Shown: positions 1 to 64,000 of the stretch, piece by piece | Position numbering within the stretch: position 1 is the stretch's first letter | Layout of the letters: each line of letters opens with the position of its first letter | DNA from: Saprolegnia diclina VS20 | Taxonomy: Eukaryota > Oomycota > Saprolegniomycetes > Saprolegniales > Saprolegniaceae | DNA: 64,000 nt | NCBI RefSeq assembly: GCF_000281045.1 | Contig: NW_008246092.1 | Location: 457,091 to 521,090, forward strand | Reading direction: 5' to 3' | Translations under genes and position numbers: made by a program | Notes under the pieces: generated by a model | Databases searched by the model: none | Told to the model about the DNA's origin: nothing | What the model saw: the letters and a program-made list of their open reading frames with translations, nothing else

Positions 1-700
1 GCAATAAATTGATATAGTATTGGCACGGCCGCTGTCCTCTCTATTTTATTATATTTCATTTTAATGCACGCGGTGCCCATGTACATACAAAGTGTATGTG
101 TCGGCATCGGACACGGTATTAAAATATATTAAAATACAATGCAAAACGCAAAACGCCCCCGTTAAAAATACACCGAAATGCGTTTTATATTACGCGAGTA
201 GCTTGCACGACCATGTGTCCCGGCCTCTCGCCGCGTTGCCGTCAGTATACAAACATCAAATCGAAACGTAGTACATCTCGACTAACTAAAGAAAGAAGGT
301 CGCGAGAGGACGCGTACAGTGCACGACCAGCAACGTCGCTAGTCGATATAGGTAGTGGGACGTACGCGCTTTGCTACGTCGAGAGGCAGAGGCTGCTTGG
401 ACTTGGGAGCACAGGTGCGTCGTCCGTTCTTTCTTGCCTCTGCGGTATCCATCTCAGAAACTTCAATGTCGAACAGATTGGCGATCTTGATCACCGTGAC
501 ACGGCGTCAAGACCAGGCCGCGCCGAGGCGCCGCCATGCGTCGGTGCGCAGGGTACGTGCACGGGGCGACGAGCAGGTGGCAGGCAACGACGTCACCATC
601 GTCGCCTGGCTGTCGACGGACCGGCGACCTGCAGAGATCAGGTCGAAGGAAAATCAAGTTGCGCAGGTTTTACCGTTGTCGTATCGAGTCTGAGAAGCAC
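1..700. other. Upstream intergenic DNA, no supported gene
   Basis: The first 200 bases are AT-rich. The rest is GC-rich with several overlapping open frames that lack domain character or consistent splice sites. I see no gene I can support. The last part is presumably the promoter of the gene starting at 701. Confidence 0.5.
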
Positions 701-1552
701 ATGGCAGCGTCGGTGCAAGACGGCGTCGTGGCCGCCCTCGAGGAGCGCGTCGCCGAGCTCTGCGCCGAAGCCCTCGCGCGCGACGAGCTCATCTTGCACC
801 TCCAGGCAGAGAAGCGTGATTTGCGGCGCCTCGCCGAGCGGCTCCGGGCCGCCCGCCACGTGGCAGCAGAACCAGACGATGCGCTGACGGACGCACGGTA
901 TCTTTCCGTCCAACGCCACGCGAGTGAGCTTGAGGCCCAGGTACGTACGATAGCTGAGAACCTTCACGGCGCGATTGGGCTAGCATAGCGTCATACCTAG
1001 TGCGCGCGTCAACAAGATGAGATCACATTGCTGCGCCGCGCGGTGGCGGCCAAGGACGAGGCCATTGACGACTACGTCCAGCAGATTGACGCGCTTGAAG
1101 ACCAAGTGGCCGAGCTGCGGCTGGTCATCGACCGGCCGCCCGAGCCTCTTCCAGAAGAGCCACGTCACGAGTGGATGGAAGAAACCACACGGTACGAATC
1201 ACATGCGAGCACAGTGATCCATCGTCGCGTTGCTAGCTTCCCGACGCCACACTTTTCGCTGCAGTCGCCCGAGGTCGCGTACGTCCTCTCGCAGTGGACG
1301 CAGAACCCGACCAAGGCGTCGTCGCTGCTCGCGTGGCTTGTCGACGTGGCTGACGAGAACCGCGAGTTTCGGTTGCAGCCGATCCCACCCGCGATCGAGC
1401 TCCCGCGGCTCCCGCCCGAGGTCCGCGACGGCTTCCTCACGCTCATCGTGCCGCTGCTCCGGAAGCAGCTCGTCCGCGCAATCACGGTCCACACGCGCGG
1501 CCACGGGCTTTGCCATACGGACCTCCGCATCCGCGTCGAGCCTAAGATCTAA
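701..1552 (+). CDS. Coiled-coil protein of unknown function
   Basis: Two exons, 701-940 and 1001-1552, join in phase 0 across a GTACGT...CTAG intron and give 263 residues. The first 150 or so residues are charged heptad-like helix (for example EERVAELCAEALARDELI), interrupted only by the splice junction, so a coiled coil is likely. The C-terminal half is a compact globular-looking region ending in HTDLRIRVEPKI. I do not recognise a family. The ATG at 701 is chosen because the frame upstream has no further coding character. The next gene starts only about 50 bases downstream on the same strand. Structure is well supported; function is unknown. Confidence 0.72.
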
Positions 1553-1603
1553 CCATCCCATTTTGCCGTTTTGTCATTTTGCGTCTTGAAACGACTTTTC
1601 TGC

Positions 1604-2698
1604 ATGACGGACGACATTGCATTGGCGATCGTCGACGACGTCTTGCGCTCGGTCGAGGCGACGCGCGTGGTAGCACGACTGCCCACCGCCTTACACGCTG
1701 CACCTGCGACTAGGTCCGGCACGCCGCCACGCGCGTGGCGCGGGACATGTGGGAGATGGTCCATCTCTCGGCGCGCGTGTCACCGTCGCCCGCGTGCATG
1801 CAGCGCATCCCTGAAGAACCTTCGACGCTCGTCCTCGACAGGTGATATGTCGGACGCTTGATCGACCCTCACGCTTGGTAGCCGCGCCGCGCAGTGCATC
1901 CCGAGCAAAGCGCACAAGCTGCGTTGGACGATCGCGTCCAGCCCCACAGGCAGCGACTGCACAGCGTCGTCGCTCTCGGTACGCATCGGAGCTTGGGCTC
2001 GCCTTCATGATAGGCAGATCGAGCCGCCACCGCCTGTATGCACGCGCACGGTAGTCTATCCTGCACCTTCCCATCCTCGTCCTCCACGCGAAAGATGTAG
2101 GCCGCCCCACGCTGCGTCAAGTCGATCAAGGCCACGACCAAGACCGTCGTGATCCCACTCCTCGTTCCACGCTCGACGACGGCACTGCACGAGCTGTTCT
2201 CGCACCCGTTGCCAAAGATGCTGCCGGAAATCACGGTCGGCGCGACGCCCGTCTATGTACCACCACCCATCACGCCGCTGTGCACCGTCGTCAGCAACCA
2301 AGACGACGACCACCGACCCTTCTTGACGTCGGCCATGTTCACGCCGACGCACCACCTTCTTTGCACCGACCACGCCGTTGCCACGCGGCCAGCCAGTGTG
2401 CCACCGCCCAAGGTCGAGCCGCGTGCTCGGCTACCGTCCACGACGTCGACCCGGCGGCTCTCGTTCCGGGTGCGGACGCACCCGTTGCATAAGGCGCTGG
2501 CCCCATTGCCTCGTAGCACAGGTACGCATAGCACGTACTGTCTTGGCCGAAGGCTAAGCGTACGGTAGCGATGCACCACGACAAGGACCCGCGCCGGTGT
2601 CTCCCAACGTTGCGACACAAGCTGACGCACTAATACATATGAGATTGCAGCCAAACTGCCCTAAGTTGATATCTATGAGCCGTCCAAGCCCGCCCTAG
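1604..2698 (+). CDS. Hypothetical protein, weakly C2orf81-like
   Basis: Six exons (1604-1666, 1714-1841, 1882-1965, 2014-2050, 2101-2521, 2559-2698) give an open frame of 290 residues whose lengths sum to a multiple of three. The N-terminus (MTDDIALAIVDDVLRSVEA) is helical and followed by RDMWEMVHLSARVSP and an acidic-proline motif PEEPSTLVLD then CIPSK. That order reminds me of the vertebrate ciliary-type protein C2orf81, which has an EP-rich D-T-W-A-R-G-x-x-P block, but the key W-A-R-G is not conserved here, so this is only a hint. The C-terminal half is proline- and basic-rich. The stop codon lies 25 bases past the stop of the convergent gene on the other strand, so the two coding regions overlap tail to tail. 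Confidence 0.58.
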
Positions 2699-5600
2699 AG
2701 ACACACGTGGTGAGATTCATGCGTGACGACAAGGAAGAGTACTTGAGGAAGGACGTCGCGAGCTGCGCCGAGTCAAAGTTGAGGTGGATCGACGTGATAA
2801 GGCCCTCGTTGAGCTCGATGATGTCGCACGACTCTTCGACAACGACCTCGGCGTTGTGCACGATGCGCATCGTCGATGACGTCATGACAACGACCGTACT
2901 CTCGTCTTCGTCCGCAACCATGCGAAGGACGCGGCCCTTTAGCCGCTCGACCGTCTCGTCCCGTAGCTTCCAAAACTGGCAGAGGCCCTGGAGACCGTGG
3001 TACTCGCCCCAGTACGGCACGCTCGACGGGAGGTTGGAGCTCAGCACGACCGACCCGTGGACGCTCTACCGTGCTCAACGTCAAGCCTCCACCGTCACGA
3101 CGACTGCATCTACCGTTGAGATGGCGTCCGGCGTCGGGAGACCCGGGCGCACGGCTTGCGTGGAAAACTCGAGGTCGTCCGAAAACAGGTGCGCGTACAA
3201 GGACGCTACGATCGCCTTCATTTGCTTGGTCGACAGCTTCTTTTGCGCGTTCGAGGGAAACAGAATCTAGCCAGAGTTTCAATCTATCCACTGGACAATA
3301 CACGACATGCGACGTACAGCGTTGGCCGACTTGGGCGAGAACGGAATGCCCGTGATGGCCATGAGCAGCTCTTGAAGCCACGTGATCTTGGTCGCTTCCG
3401 AGTCGACGAGGACCCAGAAGACTCCGTGGCCTTGCGTGTTGAACTGGAACGCGTGGACTTCGTGCTTGCCGGCAACGCGAATCGGGATGCCTTCGCAGAC
3501 GCTCGTGGGCACGACGACGCCCTTTACGAGCGTCCGGTGCTTGGCCTGCGACTCGGACACGTAGTAGCTCAGCGTCGAGAGCCCGCCGCCACGCTCGAGC
3601 ACAAAGTAGTAGCGCTCCCAGACGTGGCGCTTGCCCACATCCGGCATGCCGCTCTTGAACATGTACCCGCTCGTCACGACGACGCATTCGTCTTTGGTCG
3701 CGACCGTGACGCCGCCGTCATAGACGGCGCACTTGGTCACATCGTCGCCGAGCGACGTGTCCAGGACCAGCAAGGACGCGTGCGCCGACGCTTCGTACGG
3801 CTTGCGCGAGAACGGCGACGTAAGCGAACGCTTGTACGTGAGGCTGCCCGGCGACGCTGGAGACGACGACGGCGGCGGCGACGTCGTCACCATGCGCGAC
3901 TTGAACTTGCTCAGCACCGACGTGCCAAAGCCCAAGAGCTGGGATGCGGCGCCTACGACGCGTGAGAGGCGCCCGGTTGAAGGTGGTGGGGTTGTACCAT
4001 GACTGATGTTGGGCTTGGTCGACGGGTTGGGCGTCGCCGACGTCTCGGTCGGCGTGCTCACGCGGGCCGTGAACGACCGGCGGGCGTTGAGCGCGCCAAC
4101 GTTGCGCATGACGGACGCTGCCGGCGACGAGAGCACGTTCTTGAGGTACCCAGCCGACTTGGGAATCGAGAGCCGGCGCGTGCGCTTCGGCGGCTCTTCG
4201 GCGGTTGGCGGCTCGGGCTCGGCCGGGGCTTCGGGCAATGGCGTCAACGGCCCTTCGTCGTCACCGGGGGTTTCCTTGAGGTCGGTCTTGACCTCGTCGT
4301 CGTCCTCGTCGTACGCCACAACATCGCGGGCTTCGTCGGGCGAGACGTCGCTCTCCGCCTTCTCGGACGGCTCGTGCACCGACTCGGCCGGCGGCTGCGA
4401 GCGCAGGCCCAATCGGCGCTTGGACTCGCTGTTGAGGGCTTGCCACGCTGCGTGCTTGTTGCTGTGCTCCACGATACGGCGCTGCGACGGCGACGGGTGC
4501 TCGCTAGACAGTTGTCGCATTGGAATAGACCATTTGGTATCCAGATGGACTACCTTGTCGACATGACGAGCATCGCATCATTGAGCACCTTGAAGTACGG
4601 CTTGCTCGCCACATGGTCGTTGAAGACGTGCACGATGACGTCCAGGAGGTTGAGCGAAAACATGCTCCCAATGAGGGAGCACGTAGCGGATCGGCACCGC
4701 GACTTGTCGGTGATGAGGTAGAGGAGCGCCGACACGACGTGGATCAAGAGCATGTCGGCCTGCGGCTTGTCTTGCAGCAGCTGCACGTACTTGGGCACGA
4801 GGTTGCCAGCCGCCAAGGCCGCGTCGATGTCGGGGTCTTGGGCCGTGATCAACCTACAGATATCTCGTCAGAACTGGTGGCGAAAGCGGCACAAGTTCCC
4901 ACCGATAGAGGAGCTTGGCGAGGCCGACATCGACCGACGTCGGGAGCGCAAAGTCCTTGTGCTGGAAGAGCGTCACGTAGTGCGGCGCGCACGAGCGCGT
5001 GAGCTGGCGCAGCTTGGGCCAGAGACCGTCCGCCGACTTGAGCCCGCTCAGCTCGTACATGACCGACGCGTTCGGGTTGGGCGACGAGCTGCGGGATGAC
5101 GACGACGTCGTGGACGTCTCCTCCTCGTCGTCGACGTCGACGTCGGCGGCCGGTGGCTGCTCGGACCGCTTCTTCGTCTCGTACGCGCGCCAGTTGCGGC
5201 AGTAGATGCGGACGAGCTCCGATGTCACGTGAATGTTGAGCACTAGCCAGCAAGGGTGAGTCATTTGCTTTAGCAGCAATATGAGTACCGCAAGGCGCGG
5301 TGAGCGACGCGGGCCACGACCGCATGTCCTGGAGCTGGTCGTACGACGCCTGGAACATCGTCTCGAGCATGGAGCCGCCGTTGGCCTGCACGTCCTTGCC
5401 GAGCTCCTCGAGCAGCATGAACTGGAGAAAGTTGTGGTAGCCTTCGGTCACGGCTTCGATGCCCCGGATCGTGCCAAATTGATCGCGCTAAGAACCAAAC
5501 ATCAGAGACCCTGCGCAAGTTGAAGAGAGGAGCGTACGACAAAGTACTTGGCAAGGAACTGGTTGTCTTCGCGGCGCAGGAACGAGCCAAGGCGGTCGGC

Positions 5601-6809
5601 TTGGTTGGCCTGGAGCATCTCCATCATGAGGCGGCACACGTTCTCGCGGGCAGCAATGTCGTTCGCAAGCAACGGCGACGAGAGCGCGATCGGCGTCTTG
5701 AGCGCCTGCACGAGCATCGGCGCGACGGCCTCCATCGCGTCGTGCACACCCGTGAGCGGGTGGATGCTCTCGTACGACTGCAGCAATTTGAGCAGAAGGT
5801 GCTTGATCGTCGGGAGGTAAATGTGCTTGAGGAGCGCCGGCATGTACGGCTCGAGCACGACTTGGACGTAGCCGTCTTCGAGGCAGTAGGCGTCGTGGAG
5901 GCGAATGAACGCCTTGCAGTAGAAGGCCGCTTGCACTTCGTCGATCGTCGAGTTGGCCGAGAAGTAGACGAAAAAGAGTCGCCAGAGCTCGAGCTCCTCG
6001 AGCGTTTGGCAGCCAAACGTGAGCTCCTCGCTCGCCGAGCCCGACGACGACGACGACATGCGGAACGACTCGTACAAGTCTTCGTCGCCCGTGTAGACGC
6101 GCATGATGATCTCGGAGCACACAAACGTGCGCTTGTAGTATCCATACTCTTCATCGACCTTGAAGTTGGGCATGACAGTCGTGGGCTTGGGCGCGAGCAC
6201 GCGCGGTGTGGGCGGTGCGAGAAGACCGGGTGGCGGCTCGTCGGATGTGGCTTCGCCCGAGTTGGTCTCGGCGACGGGATCTTCGCCCGATGTGGTTTCT
6301 TCAGACGTCGGGAGCGAGTATGTCTGGTCTTCTACACGAGCCATGCATGAGATCTTATCGGCGATCGCTCGCGTACCGGCGCCGTTGTTGCCGTTCTCCA
6401 TGTCGTCGAACACCTTTTGTGCAAATAACTTGGGCGCGGCCGGAAAGACGACGGGCGTCGAGAAGACGAGAAGCACCTCCTTGACGACGTCGTACTGCAG
6501 CAGCCAGTTGCGGAGGCCGCTCTCCGACTCTTCTAGGCCGTCGAAGATCATCTCGACTTCGAGATTCAAGAGCCGGTCAATGGCCTTGGCCTTGTCTTCC
6601 ATGGCGATGATGCCCATGATCTCGGACTGGTACTCGTTGGGCGTGTCGTTCTCGTGCTCGGAGCTGCAGCTGCTGCTGCTGTTTCTTCGGTTGCGCTCAC
6701 TCCGGCCGTCCATGTAGCGCGAGAGGCTGCCGCCACGCGGGCGCTGCGTATGACCGCTACTCGCTGTCTCTACGTCCTCCATGTGTGTATCTACACGCAT
6801 CGTCTTCAT
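2673..6809 (-). CDS. Helical-repeat protein with PH and NTF2-like domains
   Basis: Seven exons (6809-5538, 5487-5289, 5242-4903, 4853-4554, 4503-3318, 3266-3114, 3065-2673) sum exactly to 1280 codons plus stop. Residues from about 60 to 700 are alpha-helical repeats with blocks such as LLKHIYLPTIKHLLLKLL and NLLDVIVHVFNDH, resembling the SAPS (SIT4-phosphatase-associated) armadillo-like fold; that match is tentative. A low-complexity Ser/Pro region (about 705-970) follows. Then comes a PH domain with GYMFKSG, WERYYFVLE and the C-terminal helix tryptophan (TWLQELL), and a SnoaL/NTF2-like domain (IVASLYAHLFSDDLEF, YWGEYHGLQGLCQFW). Known roles of PH (membrane or protein binding) and NTF2 folds suggest a cytoplasmic scaffold. 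Its 3' end overlaps the convergent gene. Confidence 0.82.
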
Positions 6810-7193
6810 GAGCGCCTCTTCCTGCGTCGGCGATGGACCTGATCGGCTCGATGGCGTCTCGGCCCTTGACGCACAAGAGGCAAATAAGCTCTTCTTTTTT
6901 TAAATTTCCAGCGGCCCACTCAGCTTTTGTCTTGGAATTTGTATGGCGAACGTGGTACCGGCCACGCGCCTGTCCAAAAATTACTTGCCGTTTGTATGGG
7001 GTGTTCATTGGCACGGCTTCTACCCGCCGGCCCATTTTTATGCATGGATACCTTGGTGTTTGTATACTTTTCCAAAAAAATACCGCGCAGCTGCTCTCCC
7101 ACTCTGTCTTTTGCAGGGCGTTTTCAACACGACGTGTCGACAGACTATACAAAGCCCAAGTCAACCGCTGCCACATGGTGTGCCATTGACTTC
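6810..7193. other. Upstream region of the 6809 gene
   Basis: This stretch is AT-richer than the flanking coding DNA and contains poly-T and poly-A runs (near 6895 and 7072). No frame has coding character. It is probably the promoter of the minus-strand gene starting at 6809. Confidence 0.4.
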
Positions 7194-7490
7194 ATGTCGC
7201 TTTCGGCACGCTCCGCCAATCGAGATGCGAGACGCGAGCCCTTTTCAGCCAATCAGACACCAATTGCCAAGCAACGACGCACCTCCACGCTGTGGCGCCG
7301 CCTCAGCACCGTCGCCGCCAAGCCGCCGACAGAGCCGAGCAGCGCGTGGGGTCATTTCAAGCCCTTTGAGAGCATGGCCTCGTACATGGAGGTAACGACG
7401 GTGGGCCTGAGCGAGGCCGCCAACATTGACGCCAACGTTGCGCAGACACACGACGCAAAGACAGACGAGGGCACGGACACGCAGGATTAA
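7194..7490 (+). CDS. Possible small protein (98 aa)
   Basis: An ATG frame of 98 residues runs from 7194 to a TAA at 7490. The N-terminal half is basic and serine-rich (RTSTLWRRLSTVAAK), resembling a mitochondrial targeting peptide; the C-terminal half is acidic. Against it, three CCAAT elements (about 7216, 7249 and 7260) fall inside the frame, as expected of a promoter. A shorter reading from the ATG at 7374 (38 residues) is therefore equally possible. Not recognised; may not be a gene. Confidence 0.25.
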   Translation: MSLSARSANRDARREPFSANQTPIAKQRRTSTLWRRLSTVAAKPPTEPSSAWGHFKPFESMASYMEVTTVGLSEAANIDANVAQTHDAKTDEGTDTQD

Positions 7491-8667
7491 CACGATCACT
7501 TTGGTGCATGGAGCCTCCTGTGTCTTCTTACAGCGATTGGCGCTGGGTGGCCTGAGACCCATCCCCCTCCAGTCAAAACTGAGTCTGAGATTCGCACAAC
7601 GAGCTATTTATCTGGCGTCACTCGGCCATGGTTGACCTGGGCGAAAAAGTAATGCATCAAGATGCACAAGGAGTGTGGCCAACGCGTACACTGTAGGGCT
7701 GGCGTCGTTGCGGTTGCGCAGCGAGCGATCAGAGAAGCACCACATGGATCGCAGGCCGTGCACAATCAGTGTGCAAGTCGCAGCAATTGCGTGCGTAGCT
7801 CACTTCAACGAGCTTTTCTTGCGGTTCAGATGAAGCCACTCGGAGCTACTTCGATGGATCACACCTTCTTCTCGCCATGTCCCCACAGCCAACGTGAATG
7901 GAATCGAAAAGGAGTGCGCAGAGACGGGTGCGGTGTGGATCGGCGTTGGACGACACCCGACGATAAGAGTTCAACGTTGTCGGTCGAAGATCGGATTCAT
8001 GAACAGCTTGAACAGCCAAGTGCACCCGCCAGCTGACCTGCCTTTCCACCCACGTTGCATCCGATTGGGCAAGCCCAGGTCACGCGTGGCCCAATCAGAG
8101 TCCGTCAGAAGTGCTCTTTGAACCAATCCAGCTTCACATTTGCCTGGCATCGTCTAGCGAAAAGTTCGCGCTGGTTCGCGGGTCCATGCAGCTAAATGGC
8201 TTGATGGGCTGACTAGGGAGTACACTCTTCAGCAACACTCGCCGTCGCAAGCGACCAAAGCCAACGATATGCGCAGCTGGATCTTCGTCTCGAAATAGCT
8301 GTCGACGTCCCCGGACAAGGACAGACTGCAGGTCCTTGGACGCAAGGCACCCCAATTTGCACAACCTCATTTGTACATACTTGTGTTGGAACAGCCCCGC
8401 CGCTTCCAAGTGGGTGATGATGGCCAGCGCAGGTCTATGCCGCGCACGCTCGAGCGTCCACGTCATCGCTGCCGCCTTTTCTATTTGTCATCCGGATAAG
8501 TGCACGCCGCACGCAATACAAACAGCCTGTGCGGTCGGCAGGCATCCGGATACGTCAGAGTATAGTTGAAGCTGGTATAGGATGCGAATTCTCGTCTTCG
8601 GTCGGCGCGTGCCCAAAGCGGTCAGAGCTGCATCCGACCCGCGTCGCCTATCGTAACCTGCGCAAGC
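7491..8667. other. Intergenic, no supported gene
   Basis: No frame shows domain character or spliceable exons. The interval holds three CCAAT/ATTGG elements within 64 bases (8064, 8091, 8123) and two ATCCGGATA motifs (about 8489 and 8544). The latter lie 115-180 bases before the ATG of the next gene and are probably part of its promoter. Confidence 0.45.
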
Positions 8668-10166
8668 ATGTCCTTTGTCAAGTCCCTCGTGCGTCAGTTC
8701 AGCGGCGCCTCAAGGTACGTCGTCAGTCAGCACCGCGCAGGCGATCATGCCCCCTAGCTCGATCGAGACGGTCGAGCAAATGCTCGAGAAGGAGCGGCAA
8801 CAGCGACGCGACGAGCTGGAGCAAGCCAAGCAAACACGCGCGACCAACGCCATGTACCAAAGCGCAAGCCTTTCTCTTCAAGACACGCTGCTGCGTTCGG
8901 CGCAGCAGCAGCTCACGCGGCTTCCCTCCCACGGCTCGGAGCGGTACGTACCCAACTGCCGTGACCATGCTTTAACGACGCCCTTATAGCTCGTTTGCAT
9001 CCATGCGACGGTCGCGCGAGAGCTCGTTCGAGATCATTGAAATGTCCCGCGAAGGCTCTTTCCACGAAATCAGCGCATCAGATTTGCATGAGTTTGTCGA
9101 CGTCGGTGCGCCTTCTGCCCGCCGCCTGCACGAGCTGGCGTGCATGCAAGCTGAAGATGTCAACGCCCGCGCCATGGTCTCGTCGCTGGCTCATACGGAC
9201 GAGTCTTTGCCGCCTCTGTCCTCGCTCGCTGCGCGCTACTCGTCCGAGTGGATCGAAGCCGCCTTGCAACGCGTGTCCGCGCCGGTGCCAGCCATGTACA
9301 TTCGCTACCGCAAGGTCGAGCCGGTTGTCGCCAAGACCGTCGCATCCGCCGCCGTGCACGAGTACCTCGTCCAAGGCTTGCGCTCGGCTGTGACGACACG
9401 GATCGAGTGTGCTGGTATGGAAGCTCACGACTTGGCCGCGCCCCAGACGGAGCAAGAGACCATGGCGAAGCACGACGTTAACGTCAAGACAGACTGCACC
9501 GAGATGGCAGCGATGGCAAAGCACGACGTCAATGTGGCGGCGACCAACCGCGAGCAAGATCGTATGGCGCGACACGACGTGGATACCCCACAGCACTGCG
9601 CAGAACCCCAACGTGTGCGCTCCCAGGATGTGACGTCGGTCACACTGACGGCCCTTGAGCGCGCTCGCTCCGTGGCGATGCGGCTCCATGATGTGAACGT
9701 CCCAACACCGGCGACTGAAGCTTCGAGTGCCGCAGAGATGGCACGGGCGACGCTGACGATGCCAGAGCAGGATGCAGCGATCAAGATGCGTGACAGCGCC
9801 CGAGCCGCCAAGGTATGTCGCCACACACGTGGTCCTCTGACTCTGAATCGACCAGGAGCTTGCTGCATTTTACGCCACCCGCAAGCAAGCGCGGCAAGCA
9901 CGTTTGCTCCAGAACCGGTACAGATTCCGGGAGGCGGCTGTCGACGCTCACGCGTGATTAGCTCGGACGAGGAGCACAAGATGTCGGCGATGCAAGAGCA
10001 GGCGAGCTGGGGCAAGGTGCTGCAACTAATCGATGGGTGCGATCGTGTCACTGGGAAATCGGAACTTCACACCGGGTCGTGTAGCCCCACGCACCATTCA
10101 ACGTTCGCGTCTGTGCCTGCGCCCATGTCGCGCATGTTCAACATGCTCAAGGGCTACGCGGCCTAA
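8668..10166 (+). CDS. Repeat protein with clathrin-light-chain-like C-terminus
   Basis: Five exons (8668-8714, 8758-8943, 8990-9812, 9856-9917, 9962-10166) give 440 residues. After a short leader (MSFVKSLVRQFSGAS) there is a charged helix, then serine-rich sequence. At about residues 210-320 comes a degenerate tandem repeat of roughly 17-20 residues with the core MA(K/R)HDV(N/D)V, seen as MAKHDVNV twice, MARHDVDT, then weaker RSQDVT and RLHDVNV. The region before the end is basic helix (FYATRKQARQARLL), followed by EQASWGKVLQLID and MSRMFNMLKGYAA. The last two blocks are arranged like the end of clathrin light chain (E-W-x-x-V-x-x-L-x-D ... SRM-x-x-L), but the resemblance is weak. Function not assigned. 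Confidence 0.68.
9453..9690 (+). repeat. Degenerate tandem coding repeat, MAKHDVNV unit
   Basis: Within the 8668 gene, units built on ATGGCGAAGCACGACGT recur at spacings of about 54-57 bases (near 9462, 9516, 9564) and then fade into diverged copies. Confidence 0.6.
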
Positions 10167-11215
10167 AGCGTCCGTCCTCGATGTCGTATATTGTACAATA
10201 GACATTCTTTCATATCCGTGTCCCTCCACTCCGACAATGAAATGACAAAGCTGTACACGCAACACTGGCGCGAGCGCATCGCACATTGGCACATACACAC
10301 AGCATCACCCGCGTGGCAGAACGTGCATGGACTATTACGTTGTATGCTGGAGCGAGGATGAAGATACCTTGCGCCGTGCAGGATACTAGTAATTGCTTTC
10401 GCCAGCGTCGTGCAGTCGGCCCAAGATCCCATCGGAACGACCACCTCGTAGATGTAGTAGGCAGGGATTCGTGCTTGTCCACCGACTAATCAGTGCCGCC
10501 TCGTTGTTGATAGAAACGACTTTTACGTTTTGCATGACTGCATCTCTGACCTTTCGTCCTCTGGTGACCCTGCATTCACCAGCCAGCATGGGGTTGAGCG
10601 GGGGTACACTGCCATTTTACGTGCAAAGGGTAAACTCCGGGGTAAACTACACGTAAAACGGCGATACATGAAGTGCGGGCGAGCGATGCGGTGCAGAATA
10701 ACGGTCGGTTGACCTTCTTGGCGGTGCTGCGAGAAGCACACGCGCAGGTCGTTCCATTTCTCAAAAATCATGAGATAGAGGTTGCACGAGTTGACGGTGG
10801 TTTCATGTCCATCACTGCGGTCGTCAGAAATGATGTACTACTGTGGCAATGTGAACGAGTGGACGCCAGTGACTCGAGCCTCCTTTAGCAGCCTGGCAGC
10901 CAAGCACGACCGAGCTGCAAAGGACCAACGACGTTGGGCCTGCAGCCTCTCGGCCCTGGAGCGCACGAGTCGGGACTGAGGTTGTCGACGCAACGACCTC
11001 GCAGTTGACCCGACAAAACCAACCGGTTGGATCTGAGCGACGCGAACCGGTCCGACACGAAATTTACCAGCTGCTTGAACCGTATCCAGGAGCAAGGTGA
11101 AGTTTCGGTCTTGCTTCAAGCTGCAACTCGTGCGAACGTTGACATCGAGTGCTTGGACGCCACGGCGCCATCCTTCTTGTATAATTCGTCTAGTTATATC
11201 TTCTACATCAACTGC
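10167..11215. other. Intergenic, no supported gene
   Basis: About 1 kb between two convergent genes. Open frames exist on both strands but none has splice-consistent coding character. Around 10615-10660 there are scattered GGTAAAC/GTAAAAC words similar to those near 53.9 kb. I see nothing else. Confidence 0.4.
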
Positions 11216-12127
11216 TTACGCAAAGGCCTTTTCAAAGTAGGCGATCAGCGACTGCGCGACCGAGAACGAAAAGACGAGCTTGGGGCCGACCACGCCGAGC
11301 TTGGGGAGGAGGCCCTTGAAGAGCGCGCCGGGGCCCTCGTGCTTGAGGAGGTTCGAGATGACCTGCATGCCCGACTCGGGCGAGTCGAACGGGCGCGACT
11401 GGATGCGCGTCTTGATGACGTCGAGCGGCTGGGCGACAATGATACTGGCGCTCGCACCCGAGATGGAGGCCACAAAGTTCTGCCAGAACGTCGCGTCGCT
11501 GTAGTCTTCGAGCTTGAAGAGGTACTCCTTGCACGCAGCCGAGCCACCGAAAAGCGCAAACGAGCCGGGCGCGTTACGCGCGGCCGTCCACGCACCACCA
11601 CGCCACAAGGCAAGGCCCTCGGTCTTGAAGATGGTGACGACGCCACGGCCCGCGATCGCGTCCGGGTTGGTCTGGGCGCGGATCTTGAGCACATCGAGCG
11701 GGAGGAGCGCGATTTCACCAATGCCAATGAGCGAACCAGCAGTCGCGTGCATCATCGTCTTGGCGTTGCGCTCGCCAAAGAGCTGCGAGAAGAGGCCCTG
11801 GTGGTTCTTGGTCATGTAGTCCTTCACGACGGGCTGGCCGCCAAACTTGTACATGCGCTGGGTGACCTTGTAGCCGGCGGCAAAGCCGACGCCGGGGAAG
11901 AGCGACTTGTACTTGGTCACGGCCGGCTTGGTGTGCGCGTCGCGGAAGATGACCTCGGACAAGCTCAAAGCGTTGTTCTTGTTGGTCATGAGGCGCTTGG
12001 CGACCGTGTCAACCGGGTGGAAGAGCGCGAGCTCGAGCACGCCCGACGCCGTCGAGCCGAGGATACGGGCCGCGGCCTGGCCAGCGCCAAACGAGGCGCC
12101 GTCGCCCTTGCGTTCAATATGGACCAT
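11216..12127 (-). CDS. YHM2: Mitochondrial carrier, YHM2 (citrate/2-oxoglutarate) type
   Basis: Intronless, 303 residues from the ATG at 12127; longer in-frame extensions lack an upstream ATG context I trust. It has the three-repeat mitochondrial carrier architecture with P-x-D-x-(V/L)-x-K/T signatures: HPVDTVAKRLM, LPLDVLKIRAQTNP and QPLDVIKTRIQSRP. Long stretches follow yeast Yhm2 very closely, such as ASGVLELALFHPVDT, YKVTQRMYKFGGQP, IGIGEIALLPLDVLK, WTAARNAPGSFALFGG and GPKLVFSFSVAQSLI. Yhm2 exchanges citrate for 2-oxoglutarate across the inner mitochondrial membrane and supplies cytosolic reducing power; the same role is inferred here. The upstream region carries three GTTTTAAAC palindromes. 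Confidence 0.92.
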   Translation of the reverse strand: MVHIERKGDGASFGAGQAAARILGSTASGVLELALFHPVDTVAKRLMTNKNNALSLSEVIFRDAHTKPAVTKYKSLFPGVGFAAGYKVTQRMYKFGGQPVVKDYMTKNHQGLFSQLFGERNAKTMMHATAGSLIGIGEIALLPLDVLKIRAQTNPDAIAGRGVVTIFKTEGLALWRGGAWTAARNAPGSFALFGGSAACKEYLFKLEDYSDATFWQNFVASISGASASIIVAQPLDVIKTRIQSRPFDSPESGMQVISNLLKHEGPGALFKGLLPKLGVVGPKLVFSFSVAQSLIAYFEKAFA

Positions 12128-13254
12128 GATGCTACAGGTGCATGAGCCATGGGCATCGACGGGCAATGGACGTACGAGGTAGAGATGTGGGTGGAAGGAT
12201 GCCAAGTGCAAAATGACGAGGAAACTTCGAGATCGCAAAGCAGATCGCGTTTTAAACCAACTCGGCCGCCACTCGATCGCACCGCCCCCTTTTTATGAAG
12301 CCACGTGGGTGTTTTAAACAGAAAAACCCACCGGGTCCGGTCCAAACGGTTTTAAACATTGCCACTCACGTGTTTCAAACACGATAAAAAACGAAGCGCC
12401 ACGAACGTTGGGCAACCTGTTGACGCAACAGTGTCGTCACATACAAACATCAAGATAATAAAAAAGAACTCTGTCTTTTTAAAAAGGCGCCCCGGTGCAG
12501 CAACCCACCCAGCTGGTTAAAACTGCAACTTGGACACGGTTCGTAACCGGTTCACCGCCCATGCGACGCGGCGCCACCAAAGCGCCTGCAGGTCGCAGGA
12601 AGCGAGCAAGCGTCGGCCGCCAGCCAAGGCGCTAGCGACGGTATTGCCTGGGAGGACGTTCGCGGTGCAACCTGAGAAAGTGCTGCAAGCGGATCGTCAT
12701 CGCCCAAAAGGTCGTCGACGGCCGCGGGGGATAAGCGCGGCAAGCGTCTCGATCGTTGAAGGAAGCCCTCGGATCGCGCTACCTGCGTCATCTTCTGATG
12801 ATTCTGGACACGCTCGTGGCAAATTGCGGATGCGCCTTTGAAAGTCACCCATCATGTCCGACCTCGAATCGACGCGCGTGGCCGTTGGAACCTGGTCACG
12901 ACGGCCGTGGCACCGCAAGTAGCTCCGCAGACCAGCTTGTATGAGCCGTTGGCAGCGAATAGGAGCTGTTGGCAGCGAATACAGCAGTCGCGTCGCTGCT
13001 ACCAGTACAGACTGGTTGCGCAGCCATGTTGAAGCTGCGCTGTCGGATGCAAGGTGCAAATAGCGTGCCGCCGGTATTAGTGTAGTACGCTCACATCGCT
13101 ATAGCATCCTGCCGTCGCCCCGTGCGTGGCGTCGCCTCCGTCCGACGTCATCGTCATCGTGATTGCCAACGCGCGGGCGTGCCGAATCCGCCGAATCCCG
13201 GTGCGTAACCGGACGATTCCGGTGGCGGAAGATTGCGGCCATTTCGCAGCAGCG
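12128..13254. other. Intergenic between divergent genes
   Basis: This 1.1 kb separates the YHM2-like gene and the M28 peptidase gene, which are transcribed away from each other, so it holds both promoters. It contains GTTTTAAAC palindromes (12249-12357), an A-rich stretch near 12380-12480, and CCGG-rich words at 13190-13230 just before the peptidase ATG. No coding frame is supported. Confidence 0.45.
12249..12357. promoter_or_regulatory. Three GTTTTAAAC palindromes upstream of YHM2
   Basis: GTTTTAAAC occurs at about 12249, 12311 and 12349, with a related GTGTTTCAAACAC at 12370. They lie 120-245 bases before the carrier start codon. Palindromy and recurrence suggest a protein-binding site; the factor is unknown. 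Confidence 0.4.
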
Positions 13255-16204
13255 ATGCACCAGCGCAAACAGCAGCCACCGACGCGCCCGCTGGCCGACG
13301 CCGTCGACCGTCCTAACGACGACGCCGTCAAGCCCGTACGCGCGTACTTTCTCAGTGCGTGGGCCATCGTTGCCTGGCTCTGCCTGCTCTACGGCTTTGT
13401 GTTTTGGCGACACACGTGGCTGCCGTCGCCCAAGGACGCGTCGATTCCGCTGACCGAGTTTTCAGAGGAGCGCGCCCGCCGCTTTCTCGAGGAGCTCCAG
13501 GCCATCGAGGGCGGGTACCGGACGCTCGGCAGTGTTGCGAACGAGGTCGCGACGCCTGCGTGGCTCTTGCGCCACCTCGAAGCCTTCCAGGCGCAGTGCC
13601 ACTCGCCGTGCAACATGGAGATCGAGGTACGTCGTCTTGTATCTTGCGTCTCATCGTACGACGTGGACGCAGGTGCAAAAGCCCGAGGGTGCGTTTGGCC
13701 TCAATTTTCTTGCGCAATTTCAAAACATTTACGCCAACGTGACCAACGTGCTCGTGCGCCTCTCGGCGTCGCCCGAGGCGTCGCCGCCGAGCCTCCTCCT
13801 CTCGTCGCACTACGACGCAGCGATCGGCGCCGCGGCCGCGTCCGACGACGGCGTCAACATTGCCATCATGCTCGAGCTGCTCCAGAACGCAGTTGCGCGC
13901 CCACCGACAGCAACGGCGCTCGTCTTCAACTTTAACGGCGCCGAAGAGACGTTCCTTCAAGCGTCCCATGGCTTTATCACGCAGCATCCGTGGCGTGCGT
14001 CGGTGGCTGCGTTCCTCAACCTCGAAGCGGCGGGCGCCGGCGGGCGCGAGCTGCTCTTCCAGACTGGTAGCGACGTCCTGGCGATGGCGTATGCGCACGG
14101 CGCCCCGTACCCGCACGCGAGCACCATTGCCCAAGAAGTCTTTCAGGTACTACATAAGTCATCTCTTAGTTAGTTCAACACACGCATGGTCTAGTCGGGC
14201 GTGATCCCGGGCGAGACCGACTACCGCACGTACACGGAGTACGGCGATGTGCCCGGCATGGACTTTGCGTACGTGGCCAATGGCTACGTGTACCACACGC
14301 CGCTCGACGACATTTCGCGCATCCAACTCGGCGCGATCCAGCGCTTTGGCGAGAACGTCCAGGGCACGATCGCGCAGCTCTTTGCGTCGCCAGCAACGCT
14401 GCGGTCCCTGGGCGCGCAGTCGTCGTTGGGCGGGCACATTTTCTTCGACGTCTTTGGCTACCGAACGCTGACGCTCTCGACAGAAGTGAGCACGTTCATC
14501 CACGCAGCCCTCGCGCTCTGCATGCTGCTGTACGTCGGCCTCGTTTCGCGCATTACGTGGCGCGAGAAGCTAGATGCGGTGCGCCTCTTGGTGCGCCTCT
14601 CGCTTGCGGGTCTTGGCACGGGCCTCCTCGTCGCGCTTGTGCTCTGCGCCTACGCGCCCATGAGCTGGTTCGCGTCGCCCACGACACGGCTCTGGGTCTT
14701 TGTGTTTCCGGTCGCAGCGGGCTTTCTGCACCAGCTGCCCACGGACGACGCGGTAGACACGATATACCCTTGCGCAAGCTGTACAAGCGAGAAGCGTAGG
14801 TGGCCCTGCGCTCGCTGGTCCAGCCGCTTGTCGAAGCGCAGAGCCTCATGTGGCTTCTTGTGATGGCGCTGCCCATGTTTGCCCGCGGCATCCAAAGCCT
14901 CTACCTCGTCATGGCCTGGGTACGTTGCCGTCGACGCGATGATGCTGCCGGCGGATAGAAGGACTCTGTCTGCGGTAGGTGATGTGCCCCCTTGCGGCTC
15001 AAGTTGTCGCGCAGTCGCTGCCGACGGGGTACTCGCCCCGTACGTTGTTCTTGCTTGTGATAGATGGTGGCAGTGGGTTATGGAGCACGGTGTAGGCGTC
15101 CACGCAGGCTTGCTGCTTGCCGGCATTGCTGTGCCGCTTTTGCACTCGGTGCAGATTTACATTGTTGCCCTGCAGGTGTTTATCCCGATCATGGGGCGCG
15201 CCGGCACGTCGCTGCCGTCGGACCTTGTGGTTGCGCTGCTCATGGCGCTCCTCTCGCTCTTGACGCTCTCGGCGCTCACGCCCGTGCTCTGCTTTGTGCG
15301 CCCACTGCACGCGGCGCACGCCAAGACGTCGGCCATTGCGCTCACGCTGCTGTGCATCTTTGTGGCGTGTGTCAGGTACGATTCGCTTGTCGCTGGACAC
15401 GACTGTGATGACGCCCGTAGCAACCCGTACTCGACCGAGTGCCCGAAGCGCATCATCGTGCAGCACATTCACCGCAACTTTACGCAGCGCCCGGACGCCA
15501 ACGACGCCGGGCTCTGGGTCCTCGGCTTTGATTTTCAAGGCCTCGACCCGCTCCGAGCGGCGTTTGGCACGACACCGTGGGCGTTGGCCATGCACGCTCC
15601 GGTCCACGATGCAGCGATTCCCGTGGTCTACGACAACTTTCCCTGGTAGCGTCCAATCGACTGATGGAGCATGTCATCATGACGTCGTCCAGGGTGTACC
15701 CAGTCGCCCCGGTCATGCCGCTCAAAAATACGTGGTATCTGCCGACGATGGATGCGCCGGTCTTTGCCGTGCCGACGCTGCTCGAGGTCGTCTCGTCGCG
15801 CGTGGACCCAATGACGCGGCTGCGTCGGCTGCATTTGCACTTGTCGGGACCGTCCCAGATCAACATGTACATGGATGCGTCCCGCACCAAACTCGCATCG
15901 TGGTACGTGATCCCCGCTGACAAAGCAAATGGCCGCATGCGATCGTAGGTCGCTCGGCAATGGCACGGACGGTGTCCCATCGCAGATTGACGATGTATAC
16001 CTTTTCCAGTTCTCCACTGGGGGCCTCGCGCCGGCGTCGTTTCATTTCTGGGTCGACGTGGCGACGGACGGACCGATCGACGTGGCGTACTGCGGCCACT
16101 ACTTGAACGGCACAACACCCGACCTTGCGACCGCCGCCAAGCTCTTGCCCGACTGGACTGCGCACACGACGTTTACATCGAGTTGGACGTTGACGCAACT
16201 GTAG
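13255..16204 (+). CDS. ERMP1: ERMP1/Fxna-type M28 membrane metallopeptidase
   Basis: Nine exons (13255-13626, 13673-14146, 14195-14752, 14800-14919, 14979-15028, 15064-15375, 15421-15645, 15693-15902, 15949-16204) sum to 858 codons plus stop. An N-terminal membrane segment (FLSAWAIVAWLCLLYGFVFW) precedes a luminal M28 domain with zinc-site motifs SSHYDA, ASDDG, NGAEET, NLEAAGAGG and YHTPLDD. The block QASHGFITQHPW is nearly identical to animal ERMP1. Several more membrane segments follow and then a luminal beta-rich tail, as in that family, whose members are ER zinc peptidases of about 900 residues. The small exon 14979-15028 is the least certain. The stop lies 22 bases from the stop of the convergent gene. 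Confidence 0.9.
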
Positions 16205-16225
16205 GTTGAAACAACATCAAAACTT

Positions 16226-19200
16226 TCAAGGTTTCAACTGTGCAATGTCACGGGATAGCGTGGCGTTGGTGGTCGACGCGCGGCGGGGCAGAGGACTCTC
16301 CTCGGAGGTTGTCGTGGTGGTAACGGGTCGTCGCGGCGCCCGAGGTGGTGACAAGGGCGTACCCCGGCTGCATGCGGCGCTCGGTGTCGCTTCCTGGCGC
16401 TGCCGCGACCGCTGCACCATGGCCCGCTCGGCAAGCAAATGCGGCGCGTCGCAGTCGTGCGCGACGTGCCACTTGGCGTTGCGCTGGATGTACGACCGGC
16501 CACAGCCGTCGTTGGGGCACAGGACAAACCGGCACGAGCAGTGGAGCTTGCGATGCCGTGCGACGTCTTGGCGAATGACGAGCTCGCCGCAGCCGAACGG
16601 GCACTCGACCAGCTACACTCATGCATTCGCTGCCGGTCGCCAAAACACAAGAGCTCGCACCTCATGCTTGCGAACATACTCGGCAGCGAGGTCGTCCCGA
16701 CGTTGTGCGACACGGCAGCGGTGGCCGCGCGACACCTTGTACGTGCGGCCGCAGCCCGGGGCGCGGCAGACGTCCATGCGCTTGGGGCATTCGCACCGAA
16801 CATGAATGTCCATCGCTGGCAGCGCGACTAGAGACAATATTGTGCATCGTACGGCATGTATGAGACACGACGTGTACCGTGAAGACCGCAGCCGAGACTG
16901 CACTCGCGGGACACTTGCCGCATCGCGTGCTTGTTGGCGAGGAAGTTGCGCCGCACGACGACCGCGCACATGTGACGTTGCCGGAACGACGGCGTCGGCG
17001 GGTCGCCGAGGCGCTGAAGCGTTGCCATCGTGTAGTGACTCCACGACGTGTTGAAGATGGGGACGCTAAGGCCATTTTGTGTTCCAAGTACGCATGAATG
17101 TGTCGACGCACCGAGGCAAGTGGCCGCTCACGTCTTCGACGAACGGTCCCATGCCTTCTTCGAGCGTCCAATATGCTACTTCGCCATGACGACAGGCATA
17201 CACAGGGCAGACATTACCTAGGAGCGTTGGGGCGAGCGCGAGCGTCGTTCGCATGGACGCCAAAAGCTCGGACGGGGTCCGCGTCGTCGACCAGTACCGA
17301 ACTTCCTATGGTTTACCCACTTGACACATTGATAGAAACAAGCCGACTGGTTGTCGTTGGACCTGCAGATGACCGCGGAAGGCCTTTTCGGACGCGCCGA
17401 GCGTCTCCATCGGGAGGTGGAACGTGCCAGGGCGCTCGTCGACGACGGCGCCATCGAGCACAAGTTGCACCGAGGTTCTAACGCCACGTATGTATGCGTC
17501 ATCGCGATGGCGTGTGTTACGCGGAGGCGTTGAGGGCCATGTGCACCCAGCGCTCCCGCGGGAGCTCGGCCTTGAAGCGCGCTTTCGTGTCGAACGTATG
17601 CAAACCCACGCCGGCGCCAGCCACCATCTACGGCCAAGAAGAATGCTCCGACATCGTTCTGCAGCCAGCTACGTACGACGGCGTGGATGCCGGCGGCCTT
17701 GGACGCGGCGATGGTATGAAACCCGATCGGCGCCTGCGCAAGGGTCAGTGGGACGTCGACGTGTGCTGCGAGTTTGTCGTCGAGGCGACTGAGCTCCTTC
17801 CGCGCGTGCTTCAAGAAGCGCGCACTCTCGCGCACATCGGTGGGACGCGACCGCTCGTGGTCTTCGATCGCCTGCAGTAGCTGCAGGCGCTTCTTGATGA
17901 GCTTGGCATGGGGGGCTTCCTACATCGCAACTCAATCCCATACCCCATTTCACAAAAGTATCAAGCCAATATCAAGACAATAGCCACGTATCGTACGTTG
18001 GCTTTGGCCGTCGCGGCCGCGTTCTTGAGCGCTGCGAGCCAGTGCTCGACGTGCCCATACAAATCCAAGTCGGCTTTCGACCACGTTGGCTGGCGCAGCT
18101 GGGCTTGGACGCGCACTTGTTCCGAGAGCTACGGGTCTCGCCACGCCTGGGCACTCGCTAGTCCAAGAGACGTACGCTTGCGCGCTCGGCAATGTCGTTG
18201 ATGGACTGGACGAGCGTCGCGGCGTCCGAGACGAGCGAAAAGATGCGCGCATTGGCCTCGGCGATGATCGACTTGCAGCCCGAGATGCCTGCGAGAAGCT
18301 ACAGACCTCGAAGTCCATCGTTGACACACCTTCGTCGACGAGCTGGGCTTGGGTCTGTAGTCGCGTCAGTTCGCCGTTGTCTTCATTGTCTGCTTGAAGC
18401 ATGAGCAAGCGACCGATGTATGCATGCGTACGCTTCTTACGCAGCACAACCGTCTTGATCTGCTCTTTCAGTGCCTTCTCGTCGGCAATGCAGCCGTCGA
18501 GGCGTGGAAGCGTCTCTCGCAGCGTCGCTTGCCACCGCAGTGCGTCAGCCATAAAGTGCAGCACATCGTCGGCCTTGGAGAAGAGGTGGACCCAGAACTC
18601 GGCGCACCACGGCGGCTTGCGGTCGTCGCCGCCATCGATGCGGACGTAGCCCTGTCGCGCGCCAAAGCGAAGCACGGCCCGCGCCTCGGGCGACACGTTG
18701 ACGTCCTCGTGGATCTACTCGTGTCATTCTCTCGGCTCCATCATCCTCGTATGTACATGGCGATCCCGAAACTTGAGCGTCGCTTTGCAGCCGTGGATAG
18801 CGTTGGCACAGGGAACGAGACGTGCAGGACAGGACACCCGCGTGTGCTGCGGCAGCTTGCGCAAAGCCACTTCGTCGCCACACTCGCGGCACTGCGCGGG
18901 GCCGTCCTTGATCGCCGCTAGCAACCTGATCAGCTAGAGCTACGAGGGTGACCGTATACCAAGCTTGGCGAGCTCGTGCCGACCGATCGTTACGATGCAC
19001 ACAGTGCTTATGTGCTCGGCGAACGCTCCGACGGGCACCCACTCGCGGCACCCGAGCTAGTGAAGAAGTGACTCAACTCCCTGTCTCAATAGTGACGAAC
19101 GGGCCAGTTGGGACACTGCCGCTCGCGCATCAAGCACGCGTCTTCCTTGTGGTCCGTCAGGTGACGCTACGAACCATGCAGTATCGTCGTCTCGGTGCTT

Positions 19201-20053
19201 GGTTGCATTGCTGGGACGACCGACCTTTTTCACGGGCTCGTTGCACCAGTCGCAGGGGACCACCTCGTTGACGGTCTTGGACGCTTCAAGCACCGCTGCC
19301 TTGTGCTTGGCGACGCGGCACGCTGTAGCCAAGTGGCGCTACACCGCTTTCGAGACGACGCATTTTTACCCAAGAGAGACGAGTACCTCCAGGTCCTGAT
19401 ACACAATGTGCATCTCGGAGCAGCCCTCCGACGCGTGCGGGCAGGGCACTTGCCGCAAAGCGCACTCGAGCGCCACGTGCGCAGCCAGGAGCCGCAGCGA
19501 CACCTCGACCTCGCACGCCAGACAGCACACGGAGAGCGTCGCCTTGATGTGGTGGGCGTCCAAAAGCTGCTGTGTGTGGCGGTAGACGAGACACGCCGAG
19601 AGTTCGTGCGCGTGGAGCTCGTGGGCTGACACGATGGCGTCGCACCCGTGGTGAGGGCACGCAATGAGACGGTGCGAGCACTCGACAGCCTGCGCGTCAT
19701 CAGCGAATGCCACTCGCTGCGTGTGAATACCTGGTGGTGCTTGAGCTGACGCAGCGCCACGTCATGGCCGCAGCTGCACAAGATGTGGTCCTCGACCTTA
19801 CGTGGCGGCTTCTACGGCAAAGATAGGATGCTGCAAACGACGTGAAGGCAAGCACCTTGGTCGGCGACGCAAGCGGCGAGCGCTGCAGCGCCGACGTCGA
19901 CTGGCACCGGCGCTGAGCCTTGTTGAGCAGGAGCGATCGCTGGGCGTCAATCTCTTGGATCGACCGCCATAAGGTCGTCTCGCGCGACGGTAGCTTGGCA
20001 GGGCTCCACTGCACGCCGACTTTGGGCAGCACGACGCTGGGCTCGGCGGCCAT
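16226..20053 (-). CDS. TRAF-type zinc-finger repeat protein with LamG/lectin fold
   Basis: I can join about 17 exons through 16 phase-consistent introns of roughly 45 bases, from the ATG at 20053 to the TGA at 16226, for about 1000 residues. The N-terminal half has repeated TRAF/SIAH-type zinc fingers: CSCGHDVALRQLKHHQ, CPHHGCDAIV, CDWCNEPVKKRHLTDHKEDAC, CRECGDEVALRKLPQHTRVSCP. A helical linker of about 250 residues follows. Next is a concanavalin A/LamG-like sandwich (RWVHMALNAS, VQLVLDGAVVDE, EVRYWSTTRTPSEL). The C-terminus returns to zinc fingers (CRAPGCGRTYKVSRGHRC, CPFGCGELVIRQDVARHRKLHC). No RING is visible. TRAF fingers usually mediate protein binding in ubiquitin signalling; any specific role here is inference. 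Confidence 0.8.
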
Positions 20054-20157
20054 GTTAACCGCCGTTTCAGCAAACTCTATACTCTCAGAATATAAGAATA
20101 TTGTATTATGAATAAAAGACAAATAAGAAAATGCAAACAAGACAGATTAGTAGTAGT

Positions 20158-22197
20158 TTAAGGGCGCTCAAGGTTGTTGAGCTCCGGCTGGAGCATCTCC
20201 TCGACGATGCACTCGACGTGCGCGGCGAGTTCGGCCGCGACGTCGTCACGGGTCATGCCGAGGCGGCCGGGCGACTCGCAGTAGTACTTGAGCTTGGGCT
20301 CCGTCCCGCTCGTGCGGAGCGTTGCGACGACACCGTTCTTGAACGAGTACGTGATCATCTCGCTCGAGGACGAGACCGGGAGCACTAGTATCAGACCATA
20401 GTATGAGTCTTCCACAATGAATGCAATGGCACAACGTACGCGCCACGTTGTCGTCCTGGTCGCTGTCAAAGCCCGTCGTGAGGTCGCGGATGCCCGCGAT
20501 CGGGTACTTGCCGACCGCGTGCCAGTACTTGCCGTCGTTGCGGAGACGCGCAAAGATCTTGCGGATCGTTGCCGCATCGTAGCACTTGACGTAGTGGTTC
20601 TGCGTCACATACGGGCCGTACGTCGCGTACAGCTCTTGCAAGTGGGCGTGGACCGACTTGCCCTGCTTCTTGAGCTAAGCACACATGGGTGAGCCTTCGA
20701 CTGTATCAATGTATCAAGATATCAGCAATATACCTGCTGGGCCATTTCGGCAAAGACGGCCGCGGCGCAGACGCCGTCCTTGTCCTTGACGACGGACCCG
20801 ACGCAGAACCCGATGGCTTCTTCGAACGAGAAGAGGACGGTCTTGCCCTGCGCGCGGAGATCGCTCGTGGCGTTGCCCATCCATTTGAAGCCCGTGAGCG
20901 TCTCGACAAAGTGAAAGCCTTCCTTGCGCGCGACCGCACGGAGCATCTTGGACGAGACTGTCGACGCGATGACGTACAAATTGTCCTTGTCCGCGTCCGG
21001 GTGCGCGAGCATGTGCTGCGTGTACTCCCAGTGGCCGAGAAGCGTCCCGATCTCGTTGCCCGTGTAGACGTACCACTGACCCGACGGCAGCTGCTCGGCG
21101 ACGGCCAAGCGGTCAGCGTCCGGGTCGTTGGCCAACACGAGCGAGCAACCCTCCCTAATCGATAAAAACATGAGAAAACTTGGTCGAAAAAGGGTCGTCG
21201 GTACCGCTCGGCGGTCTCAAAGCTGAGTTGGAGCGCGCCCTTGCCCTCTTCCGGGTTGGGGAACGCGACCGTCGGGAACTCGGGGTCCGGGAGCAGCTGC
21301 GCCTCGACCGGCGTGTACGCCGGGAGGTTGAAGGCCGCAAAGGAGCGGCTCGTGAAGGCGTGGCCGACACCGTGCATGGCCGTGTACGCGACCTTGACGT
21401 GGATGTCGGCGTCCGAGTTCTCGGCTGTGTAGCGCGAGAGCGCACCGACAGCTTCAAAGTAGAGCGTGCTCAGCTCCTCGGTCGGGTCCACACAGAGCTC
21501 GTGGTCGCGGACAGCGGCAATGTCGTACGACTGCCACGGCGCGAGGTTCTCAACAATGCTCGTAGCAATGAGCTCGTCATGGGGCGGGATGATCTGGCTG
21601 CCGTTGGCACCGTAGACCTTGTAGCCGTTGTCGGCCTTGGGGTTGTGCGACGCCGTGACCATGATACCAGCGACGCAGTGCTTCTGGTCGACGGCAAAGG
21701 GCTACAAACAGCACATGAGCCTCCACAGACGGCGCGAGAGGTTCAACGTACGACGAGGGGCGTCGCGACAAAACCCTTGTAAAGGTACACCTTGAAGCCG
21801 CGCGAGACGGCGACGGCGGCGCTGTAGAGCGCAAAGTTTTCCGAGTTGAGCGTACCGCTGCTGCGGTGGTCGTAGCCGATCGCGATACCGCGGGCCTGCG
21901 CCTCCTCAGCACCGTACGTCGTCTCGAGGTACTTGCAGAGACCCTGCATCGTCTGGATGATGACCAAGTCGTTCATGCACACCGTGCCTAAAGCCAGAGG
22001 CATGAGCATCTATGAGGACGCACTTTGCATCGCGTACCCGAGCCCATGGCGGCGCGGAGGCCGGCCGTGCCAAATTCGAGGCGCTTCTCGAGCTTCTGGC
22101 GCAGCGCAGCCACGTTTTCCGTGTCGAGGAGGGCCTGGATCTCGGCCTTCGTGCCTTCGTTGACGTCCCACTCGACCCACTGCTGGCCGGCTTCCAT
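20158..22197 (-). CDS. PGM2: Phosphoglucomutase-2-type phosphohexomutase
   Basis: Six exons (22197-22038, 21987-21752, 21701-21205, 21154-20734, 20674-20440, 20384-20158) total 591 codons plus stop, the normal length for PGM2. All four catalytic signatures of the alpha-D-phosphohexomutases are present. They are the phosphoserine loop TASHNPKADNGYKVY, the metal loop NDPDADRLAV, the sugar loop FSFEEAIGF and the phosphate-binding loop RTSGTEPKLKYY. The N-terminal FGTAGLRAAMGSG is typical of the PGM2/PGM2L1/phosphopentomutase group, not of PGM1. It should interconvert glucose- or ribose-1-phosphate and the 6- or 5-phosphate in the cytosol. Two ATCCGGAT motifs lie 150-180 bases upstream of the ATG. 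Confidence 0.95.
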
Positions 22198-23130
22198 CCA
22201 TTGCTACATGCCCAAGCAGCCTCGCATGAGCCCTCGGCGGCGATCGGCGGCGAAGGCGACGTACCGCGTCGTCAGCTTGCATCCTGTGTGCTCTTGTGTG
22301 TAAATTCACTTTTGAGTGCTCGAGGGCTTGTCGACGGAAGATTTCATCCGGATAGATCACCCAACCATCCGGATCGCAGCCATCGGCGCACCCAATTGTT
22401 GAAGGTGCGCTTGCGACGCGCCGAGAAAAACGCACCGACTTCCGCGCAGTCAGTGGAAAAGCGCACCCAAGTCGCAGTGTACGTGGCTGCATGGCCAGGC
22501 GACCGGGGCGCCACGCGCCTGACGTGATGCGGCCGTAGGTGCAAACCGCAGTGTCCTTGAACTTGGACCGCCTGCATAAAGACACGGCAGGAACAGCAGC
22601 TTCAGATATTCGCTCGAGAGGACAAGCGAGACGCTACGGAAGCAGTATCTGGATGGGTGCGTGGTAAATGCACTTCATGCGGCCATAGAAACGTGGCGTT
22701 GTCGACGACACCGTCGGCACAAGACCTTTGGCGCAGGGTACGCACGCAAGAGGCCCTTGCTGATTCTCTACGCGATGCGCCCGTTGTCGAGACGCGAGTT
22801 CGCCATGGCAGGTTTACATACATCGCGCCACAGGACGCACAAGAACGGGCGATAGAGCTGTCGAAGCTGCGCCGGCTGCCCGCGCGGTGGCGCACGCTGG
22901 CACGTGGCAAGCCACGACGACAGCACACACTTGGGACGGGCAGTTTGAAGTTGAAGTCTTGAAGGGACATGCGCCGCGGTGCGTGATCTGAAACAGGTGC
23001 GCTTTCTCGGCGCTCCGCGCTCCGGGACACCCAATTTTCGGATAAGTTTTGCATTCGATTAAGTTCGTTTGCGACAAAAGATACTTTATCGAGAATCCCC
23101 AACATCCGCTCGAATCTTCCGAGGACCACC
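22198..23130. other. Divergent intergenic region
   Basis: This separates the PGM2-type gene (minus) from the BCAS3-like gene (plus). It contains ATCCGGATA at about 22346 and ATCCGGAT at about 22367, and a TTCGGATAA half-site near 23034. Open frames here show no domain or splice support. Confidence 0.45.
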
Positions 23131-25604
23131 ATGACCGAGACCAAGGCCGCGAATGGCGGGATGCTGGAGGAGTGGACGTCGTACTTCTTCCCGTCGCCGG
23201 CCAAGGCGTCGCAGGTGACCTGCCTCGAGTTCTTCCAGCGCCCATCGACCGGCACGACGCTGCTCTGCCAGGCCGTGCCCCATCGCTTTGGCGTCTTTGA
23301 TGCAACGACGATGGCGCTCGTAGGCAGCGACGCTATATGCATGGATGCGTACAATGCATGCTCCTAGGTGGGCCAAGAGCACCCGCTGAGCGCGCCCGTC
23401 CGCCTTATCCGCTTTATGGACGCTGCGCCGTGTACGCCGCTTGCCCATGATCCCGCCTCATGCTTGCGGCGTAGATACGTCGCTGCCGAGCTTGCTCTTG
23501 GTCTCGACGCGCATTTGCGTCTTCTCGCTCGAGCGCCAAGCGTACGCGTCTCTAACGTCCCAGCCATCACGATTCGATTTGCGCATGCATTAGGGTTGTG
23601 CACGAGGTCGTGGGGCCCATGGCTGCCAAGGACGTTCTCGACGTTCGCGTCAACGACCATGTACTCACGATCTTATCCCCCCGCGTGCTTCATCTCTTTG
23701 ACCGGCGCGCCAACTTTGCGCTGCAAGGTACACCATTGTTTGCTTTGCAGAGCGGGAACCCGCATGCGTCGAGTAGCGACAATTCCGACGACTGCGGATG
23801 CCATGGCCCTTGGGCCTCGCTGGCTTGCGTTCCCGTCAGCGCTCGACGAACGCCACGCGAGTGGCTTTGCCGCGTCGTCCACCGCGACCTTTACCGCGCG
23901 CGACGACTACTCGCTCACCAACGTGGCCCAAGGCGTGGCCTCGAGTCTTTACTTTCTCTCGCAGGTACATCTTATCGACGCGTCGACGTCACGTCATGAC
24001 GGCGCGTAGGTCGGCCGCAAGTCCCTCGCGACGTCGTTTGCAGCGACATCGGACGAGGTACGCCGTTGTATCAATCTTTCAACCTCTCAACTCTACAGAC
24101 GCGCGACGTCGGGAGCGTCGTCGTGCACGATGTGGTCACCGGTGCCAACCGCATCCAGTTCAAGGCGCACGACTCGCCCATCACAACGCTGACGTTCGAC
24201 CCAAGCGGCCTGCTGCTCGTGACGTCGTCACAGAAAGGGCAGACGCTGCACGTGCACCGGCTCCTCGGCGACGACCATGTGCTCTTGTACAAGCTCCAGC
24301 GCGGCATCACGTACGCGCGCATTCACCACGTGAGCATCGCAGTCGACGCCAAGTGGATCGCGGTCACGTCGCTGCGCGGCACGACCCACGTGTACATATT
24401 CCTGATACATTGATACATACCACAGCATGCGAGTAGGTATGCGATCTGGCCCCAGGGCGGACCCGTCGACGGCCACTGCCATGCCGAGATGGACTATGAC
24501 GACGCGCGCCAGGTCGCCGCGTCGAAAGCAGTCGCGGTTCTCGAGCAGCAGGCGCGGGACCTCGGCCGACCGAGTTGGTCGACAGAGAAGATCCAGTCGC
24601 TCGTGCGACTGCGGCACACGACGCCAATGAACAGCACGTCGGCGACGTTCCAGTACGACGACGACGACCTCCCGGCACTGCACTTGCAGTGCCAGTGGGG
24701 ACTTGACAACACTCTGTTTGTCGCAAACGCCGGCACGCTCAAGACGATGCGGCTCCACCCCAAGCTCTCTCTGCTTGAAAATCAAAGCTTTGCACTCTCG
24801 GCCGAGCTCACGCAACTGCAGAGCATCGATCTGGAGCACCGAGCGACGCATCCCGTGGCTCACGACGGGACGCCACCGCCGTCCACGCCGGCGCCTTCCA
24901 GTGTCGAAGTCAAGACGCACCACCGTCCGAGCATCCCGCTCTGGGCGCACCCCAAGGTAGGTCTTTTGGGACGTCGTGACGCGCGCGACGTCGACGTAGA
25001 TTACGTTTCGCGCCGTTCGACGTGCCGATGGCTCGTCGCGCGTGCTGAACGTGCGACGTCTGGGGCCGGTGCCGCTGCCGACGGACGCCGCCGACAAGGT
25101 GCACGAGCGCGTCACGCAGGGCGAAAGCCCCGTGTTCGACGGCGCTTCCAAGCCCAAGAAGCATACCGTGGTGCCAACGCTCGACTTGGCGGGTACACAT
25201 ACGATCCGAGGTAGCCGCCGCTCCATGTCGTATCCTACTAGCGTCGATCTCCAAGGCGGTGCAGAGCAGCGTCGAGATTGCACCGATGGACGACCATGGC
25301 CTCGACGCGAGCGTGCAGTGTACGACCTCGACGACCTCGAGTCATTCCCGACTGTACCTTCCAACTAGCGCTCAACCTTGCCCAGATCCAAGACACCTAT
25401 TTTGCCAGTCCGCCGTTGGCACCGCTCGACGTACCCGACCTTGTGAGCGTCCACGTCCTCCCGCCTGTGCTCGCGGACAGCCGCACGCCGGTCGACGAGC
25501 CGTTTGAGGAGATTTCGGCCGAGAGCTCGTCGGCGGACGACGCTGTCGCGCCACCGAAAGCGAGATCCAAGGGGCGCCGGACTAGCAAGGTGAAGGCCAA
25601 GTAA
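23131..25604 (+). CDS. BCAS3: BCAS3-like WD40 protein
   Basis: Eleven exons (23131-23319, 23368-23431, 23475-23541, 23594-23727, 23777-23964, 24010-24057, 24099-24391, 24437-24956, 25000-25192, 25242-25319, 25369-25604) total 606 codons plus stop. The central part reads as the PROPPIN-like WD40 propeller of BCAS3: MALGPRWLAF, FKAHDSPITTLTFDPSG, LLLVTSSQKG, LYKLQRGITYARIHHVS and DAKWIAVTSLRGTTHVY. A BCAS3-type C-terminal segment ends in a basic tail (KARSKGRRTSKVKAK). In animals and Dictyostelium BCAS3 works with PHAF1 at the autophagosome assembly site; that role is inherited by inference. The stop is 36 bases from the stop of the convergent ureohydrolase. Confidence 0.9.
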
Positions 25605-25640
25605 CGCATCAAGAGGGCCGTGCTCGTTCATCATGGTGTG

Positions 25641-26723
25641 TTAATGGTGTTGAACAAAGGCAAGGACGAGCGCGGTCAAGATCTGACCGGCCTCGCTCAT
25701 GCCGGCCTTGAGACCCGCGGGGTGCTGCCCGGGCGCGGCTTCGGCGAGGTGCAAGTAGCGCGCGCGCGGCAGCTGCGCGAGGCGGTAGACGTAGTACTCG
25801 GCATCCGCGACCGAGATGCCGCAGTTGGTCATGGCGCTCACGGGCATACCGCTGATGCTATCCGTGTCGACTTCGATGCCGAGGGGCTTGGTGCTGTGTG
25901 CGCCACCAACGTACGCGATCGCCTTGTCGATCCCTTGCGCAAACGTCGACTCGCGCCGGAGGAACATTTCCTGGTAGCTGCAAAAACTCGCGCCCGCGGC
26001 TTGCATCTGGTCGAGCGCGCTCTGCGCGTTCTTGAGCTCGTGGAGGCCCATGACAAAGTACTTGTCGAGGTACTTTTCGGATTGGGCGTAGCTAAAGCCG
26101 TTGCCGCTGTGGCGACCTTCAAGGAGGCGGAAGTCGCAGTGCGGGTCGAGGTTGACCGCGTCCGCGCTGACGCCGGCCGACTGCGACAATGCTTTTAGCA
26201 ACGGGTACGAGTTGTTGTGGCCGCCGCCAATCACGATCGGCGTCAGTTGCGCGTCAAAGACGAGCTTGGCCACGGCCGTGAGGCGCTCGTCGACGATCGA
26301 GACGCACTTGCGCAGCGTTTCGAGCTGGTCCGGGTCGCTGGACGAGAGCGACGCGGCCTGCTGCTGCACGTCGTGCAAGTTGAGTTCGCCGAGGAGGAGG
26401 ATCTCGTGCGCACGCACAAACTGGTTGGCCTGGACGTTGAGGAAGCGGCCAAGGAAAGCTTGAAACCCGAGGTCCGCGCCGCCGTTGCCAAAGTTGGCCC
26501 GCGGCCCGACGTCTTCGGGCACACCGAAGATCGCATACTTGGCTCCGTTCGCCTGCGCGGATGCGAGCGCCGCCGGCAGCGGGACGTCCGGGTTGACGAA
26601 CTGCACCGCTTGGCCGAGCCGCGTCTCGCCGGCCCGCTGGCTCTGGAGGCGCTGGAGGTCCGCGGCTTGGTACGTCGTGACGGTAAAGTTGCTCATGCTG
26701 CGCGTCCGAAAATGACGGAGCAT
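25641..26723 (-). CDS. Ureohydrolase, formimidoylglutamase-like
   Basis: Intronless, 360 residues; a second ATG at 26696 (MSNFTVTT) is an equally good start. The arginase-fold metal motifs are GGGHNNSY, NLDPHCDFR and EVDTDSI, corresponding to the GGxHx, DxHxD and DxD manganese-binding signatures. FGVPEDVGPRANFGNGGAD near the N-terminus and the overall order fit formimidoylglutamase (HutG)-like members better than arginase or agmatinase. Such enzymes hydrolyse a guanidino or formimino group; the substrate cannot be fixed from sequence alone. The gene is divergent from importin-11 and shares a promoter rich in ATCCGGAT motifs. The lack of introns in an intron-rich neighbourhood is noted as a finding. 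Confidence 0.87.
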   Translation of the reverse strand: MLRHFRTRSMSNFTVTTYQAADLQRLQSQRAGETRLGQAVQFVNPDVPLPAALASAQANGAKYAIFGVPEDVGPRANFGNGGADLGFQAFLGRFLNVQANQFVRAHEILLLGELNLHDVQQQAASLSSSDPDQLETLRKCVSIVDERLTAVAKLVFDAQLTPIVIGGGHNNSYPLLKALSQSAGVSADAVNLDPHCDFRLLEGRHSGNGFSYAQSEKYLDKYFVMGLHELKNAQSALDQMQAAGASFCSYQEMFLRRESTFAQGIDKAIAYVGGAHSTKPLGIEVDTDSISGMPVSAMTNCGISVADAEYYVYRLAQLPRARYLHLAEAAPGQHPAGLKAGMSEAGQILTALVLAFVQHH

Positions 26724-26776
26724 GACGAGCGGCTACTGCTGCGTTTCGTCCGCCGCCAACTTCAACCGTCCGGCGG

Positions 26777-26919
26777 TATCCGGACAGGAATTCCGGATAA
26801 CAGGGACGAATTACGCGATGCGTGGTGAGCCATCGTTCGGCGATGCGGATGACGCTCGGATTCCGGATACCTCGATTATCCGGAAATCCCAAACCGCCCG
26901 CATCCGGATAAACGATCCG
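26777..26919. promoter_or_regulatory. Bidirectional promoter with ATCCGGAT motif cluster
   Basis: Between the divergent starts at 26723 and 26952 are at least six copies or near copies of ATCCGGAT: about 26777 (GTATCCGGA), 26791 (TTCCGGATAA), 26861 (TTCCGGATAC), 26877 (TTATCCGGAA), 26901 (CATCCGGATAA) and 26914 (GATCCGG). The motif recurs before other genes in the window. Confidence 0.6.
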
Positions 26920-26951
26920 GGCGGCTTGGTTGCCAGTATTATCGATCGAGT

Positions 26952-29900
26952 ATGAACGTCCCAGCCGCGCTCGGGCCATCGCACGTCGGCGACGTCGTCG
27001 CCACCATGGAGCAGGCGCTGAGTCCGTACGAGGAAGTCCGCGTCGTGGGCGAAGCGACGCTGCAGCAGTGCATGAAGCTGCCGGGCTTCGCCTGCCTCTG
27101 CCTCGAGGTGCTCAAGCAGCCTGTCGGGGACGCCACACGCCTCATGGCGGCGCTCTCGCTCAAGAACGCGGTCGCGAGCTCGTGGATCACACGCGGGTCG
27201 CGGCAATTCACGATCTCGGCGGAAGAGAAGCTGCAAGTCCGGCGCGGCTTGCTCCAGCACACGGAAGAGACCAACAAGGCGGTGGCGACGCAACTCGCCG
27301 TACGGGCCATGCTTGCAAACGACGTTGCCTTACGTACAACCATAGGTCACGATTGCACGCATTGCGCGCTCCGACTTTCCGAAGGAATGGCCCGACCTTT
27401 TCGGTGTCCTTCGCGACCTCATCCAGCAAGGCTCGCCCCTGCAGCAGGTACGCCCTCGACACGAAGCGTAGTCTCATGCACGGTGCTAGATGCGTGCGCT
27501 GCGTGTGCTCAAGTCGGTCGTCAAGGAGCTCGCCACGCGTCGGCTCATGCCCCAGCGCGTCGTCTTCAACGAAATGAGCGTCGTCGTCTCTCCGTTCATT
27601 GCGCAGCTGTGGCACAGTCAAGTGCAGCAGCTGCAGAATGCGACCGAGATGGACGACGTGCTCACCAAGCTCCTTCTGAGCACCAAAGTGCTCCACCACC
27701 TCGTCTTCTACGGCTTCAAGGCGCTCGTTCCCCTCGACGTCGTGCATTTTATCTTTACCAACTTTTACCAAACGTTCCAAGCGTTGCTCGCCTTTACGCA
27801 AGGGTGCGATCTTGGTTTCAATCTTTCAACGTATCAAGCTGCACGTAGGCTGCCGACGGACTCGCCGTGCCTCGCGCTCTCGTACCGCGTCCTCACCGCG
27901 CTCACAGGCCTCGTCGTTGCTGTCCAAAAAGAACACCCGATCGAATTCCGCGAATACCTTGGTCGGACCTTCGTCATCGTCATCCATGTGACTGACGTCC
28001 AAGACGCATGTAGGTCCGTTTCTTCAAACCTTTTACGCGACCTTGTCGGACCCGCGGACGTTCCCGGACAAGCTCGTCATCAACATGATCTCGTACGTCA
28101 CGAACGTCATGGGCTGCCTTCTCTACCAGCATTTGCCGTCAATCTCGGGCGTAACCAAGACGATCATCACATCGGCCGGCTCGGTCGAGCTCAACGACGC
28201 GATGGTCTCCGAGTGCCAGCAGCAAATCGGCGGCTTCATGTACCACGACCTTCCACCTCCTAGCGTGTTCTCAATACATATAGGCACGACACGGCGTTGC
28301 TGGCGACGCTCCTTGAACTCATTGTTGTGCGGTCCGTCACTGTCACGACGCGTCATTGTCGTCACCATACATGCGTAGGTACTTGCGCTTGACGGTCTCG
28401 GACATTGAGCAGTGGGAAGAAGACCCCGAGGCGTTCATTACGCTCCAAGAGTCGCTTTCGTCCGAGCTCTCGGTGCGCGCTTGCGCTGAAATCCTCTTCC
28501 TCTCGCTTCTCCAAACCCACCGCGAGTCGCTCACGCCGTACGTCTCTGCTATCGACGACACGCTTGCATCTCAAGTCGACTAGATGCGTTCTCAACATGA
28601 TCGAGTCGGCGTCCTCGTGGCTGCGCACGCCACATACCAATACGAGCGACGACGACATGGTGCTGCGGGTTGACGCGGTGCTGCTGGCCGCAGGCCTTGC
28701 GTCCTACGACCTCCATGAAAGCTTTGATTTCGAGCCGTGGTTCCTTCAGACGCTCGTGCCGTACCTCCAGCAGCCGTCGACGATGACGCTCCGCGGCGTG
28801 CCCGTCCTCTCGCGGCGCATCGTGTGGCTCATCGGGTGCTGGCTCGCGCAGCTCTCGGCGCAAGTGCGCATTCCGCTCTACGAAGCGCTGCTGCATTTGC
28901 TCGCGGCCGACACCGTTGTCGCTGACACGTCGGTCAAGTACTGCGCTGTCACGACGCTCGAGTCGCTCGTGAACGACTGGGGCTTTCAGAGCACGGACTT
29001 TATGCCGTTCTTGCCGCGGGCGGTGAGCGCGCTCTACGCGTTCCTCATGTCGTCGGACGTCGCGACGACCGAGACGCGGCTCAAGGTCCTCGGCTGTGTC
29101 GAGAGCATTGCGCACATGTGCTGTACGAGTCTGGCGCCGTCGTCGCTCGTGCAGATCGTGCAGCCGCTGCCAACGATCTGGGAGGCCGCCGCGTCCTCGG
29201 ACGCCAACCTCCTCCGCGGCAAGGTCCTCTCGCTCCTCTGCCGCATCATGGAGACCGAAGTCGACTTTGTTCTGGGTTTGTATACGATTGGTTTGGCCAT
29301 GGGTTTGTCAACGTCTCGTCTTGTGTAGACGCCGACTTGCAAGCCATGGTGCTCTCGGTCGTCTCGTACGCGACCAACCCGGACGAGCCCGAGACCGTCT
29401 ACCTCATGGACCAAGGCCTCGCGCTGTGGCTTCGCCTCACCGAGGTACACAGTGGTATGGCGACGAGCGACGATAGGAGGACAACGTCGTAGGTGCTCGA
29501 AGTGTACGCGCCACCGTGCCACAACACATTTGCCAACATCGTCACGGCCTTGTCGCGGGACACGGAGCATCTGCACGCGGGCATGACGCTCTTTGAAAAC
29601 TACCTCGCGATCGGCGGCGCGACCTTTTGGGCAACGTACGGGCAAGACGTGGCGACGCTGCTCCACGGCTTTATCGGGGCCGTCAAGCCCGATATGGCTC
29701 ACATGGTACCACCTTGGTTGCCTCGGGATATTGGCGGCATTCTCGTGCTTGTAGATTGCTCGGTTTGTGGAGAAGCTGTACCGCCACTTGCCAGCGTCGT
29801 CCTTAACCCCACTCCACGGTAGGACGCACTGTGTATGATAGCAAGCATGGACCTCAGTACCGTAGCGGTTCTGGCGCGGCTCTGGGAAACGAGCTTGGAA

Positions 29901-30454
29901 GACCCGCGCTCGGAGCCCGAACTCGTGCTCATCTCGTACTTGACGGCGCTCGCGACCGCGTCGCTGCATGCGCCGACGCTCTTCTTTAGCGTGCTGTCGT
30001 CGGACGCGGCCGTCGCCAAGTTTGCCGACATGCTCCTCCACCTCTACTTCTCCGTAGCCTTTTCGGCTGTTGGTGCGTCATGCTGACAACGGTCTTGGAC
30101 TACGTATATGTAGGTCCGCTGCGACGACGCACGTGGGTGTGTTCGCTCTGCAGCCTCATGACGACGCACCCGGGCGTGGCGCTCGAGCGCCTCGGTCTGC
30201 TCTTGGAGGCCAGTGTCAATGCGATCGAAGAAGATGCCGACGCAGACGAACCCGAACCCGCGACGACGACGCGTAAGAGCCTTCTGAGCCAGTTCCGGGC
30301 GTCGGCGTCGGCCTCCCAGATCACGGCCGCGTACATCAAGCAGTACGTGTGCGCGCAGCTCAACCAACTCGCAGCGATCGCAGGCGCCGACGCCTTTGGC
30401 CAAGCGATGCAGCTCGTGGAGACGTCGGTCGTGCGCAAGATTCAGGCGCTGTAA
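26952..30454 (+). CDS. IPO11: Importin-11-like nuclear transport receptor
   Basis: About thirteen exons: 26952-27299, 27346-27447, 27490-27803, 27849-27961, 28014-28239, 28284-28331, 28379-28537, 28584-29275, 29329-29444, 29493-29705, 29755-29798, 29858-30072, 30114-30454. They give about 976 residues, the usual importin-11 length. The N-terminus is an importin-beta domain (LKNAVASSW, ARSDFPKEWPDLFGVL). Later blocks follow importin-11 closely: RALRVLKSVVKELATRRL, SRRIVWLIGCWLAQL, YLMDQGLALWLRLTE and FENYLAIGGATFWATYGQD. Importin-11 carries ubiquitin-conjugating enzymes and ribosomal protein L12 into animal nuclei; cargo here is unknown. The 29798/29858 junction has more than one possible splice. 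Confidence 0.92.
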
Positions 30455-30500
30455 GCAACCACATAGTAGTACGCATATTCCTCTAACTCGGTGGTGGCAC

Positions 30501-31669
30501 CTACAATGCAAGGGCCATGCTCTCGTCCGAGTCAGTTTTCTTGGAGAGACGCTTGACGAGTTCGTACGCCGTGATGACGAGCACGCCCGAGGGACCCATG
30601 GCCATGACGCGCTACAGTGCAATGAGATACGAGACGCCGAGCACAAGAAGAGAGTACCGCAAGGGCGCCGGTCCAGAGGCCAGGAATTCCATCGCGCTGG
30701 ATGAGGTATTTGAACGTGTCGACGGCGCCAAACTGCGTGTGGATCTGCGTACGCGTGCGGATGACGTCCATGGGGTTGGTCACGACGGCGGTGATGACGC
30801 CCGCCGTGCCGCCGCCAATGGCCTGCGCGATCGCTGCATCCATAGAGCATGAGAGGAGGAGACGAGGAGACGACGCGTACATTGCCGCCACATGGGGTCG
30901 ATATCGAGGTTGAGCCAGCGGTAGTAGTGCGGCCACACGACGCCGTAGCAGCCCCACCAGAGCGCGGACGACGGCGCGTACGTGCAGATGGACGGGATGT
31001 AGCCCTTGTAGAAGCCGCGCAGCCCCTGTTGTCGGTAGATATCGCGGCCAATCGAGATCAGTCCCTGCGCTCGTTTCCGCGACTTGCTTTGGTCGACCGA
31101 CGGGCCGCCTATATACATTAATCATCATCGTACGATGTTCGAGGCAGGACGACGATGAGTACCTTGGCCATCGATCATCATGCGCTGCGAGACAATGTCG
31201 AGTGGTACGATCACGGTCTGGTTGATGATGGACGCCGTGGCCCCCGAGATAAAGTTGGCCACGCTCGGCGTCTCCTAGGCATACGTGGTTGACATGAGGC
31301 TACTGCGCGGCAGAGGACGAATGTGGCTACCGTCACGTTCTCCATGGCGAGCTTGTGCGTAAACTCGTAGACCGAGATGTAGAGGTTGCCAATGAAGATG
31401 TTGAGGAGGCTCGCGCCAAAGCCCTTGTAGAGCCCGAGGAAGCCTTCTTGCTGCACGATCTTGCGGAAGGCGTCGATCGTGCCCGTGTAGAGCGGCTTGG
31501 ACCGGCTCTGGACCTGGAGCCGGGTCTTGACGAGGTTGCTCGGGTAGACAGCGGCGCGGACGAAGACGAAGACGCTTGGGCCGATGACGTAGTACTTGCG
31601 CTTGTCGAGGTCGTCCCACGAGATGCGGTTCTCCAAGCCCGGCGGAAGCGCTTCCACTTCGTCGGCCAT
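30501..31669 (-). CDS. SLC25A44: Mitochondrial carrier, SLC25A44 type
   Basis: Five exons (31669-31331, 31274-31163, 31108-30881, 30833-30658, 30611-30501) total 321 codons plus stop. The N-terminal block SWDDLDKRKYYVIGP is diagnostic of the SLC25A44 group. Carrier signatures follow: VYPSNLVKTRLQ, VPLDIVSQRMM and TNPMDVIRTRTQ. The last exon reads RVMAMGPSGVLVITAYELVKRL. Animal SLC25A44 imports branched-chain amino acids into mitochondria; the same substrate is inferred. CCGGATA motifs lie 45-65 bases upstream of the ATG, at about 31716 and 31728. Confidence 0.92.
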
Positions 31670-31901
31670 CGTTCGCAATAAGCAATGAGATGATGAACTC
31701 ATCATCCTCGTTCAGCCGGATACGGTAACCGGATAATTGGCACAGGGGAGTTGTGTTTTTTTGCATGAGATGCATCTTTTTAATTACGAAATTTAATCAT
31801 ATCTACAATTTGCAAGCTATAGAGTGTGAAATGCTTTTAAAATTGTGTTTGTGTCGGAAAACAAGTACAACTGGAGACGCAGCAGATTGGAACGAGGAGC
31901 G

Positions 31902-34558
31902 ATGGAAAGCGCGAGCGCCGAGCCGCCGATGGCCGCCACCGAGTATGGCCAGCACGCACCGAGCAACCCGATGGCCGCCGGCGTCGGCGGAAGCCAGCGC
32001 GACGATGCGCATGCGACGGTGCCCCGCAAGCCCACGGCGAGCTTCCAGGATATCCTCCAGAAGGCCATCGAGCTCAAGATCGTGCACCCGAGCGCGCTCT
32101 CGACCTACGTTGCGAGCGCCACCGCCGTCATGACCTCCGTGGCGCCAAGCACGGTCATGAGCCGCATGGCGCAGGCGAACGGTGCGACGACGTTGCAACA
32201 TCACGCTGCGGCTGCTAACGGCACGGTGCATAGGACCGGCACACGGCGGCAGTGCGGACAAGAGTCTACCGGTACGACGCGATGCATGCAATGACACGAC
32301 GAAGGCGATATGTAGGTGGTGTCGCCGGACGAGCTCACGATCGCGTCGACGTTCAACACGCAGCGCGTGCCCGTGAACCAGACCCGCATGGAGTTTGTCG
32401 ACTTCAAGCAACTGTCGTCCGCGCTCAAGCGGCTCGCGATGCACTGCGGCTTTGAGATCCGCGTCAAGTACTCGTCCAAGCGTAACAAGCGCTGGGAGTG
32501 CCGCGAGCCCGGTACACGATCCTGTCAACGTGCCAAGCTCATCCCGTCATCGTCGTAGGCTGCACGTTCATTTTAAGTGGGTACAAGAACAAGGACGACC
32601 GAGTCCACGTCACCGACATTGAACTATCGCACAACCACGCGGGCGTGGCGTCGGCGGCCGAGACCGTCGACGCGCACGACTCGGAAGGCACTGGCGACGA
32701 GCATGCAGGCGAGACGCGACCGCACGAGTCGCGGCTTACGCGCAACACAACGCTCTCGAACGAGCTCGTGCTTGCCGGTGTCTTTGACTCGGAAGTCGGG
32801 CAGCTGATCATTCTCAAGGACCCGGAAGAACTCAAACTCAAAGACATCCAGGGCATCTTACTGACCCAGTTTGGGTCCCAAATCTCGGCGTCCATGGCGT
32901 CCCGCGCCAAGCGCAAGCTCGTCGAAATGTTCTACGAGACGTCCAACTTGAGCTACCAGCAGCTGCGGCCGTTCTTCGAGAAGGTCGTGACCGCCAACCC
33001 CGGCAGCTTTTACGTCATGGACCACGTGCCCAACCCGCACGACGGTACTTCTTACCTCGTCTCTCAAATACCGAACTACCTCTTTGTAGGCTCGGGCGTC
33101 TACGAGTACGGCCGGTGCCTCCTCGGCATTGGTGCGGCCATCCGACTCCTCAAGGACTGTGCGCCCGTCCTCGCCCTCGAGGCGTGTGCCATGAACGCCG
33201 TACGCTTCGTTAGCGATTGCAATTTTGCATCCGGAATGCGTAGGAGATGCACAAGTCGGGGGTCCTCCTCGTCCTGAGCACGCGCGACTACAACGGCGAC
33301 GTCATCTACCTCGCGCTCGCCCACGTGCCGCTGGACGACTATGTCAACTGGGTCTGGTTCCTCGAGCGGCTTAAAGCCAACGGGGTGCCGACGATCGCCA
33401 ACGTCACGTGCTTCGTCTCGAACGGCGCGCCCGACATTGCGCGCGCCGTGAGCCACGTTTTTCCCGCGCAGCCGCACCGGTTCGTCATCGAGCACATGAT
33501 CCCGCTCATCGCGGCCGCGTCGCCGTCGCTCAACCGTCTCGGGCCCGAGGTCGAGCACCTCATCAAGCAAATGGCCGCCAGCACCAACATGGTATCGTCT
33601 CGATCGACGAGCGTAGGCTGGACGGTTGCGGTGTAGGACCAGTACATGGACTCGTTCCAGCTGCTGTGGCGGATCGACAAGGGTAGAGTGCGCCTCATCA
33701 ACGCGTCGACACTGTACTGCTGTGTAGATCTTGGACGGTACCTCGAGGGTATCCCAAAGGAGCATTGGGTCGTGGCTGCGATCCTCAACCGCGGGTGGCC
33801 GCTGCTCAACGAAGTCGTGCTCGTGCACTGCGTCGGCGAGTTTGGCACGAGTCCGCTCGGGTCGCTCCTCCGGTCGTGCAACCTCGCGCCGTGCTTTTAC
33901 CTCTTCCTCCTCTCGATCCAGAAGACGCTTGTGAGCCGGTCGCTCACGGCCCGCGCGATGCCCGACCGCGTCCTTTTGCCCGCGCAGCAAAACATTCTAC
34001 TCAAACGCACGGTCGAGAGCGGCCGGTACGAGATCCAAGAGTGCCGGCCGCAAGAGGTCTACTTTGCGCAGTACCACACGGTCAGCTCGTCCTCGAATGC
34101 GTTCAAACTCGTCAACATTGTCGGGCGTACGTGCACGTGCGGCGAGTGGCAGCAGAACCACATCCCGTGCCTCCATGCGATCGCCGTTCTCAACTGCCTC
34201 TCCAAAAACGTCCTCGAGTACGTCAACGAGTGGTACTTCACCACGTGCCACAAGGCTTTGTACGCCCGGTACGCTTCACATGCGCTGCTGGCAGCGGCTT
34301 TTCTGACACTTGCCATCGTGCAGGGCGGCGCCGGTCGTGCCCGTGCCCCCCATCGATCTCAAACCCGACGTGACGCTCAAGGCGCCGGCGCGGATCCTCG
34401 CTCAGCTCCAAGAAGCCCTCAACGCCGCAGCGCCACTCGACCCGTGCGAATACCCTTACCCTAGCATCTCTTGACATATGTTGGGTAGGTCGATGCGCAG
34501 CAAGCCCGGCCCGCGCCCGCGCAAGCGCAAGGACATGGCGTCGACCATGAGCCATTGA
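31902..34558 (+). CDS. MULE-transposase-derived SWIM zinc-finger protein
   Basis: Nine exons (31902-32225, 32316-32511, 32559-33044, 33090-33199, 33244-33591, 33637-33682, 33728-34268, 34324-34443, 34489-34558) sum to 746 codons plus stop. It has the FAR1/MUDR order. First is a WRKY-GCM1/FLYWCH-like N-terminal domain (WECREPGCTFIL ... IELSHNH). A MULE transposase core follows (SGVLLVLSTRDYNGDVIYLALAHV, WVWFLERL). A SWIM finger (CTCGEWQQNHIPCLHAIAV) comes next, and the C-terminus is basic (KPGPRPRKRKD), a likely nuclear localisation signal. The first and second catalytic acids appear changed (LEACAMN and VSNGA where LD and SD are usual). No terminal inverted repeats were seen. It is more likely a domesticated DNA-binding regulator than an active element. 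Confidence 0.83.
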
Positions 34559-34631
34559 ACACACCAAAACACACTTGCGAGAGAGAGAGTAGACGCCCCT
34601 TGTACTATCGTAATGCCAGAAAAAAAGGCAA

Positions 34632-37600
34632 TCACTTGGACGACTTGCCGTAGCCTTCTTCGGCGCCCGACTTGAGGTCCGCAACCAGGTGCGCCGCCTT
34701 GCGCGAGACGTTTTCGAGGCCCGGCGCGGCCTTCTCGTACGTGGTCTTGGCCGCGCCACCGGCCACCATGGCGGCTTCGGCGGCCTTGCGCGCGCCAGGC
34801 TCGAGGATTTTCTCTTTTGCGACAAACGCGGCGCCGACGAGCTTCTCGGCGCCGGGCTCGAGCCACTTCTCCTTGGCGACCATGGCGGCACCGGCCATCT
34901 TCTCGGCCCCCGGCGCCAGGTACGTTTCGCGGACGTAGTCGGCTTTGGACGACGCCTTTTGGTGCAGCGCGCTCCACTGCTCCTTGCGCTTGGTCGACGA
35001 CGCGCGGTTGGCAATCTCGTCGCGGGCGGCTCCGCGCGCCGCGCTGTACTGGTAGTCGGTCATGTGGTCGCCATGCTTGTAGATGGTGTAGTCGACGTGG
35101 AGACCTACTGTTCCTTAGTACAACGAAGGGCAAAGACCCTCGTACTTGTATCGCTCGACGCGACAACGCGTACGTCCAAGTCGCCTTCGTACGGCGCCAT
35201 CTACCCTCGATTTGCTACTACTCGATAGCTCGGGAACGCGGCTACACGTACGTAGAGGTCGTCCATCTCGACGGGCGGCCCGAGCCGCGCCGACTCGAGC
35301 GGCAGTTGGTCGGCCGTGAAGCGCATGAAAATGTTGCTCGAGACGCGGTACGTCTCTTCGCCCATCATCTACCGTCATGACGTCATGTCCGTGACATATA
35401 TGACACGAGTGTACGTACGACCACGTCGCCGCGCGCGACTTTGCCGAGCAGACTCGACGTGGTCGTGGCATACTTGCTGCCTACGTCAAGCGTGAAGACG
35501 AGAGCAACACAGAGCGACCCAACCTGTCGGCAGCGAGACGAGGCAGTCGGGCACGAGCGACGGCGTCGCAAACACCGAGTCCTTACTGCGACTCGTCTCC
35601 AACGTGACATGGGGCCCCTTGACCTCCGAGACGATGAAGTCTTCGCCGCAGATATGCTATCCCACGTGTGAGTGTCCGTCGCGTCATTCCGACACGTCGT
35701 ACAACGCGGTCGCCATGGGCGAGGTACGTGGTCGCGTCGACATCCACCATGCAGTTGCGGGATCCCTTGAGAAAGGTGCTGACGTGGCAGCCCTTGGAGA
35801 CGCCTTTCGTGAGCGTCGGCCCGTCGTAGCTACGCGCCACCACTTGAGTCTTCGCACAGAATGCAAAAGAGATGCGAACCGCCGGTCGAGCGCCATGCAA
35901 TCTTTGGCGTACAAGCTCCCGGGCTCGGTCGAAATACGAAAGACTTCGCCGACAATGGTCATCTACGTCGCAGCAATATGTGACATCGCCGTGACGCCAA
36001 CGGACGCACCTCGTCACCGCGTTTGAGGAGCCGACGCAGATCGCCGTCGGTGAAGAGCACGTTGGAGCCGTGCACGATCGAGATGAACTCGCCGATGGGC
36101 GCCTAGCACGTCGTTGCAGATGCTACGACCACAGGTGGCACGTACCTTGTAAGCGCCGGCGCGGTGGGCGACGGCCGCCGCCTTCTCGGACGCAGTCAAA
36201 AATCGATCGCCGATGAATTGAACCGCAGCGCCCGCTAGTATACCCATCGATCTGCGTTAGTCTCGACAAAATAGAAGACAGTTTGTTGGCAACCTGGAAT
36301 TTCCGTCTCGATGAACCGATCGAGCGGGATCGAGGTCGCCGTGAGCGGCTAGGACATTGTGCACATAGGATCTAGCGAAGGTCGGTACGTACGAGGTCCT
36401 TGTCGTTGGCGACCGTGAAGATTTGGTCGCCAATTTTGACCGAGTCGCCGGGCTTGAGCACCCGCGCTGCGTTCTCGTACAGCAGCACCGGCGCTTGGGT
36501 GACGTCGGCGGCCGTGTTGGGCTTGTCGAGGGGAATCGCGGTGGCGCTGAGCCGCTTGAGAGGGTTGGTCGACACGTGGTAAATGTCGTCGCCGATTTGC
36601 TACGTGCATGTAACGTGGCCGCTGGAAGGTGCAAGTCGTACGAGCATGTCGCCGCGCTTGACCTTGGCCATGATGTTGGCCGAGGTCTCGAGCGTCGACT
36701 CGCCGGCCTTGAGCGTCACCGTGCCCTCGAGCGGCGTTGGTGTTTTTGGAATGTAGATGGGCACGGCCGTCACCGAGACACCGGACCGCGGGGGCGTCAC
36801 GACACTGTCGCGGATCTCGTACGTCTCGCCGCCAATGACCTTGGTGCATGCGTCAAATGAGATGATCAGACGGTGACGTACGACAGAGCCCCCGACGCGG
36901 AACCAGGCAGGCGGCGGCATCTTGAGGAACTCGACTGTCGAGGCGCCGGCCGCGAGGGACACGAGGCAGTTGGGCACCTACGGCCAAACTCAGAGCGGCA
37001 ATACGCGTTCAATAGCACCTGAATACACACGACGCTACGCTTGGTCACAAACACGGGCACGTTCTCGACCTAAAATCGGCAAAATGACAAGCAGGCAAAG
37101 GACGGAAGCGCGTACCGATGGCCCAACGCGGTTGCGGTCCAGTGGCAGCTGGGTCGCGTGAAAGCGCCGCGCGGGATTGCTCGAGACCTTGAACTGTTCG
37201 CCTTGGATCATCTACCGTTGAGAAGGTTGGGATCTTGCGGATCGAGAAGCCGTCGTATACGATGGTGTCGCCGCGGTTCAGCGTCGCCATGAGTGCGCTC
37301 GAGGTCTCGGCGTAGCTCGAGTCGTGCTTGAGCGAGACGAGGCAGTCGGGAATTTCTTCGAGGCCGCAGAGGACTTCCTCCAAGATCGCGTTCGGGAAGC
37401 CAAGCTGCAGCGTCTCGTTGGCCACGTGGACAACTAGGTCGGTGAGCTTGAAGCGATGGGATGTGAAGACGACGACGAAGCACCTCGATCGCCGACAGCA
37501 AGGGGCTTGGCGACAGTGCCAATCGGCTCTTCGAAGATGCGCGCTCGCTCCTCCAGCGCCTTCGCCGACTCGCCGGCCTTGGTCGCGAGGTCACTGGCTT

Positions 37601-38237
37601 TCTGGACGCCGAGCCCGACAATACCGACAACGCTATTGCAAGAGCCATGATTAGTCGTGCAAGCGCCATCGTATCGTAGCGTTGTACCCTTTGCCGACCG
37701 TCTCGACGGCGCTAAGAACACCTCCCATGGTCGTCGGCACCGACACCTTGGGCATGGCCATCGGCGTGTTGTGCTGCACCGTCGTGATCGAAAGCGACTC
37801 GCCGCGGTTGATGCCCATGTGGTACCCACGCGGCGACTGTAGAGCGCGCAACACACTTGATGAGAGCATGGACATGATGCAATCGTGTCTACCTTGAGCG
37901 AAATGACGGTGGCCGTGAACGCGTCGTGCTCGTCGGGGCTGATCATGTACGTCTCGCCGTTGGCCATCGTGATGAGATCGCCGCGGTTCAAGACGCTGCG
38001 CATGTCGGCGGTTGTGCGAAGAAAGGCCTCGCCATGGCGCAGCTCGGCTTCCAGGGGCACCGTCGAGCCGCTCACCTTGCGCACGGTGGCATCCGCCTTG
38101 GCTTTGGCCTGGCGGTAGTACTTGTCCCACTCGACGGTCCCGATCTGGTTGCCGAGCGTGCGCACGCCCCGCGCGAGGTAGAACGCGGCCTTCTTGGGCG
38201 CCGACTCGTCCGCGGGCGTTGACGTCCTGTCTGCCAT
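34632..38237 (-). CDS. Modular beta-repeat protein with LEA-like tail
   Basis: About 19 exons join in frame from the ATG at 38237 to the stop at 34632, giving roughly 900 residues. The bulk is seven or eight diverged modules of 60-100 residues sharing PDCLVSL, then (L/V)-x-RGD followed by a hydrophobic and GE-x-(Y/F)-x-(V/I)S, then an (L/I)PL-D stretch. Examples are LNRGDTIMIQGEQFKVSSN, VKRGDMLQIGDDIYHVSTN and VARGDVVMMGEETYRVSSN. The C-terminal 140 residues form a LEA-like amphipathic repeat (LEPGAEKLVGAAFVAKEKI units) and include an internal ATG at 35063. That last exon could be a separate intronless gene, although the splice from GDLDVRVVASSDTS into it is in phase. I do not know this family. 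No signal peptide is visible. Confidence 0.72.
34690..34930 (-). repeat. LEA-like 19-residue coding repeats
   Basis: Three consecutive units of 19 residues with the core L(A/E)PGAEK(M/L)xGAAxVAKEK are encoded at a 57-base period in the last exon of the modular protein gene. Confidence 0.7.
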
Positions 38238-38342
38238 CGTCGTCGGCAGTATGTGACAGTTTCGAGCGATCCGAAAGGGCCGCATATGATTGGCTAAAAT
38301 TACAACACGAGACGTCAATGGCACGTCCCGTGAACCTGGTTC

Positions 38343-38372
38343 TCGCAAATCATCGCAAATCATCGCAAATCA
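38343..38372 (+). repeat. Three tandem copies of a 10-bp unit
   Basis: TCGCAAATCA is repeated three times without interruption, about 105 bases upstream of the minus-strand ATG at 38237. Confidence 0.85.
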
Positions 38373-39294
38373 TCTCGACAACCCGCTTCACAAGCTATTT
38401 CGCTGTGGACAACAGCAAATTTGCATCATATTCTCGTGTATCTCCTCTTACCAGCGCACGGCTAAACGGTATACTGAAAAAGAAAGTCACCATTCGATTC
38501 ATCATGCGTCGTTCCTGCCCAAACTCGCTGGCCTCAAGGCGACAAGCTCGGCGCTCAGCTCGGCGCATGGTGGGCGATTGATCGATGCACAAGAGATTAT
38601 GTCATCTTGATATATACAAGCTTCATGTTTCCAACGGCCTCCGCACGACCTGTTAGTGCAGAGAGCGCTGATGATATCGATCGCTACAGACTTTGGTTGA
38701 CAAGCACAATTGATTGTCGAGTAGCAAGGGAACACTAATTTATTCATGTATCGAGTTGGGTTGGTAAGTCACGTTCTCAATCATATATAACTTGATAATC
38801 GTGTCTGCGTAGCCATCGCATTTGGAACATTCATCGACTTTACGACGCTAGACGCGGTGGCGCCTCGTTTCAGAGGCCATCGCGGATCGTACTTGGCGCT
38901 GCTCTCCGTACATCCATTCTACCGACATGTTGTACACAGAAAAGAAGGTGGCAGAAGTATTCCTGGTCCCTGTGGGAATCGTTGCTGACGACGACTTTGT
39001 CGAAAACAGAGTTTGGTGCACGGGGTATTTTTACGTAGAATTTCTACGTCGACTATGGCTACCAGTGGGCTGGTGTACGGCAGACTCACGCATCGACTAA
39101 TAGCCGAATGCAGCAGCCGTGCGCAAAACGAGGTACTGAGGTGAGGAGGATCCAGTGGAAGAGGCGGGCCCGCCCGGGCATCAGATTGGCTATAATGTTT
39201 GAATACTTGAATGGGATTGGCGGATAAAACACTTCGTGTGGAGCGCAAATAGCGCCAATGAGGGGCGCGCGCACGTTTGATTGGGTGAAATTGT

Positions 39295-39302
39295 GCGGGA
39301 AA
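39295..39302 (+). promoter_or_regulatory. E2F-like site upstream of MCM3
   Basis: GCGGGAAA matches the E2F/DP consensus (TTTCCCGC on the other strand) and lies about 50 bases before the MCM3 start codon, next to an ATTGG box at 39280. MCM genes are classic E2F targets in animals and plants. Confidence 0.5.
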
Positions 39303-39350
39303 CTGGCCTGGCTGGCCAAATGCGATTCCAAAATTCAAACCCGGCGCTAG

Positions 39351-42220
<2,870 letters not shown>

Positions 42221-42247
42221 GCTGTTGCTACATTGATATTTGCACGT

Positions 42248-43235
42248 CTACGGCGTCTTGCGCAGCGTTGCGAGCTCGTCCTTGATGCTCTCGGCGGCGA
42301 TCGTCGCGAGTTGCTTGCTAATGGCCTCGAGCAGCAGCTTCTACACATGTGCTTCGAAACCCTACGACACAAGGGCATGTAGGACCTTGATCTTGTCGTC
42401 AAAGCGGAGCGTGGCCTGGAAGACGTGGGCGTTGCGGCTGCACGTCTCGTCGAGGAGCTTGGTGTACACGAGCGTGAGCACCTCGCATAGCGAGACGACG
42501 AGCTCGCAATAGTCGAGCGGAAACGACTAGATGGAAATGAGGTAGTCGATACGAGGCTCGGCCGACGCACAATGTGGGGCGTGAGGAGGCGTCGATACGC
42601 AGGCTTTTGGTTCCACTTGCGCAGCGTTGGCCGGTGCGGCTCGCTGAGCTCCTTCTCACGCCCGCTTGCCTCGGTCGGGCGCTCATAGAGTGGGCCTTTG
42701 GGAGCGACCACAAGTTTCTACCACGTCGGTGACTGCAAGTGCGAGGACCAGACGCACTGACCATGTTTTGCAAAGTCGACGGCAAGAAGAAGAAGTCGAG
42801 TTCTTCCATGAGCTGGCAGCCTTCCAGCGCAAGATGCGACGGGTTGGTCATCTCGAGCAGCTTCCCGAGGCTCAGGCCCATGTAATAGAGCTGATGGCAC
42901 CTAATGCGCTATGTGACGTTTCACGCCCATTCATCGCCGCGAGGTACCTGCGCTGGAGCGCTTCCGGCGTCAGCACGCTCTTGAGGTTGAGCTGCTCTTC
43001 GCGCACGAGGGCTACGTTGAGCTACGCAGCGAACGAAGTTGAGCCATCGCCCTGTCGTGTCGCTCCGTACAAAGTAGCTGCGCCGCGGGTCCATGTGCAG
43101 CGCCTTGAGGTACGCAAAGTCATTGCGCCGGAGCGTGACGAGGTCCTCGAGCAGCTTCTGCCGCTGCTGCGTCGCCAGGCGCGTGAGCTCTTCGACGTCC
43201 GAGCTGCTGCCGGTCGGGCTCCGAACAACGTCCAT
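42248..43235 (-). CDS. Conserved-looking helical protein, unknown function
   Basis: Six exons (43235-43071, 43021-42948, 42900-42762, 42717-42571, 42526-42386, 42340-42248) total 252 codons plus stop with correct phases at every junction. The protein is mostly helical: LTRLATQQRQKLLEDLVTLR at the N-terminus, LYYMGLSLGKLLEMT, a proline-rich middle, then SFPLDYCELVVSLCEVLTLV and a lysine-rich helical end. It has no membrane segment or signal peptide and I do not recognise a family. CCGGATA motifs occur 24-45 bases upstream of the ATG (about 43259 and 43274), with further copies to 43340. Confidence 0.75.
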
Positions 43236-43396
43236 CGTCGTCTGTGCAACCGGCGAGCCGGATATTTTTGTCGTATCCGGCACTTGCGATCTTTTTTTCG
43301 CAATCCCTTGTAGTCGGATCGATCCTTGCTATCCGATCCTCCAGCAGGATACTCGATATCGCGAGCAGATCGTATCCAAGTATATTAGTAGAGCGT
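43236..43396. promoter_or_regulatory. Promoter with CCGGAT motif cluster
   Basis: CCGGATA at about 43259, TATCCGG at 43274, CGGATCGATCC at 43315 and TATCCGATCC at 43331 crowd the short space between the stop of the first ORAI-like gene and the start of the helical protein gene. Confidence 0.5.
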
Positions 43397-44235
43397 TTAG
43401 TCGTCGTGCATTGGGAACGCGTGCACCTCGGGCCACCGCGGCTGCATGCGGCAGAACCAATAGATAAGGGTGAGGCAGCTCAACGTTGAGATGCTGACGC
43501 CGACACCAAAGTTCTTGGTATACTGCAGCCAGCTCAGAAAGGCGATCGTGAGCAGGACGAGCACGATACCTACAGCAACATGCTTTCGTACGGTGCGACG
43601 AGGGATCGCTCGAGCGTCGTACCCGTGCGGAAGAGAGTGAAGGCCATGTGCCAATCTTTCTCGCAACGCAGCAGCCACCACTGCGTGAATGGCGACACGA
43701 CGTCGAGGTGCTCGATCTTGACGGCGCGCAGCTGGTCCTCGAGGTCCTCGGTCGCATACCTATTTGCATGATAGGCTTGGTGCGTCTCTTTGGCGTACCT
43801 CGCGACAGCGATCTGGATGAGGACGACGATGATCATGCACATGATCATGCACAAGACGCCCAAGGCCGCGGACGAGCCCTGCAAGGCGACAATGATCGGG
43901 TTGCCGTTTTTGGGAATCTGCGACTCGACGTACGCGACGCGCGCAAAGTACGCGACGACGATCGAGATCTGCGAGATGTGCAAAAGCTGCTCCGTGCGAA
44001 TGTCGATGAGGCAGCGCTCGTTCGCGAGCTTCTCGAGCCGGCGGACGCGCTCAATGTCTTGGAGCCGCCACGCGTGGCGCCGGCGGATGTCGTCTTCGCG
44101 CCACTGCTGGCGCTGGCGCACGTACTCGACGTCGTCGAGCCGCCACATCTTGAAGTTTTGCACGTCGTACGAACCCATGAGCGCGCTCACGACCGAGTCG
44201 ACTGTCGAGAGCCCTTGCGCCTTGCCGCTATACAT
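43397..44235 (-). CDS. ORAI-like calcium channel protein, copy A
   Basis: Three exons (44235-43799, 43759-43623, 43569-43397) total 248 codons plus stop. A charged N-terminal helix (YVRQRQQWREDDIRRRHAWR) leads into four predicted membrane segments. The first, with VVAYFARVAYVESQIP, aligns with the ORAI TM1 signature GFAMVAxVExQL and keeps the glutamate that forms the CRAC channel selectivity filter. TM2 is a long hydrophobic run (LCMIMCMIIVVLIQIAVA). A conserved linker SPFTQWWLLRCEKDWHMAF follows and then TM3 and TM4. ORAI channels are plasma-membrane calcium channels gated by STIM; no STIM is visible here. Family assignment rests on topology and the TM1 motif. Confidence 0.72.
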
Positions 44236-44471
44236 GCTGCAGCAGCGACGAGTACCAGGTACGACGAGCTCTGCAGGCGGCGGGCCGTGCCAGGTGCTTG
44301 GGTGTGTAATCAACTACAACCCTTGCGACAGAGCTTCTTTGGCTGAAAACACACAACTGGACTCGCGACCCTCCAGCACATGCAGGTACAACCCGAGGTA
44401 CAACGGTCCAGGCTCCTTGGTACGCGCGCTGAAGACGACAGACAACGCGTGCGTGTTTCTAGACCATTACG

Positions 44472-45383
44472 CTAGTGCGCTCGGCGTGGCGACGCGGCCG
44501 TGACGGTGATGTCAATGGGCCCGTGCACCTCGATGGCCGGCAGCTTCATCAGGTAGCGCCATCGGCTCAGAATGCGGAACTGCCAAATGAGAATGCCAAT
44601 GGCCGCGACGATCGAGATGCTGATCGACGTCGTCTGGTACAAGTTGTACTGGACCCACGAGACGACGGCGAGCTCGATGAGGAAGAGTGTGACGCCTACA
44701 TATCGACAAGACGATCGATAAGACGCTCCTGGGACTCTCTCTACCAGTGCGAAAGAGGAGGTAGCCGAGCGACCAGTCCGTCTCGCATTTCTTGAGCCAC
44801 CAAATGTGGAACGGCGAGTCCATGTCGATCTCTTCGTCCTTGAGGATCCGAACGTCGTACTCGAGCTCATGGGCCGAGTAACGTGTGACAGCGAGCAGTA
44901 AAATCGCGCACATGATGAGCGAGATGACCATGCAGCAGATCTATGCGTTTGTCAGAACCTTGGAAGACGCATCAGTAGTCCTACCGTGAGGGCAGAGACG
45001 CAGCCATAGACTGCGAGCAGCGTCAAGTCAATGTCCTCGGGCACGTTGACGTTGATGATCGAGACGAGCGCAAAGCCGCCGAGGAGCGCGCCGAGCTCCG
45101 AGATAGCCGAGAGCTGCTCGGCGCGCGTATCTGCTTGGCGCCGTTCGTTCTCGAGCTTGGCCTAGCAGCAGCATCGTTCGCATCATCAGCTCCACGCATG
45201 TACGTGTCGACGGACCTGGATGCGGAGGCGGCGAATGTCTTCGATGCGCCACTCGTTCTCGCGGCGAAGGTCGTCCTGGCGCCACTGCAGCTCCTGGCTG
45301 CGCTGGGTCATGTCCTCGTCGCGCCACGCCTTGGCGTTGCGCTGGTCATAGGACCCGATGAGGTTCTCCATGATGGACTCCAT
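44472..45383 (-). CDS. ORAI-like protein, copy B, pore Glu replaced
   Basis: Four exons (45383-45216, 45161-44985, 44940-44745, 44695-44472) total 254 codons plus stop. It shares with its neighbours the NLIGSYDQRNAKAWRDEDM start, the charged helix, four membrane segments and the SPFHIWWLKKCETDW linker. TM1 reads GALLGGFALVSIINVNVP: the position that is glutamate in copies A and C and in animal ORAI (E106 of human ORAI1) is asparagine. The codon is AAC on the minus strand near 45056, so it is seen directly. It may be a modulatory or non-calcium-selective subunit. Copy C starts 176 bases away in the opposite direction. Confidence 0.72.
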
Positions 45384-45559
45384 GCTCTCGTCGCGTGCTG
45401 CTAGCCAGATGGAAACTACCTCTCGGATGCGGATACATGTAATAGAAAGCGCAGATTCAAAGTTCCTTAGTAAAACCAAGAGTCGCATGTCGAATTTTTA
45501 CTCCACACGGTTGCTCACGCAAGTCGCGATTTCCATTTCGCCCACGCAGCAGCACCAAG

Positions 45560-46655
45560 ATGAACGCGGTCGTCGGCGCCATGATGGGGTCCTACGACCT
45601 CCAGAACGCGCAGCGCTGGCGCACCGAGGACATGGAGCACCGCAAGCAAGAGATCCAGTGGCGCGAAGACGACGTGAAGCGGCAGCATGCGTGGCGGCTC
45701 GAAGACATTGAACGCGAGCGCCGCCTCCAGAAGCTCGAGAACGAGCGCCGGGTCACAGACGCACGCAGCGAGCAGCTCTCGGCGGTCTCGAACCTCTCGG
45801 CGCTCCTCGGCGGCTTCGCCATGGTGGCCAACGTCGAAATCAACTTGCCCGATGATGTAGCATGGAGCGTCATGTTCCTCTACGGCACTGTGAGTGCCAG
45901 CGTCATCTTGTGCATGCTTTGCTGCATGCTCATGTGCACGCTCCTCCTCCTCGCGATTACGCGGTACCTCCTTTCCTTTTCATTGCCTTGGTCAAGCTCA
46001 TGGCGTGTAGGTACGCGTCGCTGGATCTCGAAAACGACCTGCGGCTCCTCGATTTCGAGCAGCTTGACGTCGAGTCGCCGTTCTACGTCTGGTGGCTCAA
46101 GCGCTGCGAGAAGGACTGGCAGCTTGCATATGGCTTCTTCCGTGTCGGTTCGTCCTTCGCTTGTGAAGATATCTCGGTGAAAGGCTTGGCCTCGTAGGTA
46201 TATTTCTGTTCCTGTGGACGGTCGCGCTCGTGGGCTGGGTCCAGTTTGAGCGGACGATCTACGCTGGCATTGGCATGTCGACCATCTCGTTCCTCTCGTT
46301 TGTGTTTTGGCAAGTGCGGATGGAGAGCAAGTGGCGCTACCTCCTTGAGTCCCCGGAGGGCGCGAGCGTCCCACCTTCGTACCAGCAAGTGTCGGACGAA
46401 GAGGCGCGGCTCCGGACGCGGTCGCTCACGGAGCTCTTTGAGCGCGTCTTCACGACACGCAACAACACCAGTGGTCGCACCACGGAGCCCGACGACCGAC
46501 GCACAACCCGATACGGCGCGTACGTCCCTGCATCATCTCCCTCCCGAGACCCCACGTCGGTCGCACGCTGACCGACGCCTTGTCCGTCGCTCCGTAGGCT
46601 CACGACCCCTCGGCCGTCCCAAGACGCCGCCAGCGAGGCCCGTCGGCGGGTGTAG
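45560..46655 (+). CDS. ORAI-like calcium channel protein, copy C
   Basis: Four exons (45560-45963, 46011-46147, 46198-46519, 46598-46655) total 306 codons plus stop; reading through the last intron would instead end at 46571. The N-terminus (AMMGSYDLQNAQRWRTEDM) and charged helix match copies A and B. TM1 is SALLGGFAMVANVEINLP, the closest of the three to animal ORAI (SALLSGFAMVAMVEVQLD in human ORAI1) with the pore glutamate kept. The SPFYVWWLKRCEKDW linker, TM3 and TM4 follow, then a longer cytosolic tail than in the other copies. The 137-base second exon equals the middle exon of copy A, supporting recent common origin. Confidence 0.8.
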
Positions 46656-46724
46656 CCATACAACTGACAACACAAAGATGCCACGTCTTATTTGGAGGAT
46701 ACGATGTCATTGCCGACGAGGCGT

Positions 46725-47651
46725 CTACAGGTCCTTGGGCGCGAGCAGGTCAAAGTAGAGCTCGACGCCGTACTATATGCATGGTATCTGGTGAGCAGCG
46801 GACACGAGACATGGTCGTACCGTGTTGAGGAGCGTCTTGGTCGGCTTCTTGTTCTCGTCGAGCTTGGGGAGACGCTTCGCTTCCTTGCCGTGCTCAAAGA
46901 GGATCATGGTCGGGAGCTGGATCGTCGACGTTGCGTTCGTGTCGATCGAGAACTCTCTCGCGAGGCTCGGGTGCTTGTCGACGTCGACGCGGCCAAACTT
47001 GAGCTCGTCGCTCGCGTGCCTAAGATTCTTATTGCTACGTCCGTGGAGACGAGGAGGCGTACGTAAGCGACAATTGCGCGTACATGGCGTCTTGGTGCAA
47101 GCAGTCTTCGCACCAATCAGCGTAAAAGTACACGATCCATTTGGTCTTCTTGTCGGCGCGGAGGCGGCGCTCGAACGAGTCGGCGCTCAAGTCGACAATC
47201 TCATCCGGACCTTGGTACTTGGGGTACGGCAAGAGCACAAAGGCCACTACACGCACGCCCATATGCTGCTACGTTCAGGTCATCGTCGTCGTACCGAGCC
47301 ACGCGACGAGGTAGTAGACAAAGAGCGTCGTGTCGAGCATGTAGAAGAGGCATGCGACGCCGCCTTTCCCGTACAGAAAGGCCATCGAGATGATCGCATC
47401 GATCGTCGACTTGTTCGGGTAGTTGATGATCGTAAAGCCAACGAGGAAGACGAACATTTGCTGCTCCTACGCCACGGGATGCATGGTCAGCCGCGGTCGC
47501 CATGCGGTCGACGTACCCGCGTCATGCCGAGGTAGTCCTCGACGTCGACGATGCTGTCGCTTTCGTAGCCCATGTAGCGGGCGCCAAAGTAGCTGCCGAT
47601 CAAGGCTGTGTTGACGAGGAAGTACGGGTGCAGGAAGCGCGTTACGCCCAT
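46725..47651 (-). CDS. TMX2: TMX2-like thioredoxin-related membrane protein
   Basis: Five exons (47651-47517, 47466-47295, 47246-47063, 47019-46821, 46772-46725) total 245 codons plus stop. N-terminal membrane segments (FLVNTALIGSYF, QQMFVFLVGFTIINYP, MLDTTLFVYYLVAWLVAFVLLP) are followed by a thioredoxin fold with KWIVYFYADWCEDCLHQDAMY and QLPTMILFEHGKEAKRLP. Order and length match TMX2 of the ER and mitochondria-associated membrane. Unlike vertebrate TMX2, whose active site is SNDC, this one has a complete CEDC, so redox activity is possible. No KKxx-type ER retrieval signal is visible at the end (APKDL). Confidence 0.9.
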
Positions 47652-48179
47652 GTTGTCTCGCTGGCCGTCAAAATGGTTTGTGCCAAGGACGCTGCGTTTA
47701 ACCCACCTCGCCGAGCCTTTTACCCCACGTTAAATGCAAGGACGCCGCAGCATCAGCCTTGCTCGAAGCAAGAATGGTCATGCAGGCACCAAGCGAAATG
47801 AGCATGCGTAGACCGCGGTGGCGCGGTGGATGGGCACCTCGCCTCGCTGCGTCGATCCTGGCGACGTAATACCACAGTGGCTTCGACGCGTAAAAACCAA
47901 CACCAAGACGTCAAACTCCGGTTGAACATTCTGTTGTCCCGCAAAACACGCGTTATACTAGCGACGAGCACGATATCGCGTGTATATTAACGCAGTGGGA
48001 ATGCCATGGTGTAGCGTGCGGGCGTCGTGGAGGGTGGTGGGGTGGCGATGTCCGGGACGACGACGGCGACGGTGGGGCTTGCCATTTGTTGCACACCGAT
48101 TGGTTAAAAAGATCGCCATTCTAGTGTTCGATTGGCCTTTTTGCGTGTTACGACGTCACTTGTCAATACTATCCGCACG
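47652..48179. promoter_or_regulatory. Divergent promoter with two ATTGG boxes
   Basis: This space lies between the TMX2-like gene (minus) and the ankyrin gene (plus). ATTGG boxes at 48099 and 48131 lie 45-80 bases before the plus-strand ATG. GC-rich CGACGG repeats occur near 48060. No coding frame is supported. Confidence 0.4.
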
Positions 48180-48868
48180 ATGGCGACGGAGGCGGGCGCG
48201 ATCCACCCGCTCGCGATCGCCGTGGGCGTCCTGCTCCTCGTGCTGCTCCTCGTCCTCGTCTCGGCGTCGTCGCACCAGCGCGAGAAGCTCCAGTACATGG
48301 CGAAGAAAGCCTTCCGGAAGAAGCGCTCCGAGCCGCAGGCCGGCGCGCACGAGAGCTCGTCCGTTGTCGGCGCGCTGCCGTCGTTCGCCAAGGCTGCTGC
48401 CGAGACGGGCAATGCGCGCATGCTCCAGCGCTGGGTCTCGTCCCATGGCGCCGACATCAATGCGCGCAGCAGCGAGAACCTCACCGCGCTGCACTACTCG
48501 GCACGGGGCGGCCACACCGAATGCATGAGGTACGCACGATCTGCAATCGTCCTTTTCCTATCGCGTCGACTAGAATACTTTTGGAAGCCGGCGTCCACGT
48601 CAATGTCGAAGACGAACGCCACGTGACGCCGTTGCACATGGCGGCCGTCGGCGGCTACGGCCTCGGTGTCAAACTGCTCTTGGACTACAAGGCGGATCCG
48701 TTTGTCGAAGACGCCAACCACAACACCGCGCTGACGGTCGCTGAAGCCGGTGGCAACGTGGGCTGCGCGCGCCTCCTGCAGCGTGCGATGGCCAAGGCCG
48801 CGGCCGCCGATGGCACCGACGCGTCCAACCTCACGCTTCGTGGCGGCGCCCTCGACTCGCAGGTTTAA
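48180..48868 (+). CDS. Membrane-anchored ankyrin-repeat protein
   Basis: Two exons (48180-48529, 48574-48868) total 214 codons plus stop. An N-terminal hydrophobic segment (PLAIAVGVLLLVLLLVLVSA) acts as a signal anchor and is followed by a basic stretch. About four ankyrin repeats follow: LPSFAKAAAETGNARML, GADINARSSENLTALHYSARGG, VNVEDERHVTPLHMAAVGGY and VEDANHNTALTVAEAGGN. Ankyrin repeats bind other proteins; the partner is unknown. The protein probably sits on an endomembrane with the repeats in the cytosol. Confidence 0.85.
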
Positions 48869-48988
48869 CTGCTCGTTCCCTTTTGCCCCCTTGAATGTAC
48901 TTGTGTGCACTCGATATCCTGTCGCCGACTCGTACCAAGGAAGATGCACTGAAAGATGTTATGTTGGTGAAGGCAAATAAATCATAGC

Positions 48989-50119
48989 TTAGGCCGCGGC
49001 GTCGGCGCGGCAGGGAAGACAAATGTACTGTTTGACGCTGGGCGACGTCCGCGCAATGCCGCACGGCCGGCAGAGCATCATGCGGCACGTGGCGCAGACC
49101 CGGCGCTTGCGGAAGAGACCAAACTTTTTGCGGCACCCGTGGCAGCGCGCCTCCTTGGCCTCCGAGTCGCGCAGGCTCGTGACCGACGCCATCGCCGACG
49201 ATGCGTGCGACGCCGTCAGCTGCGCGTTGCTGCTCGCGTTGCTTTGGCTCAAGCGCGGCGTGTCCATGTCACTTTCGTTCTCGGTACTACTGCACGACAC
49301 GTCCGAGTTGGCCTTCCGTCGACGCAGCTATAACATAGCATCATCAATATCAACATCAACTAGCGAATAGACATGCATCTAGTTGTCGTACCTCTGTGGT
49401 CGGTGGCGGCGGCGACGTCGATGGCAGCCGGCGAAGGTGGTGGCGCGCGTCCGGCGCGAGCCCGAGGTAGCTGCGCACGACGAGCAAGACAAGGTGGATG
49501 CCGAGGAGCAAGCACGCTATCCTGGCCGTCGTCGCAACCACCGTGTCGACGCGTATCCTGAGCGAGTGCACGGTCGCGGCCGCCAACTCCGACCAGTTCA
49601 TGCACGACGAGGACGGCGCTGCAACCGCATACACGAATTCGGACGGCACCTGACCTGGCGTGCGCACGTGGAGGCGGTACGTGTACTCGCGGCTGTTGTC
49701 AATCTTGGTGTCGTTGAAGTAGAGCAGCGGCGACGCCGCCTCCTCGACCGAGAGCGCGGTCCACTTCCAATTGAGTGCGCGGTCGGGCCGACGCTGCACA
49801 CGCATGATGAGCGTCGTGTGAAGCATGCATGCCTGCGTCCTACCTCAAGCGCGTAGAGGTGGCCGGCGTCGGGCAGCGGGACCCAGTCGAGCGTGATGCT
49901 TGCGCACGTGCGCGTCGCGCGGAGCTCGGGCGTGGCCACGTTGGACACTAATGAGCCCATGGGTTGCTGCTCGTCGAGCTCTTGGGATTGCGTACCTGCG
50001 AGATAGTCCTTGGCCGACTCGATCCAGGCGGCGAGGCCGCTTGTCGTCGCGGTGGCTGGCGCCAGCAAGAGCAGCGTGGTCGAGGTCACTAGCGCAGTCG
50101 TGCGTCGCCGAGATGGCAT
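48989..50119 (-). CDS. FN3-transmembrane-FYVE-like fusion protein
   Basis: Three exons (50119-49844, 49793-49392, 49327-48989) join in phase 0 to 338 codons plus stop. A cleavable-looking signal peptide (TTALVTSTTLLLLAPATATT) starts the protein. A fibronectin type III-like domain follows (TPELRATRTCASITLDWVPL, TYRLHVRTPGQVPSEFVYAV). Then comes a membrane segment (IACLLLGIHLVLLVV), a Ser/Thr-rich cytosolic linker, and a C-terminal zinc finger of FYVE-related spacing (CHGCRKKFGLFRKRRVCATC, CRPC, CLPC). FN3 usually binds proteins on the luminal or outer side, and FYVE-type fingers bind phosphoinositide or protein on the cytosolic side. The combination is not one I recognise. Confidence 0.8.
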
Positions 50120-51666
50120 TTCGAGAGTGGCGGCGACTGACCTCTGTCCACTTGTATTATAATATTTTCGCGCGACCATGGTCTGTATGGATCGCGATGT
50201 AATTTTATTGCACACGGTGGAGTGCTTTTTTTTACCAAGGACGTGCTTTTTTACCAGATGAAGAATCTTTCCTACAAATACCAAGAGGTCGAGGCAGATG
50301 GTATTTTATTTCGTTTCGCATAATCTCGATCGCCTTCAACAACACCGAGCCGCGTCTTCTCTTATCCTTGACGTCACTCACGCGGTAAGCATGGGTCATG
50401 TGCCTGTTGACGCGATGGGGTATAAGTATCGTCCGTGTGTACACTCAGCATTCGCCTGGACGCCAACTCGGATCACCGACTAAAGTTGACTGTCCTCACG
50501 CCTGTCGACTGAGACGCCGTACCGTACTCTTCGGAGGAAGAGAACGCCATCCTGGGTTGCTGTCGTCGGACAGTCGCTTGCCACTGCTGCAGAAAGGTGT
50601 GGTGGGCAGCCGGCCTCGTCGTTCGACATCAACGCACTCGGAACTGGCCTTCTTCGCGTGGCGTCGTCGCGTGCGTGCCACGTCAGTGCGATATGCGTTC
50701 CAGGTCATCCGAACTTGACGCGAAACGAACTTATTGTTTGAGAATTATGAAAGCCAGATCGGGAGCAGATCGGGAGGTTCTTGCTGCGGAAGCATAACTT
50801 TGTACCGAAACGGCAAACTTGTCGAAAAAAGTCGTCGATCGTCGTGCCGATCCAGATCTGAAAACGAGTCTGGTATCCACGCCATCCCTAAAAGTGTTCC
50901 ATTGACAACACGCAACGGCATTGACAACCCCATCAGGCTGTCGGATGCAAATGAGAGTGCACACATCGGCCAGGCCTACCCTTATCGAAGTATTCGTTCG
51001 TCTCGAACTTAAACCTTAATCCAAGACGACACTCCACACCGTGGGTGACAGACCACCCGAGGTACACACACGCCTGAAGCGTTCCAGCGCATTACGGCAG
51101 CGACGCCGCACTGGATGTGACCTACGAGTTTTATTCGCACATGCTGACTGAAGGCTTGAGACCGTGCACGAACACAATGGTGGCCATCACGGGCACTGCA
51201 TGTGTCGATGCCCCTCAGCATGGTCAGCTGTCAGCTCTGGAGCGAAATGGCGCGAAAATTTAACCAGGCGGACTCGTATTGTTGAACTTCAAATTCAGAG
51301 CATGTTTGCTCTTCCTTCTGCCGCCAATGTGCCGTGTTGGCGCGAGGAAGCGAGGTCAAGGTCCAGAGCCTCGTGCTCGTGCGGTGCTGACGGCGCATTC
51401 TGTTCGGAAAGCTCTCGCTATCACCCAGTGGTCGATGTTGAAGGCCGTGCATCGTACAATACAATAGTTTAGGTAGTATACAAATATCCAGTCTGTGCCG
51501 AATATTATTATCGAGGCTGGGCCAGGCGTCGATATTATTCTGCAGTATATTGATATGGACGTATTAGGATGATTACAATCCCATGGCAGGTGTCTTTTTT
51601 TTTAATTGTCGGCGGCGGTGTCTTTAAATCCTTCTTATTCTTCAAAGCGGGTCGCCGTTCGAAATT
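50120..51666. other. Long intergenic region, no supported gene
   Basis: About 1.5 kb between divergent genes. Numerous short frames exist on both strands but none has splice-consistent coding character or recognisable motifs. T-rich runs occur at 50225-50255 and 51595-51606. It may hold an RNA gene or decayed sequence that I cannot recognise by eye. Confidence 0.4.
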
Positions 51667-53560
51667 ATGCAAGTTTCTCAGGGGACGCCGGCTAGCTACG
51701 GCACGATGAACCTCACGCCCGGCTCGCTGACGTCGACGCCGTCGGTCCGCATCAAGAAGGGCGGCCGCATGCTCTCGCTGACCAACATGATCCGCCAGAG
51801 CAGCCAGCGCAAGGTCTTCAACCCGTTCTTGTACCAGACGCCCAAGCTCACCAACTACGAGTGCGTCAAGATCTTGGTCATGTGCATCTTGCTCGTACCG
51901 CTCATTCGCATCGCGCTCGTCATCGTGCTTGGCGTGCCGATCCTCGTGCTTGCCTTTCTCGGCACGATCGGCCACAAGCGCCTCGACGAGGACGGCCACG
52001 AACGCCCGCTCGCCAAGTGGCGCCGCGCGCTGGTCTACCCGATCCGCGGCCTCCTCCGCCTCCTCCTCTTCGTGCTTGGTTTCTACTGGATTGACGTCAA
52101 GTACCCGGCCGCGAAGCGCGATATGGACAAGACGCAGCTCATCATTTGCAACCACATTTCATTCATCGATGGCATCTTCATGGCAGCCCATTGCTTCCCG
52201 AGGTAAAAGCCTTACGTGCATGGCCATGCATGCTCATACTCGCGATGCTAGTGTTGCGATCCGCAGCGACATGGCCGACATCCCGCTCGTCGGCAACGTC
52301 ATTCGCGCGCTCGACCCGGTCTTGATTGAACGGTACTGCCGTGTCCATGCAACCACGTCTGGTCTCACATAAACGCGACGCAGGAAGACGGCCGCAGGGC
52401 GCAAGAAGGCGTTCGATGACATCCGCAACCACATGATCGACGAGGACTTCCCGCCGCTGCTCATCTTCCCGGAAGGCACGACATCGAGCCAGGACTACTT
52501 GACCAAGTTCAAGCGCGGTGCGTTCGTCGCCGGTCTGCCCGTGCAGCCAGGTCCTTCGTCTTCGCAATTCCTCTTGCTTGTGTTGCTTACATATCTCGCC
52601 TAGTCATCTTGCAGTACCCGTACAAGCACTTTGACATTAGCTGGCCGCCGTCGGTCTCGGCCGGTACGTCATCTCCCGAAACACACATACCGACATGTGG
52701 ATGCTAGCGTACCTCCTCTTCCGCATGCTGTGCCAAGTGCACATGTCGATGCAAGTGACGTACCTTGAGCCGTATTCGCCGTCGCCCGAAGAGCAAGCGT
52801 CGCCCGATGTATATGCAGAGAACGTCCGTCAGTACATGGCGCAGGCCATGGGCGCCAAGTGCACCAACCACACGTTCGAGGACGTCCGCTTGCTCTGCCA
52901 GGTCGGCGAGTACGCCGAGAAGCACGTCGTCAACCACACGACGATGGGCGAGATCTACCACTTGACGCAAATGTCGGTCGAGGAAATTGAGGGTCTCGTG
53001 CGCCGGTTCGCGGCGACCGACAAGAACGGCGACGGCCAAATCAGCTTGGAGGAGCTGCAAGCGCTCTTTGACGAAGACCCGGACTTTATCAAGCGGCTCT
53101 TCGACTTGCTCGACCAAGACGACAATGGCTCGATCGACTTTCGGGAGCTCTGCCTCGGCCTCTCGACGCTCAACGCCGAGCCCAACACACCAGACCCGAT
53201 GAACGTTGTGAACCTCACGCGCTTTGCCTTCAAGCTCTACGACTCGGATGGCAACGGTACGCATCATCCGAACGAAGTGTCTGATGGATCGTATGTGTAG
53301 GCAAGCTCTCGCGGATGGAGATCACGCACATGCTCAAGCTCACGCGGTCGCTCTCGGGGCTGCCCGACAAGGCTGTCGACGACCTCGTCCAGTCCTTCGA
53401 CACGGACGGCGACGGCCACATCTCGCTTGACGAGTTCCAGCGCATGGCGAAGGAGAACCCGGCCATCTTGGACGACGTCGTCGACCGCCTCTCGGCGCTG
53501 CAAACCCTCGACTCGGCCGCCGACCGTGCAATGTCGCGCGACCCGGCCGACCACGTCTAG
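51667..53560 (+). CDS. LPCAT: Lysophospholipid acyltransferase with EF hands (LPCAT)
   Basis: Six exons (51667-52202, 52252-52332, 52384-52550, 52604-52663, 52708-53256, 53301-53560) total 550 codons plus stop. Membrane segments (ILLVPLIRIALVIVLGVPIL, LLRLLLFVLGFYWI) precede the PlsC acyltransferase domain with catalytic CNHISFIDGIF and the FPEGTTSS motif. Four EF-hand loops follow: DKNGDGQISLEE, DQDDNGSIDFRE, DSDGNG and DTDGDGHISLDE. This is the layout of animal LPCAT1/2, which re-acylate lysophosphatidylcholine in the ER or lipid droplets. The EF hands suggest calcium control. Initiation at 51667 has the first ATG of the frame. Confidence 0.93.
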
Positions 53561-54273
53561 AACCGAACTGTGTGTGAGCCATAGCCAAGACGACTGGAGC
53601 CCTTGGCCACCTTCATATATGGAACCGATGGAAAAGTGGTCGTCGGGGTGTTGCGTTCTTATTGCGTTGCCATCTATCTGGACTTCACCGCGCGGTACAT
53701 TGGGCCGTTGAAAAACCTCGCGCCTAGCGTAGCATGCTGTCGCGTTAGCCTCACCGCGTCGGGCCGGGTCGGCGTCTCCCCCGAGCCACGTCGCCAGGCC
53801 TCCGGCCGCTCGGAGCTGCATCTTCGAGATTCGCCTTCTCTTCGAAAGATCGCAGCCGATGCGTAAAACGTCTCGGTAAAACGAGGTAAAATAGGGTAAA
53901 ACAACCTACCGTTGCATACATTAAAAACACCCAAGTTTACACCGAACAACGCGATTTCGCCGGGTAGAACGCCTTGGATGCCAAAGGTCGCCCCGGATAC
54001 TTGTTAACAAGACATTATGTCATGCTCTAGAGGTGCTTATGGTCGCGGAAACGTACGGGGATAGACATTCGCGTGCTGTCGCCAGCATAGAGTGGCGTGC
54101 AATTAGTCGAGTGAGCACCTCGCGCTTTTACGCCGAACGTTCAGCGGAAGAACGGCGGTGACCATCACTTGTCATCGCCATTTTAACCAATCAGCGACGG
54201 CGAATTTGTCGAAGAGTACGCCGACTTGCAGCGAAGCCGAGCCCCCATTGACGCAAATTCTCTACCGCCTGCC
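53561..54273. other. Intergenic, promoter of the R3H gene
   Basis: No supported gene. It holds four spaced GGTAAAA words at 53867-53905 and a CCAAT box at 54187, about 85 bases before the next ATG. Confidence 0.45.
53867..53905 (+). repeat. GGTAAAA words at about 10-bp spacing
   Basis: CGTAAAAC, GGTAAAAC, GGTAAAAT and GGTAAAAC occur in succession, each about 10-11 bases from the last, close to one helical turn. Related words occur near 10.6 kb. Confidence 0.6.
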
Positions 54274-55638
54274 ATGATGCTCTCGTCCCCGCGCTCCGTG
54301 AGCGACGTCTCGATCGTCGACGAAGAAGACTACGACGGGCTCTCGTCCGACTGCTTCTCCGAGACGGGCTCGGAAGGCCCGATCGGGCCGCTCGTGGACC
54401 TCGCGCCGCTCGGCGCGCCCTCGATGCACGAGCGCAAGGAAATCCTCAAGCAGTATGGCCGCGTCAACATCGCCCGCGAGCGCATGATTGCCGCGCACTT
54501 GATTGGGTCTGCGCAGCGCCAAATGGTACCGCCGTACTTGGCGTCCAAGCCGCCGCCGATCGGCCGCCGGACGCAGAACCGGTAGCCGCCGCCATCGCTG
54601 CGTCGAGAGGCGTACATCTCAACGCGATGACGTAGGTACTTTAACGACCACCACTTTGGCAACCGCGCTGCCACCGCGTCGCTGGACGAGCTCATGGAGC
54701 ACATGGCGATTTCGGTCGAATGGAAGTACGTTGCAGTCGCAGCGTGTAGCCAGAGAGGCTTATGCGGTGCGTAGGAGCAACTTTCAAAAGTTGGCGCAGC
54801 CCGAGAACGAAGCAATTGCGGATGCATTCCGGTCCGTCAAGGAGCCGGCCCACGCGCGCTCCAACAGCAACCAAAACCAAACGCACCGCGCGCGCCGCCA
54901 GGACGCCTGGCGCGGTACGCTTCCGCGGTGACGCCCGCGCGTCAACGGATTGCGTAGAGGCCGACGACATGTTTACGCGCATTGATCGCCGCGCGCGCTC
55001 GGTCCTCGCAGCGTCGTTTGACGCGATGCACATCTACATCCAGGCGATTGAAGACGTTGTTGTGCACTTTGTCAAGGTACCCACACAACTTGTGCGGACT
55101 CAATAACCCTACCCACGCGGTGTAGTGGAACGAAGTCGTGTCGACGGTCGAGCTGGACCCGGTCCTCGCCAACATGCTCTCGGGCCCGATGCGCGTCATT
55201 GAGACGACGCCGCTCGTGCGCGAGACCAAGGCCGGCGGCTCGCGGACGCGCCCTGCCAAGCACAAGGACACGGTGCTCGTCTTGCCGCTTCTCGAGTCGT
55301 CGTACCACCGCTTGCTCATCCACGCCGTGTGCCAGTTTTACGGCCTCGACTCCAAGAGCCACTTTGACAAGACGGCCAAAGCCAAGATCATGCGAATTCG
55401 CCGGCCGACGCGCCGACAGCACCATGCGGGCATCGCCGTCTCGCTCTGCGCGTTCCTCTTCCACACGTTGTACGACCACGTGCCCGAAGACGACGTCGAC
55501 GCGGCCGCCGTCGTTGAAGAAGAAGGCGCAAGCAACCAAGACGAGGCGCCTCTCGACGACAACCAGAGCGACTGCAGCGACGATAGCTACTGCGTCGTGG
55601 CCGCCGACGACGCGCTCGAGGCCGTCGCGCACGCATGA
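54274..55638 (+). CDS. R3H-domain protein (R3HDM4-like)
   Basis: Five exons (54274-54581, 54636-54725, 54775-54914, 54958-55076, 55126-55638) total 389 codons plus stop. The N-terminal half contains RYFNDHHFGNRAATASLDEL and a following helical region that fit the R3H-associated N-terminal domain. The R3H domain is at about residues 240-320 (LPLLESSYHRLLIHAVCQFYGLDS), with the R-x-x-x-H pattern that binds single-stranded nucleic acid. An acidic tail follows. R3HDM4-type proteins have no firmly established role; RNA or DNA binding is likely. A CCAAT box precedes the ATG. Confidence 0.85.
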
Positions 55639-56244
55639 GAGGCCCATGTCCTGTATATTACGTGTGCAGCGTACGACAACAAAAGATTGAGCGCATTTAT
55701 GAGGTGTTCTCTTACTCTTACGTAAATACATATACTGTAGCACTCAATGCTACGTGTGGGTGTAGCTGCAACACCCACACGTTGCGTTCCGCAGAGGCCT
55801 CCAGACAGAAGGTGCAAGCCGAAGCTGTTGCCACACCATAAACAGCAGGGCGATGACACGACCACACCGCAATCAACGAGCGAATCGGACCAGGGGGAAG
55901 CGAGTGTTCACGTTGGTCATCGAAGAGCTAGAACAATATCAGTACTAGTACATTGAAGCTGGAGCGGCGTCTCCTTCCCTAACCCCTGGCGAACAAGCGG
56001 CGTCCCACGGAGCTATTGCGTCCTTTCCAGGGTCTTGTGAGTGATGGTAGCGCCGTTGGGGGCCACAGCTGTGCATACGATCCGCTGGGACTGGCATCGT
56101 ACTAGTACAAGCGAGTGGCGCTGGTTGGTGTGGGCAAGGATGGTCGCCAGCGACCTTCATTCATGCACCCAGCACCTGCACTCACGCGCATCAACGCTGC
56201 TTGTGGCCACACAACGCTCACTTTCCATTTTGCCTTCCAGCAGC
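55639..56244. other. Intergenic, no supported gene
   Basis: About 600 bases between two genes on the same strand. An in-frame extension of the next gene reaches back to an ATG at 56044 but shows no coding character. Nothing else is recognised. Confidence 0.4.
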
Positions 56245-57777
56245 ATGAGCAGCTTTGCCGACGCCGCCAAGCAACTCGCGTCGATGACGACGACGGCCAA
56301 CGGCGCGCTCTCGCACGCATCAACCTCGAGTTCGCGCGTCGACTTGTTCTCGGGTGTGCTCCGGGGCACGGAAGAGGCGCGCATCCAGGCGCTTCTCGCC
56401 GCGTCCTACAAGGAAGATGCGCTGCACACGCTCAAGATCGTCGCCTACTTGCGCGACGTTCGCGGCGGCAAGGGCGAGCGCCAAGCCGCGCGTTTGGCGC
56501 TGCACTGGCTCGCCAAGAACCACCCGAACGTGCTCTCGCACAACCTCAAGCACTATGTCAGTGTGTATGGTCGGTTCGATGACCTTCTCGCCGTCATGGG
56601 CACGCCGTTGGAGGCGACGGCGCTTGGTATCTGGGCCGACCAGCTCCGCGACGACCTCGGAAACATCAAGGACGCGGACGAGAAGCAACCCGTGAGTCTA
56701 TGCGCCAAGTGGGTGCCGTCCGAAAAGAAGGCAGCTGACAAGAAGACGCGCGTGCACGCCAAGCTGGCCAAAGTCATGGGGCTCTCGAGCGCGGACCTCC
56801 GCAAGACGTACCTCTCGCCGCTCCGGGCGCATCTGCAGCTCCTCGAGCGCCACATGTGTGCCAACGAGTGGGACAAGATCGACTTGAGTGCTGTCCCGAG
56901 TGTTGCCATGCACATCCACGGCAAGCCCAACCACGCATTCCAGCGCCATTTGCCAGAAACGTTTGCGACGTGGAAGGCCGGCTTGAAGACGGGCGAGACC
57001 AAGGTCAATGCGTCCGTGCTCTTCCCGCACCAAGTCGTGTCGCAGTACTTTGGCCCGTATGACGCCATGGCCACCGATCTCGACCCGCTCCTCGAGGCGC
57101 AGTGGGCGGCTATGGTCGATCACGCCAAAGACCTTGGCACGCTCAGCCGCACGGTTGTCATGTCGGACGTCTCGGGCTCCATGAATGGGCTGCCCATGAT
57201 GGTGTCGCTCGCGCTCGGCATCCTCGTGTCGTCGCTGGCCGCCGATGAGTACAGAGACCTCGTCATGACGTTCGACTCGACGCCGACCTTCTTCCACGTG
57301 CAAGGCGACTCGCTCTTGGCCAAGGTGCAGTGCCTCGCGGCGGCGCCGTGGGGCGGCTCGACCAACTTTGTCGCAGCCCTCCGGCTCATCATCGCTCTCG
57401 GTCTCGACAAGCAGATTGCCCGTGAGAAGATGCCGCAAAAGCTTATTGTGATTTCCGACATGCAGTTTGACGAGGCCGACAACGCATTCGAGACCAACTA
57501 CGACGTGCTCAAAGCCGAGTTTGCCGCCGCAGGCTACGACGTGCCGCAAGTCATCTTCTGGAACGTGAACGGCAGCACGACGGACTTTCCGACACTGAGC
57601 TCGGAGGCCAACGTGTCGCTCATCTCGGGCTACTCGCCGAGCGTCATGAAGGCGGCGCTCGCCGGCACAAGCACGAGTCCGCTCCAGACGATGCTCACAG
57701 CGATTTTGGACGCGCGCTACGATTTGATTACACTGCCGCGATCCGATGACGACGACGACGACATGGAGATTGTCTAG
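56245..57777 (+). CDS. DUF2828-type protein with vWA-like domain
   Basis: Intronless, 510 residues from the ATG at 56245 (MSSFADAAKQL); the frame stays open upstream to an ATG at 56044, but that extension looks non-coding. The N-terminal part is DUF2828: LRDVRGGKGERQAARLALHW, HYVSVYGRFDDLLAV, LCAKWVPSEKKAADKKTRV. The C-terminal part is a von Willebrand A-like domain with a MIDAS motif (VVMSDVSGSMNGLP, DxSxS) and PWGGSTNFVAAL, ending in an acidic tail. The overall plan resembles the TROVE/Ro60 helical-ring plus vWA arrangement, so RNA or protein scaffolding is possible. Such genes are widespread in plants, fungi and oomycetes with no settled function. Confidence 0.9.
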   Translation: MSSFADAAKQLASMTTTANGALSHASTSSSRVDLFSGVLRGTEEARIQALLAASYKEDALHTLKIVAYLRDVRGGKGERQAARLALHWLAKNHPNVLSHNLKHYVSVYGRFDDLLAVMGTPLEATALGIWADQLRDDLGNIKDADEKQPVSLCAKWVPSEKKAADKKTRVHAKLAKVMGLSSADLRKTYLSPLRAHLQLLERHMCANEWDKIDLSAVPSVAMHIHGKPNHAFQRHLPETFATWKAGLKTGETKVNASVLFPHQVVSQYFGPYDAMATDLDPLLEAQWAAMVDHAKDLGTLSRTVVMSDVSGSMNGLPMMVSLALGILVSSLAADEYRDLVMTFDSTPTFFHVQGDSLLAKVQCLAAAPWGGSTNFVAALRLIIALGLDKQIAREKMPQKLIVISDMQFDEADNAFETNYDVLKAEFAAAGYDVPQVIFWNVNGSTTDFPTLSSEANVSLISGYSPSVMKAALAGTSTSPLQTMLTAILDARYDLITLPRSDDDDDDMEIV

Positions 57778-58126
57778 TGTTTGGATTTCATTCTATTTAT
57801 ATACACATTAACCGGATGGCGTGTCTGCTGTCTTTGAAAGTGATCGTAATTCGCGCGGAAAAAATGACCACTCGTGCCTTCTTCATGCTGGCGTGTATTC
57901 GTGTATGAAGGGTGTATATCATGGGTCTAATTTCAATACATCGTGGTGTCTAGACTGCAACCCGTGGATATGAAAACCTGAATATGACCGAAAGCCGAAA
58001 GCCGATTGGTTGTTGCCAGCGGGTTGTTGCGACTTGACAATTGACCGTCAAAACAAGGTCGCCTTGAGTTGCGCGTGCTATCGCCAACCCCAGCCATTGC
58101 CCGATTTACCCCTACGCTTGACCGTG
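57778..58126. other. Intergenic, promoter of membrane protein gene
   Basis: AT-richer than the flanks, with an ATTGG box at 58005 about 120 bases before the next ATG. No coding frame is supported. Confidence 0.4.
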
Positions 58127-59125
58127 ATGGAGACGTCGTGGGTGGATGCCAACGGCCTCGCGCTACTCTCCGACGTTGGTCGCTCCATGAACTTGACCGG
58201 CCACGCCTACACCATGCTCCTCGACGCGGCGCAAGCCAAGCTCCTTGACTACCGCGACAAGGACCCTCTCGTGTACTCGGTCTCGCTGCTTGTCGCTGGC
58301 CTCATGGCCATCGTCGTCGGCTACATGGCACTTCGTTTTCGGCGCGCTGTGCTCGCATGTGTTGCGTACATCATTGTGCTCGGCGTCCTCTGCTTTATCA
58401 CGGGGAGCGACCCGTTCGCACCTCTTGCCGTCCTCGCCGCTGTCAGTCTCGTCGCGGTCCTCGCGCGCTCGGAAAACCACTTGACGCATGTGCTGCTGCT
58501 TCCGTCAGCAGCGGTTTTCCGCGCCTTCTCCACATACTGCCTTGACGGTCTACACACCAGCGCGACGACTCTTCTCGACGTCGTTGCGGACGCCACAAGC
58601 CTCGACATGAGAATTCTTCTCATCGCCTTTGCACTCGGCAGCGCCGGCATCTACTGCTACAACGGTCGGTTCGCGGAGCGGATCAAGAGTGCGTTTGTCT
58701 TTGTCTCTCTCGCAGCCGTGCTCAGCGCGTGGCTCTCGGTCGTCTACGCGCTCGGTCTGGCGTGCCTCCTCACGTGGCTGCAGAGGTTTGACTGGGCTCT
58801 GCTGGCGATGATACTCTGCGCTGAGTTTGCATTCGTCGCCATGCCAACGACGCCCGTGGTCCTAGTGCTTCGCGATATCGGCGGCATCTACGTGCTCGCC
58901 GTTCCGGGGCGACGCCTCATGGTCAAGCTACTGACCATGGGCCTTGACGGTGTCGCTATGTTCGCTGGAGCGACCCCTTGCTGCGTCTTCCTTGCCAACC
59001 ACATTGTCCCGGCGGTAACTGGATTCAAAATCCCCAACTCTGTCACGGGAGTTTTCTTCGGAATCGTCTTCATGCGCTTAACCAAGCAAGCTACCCCAGC
59101 CTCGCAGGAGCCGGCGGGAAATTGA
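58127..59125 (+). CDS. Polytopic membrane protein of unknown family, copy 1
   Basis: Intronless, 332 residues from the ATG at 58127. After a polar N-terminus (SWVDANGLALLSDVGRSMN) there are about eight to ten hydrophobic segments, such as YSVSLLVAGLMAIVVGYMAL and VLACVAYIIVLGVLCFI. It has no visible signal peptide or catalytic motif. It is a paralogue of the next gene, sharing VDANGLA-x-x-S ... RSMN-x-T ... AY, a basic stop after TM1, and GIYxYxGRxxxxxxxxF in the middle. I do not recognise the family; a transporter or channel-like role is possible only from topology. Confidence 0.82.
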   Translation: METSWVDANGLALLSDVGRSMNLTGHAYTMLLDAAQAKLLDYRDKDPLVYSVSLLVAGLMAIVVGYMALRFRRAVLACVAYIIVLGVLCFITGSDPFAPLAVLAAVSLVAVLARSENHLTHVLLLPSAAVFRAFSTYCLDGLHTSATTLLDVVADATSLDMRILLIAFALGSAGIYCYNGRFAERIKSAFVFVSLAAVLSAWLSVVYALGLACLLTWLQRFDWALLAMILCAEFAFVAMPTTPVVLVLRDIGGIYVLAVPGRRLMVKLLTMGLDGVAMFAGATPCCVFLANHIVPAVTGFKIPNSVTGVFFGIVFMRLTKQATPASQEPAGN

Positions 59126-59505
59126 GTTTAAACGGGTTATACTATAGACTACGATTGTTCCTCGATACTGTGCGTTCCATTCGACGCTGAGACCCGTCTT
59201 GTCGCTCCCAACATTGCGCCATGCAATACATGTACGGCCCAGAGCGCAGTCCTGTTGCGTCTTCTCATCGCAGCATGTAAGCTCTCCGTTCCCGCAACCC
59301 TAGCATCGAACGCAGTGGCAAATTATTTATTAACGCCGTAGCTAGGATAATAGTCGACCAATCGACTGAATCGTAGTCGTTGTAGTGTTGTCACAAATTA
59401 GTCGACAACCAAGCAGCACAACCGAGTGCCGAATCGTCAACATCTGTCGTATCCGGATAATCCACTCACAATCGGCGAGGCCAGTTTGCCTTTTGCACAA
59501 CCGGA
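59126..59505. other. Intergenic between tandem paralogues
   Basis: AT-richer spacer with ATCCGGATAA at 59451, about 50 bases before the next ATG. No coding frame is supported. Confidence 0.45.
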
Positions 59506-60597
59506 ATGATGGCGTCCTGGCTCGTCGACGCCAACGGCCTTGCGTTCGTCTCGCACACCGAGAGGTCGATGAACCGCACCTTCACAGCCTACGACACCTG
59601 GCTCAACGACACGCGCACAGCGGTATTGGACCCGACCGAGAAACCGCTGCTGAGCTACCTCGCGACGCTCGCGCTCGCAGCTACCGCCGCCGTGCTGCTC
59701 GGGCGCTACGCGTATCGCTACAAACGCACGTTTGTGTTCTGCGCCATGTACATTGTCATCCTCGGCGCGCTGCCCGTGTGTCTTCCCGGCCTCGTCCAGG
59801 ACGACGCGCCGTTCGCCGCCATGGCCGTCGGCCTCGCGCTGGCGGGCGCAGTTGCCTTTACAACCTCGATGCGTCTCTCGCTCATGGCTCTGTACGCGCC
59901 CGTGATGTACATGTTCTTTCGTTCGCTTATCGGCAAGTACATTGGATGGCTTCAAGCGTCGTCGACGACAATGCTCGCCATGTCGCCCGTCGATCTCGAT
60001 GTGTGCGTTCCGCTTGGCGCCTTTGCGCTCCTTAGCGCGGGCATCTACAGCTACGACGGCCGATACAGCCTCGAGCTTGAGCGCACCTTTCTCTTTGGGT
60101 GCCTCGTCGCCTCGGCGACCGCTGCGCCGCTCACGGGGTCATTTTCCCTCTGGGCCATAGCGCTCGCCTGTGTCGTGGCGGTCGTCGGAACATATCTGCG
60201 CCAAATTGGCTGGGCCGTGCTCTGGTCTCTGCAATTGTACCAGCTGCTGGACATTGCGATCCCGAGTGTCCCCGTGCTCTTGATCTGCCGGGACGTTGCG
60301 TGTTTTGGCTTGATTGTGCCCGTGTTACGCCTCGTCATCACGACCAACGACGCGATCCACGGCCTCCTCAGCTACGTCATTACGTGCCTAGTGACGCCGG
60401 CGTGTGCGTGCTTCGTCATCGACGCTCTTGTCGCGCTTACTGGCTGGAAGGCGCTCGAGGCGCTGAAGCTTTGGGTCGCTCTCGGCGCCTACTATTACGT
60501 CATCATGCAGCCCGATTTTGCGGCCCCGAAGAACCCAGAGCGTCGCGAGGACGACAGCGATGCTATTGACGCGCCCACCTCCGATAGCATCGTCTAG
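59506..60597 (+). CDS. Polytopic membrane protein of unknown family, copy 2
   Basis: Intronless, 363 residues (a second ATG one codon later is equivalent). It has the same plan as the previous gene: polar start SWLVDANGLAFVSHTERSMN, then about nine hydrophobic segments (YLATLALAATAAVLLGRYAY, FVFCAMYIVILGALPVCL, YVITCLVTPACACFVIDALV). Its cytosolic tail (PERREDDSDAIDAPTSDSIV) is longer and acidic. The two genes are tandem on the same strand 380 bases apart, consistent with local duplication followed by strong divergence. Function unknown. Confidence 0.83.
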   Translation: MMASWLVDANGLAFVSHTERSMNRTFTAYDTWLNDTRTAVLDPTEKPLLSYLATLALAATAAVLLGRYAYRYKRTFVFCAMYIVILGALPVCLPGLVQDDAPFAAMAVGLALAGAVAFTTSMRLSLMALYAPVMYMFFRSLIGKYIGWLQASSTTMLAMSPVDLDVCVPLGAFALLSAGIYSYDGRYSLELERTFLFGCLVASATAAPLTGSFSLWAIALACVVAVVGTYLRQIGWAVLWSLQLYQLLDIAIPSVPVLLICRDVACFGLIVPVLRLVITTNDAIHGLLSYVITCLVTPACACFVIDALVALTGWKALEALKLWVALGAYYYVIMQPDFAAPKNPERREDDSDAIDAPTSDSIV

Positions 60598-61046
60598 TTC
60601 ATCTCGCATTAAGTTATTCCTTTCGTGTCATTGTTGATGTTCCCGTTGTTGTCGCAGCATGACCAGATTGACTGTCTGTCGAAGGCGCGCAGAGCAACGT
60701 CGCGGTGCGAAGTCGACGGGGTGCCATAGAGCTGCGCTGCGACGAGCCAAGGGGAAAGCTACCCCGCGCCTGAGAATCATTTTGCACCCATCATGCTGTC
60801 CTTGGCCAGCTCCCTCGGCTCGATGAATGTGCCCGGCGAGGCCCTTCTTTGGACCAGCGACCCGCAGGTATTTACCGCAATTTGCGACTTCAGACGTGTA
60901 GTAGCGTTCTCAACAGCACGACCATCTATGGGCACGCGGTATCATCTGAGGTGGGCTCCTCCTTCGTCCAACTTGAACCTACGACGTGGCGCCATCTGGT
61001 TACGCTTTGACAGGACGATGCGCCTCCTCATTCTTGCTTTTGCACC
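60598..61046. other. Region before the M3 peptidase, possible upstream exon
   Basis: An ATG frame at 60793 (MLSLASSLGSMNVPGEALLW) ends at a GT donor near 60868. It could be a 5' exon adding a targeting sequence to the peptidase, but I could not find a convincing phase-matched acceptor. Otherwise no gene is supported. Confidence 0.3.
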
Positions 61047-63104
61047 ATGGGTGTCGCCTCCAACCCGCTCCTCGCCGACTGGTCGTCGCAGCCCTTCTCG
61101 CTCCCGCCCTTTGAGGCCATTGAAGCGAGCCACTTTGAACCTGCGCTCGCGATCGCGCAAGTCGCGTTTCTCGACGAGCTCACGGCCATCGTCGAGAACC
61201 CGGATGCGCCATCGTTTGCCAACACGGTAGTCGCGTACGATCGATCGGGCCGCCTCTTTTACAGAGTCCTCGCCGTCTTCCAGAACCTCTCGGCGTCGTG
61301 CTCGACGCCCGAACTCCAAGGCGTCCAGCGCCAGCTCGCTGCGCCCCTCGCGTCCTTCTTTTCTCAAACCACGAACTTTCCCGGCCTCTTTAAGCGCATC
61401 GACGCCGTGTATGAGGCCCGCGATGCGTTTGGTGGCGAAGACCTCCGCCTCATCGAGCGCATTCACTTGGACTTTGTCCGGTCGGGCGCTCGCTTTGACA
61501 CGACAATGCAGGCGCGCTACACGGAGGTGGTCGAGGCTCTTGCGACACTCATGACGACGTTCAACCAGAATCTCTTGACGGACGAGTCGGACTATACGAT
61601 CGAGCTCTCGGAGGCCGAGATGGACGGCTGCACGCCCGACATCATGGCGTCTGCCAAGCAAAATGCGACCGACCGTGATTTGGGCGATGACGTCTATGTG
61701 GTGACGGTCGCCCGGTCGATGGTCGAACCATTCCTGTCGAGTGCCACCAACAGCGCCGCCCGCGAGAAGGTCTTCCGCGCCTTTACGTCCCGCGGCGAGC
61801 TCTCACCCGAGCGCGACAACAACCAAATCGCGACGCAGATCCTCAAGCTTCGCGTCGAGCAGGCCAAAGCCCACGGCTACAAGACGTTTGCCGACTACCA
61901 GACAAGCGACACGATGGCCAAGACGCCGGAAGCAGTCAGCGAACTCCTCAACCGCGTCTGGGACCTCGCCAAGGTCGCGGCCAACCGCGAGCGCGAAGCT
62001 CTCGAAGAGTACGCGGCCACGATCGGCGACAGCAGTGTCGTCGAGGCGTGGGACTGGCGCTACTACTCGGAGAAGGTCCGCCAGCTCCGGTATGATGTCG
62101 ATGAAGCGACGGTCAAGCCGTACTTTAGCCTCGACCGCATGGTCGAAGCCGTCTTTGACGTGGCGTTCCACCTCTTTGGCCTGCGTTTTATCTTGCGTGA
62201 AGACATCAAGGCGTACCACCCGGACGTCAAGGTCTACGAGGTGCGCGAGACGACGGCCGATGACGAAGACAAGCTCGTGGCGATCTTCCTGCACGACAAC
62301 TTTACTCGCAAGGGCAAGCGCAGTGGCGCGTGGATGAGCGCGTTCCGTACGCAGAGCCGCAACGTCGACGAGGACGGCACCAACGTCATTCCCGTCATCA
62401 TCAACAACAACAACTTTGTCAAGGGCGAGCCGACGCTCCTGAGCTTCCGCAACTGCGTCACGCTCTTCCACGAGTTTGGCCACGGCTGCCACGGTATGCT
62501 CTCGGACGTCACGTACAACCGCCTCGCTGGCACCGCCGTTGCACAGGACTTTGTCGAGCTCCCGTCCAAGCTCATGGAACATTGGGTCTCGGAGCGCCAA
62601 GTGCTACAGAAGCACGCGCGCCACTACGCGACGGACGAGCCGATTCCCGACGAACTCCTCGACAAGATGATGGCAGCCGCGACCTTTGGCAAAGGCTTTG
62701 CGACGGCCGAGGGCGCTGTGTGTGCGCTCATGGACCAGACGCTGCACCAGCTCGACGACGTCGACTCCCTCGACTTGGCCGCCTTTGAGGCGACGGAGCT
62801 CGCCAACCTCGAGATGCCGCGCGGTATCGTCATGCGCCACCGGTTTTCGCAGTTTGCGCATTTGTTTAGCGGCGATGCGTATGCGGCCGCCTACTACGTG
62901 TACCTCTGGGCCGAAGTCCTAGACTCGGACGCATTTGACGCGTTCTTGGAGGCCGGCGACATCTTTGATGTCGCGACCGCCAAGCGCGTGCGCGAAACCA
63001 TCTACTCGACGGGCAACTCGGTGCACCCAATGGACGCGTACCGGGCGTTCCGTGGCCGCCCGCCTGTGATCGAACCCATGCTCAAGAAGAAGGGACTGCT
63101 TTAG
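61047..63104 (+). CDS. prlC: Oligopeptidase A-type M3 metallopeptidase
   Basis: Intronless, 685 residues from the ATG at 61047; an in-frame stop lies 39 bases upstream. The zinc site is the M3 motif FHEFGHGCHGMLSDV (HExxH) with the third ligand Glu expected in the downstream helix near ELPSKLMEHW. Conserved family blocks include NPLLADWSSQPFSLPPFEAI at the N-terminus, DNFTRKGKRSGAWM, VIINNNNFVKGEPTLLS and YAAAYYVYLWAEVLDSDAFD. It resembles bacterial oligopeptidase A (PrlC) and its organellar plant counterparts, which degrade short peptides and cleaved targeting sequences. Without a clear transit peptide it would be cytosolic, unless the possible exon at 60793 supplies one. Confidence 0.95.
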   Translation: MGVASNPLLADWSSQPFSLPPFEAIEASHFEPALAIAQVAFLDELTAIVENPDAPSFANTVVAYDRSGRLFYRVLAVFQNLSASCSTPELQGVQRQLAAPLASFFSQTTNFPGLFKRIDAVYEARDAFGGEDLRLIERIHLDFVRSGARFDTTMQARYTEVVEALATLMTTFNQNLLTDESDYTIELSEAEMDGCTPDIMASAKQNATDRDLGDDVYVVTVARSMVEPFLSSATNSAAREKVFRAFTSRGELSPERDNNQIATQILKLRVEQAKAHGYKTFADYQTSDTMAKTPEAVSELLNRVWDLAKVAANREREALEEYAATIGDSSVVEAWDWRYYSEKVRQLRYDVDEATVKPYFSLDRMVEAVFDVAFHLFGLRFILREDIKAYHPDVKVYEVRETTADDEDKLVAIFLHDNFTRKGKRSGAWMSAFRTQSRNVDEDGTNVIPVIINNNNFVKGEPTLLSFRNCVTLFHEFGHGCHGMLSDVTYNRLAGTAVAQDFVELPSKLMEHWVSERQVLQKHARHYATDEPIPDELLDKMMAAATFGKGFATAEGAVCALMDQTLHQLDDVDSLDLAAFEATELANLEMPRGIVMRHRFSQFAHLFSGDAYAAAYYVYLWAEVLDSDAFDAFLEAGDIFDVATAKRVRETIYSTGNSVHPMDAYRAFRGRPPVIEPMLKKKGLL

Positions 63105-63672
63105 ATTTTGGCGCGTAATCAGGTGGTGTAGCGTGATTGGTCAAAAAGGTGTCCATTGTGTCCAATCTGAATCAGAAGGGGTTGCAGTTGGCCGTGCGCG
63201 GCCGGGGGACATATCCAGGCATCGCTTTCTTTCGGGTTCCTCGGTCGGACGATTCATTTCTTAGCGTCGTGGTGCCCTTGGGTGCATGGCAGTCGTGCAA
63301 GCAGGGTCCATAGCTGCTTGTCTCGCTCGGTCACTCTGTCTCGATCAAGGTGTGGCCTGTCGATGCTTGCATCCTCGACGCAAAGATAGGAACCGCTGTG
63401 CTTCAACCATAGAACGTCCGTCGTCTGTTTGTGCTAAGAGTTACAGGTATCCAACCCACGATGCGTTGAGTTACTCGGAGGCGCCCTAAATAATGAGAGG
63501 AGAGGTTTCGAAGGGGCAAGTCGCAACGGGCGACAGCAAACGAGTGACTCGCGCGGTCTCAGATAGCATTGCTCCCCACTTTCCTGTGCGGCCACGATCA
63601 AAGCTTGTTGGCGTAGAGACATTTTGGAAGCGACGAGCAAAGGCGTCGCCGCTATGGTGAGTCATCCAACCA
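63105..63672. other. Intergenic, no supported gene
   Basis: An ATTGG box lies at 63136. No coding frame is supported. It is followed by repeats that run to the window edge. Confidence 0.4.
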
Positions 63673-64000
63673 AAATGATGCGGGGAGTCCGATGCTCTCG
63701 TTATAGTGTGAAAGTGCATGGCTCTCCGCGTGCGCCCGGGAGCGCTCGCCATTTGCAAGAAAATTTTCGTTGGTGGGATTACGGCGGATTCCAGTAGGAA
63801 ATGAAGCGGGGAGTCCGATGCTGTCGTTATAGTGCTCGAAATCGCTCTGCATCCTACCGAAATCGCGCAAAGCTCTTCTCCAAACTCGCGCTATATTTTC
63901 ACACAATAATAGCCAATCAAATGAAAGCATCGGTTGTGAAAGTGCATGGCTCTCCGCGTGCGCCCGGGAGCGCTCGCCATTTGCAAGAAAATTTTCGTTG
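63673..64000 (+). repeat. Interleaved direct repeats running off the window end
   Basis: Unit A, about 36 bases with the core GCGGGGAGTCCGATGCT, occurs at 63673-63708 and 63799-63834 with two mismatches. Unit B, 66 bases containing CTCCGCGTGCGCCCGGGAG, occurs at 63707-63772 and again at 63935-64000, where the window ends. The copies of B appear identical. The array probably continues beyond the window and may be a satellite, a transposon edge or a local duplication. Confidence 0.85.

Follow-up and report, generated by a model that had tools for sequence, protein, structure and literature searches.

An Orai type with asparagine in place of the selectivity-filter glutamate is kept in oomycetes beside the normal type, and this is the new point of the present analysis; oomycete Orai itself is partly known by name. 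The genes in question lie in a window of 64,000 nucleotides from Saprolegnia diclina VS20 (contig NW_008246092.1, positions 457,091 to 521,090). Three adjacent intron-containing genes, designated copies A, B, and C, occupy 3.3 kb of the window (43397-46655); A and B are encoded by the minus strand, C by the plus strand. The genes are real and are members of the Orai family, an assignment that is strongly supported. The trio had been claimed in an earlier note made from the sequence alone; it is present at these positions, and its end at 46655 agrees with the four-exon model of copy C.

Copy A (43397..44235, minus strand) encodes 248 residues in exons 44235-43799, 43759-43623, and 43569-43397 (437, 137, and 173 bases). 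Its model, which has no listed database twin, was picked by homology among four open alternatives. Copy B, the Asn type (N-type), lies at 44472..45383 on the minus strand and encodes 254 residues in exons 45383-45216, 45161-44985, 44940-44745, and 44695-44472 (168, 177, 196, and 224 bases). Copy C, the Glu type (E-type), lies at 45560..46655 on the plus strand and encodes 306 residues in exons 45560-45963, 46011-46147, 46198-46519, and 46598-46655 (404, 137, 322, and 58 bases); an alternative three-exon model reaches a stop at 46572 and gives 304 residues. All chosen introns are GT-AG introns of 39-78 bases, and homology decided among the open-frame alternatives that exist for each gene. The splice choices for B and C are borne out because the models are letter-identical to listed S. 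diclina proteins, B to SDRG_08419 (P0023) and the four-exon C to SDRG_08420 (P0001). The end of copy B is separated from the start of copy A by 236 bases. Genes B and C are divergent, and the 176 bases that separate their start codons (45384..45559) are, judging from this layout, probably a shared promoter region.

The pairwise identities are 38% (A-B), 47% (A-C), and 49% (B-C). The middle exon of 137 bases that had been noticed in A and C is exact in both, with equal flanking phases. The two genes have both intron sites and phases in common, and the later site, FRx/G (intron at the slash), is also found in B. The equal exon is best explained by duplication between A and C, because the intron sites and phases are the same and A nests within the C rows of Saprolegniaceae, as described later. 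A separate meaning for the exon was rejected on account of these shared sites. Additional Orai copies outside the cluster were considered and rejected: a PF07856 search of the genome, in which the best candidates were scored, matched this cluster alone (five matches), and a protein search of the genome, also with the best candidates scored, gave this cluster and one weak match at C1 (E 0.045).

Other ORFs of the window, all on the plus strand, were recorded as well. The adjacent ORFs 58010-59125 and 59506-60597 appear hydrophobic by eye, match no Pfam family, and are 33% identical over 319 columns (E 2e-31), forming a tandem pair. The ORF at 9003-10166, also without a Pfam match, has apparent imperfect internal repeats around HDV by eye. 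A SWIM zinc-finger ORF (PF04434, E 1e-10) at 33646-34464 is possibly derived from a transposon, and a DUF2828/DUF7788 protein (E 1.4e-53 and 7e-46) is encoded at 56041-57777.

The PF07856 (Orai) profile, which had been proposed as a check, matches all three proteins significantly against a curated cut-off of 25 bits: copy A with E 2.8e-18 (66.6 bits), copy B with E 7.3e-33 (114.1 bits), and the three-exon model of copy C with E 3.1e-36 (125.1 bits). The matches in B and C cover model positions 3-169 of 173, and the profile is found at E ≤ 0.001 in 60 of 60 alignment members. Each copy is charged over an N-terminal stretch and contains four hydrophobic segments, in line with the charged N-terminal helix and the four membrane segments claimed earlier for each gene. 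The four transmembrane helices have the Orai fold, and the best structural matches of the predicted models are Drosophila Orai. The TM1 helix of both predicted monomer models aligns to the Drosophila pore helix, and structural alignments that start at residue pairs 63-148, 59-144, and 71-156 (copy B-Drosophila Orai) place B residue 93 at E178. The four-helix fold and the TM1 register are thus common to the oomycete copies and animal Orai/CRAC (Drosophila Orai, PDB 4hkr, 6bbf, and others; human ORAI1). The concurrence of Pfam, the PDB profile, and the structural comparison, together with the span of the B and C matches and the listed oomycete proteins, strongly supports both the family and the oomycete assignment of the earlier note. 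It is scarcely credible that these are unrelated four-helix membrane proteins resembling Orai in TM1 by chance.

The main point, which the earlier note overlooked, is the residue at the filter. The TM1 signature GFAMVAxVExxL, attributed in the earlier note to all three genes, holds in copy C, which keeps the animal SALLxGFAMVAxVE, but not in copies A (YFARVAYVESQI) and B (GFALVSIINVNV). The codon at the human E106 position is GAA in copy C (45836..45838, plus strand; Glu93) and GAG in copy A (43924..43926, minus strand; Glu104, within the altered TM1 YFARVAYVE). In copy B, AAC (45051..45053, minus strand) encodes Asn93 in place of the selectivity glutamate; the codons were checked. The filter glutamate (human E106, Drosophila E178) is therefore present in C and A and absent from B. 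Asn93 bars the label of Ca2+-selective Orai subunit for B, not its homology to the family. The window copies also differ from animal Orai in having no basic residue at the inner-pore positions (human K87 and R91): position 87 is Ser in B and C and Leu in A, and position 91 is Glu in B, Asn in C, and Gln in A.

To describe these positions across oomycetes, we aligned 89 rows, comprising 84 database proteins (P0006 split in two), the three window proteins, and one Drosophila chain. Ten rows were dropped: four without TM1 (P0021, P0022, P0079, and P0080), two near-copies (P0013 and P0014), two that are the window genes (P0001 and P0023), and two animal rows. The 79 counted rows are distinct and gap-free between human positions 84 and 106; each is a 90%-identity cluster, and 25 of them (15 Asn and 10 Glu) carry no species name. 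The filter residue is Asn in 49, Glu in 29, and Asp in one (Hyaloperonospora brassicae). At human position 91, 43 of the 49 Asn rows have Glu and the other six, all Aphanomyces, have Ser, while the 30 non-Asn rows have Gln (15), Asn (9), His (2), Glu (2), Ser (1), and Lys (1). Basic residues are found at position 87 in five of the 79 rows (Arg 3 and His 2) and at position 91 in three (His 2 and Lys 1). By a hand count of species names, the Asn type occurs in 27 species, the Glu type (including the one Asp) in 17, both in 12, and any in 32. Judging from these sequences, the N-type is a widespread oomycete type, of which copy B is one.

Some rows have further peculiarities. The Aphanomyces rows P0025, P0026, P0028, and P0029, four of the 14 N rows of the Saprolegniales type, form a second N-type set in which human position 95, within the hydrophobic section of the pore, is Glu as well. 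Seven E-type rows (P0018, P0019, P0046, P0057, P0062, P0063, and P0066), mainly from Peronosporaceae, have a strongly changed TM1 with Phe98 and Gln105 in 7/7; Asp106 is found in that of H. brassicae. Several database names do not fit: 'Homoserine dehydrogenase' for P0046 and 'Copper transporter' for P0019, both of which carry PF07856, and 'Calcium uniporter protein' for P0080, which has no listed Pfam domain.

Copy B as a pseudogene was considered and rejected, since the gene is intact, its product is listed letter for letter among S. diclina proteins, and it has relatives in the 27 named species. Neutral drift of the filter residue in a decaying duplicate is very improbable. TM1 is indeed diverged in copy A and in some E-type rows of Peronosporaceae, and one row has Asp; however, drift would give a mixture of residues, whereas Asn is found in every one of the 49 distinct N-type rows while neighboring positions vary. 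An alternative in which the N-type is no longer a channel but a scaffold or signaling protein that does not conduct ions is rather improbable, though less so than drift. Its parallel is Jiraiya/TMEM221, a duplicate of Orai for which direct Ca2+ binding is considered unlikely and which is described in PMC7016017 as Orai-derived, without Ca2+-binding residues, and confined to animals. The Jiraiya profile (PF15038) matches six of 60 alignment members at E ≤ 0.001; copy B matches weakly (E 0.0076, 16.3 bits), under the cut-off of 27 bits, and A and C have no match at E ≤ 0.1. However, copy B scores 114 bits to Orai-1 and differs from Jiraiya in this far higher score and in its Orai-like TM1. The TM1 of the N-type generally stays Orai-like, with Gly98 and Phe99 in 49/49 rows and one fixed filter residue.

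The relationship between the two types was examined in a 75-row tree built with a masked filter column. The masked tree is the non-circular test here, since the column comparison groups rows by filter residue and shows zero overlap there by construction. The 45 Asn rows form two clades, each supported at 100/100; the fewest state changes are two. One clade holds 13 Saprolegniales rows, and the other holds 32 rows including Peronosporales and Albugo. Constraining the Asn rows to a single clade lowers the log-likelihood by 0.03 units (p-AU 0.482). A single Asn origin before the split of the orders would thus fit as well as two parallel origins, neither being rejected nor shown. Several branches are long, which makes finer points of the tree unsure.

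Copy A pairs with the second half of Thraustotheca clavata P0006 (100/100) inside a nine-row Saprolegniaceae C group (100/99), on long branches. This nesting among the C rows and the intron sites and phases shared with C indicate that A is a fast-evolving duplicate of C. In the database model of P0006 (THRCLA_10342), copy B is fused to copy A, which suggests that T. clavata has the B-A order too. Among the 84 matches, we noticed no A-type protein that stands on its own; the best match to A is P0006, followed by C types. Judging from database listings, both types are apparently on one contig in S. diclina (683,613) and in A. cochlioides (3,994,282; locus tags 015731 and 015737). A third protein search, in which the best 7,989 candidates by common words were scored, gave 76 matches, one of them from a mite and no other from a named non-oomycete. 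In viral and prokaryote collections, 25 and two pattern stretches were found, respectively, none of which was confirmed as a relative.

Another difference from animal Orai is at the N terminus. In copy C, residues 2-93 (45563..45838, plus strand), comprising the N-terminal extension and TM1, are predicted to form one continuous helix, with pLDDT of 94-98 in the blocks covering residues 11-90 and 92 in the block 91-100. The same helix (residues 2-93) is predicted in copy B. The N-terminal helix of about 90 residues is strongly conserved and is common to the E- and N-types. Among ten-residue blocks, conservation is highest at 221-230 (3.59 bits), followed by 11-20 (3.37) and 21-30 (3.31), with 2.99 for the TM1 block 81-90. 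Conservation over residues 12-72 has a period of 3.45-3.5, the height of which was attained by 20 of 2000 shuffles. The invariant columns in the Asn rows include, in the numbering of copy C, Tyr12, Trp20, Asp24, Arg28, Gln33, Trp34, Asp37, Arg41, Trp45, Arg46, and Asp49. These features suggest that the N-terminal helices may form a cytosolic helical bundle for assembly or gating.

The TM2-TM3 linker differs from that of Drosophila Orai in its W-W and C-E residues. The motif WWLxRCEKDW, which had been ascribed to all three genes, is exact in A and C, but copy B reads WWLKKCETDW. The linker had also been described as lacking in animal ORAI; contrarily, the profile alignment pairs it with the ESPHERLHWYIETAW stretch of Drosophila Orai, with ESP in common.

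The partner of Orai in the animal CRAC system is STIM. An exon-by-exon search of the 54.15 Mb genome for one STIM domain, SOAR (PF16533), gave one match under the cut-off (E 1.88, 14 bits); no match over the cut-off was obtained in any of 14 control genomes either, which include no STIM-positive one, and the lack of a SOAR match is at most a tentative difference from the animal system. IP3-receptor-type domains (PF08709) gave five matches over the cut-off on three contigs, one of them with internal stops. The N-terminal helix carried by another gene was considered as a STIM substitute and rejected, the best genome match outside the cluster having E 0.67. PMC7016017 dates the origin of STIM to about the base of the animals and that of ORAI to a far earlier time. 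PMC4820453 reports STIM and Orai homologues as undetectable in nine oomycete genomes, S. diclina being one of two representative species, and states that the STIM-1 match of P. infestans has only the SAM motif in common; the absence of Orai and STIM is repeated in PMC9694693 for P. infestans and 'Saprolegnia declina'.

Oomycete Orai does, however, already appear in NCBI/UniRef under the name 'calcium release-activated calcium channel protein', and the legend of Figure 8 in PMC11085791 (2024) lists four oomycetes in an Orai tree. These named proteins belong to the same family, and the identity of B and the four-exon C to listed S. diclina proteins was given above. The description of ORAI outside animals as little described fits the literature found, except for these database names and this legend. 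In the portions of that paper covered, oomycete rows stand in the legend alone, and the filter difference, the pairing of types, and the gene cluster are not mentioned. As described in PMC11085791, a divergent diatom class, likewise a second Orai class within stramenopiles, keeps the filter glutamate, whereas the oomycete N-type replaces it. Orai with asparagine at the filter, including E106N, was not found in the portions of open-licence literature covered.

We give about an even chance to a mechanism in which the three proteins are Orai pore subunits, the E- and N-types co-assemble, the N-type reduces or alters Ca2+ permeation, and gating proceeds through the N-terminal helices without STIM. 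Copy C would be the canonical E-type subunit and could in principle line a hexameric pore selective for Ca2+, copy B would be the N-type subunit, in which Asn occupies the filter and Glu the inner-pore position of human R91, and copy A would be a rapidly changed duplicate of C. Co-assembly in the plasma membrane is inferred from the N-terminal helix and fold that the two types share; the heteromeric channels suggested in the earlier note are conjectural. In mixed channels, N-type subunits would lower or change Ca2+ permeation, by veto or retuning, and would be the natural equivalent of the E106Q subunit made in the laboratory; according to the review PMC12893689, one E106Q suffices to block Ca2+ influx through a linked hexamer. 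The N-terminal helices would link opening to stores or other signals, with a partner that is not STIM. Among the mechanisms weighed, such a brake or tuner acting by co-assembly is the likeliest. A more specific proposal is less likely than not: a two-part Orai system of a Glu subunit and an ancient Asn-fixed partner, usually with Glu at the cytosolic end of the pore, in which Asn acts as brake or selectivity switch in mixed hexamers and a six-helix bundle replaces STIM as the gating handle.

Somewhat less likely still, the N-type may form its own homomeric channel apart from the E-type, not selective for Ca2+ and passing monovalent or other cations. The two well supported N-type clades and a pore chemistry of their own (Asn106 in 49/49 and Glu91 in 43/49) are consistent with this, as are the listings of P. 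oligandrum, P. belbahrii, Nothophytophthora, P. pseudosyringae, and P. megakarya, five species in which the two types are on different-sized contigs. Human Orai1 with E106D is a non-selective pore according to PMC12893689; however, the same review reports that E106A, E106C, and E106Q abolish Ca2+ conductance. The N-terminal helix and many invariant residues, potential mediators of assembly, are moreover common to both types and argue against separate channels.

The presence of Orai in oomycetes contradicts the statements in PMC4820453 and PMC9694693 cited above, one of which names S. diclina, the species with listed proteins identical to B and C. The N-type, seen in 27 named species and frequently alongside the Glu form, is a naturally fixed Glu-to-Asn replacement at the residue regarded as the Ca2+-selectivity filter. 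The effect of a filter-altered subunit in an Orai hexamer, so far approached with engineered mutants, thereby becomes testable with natural proteins, and oomycetes would offer a case of Orai gating in organisms without reported STIM.
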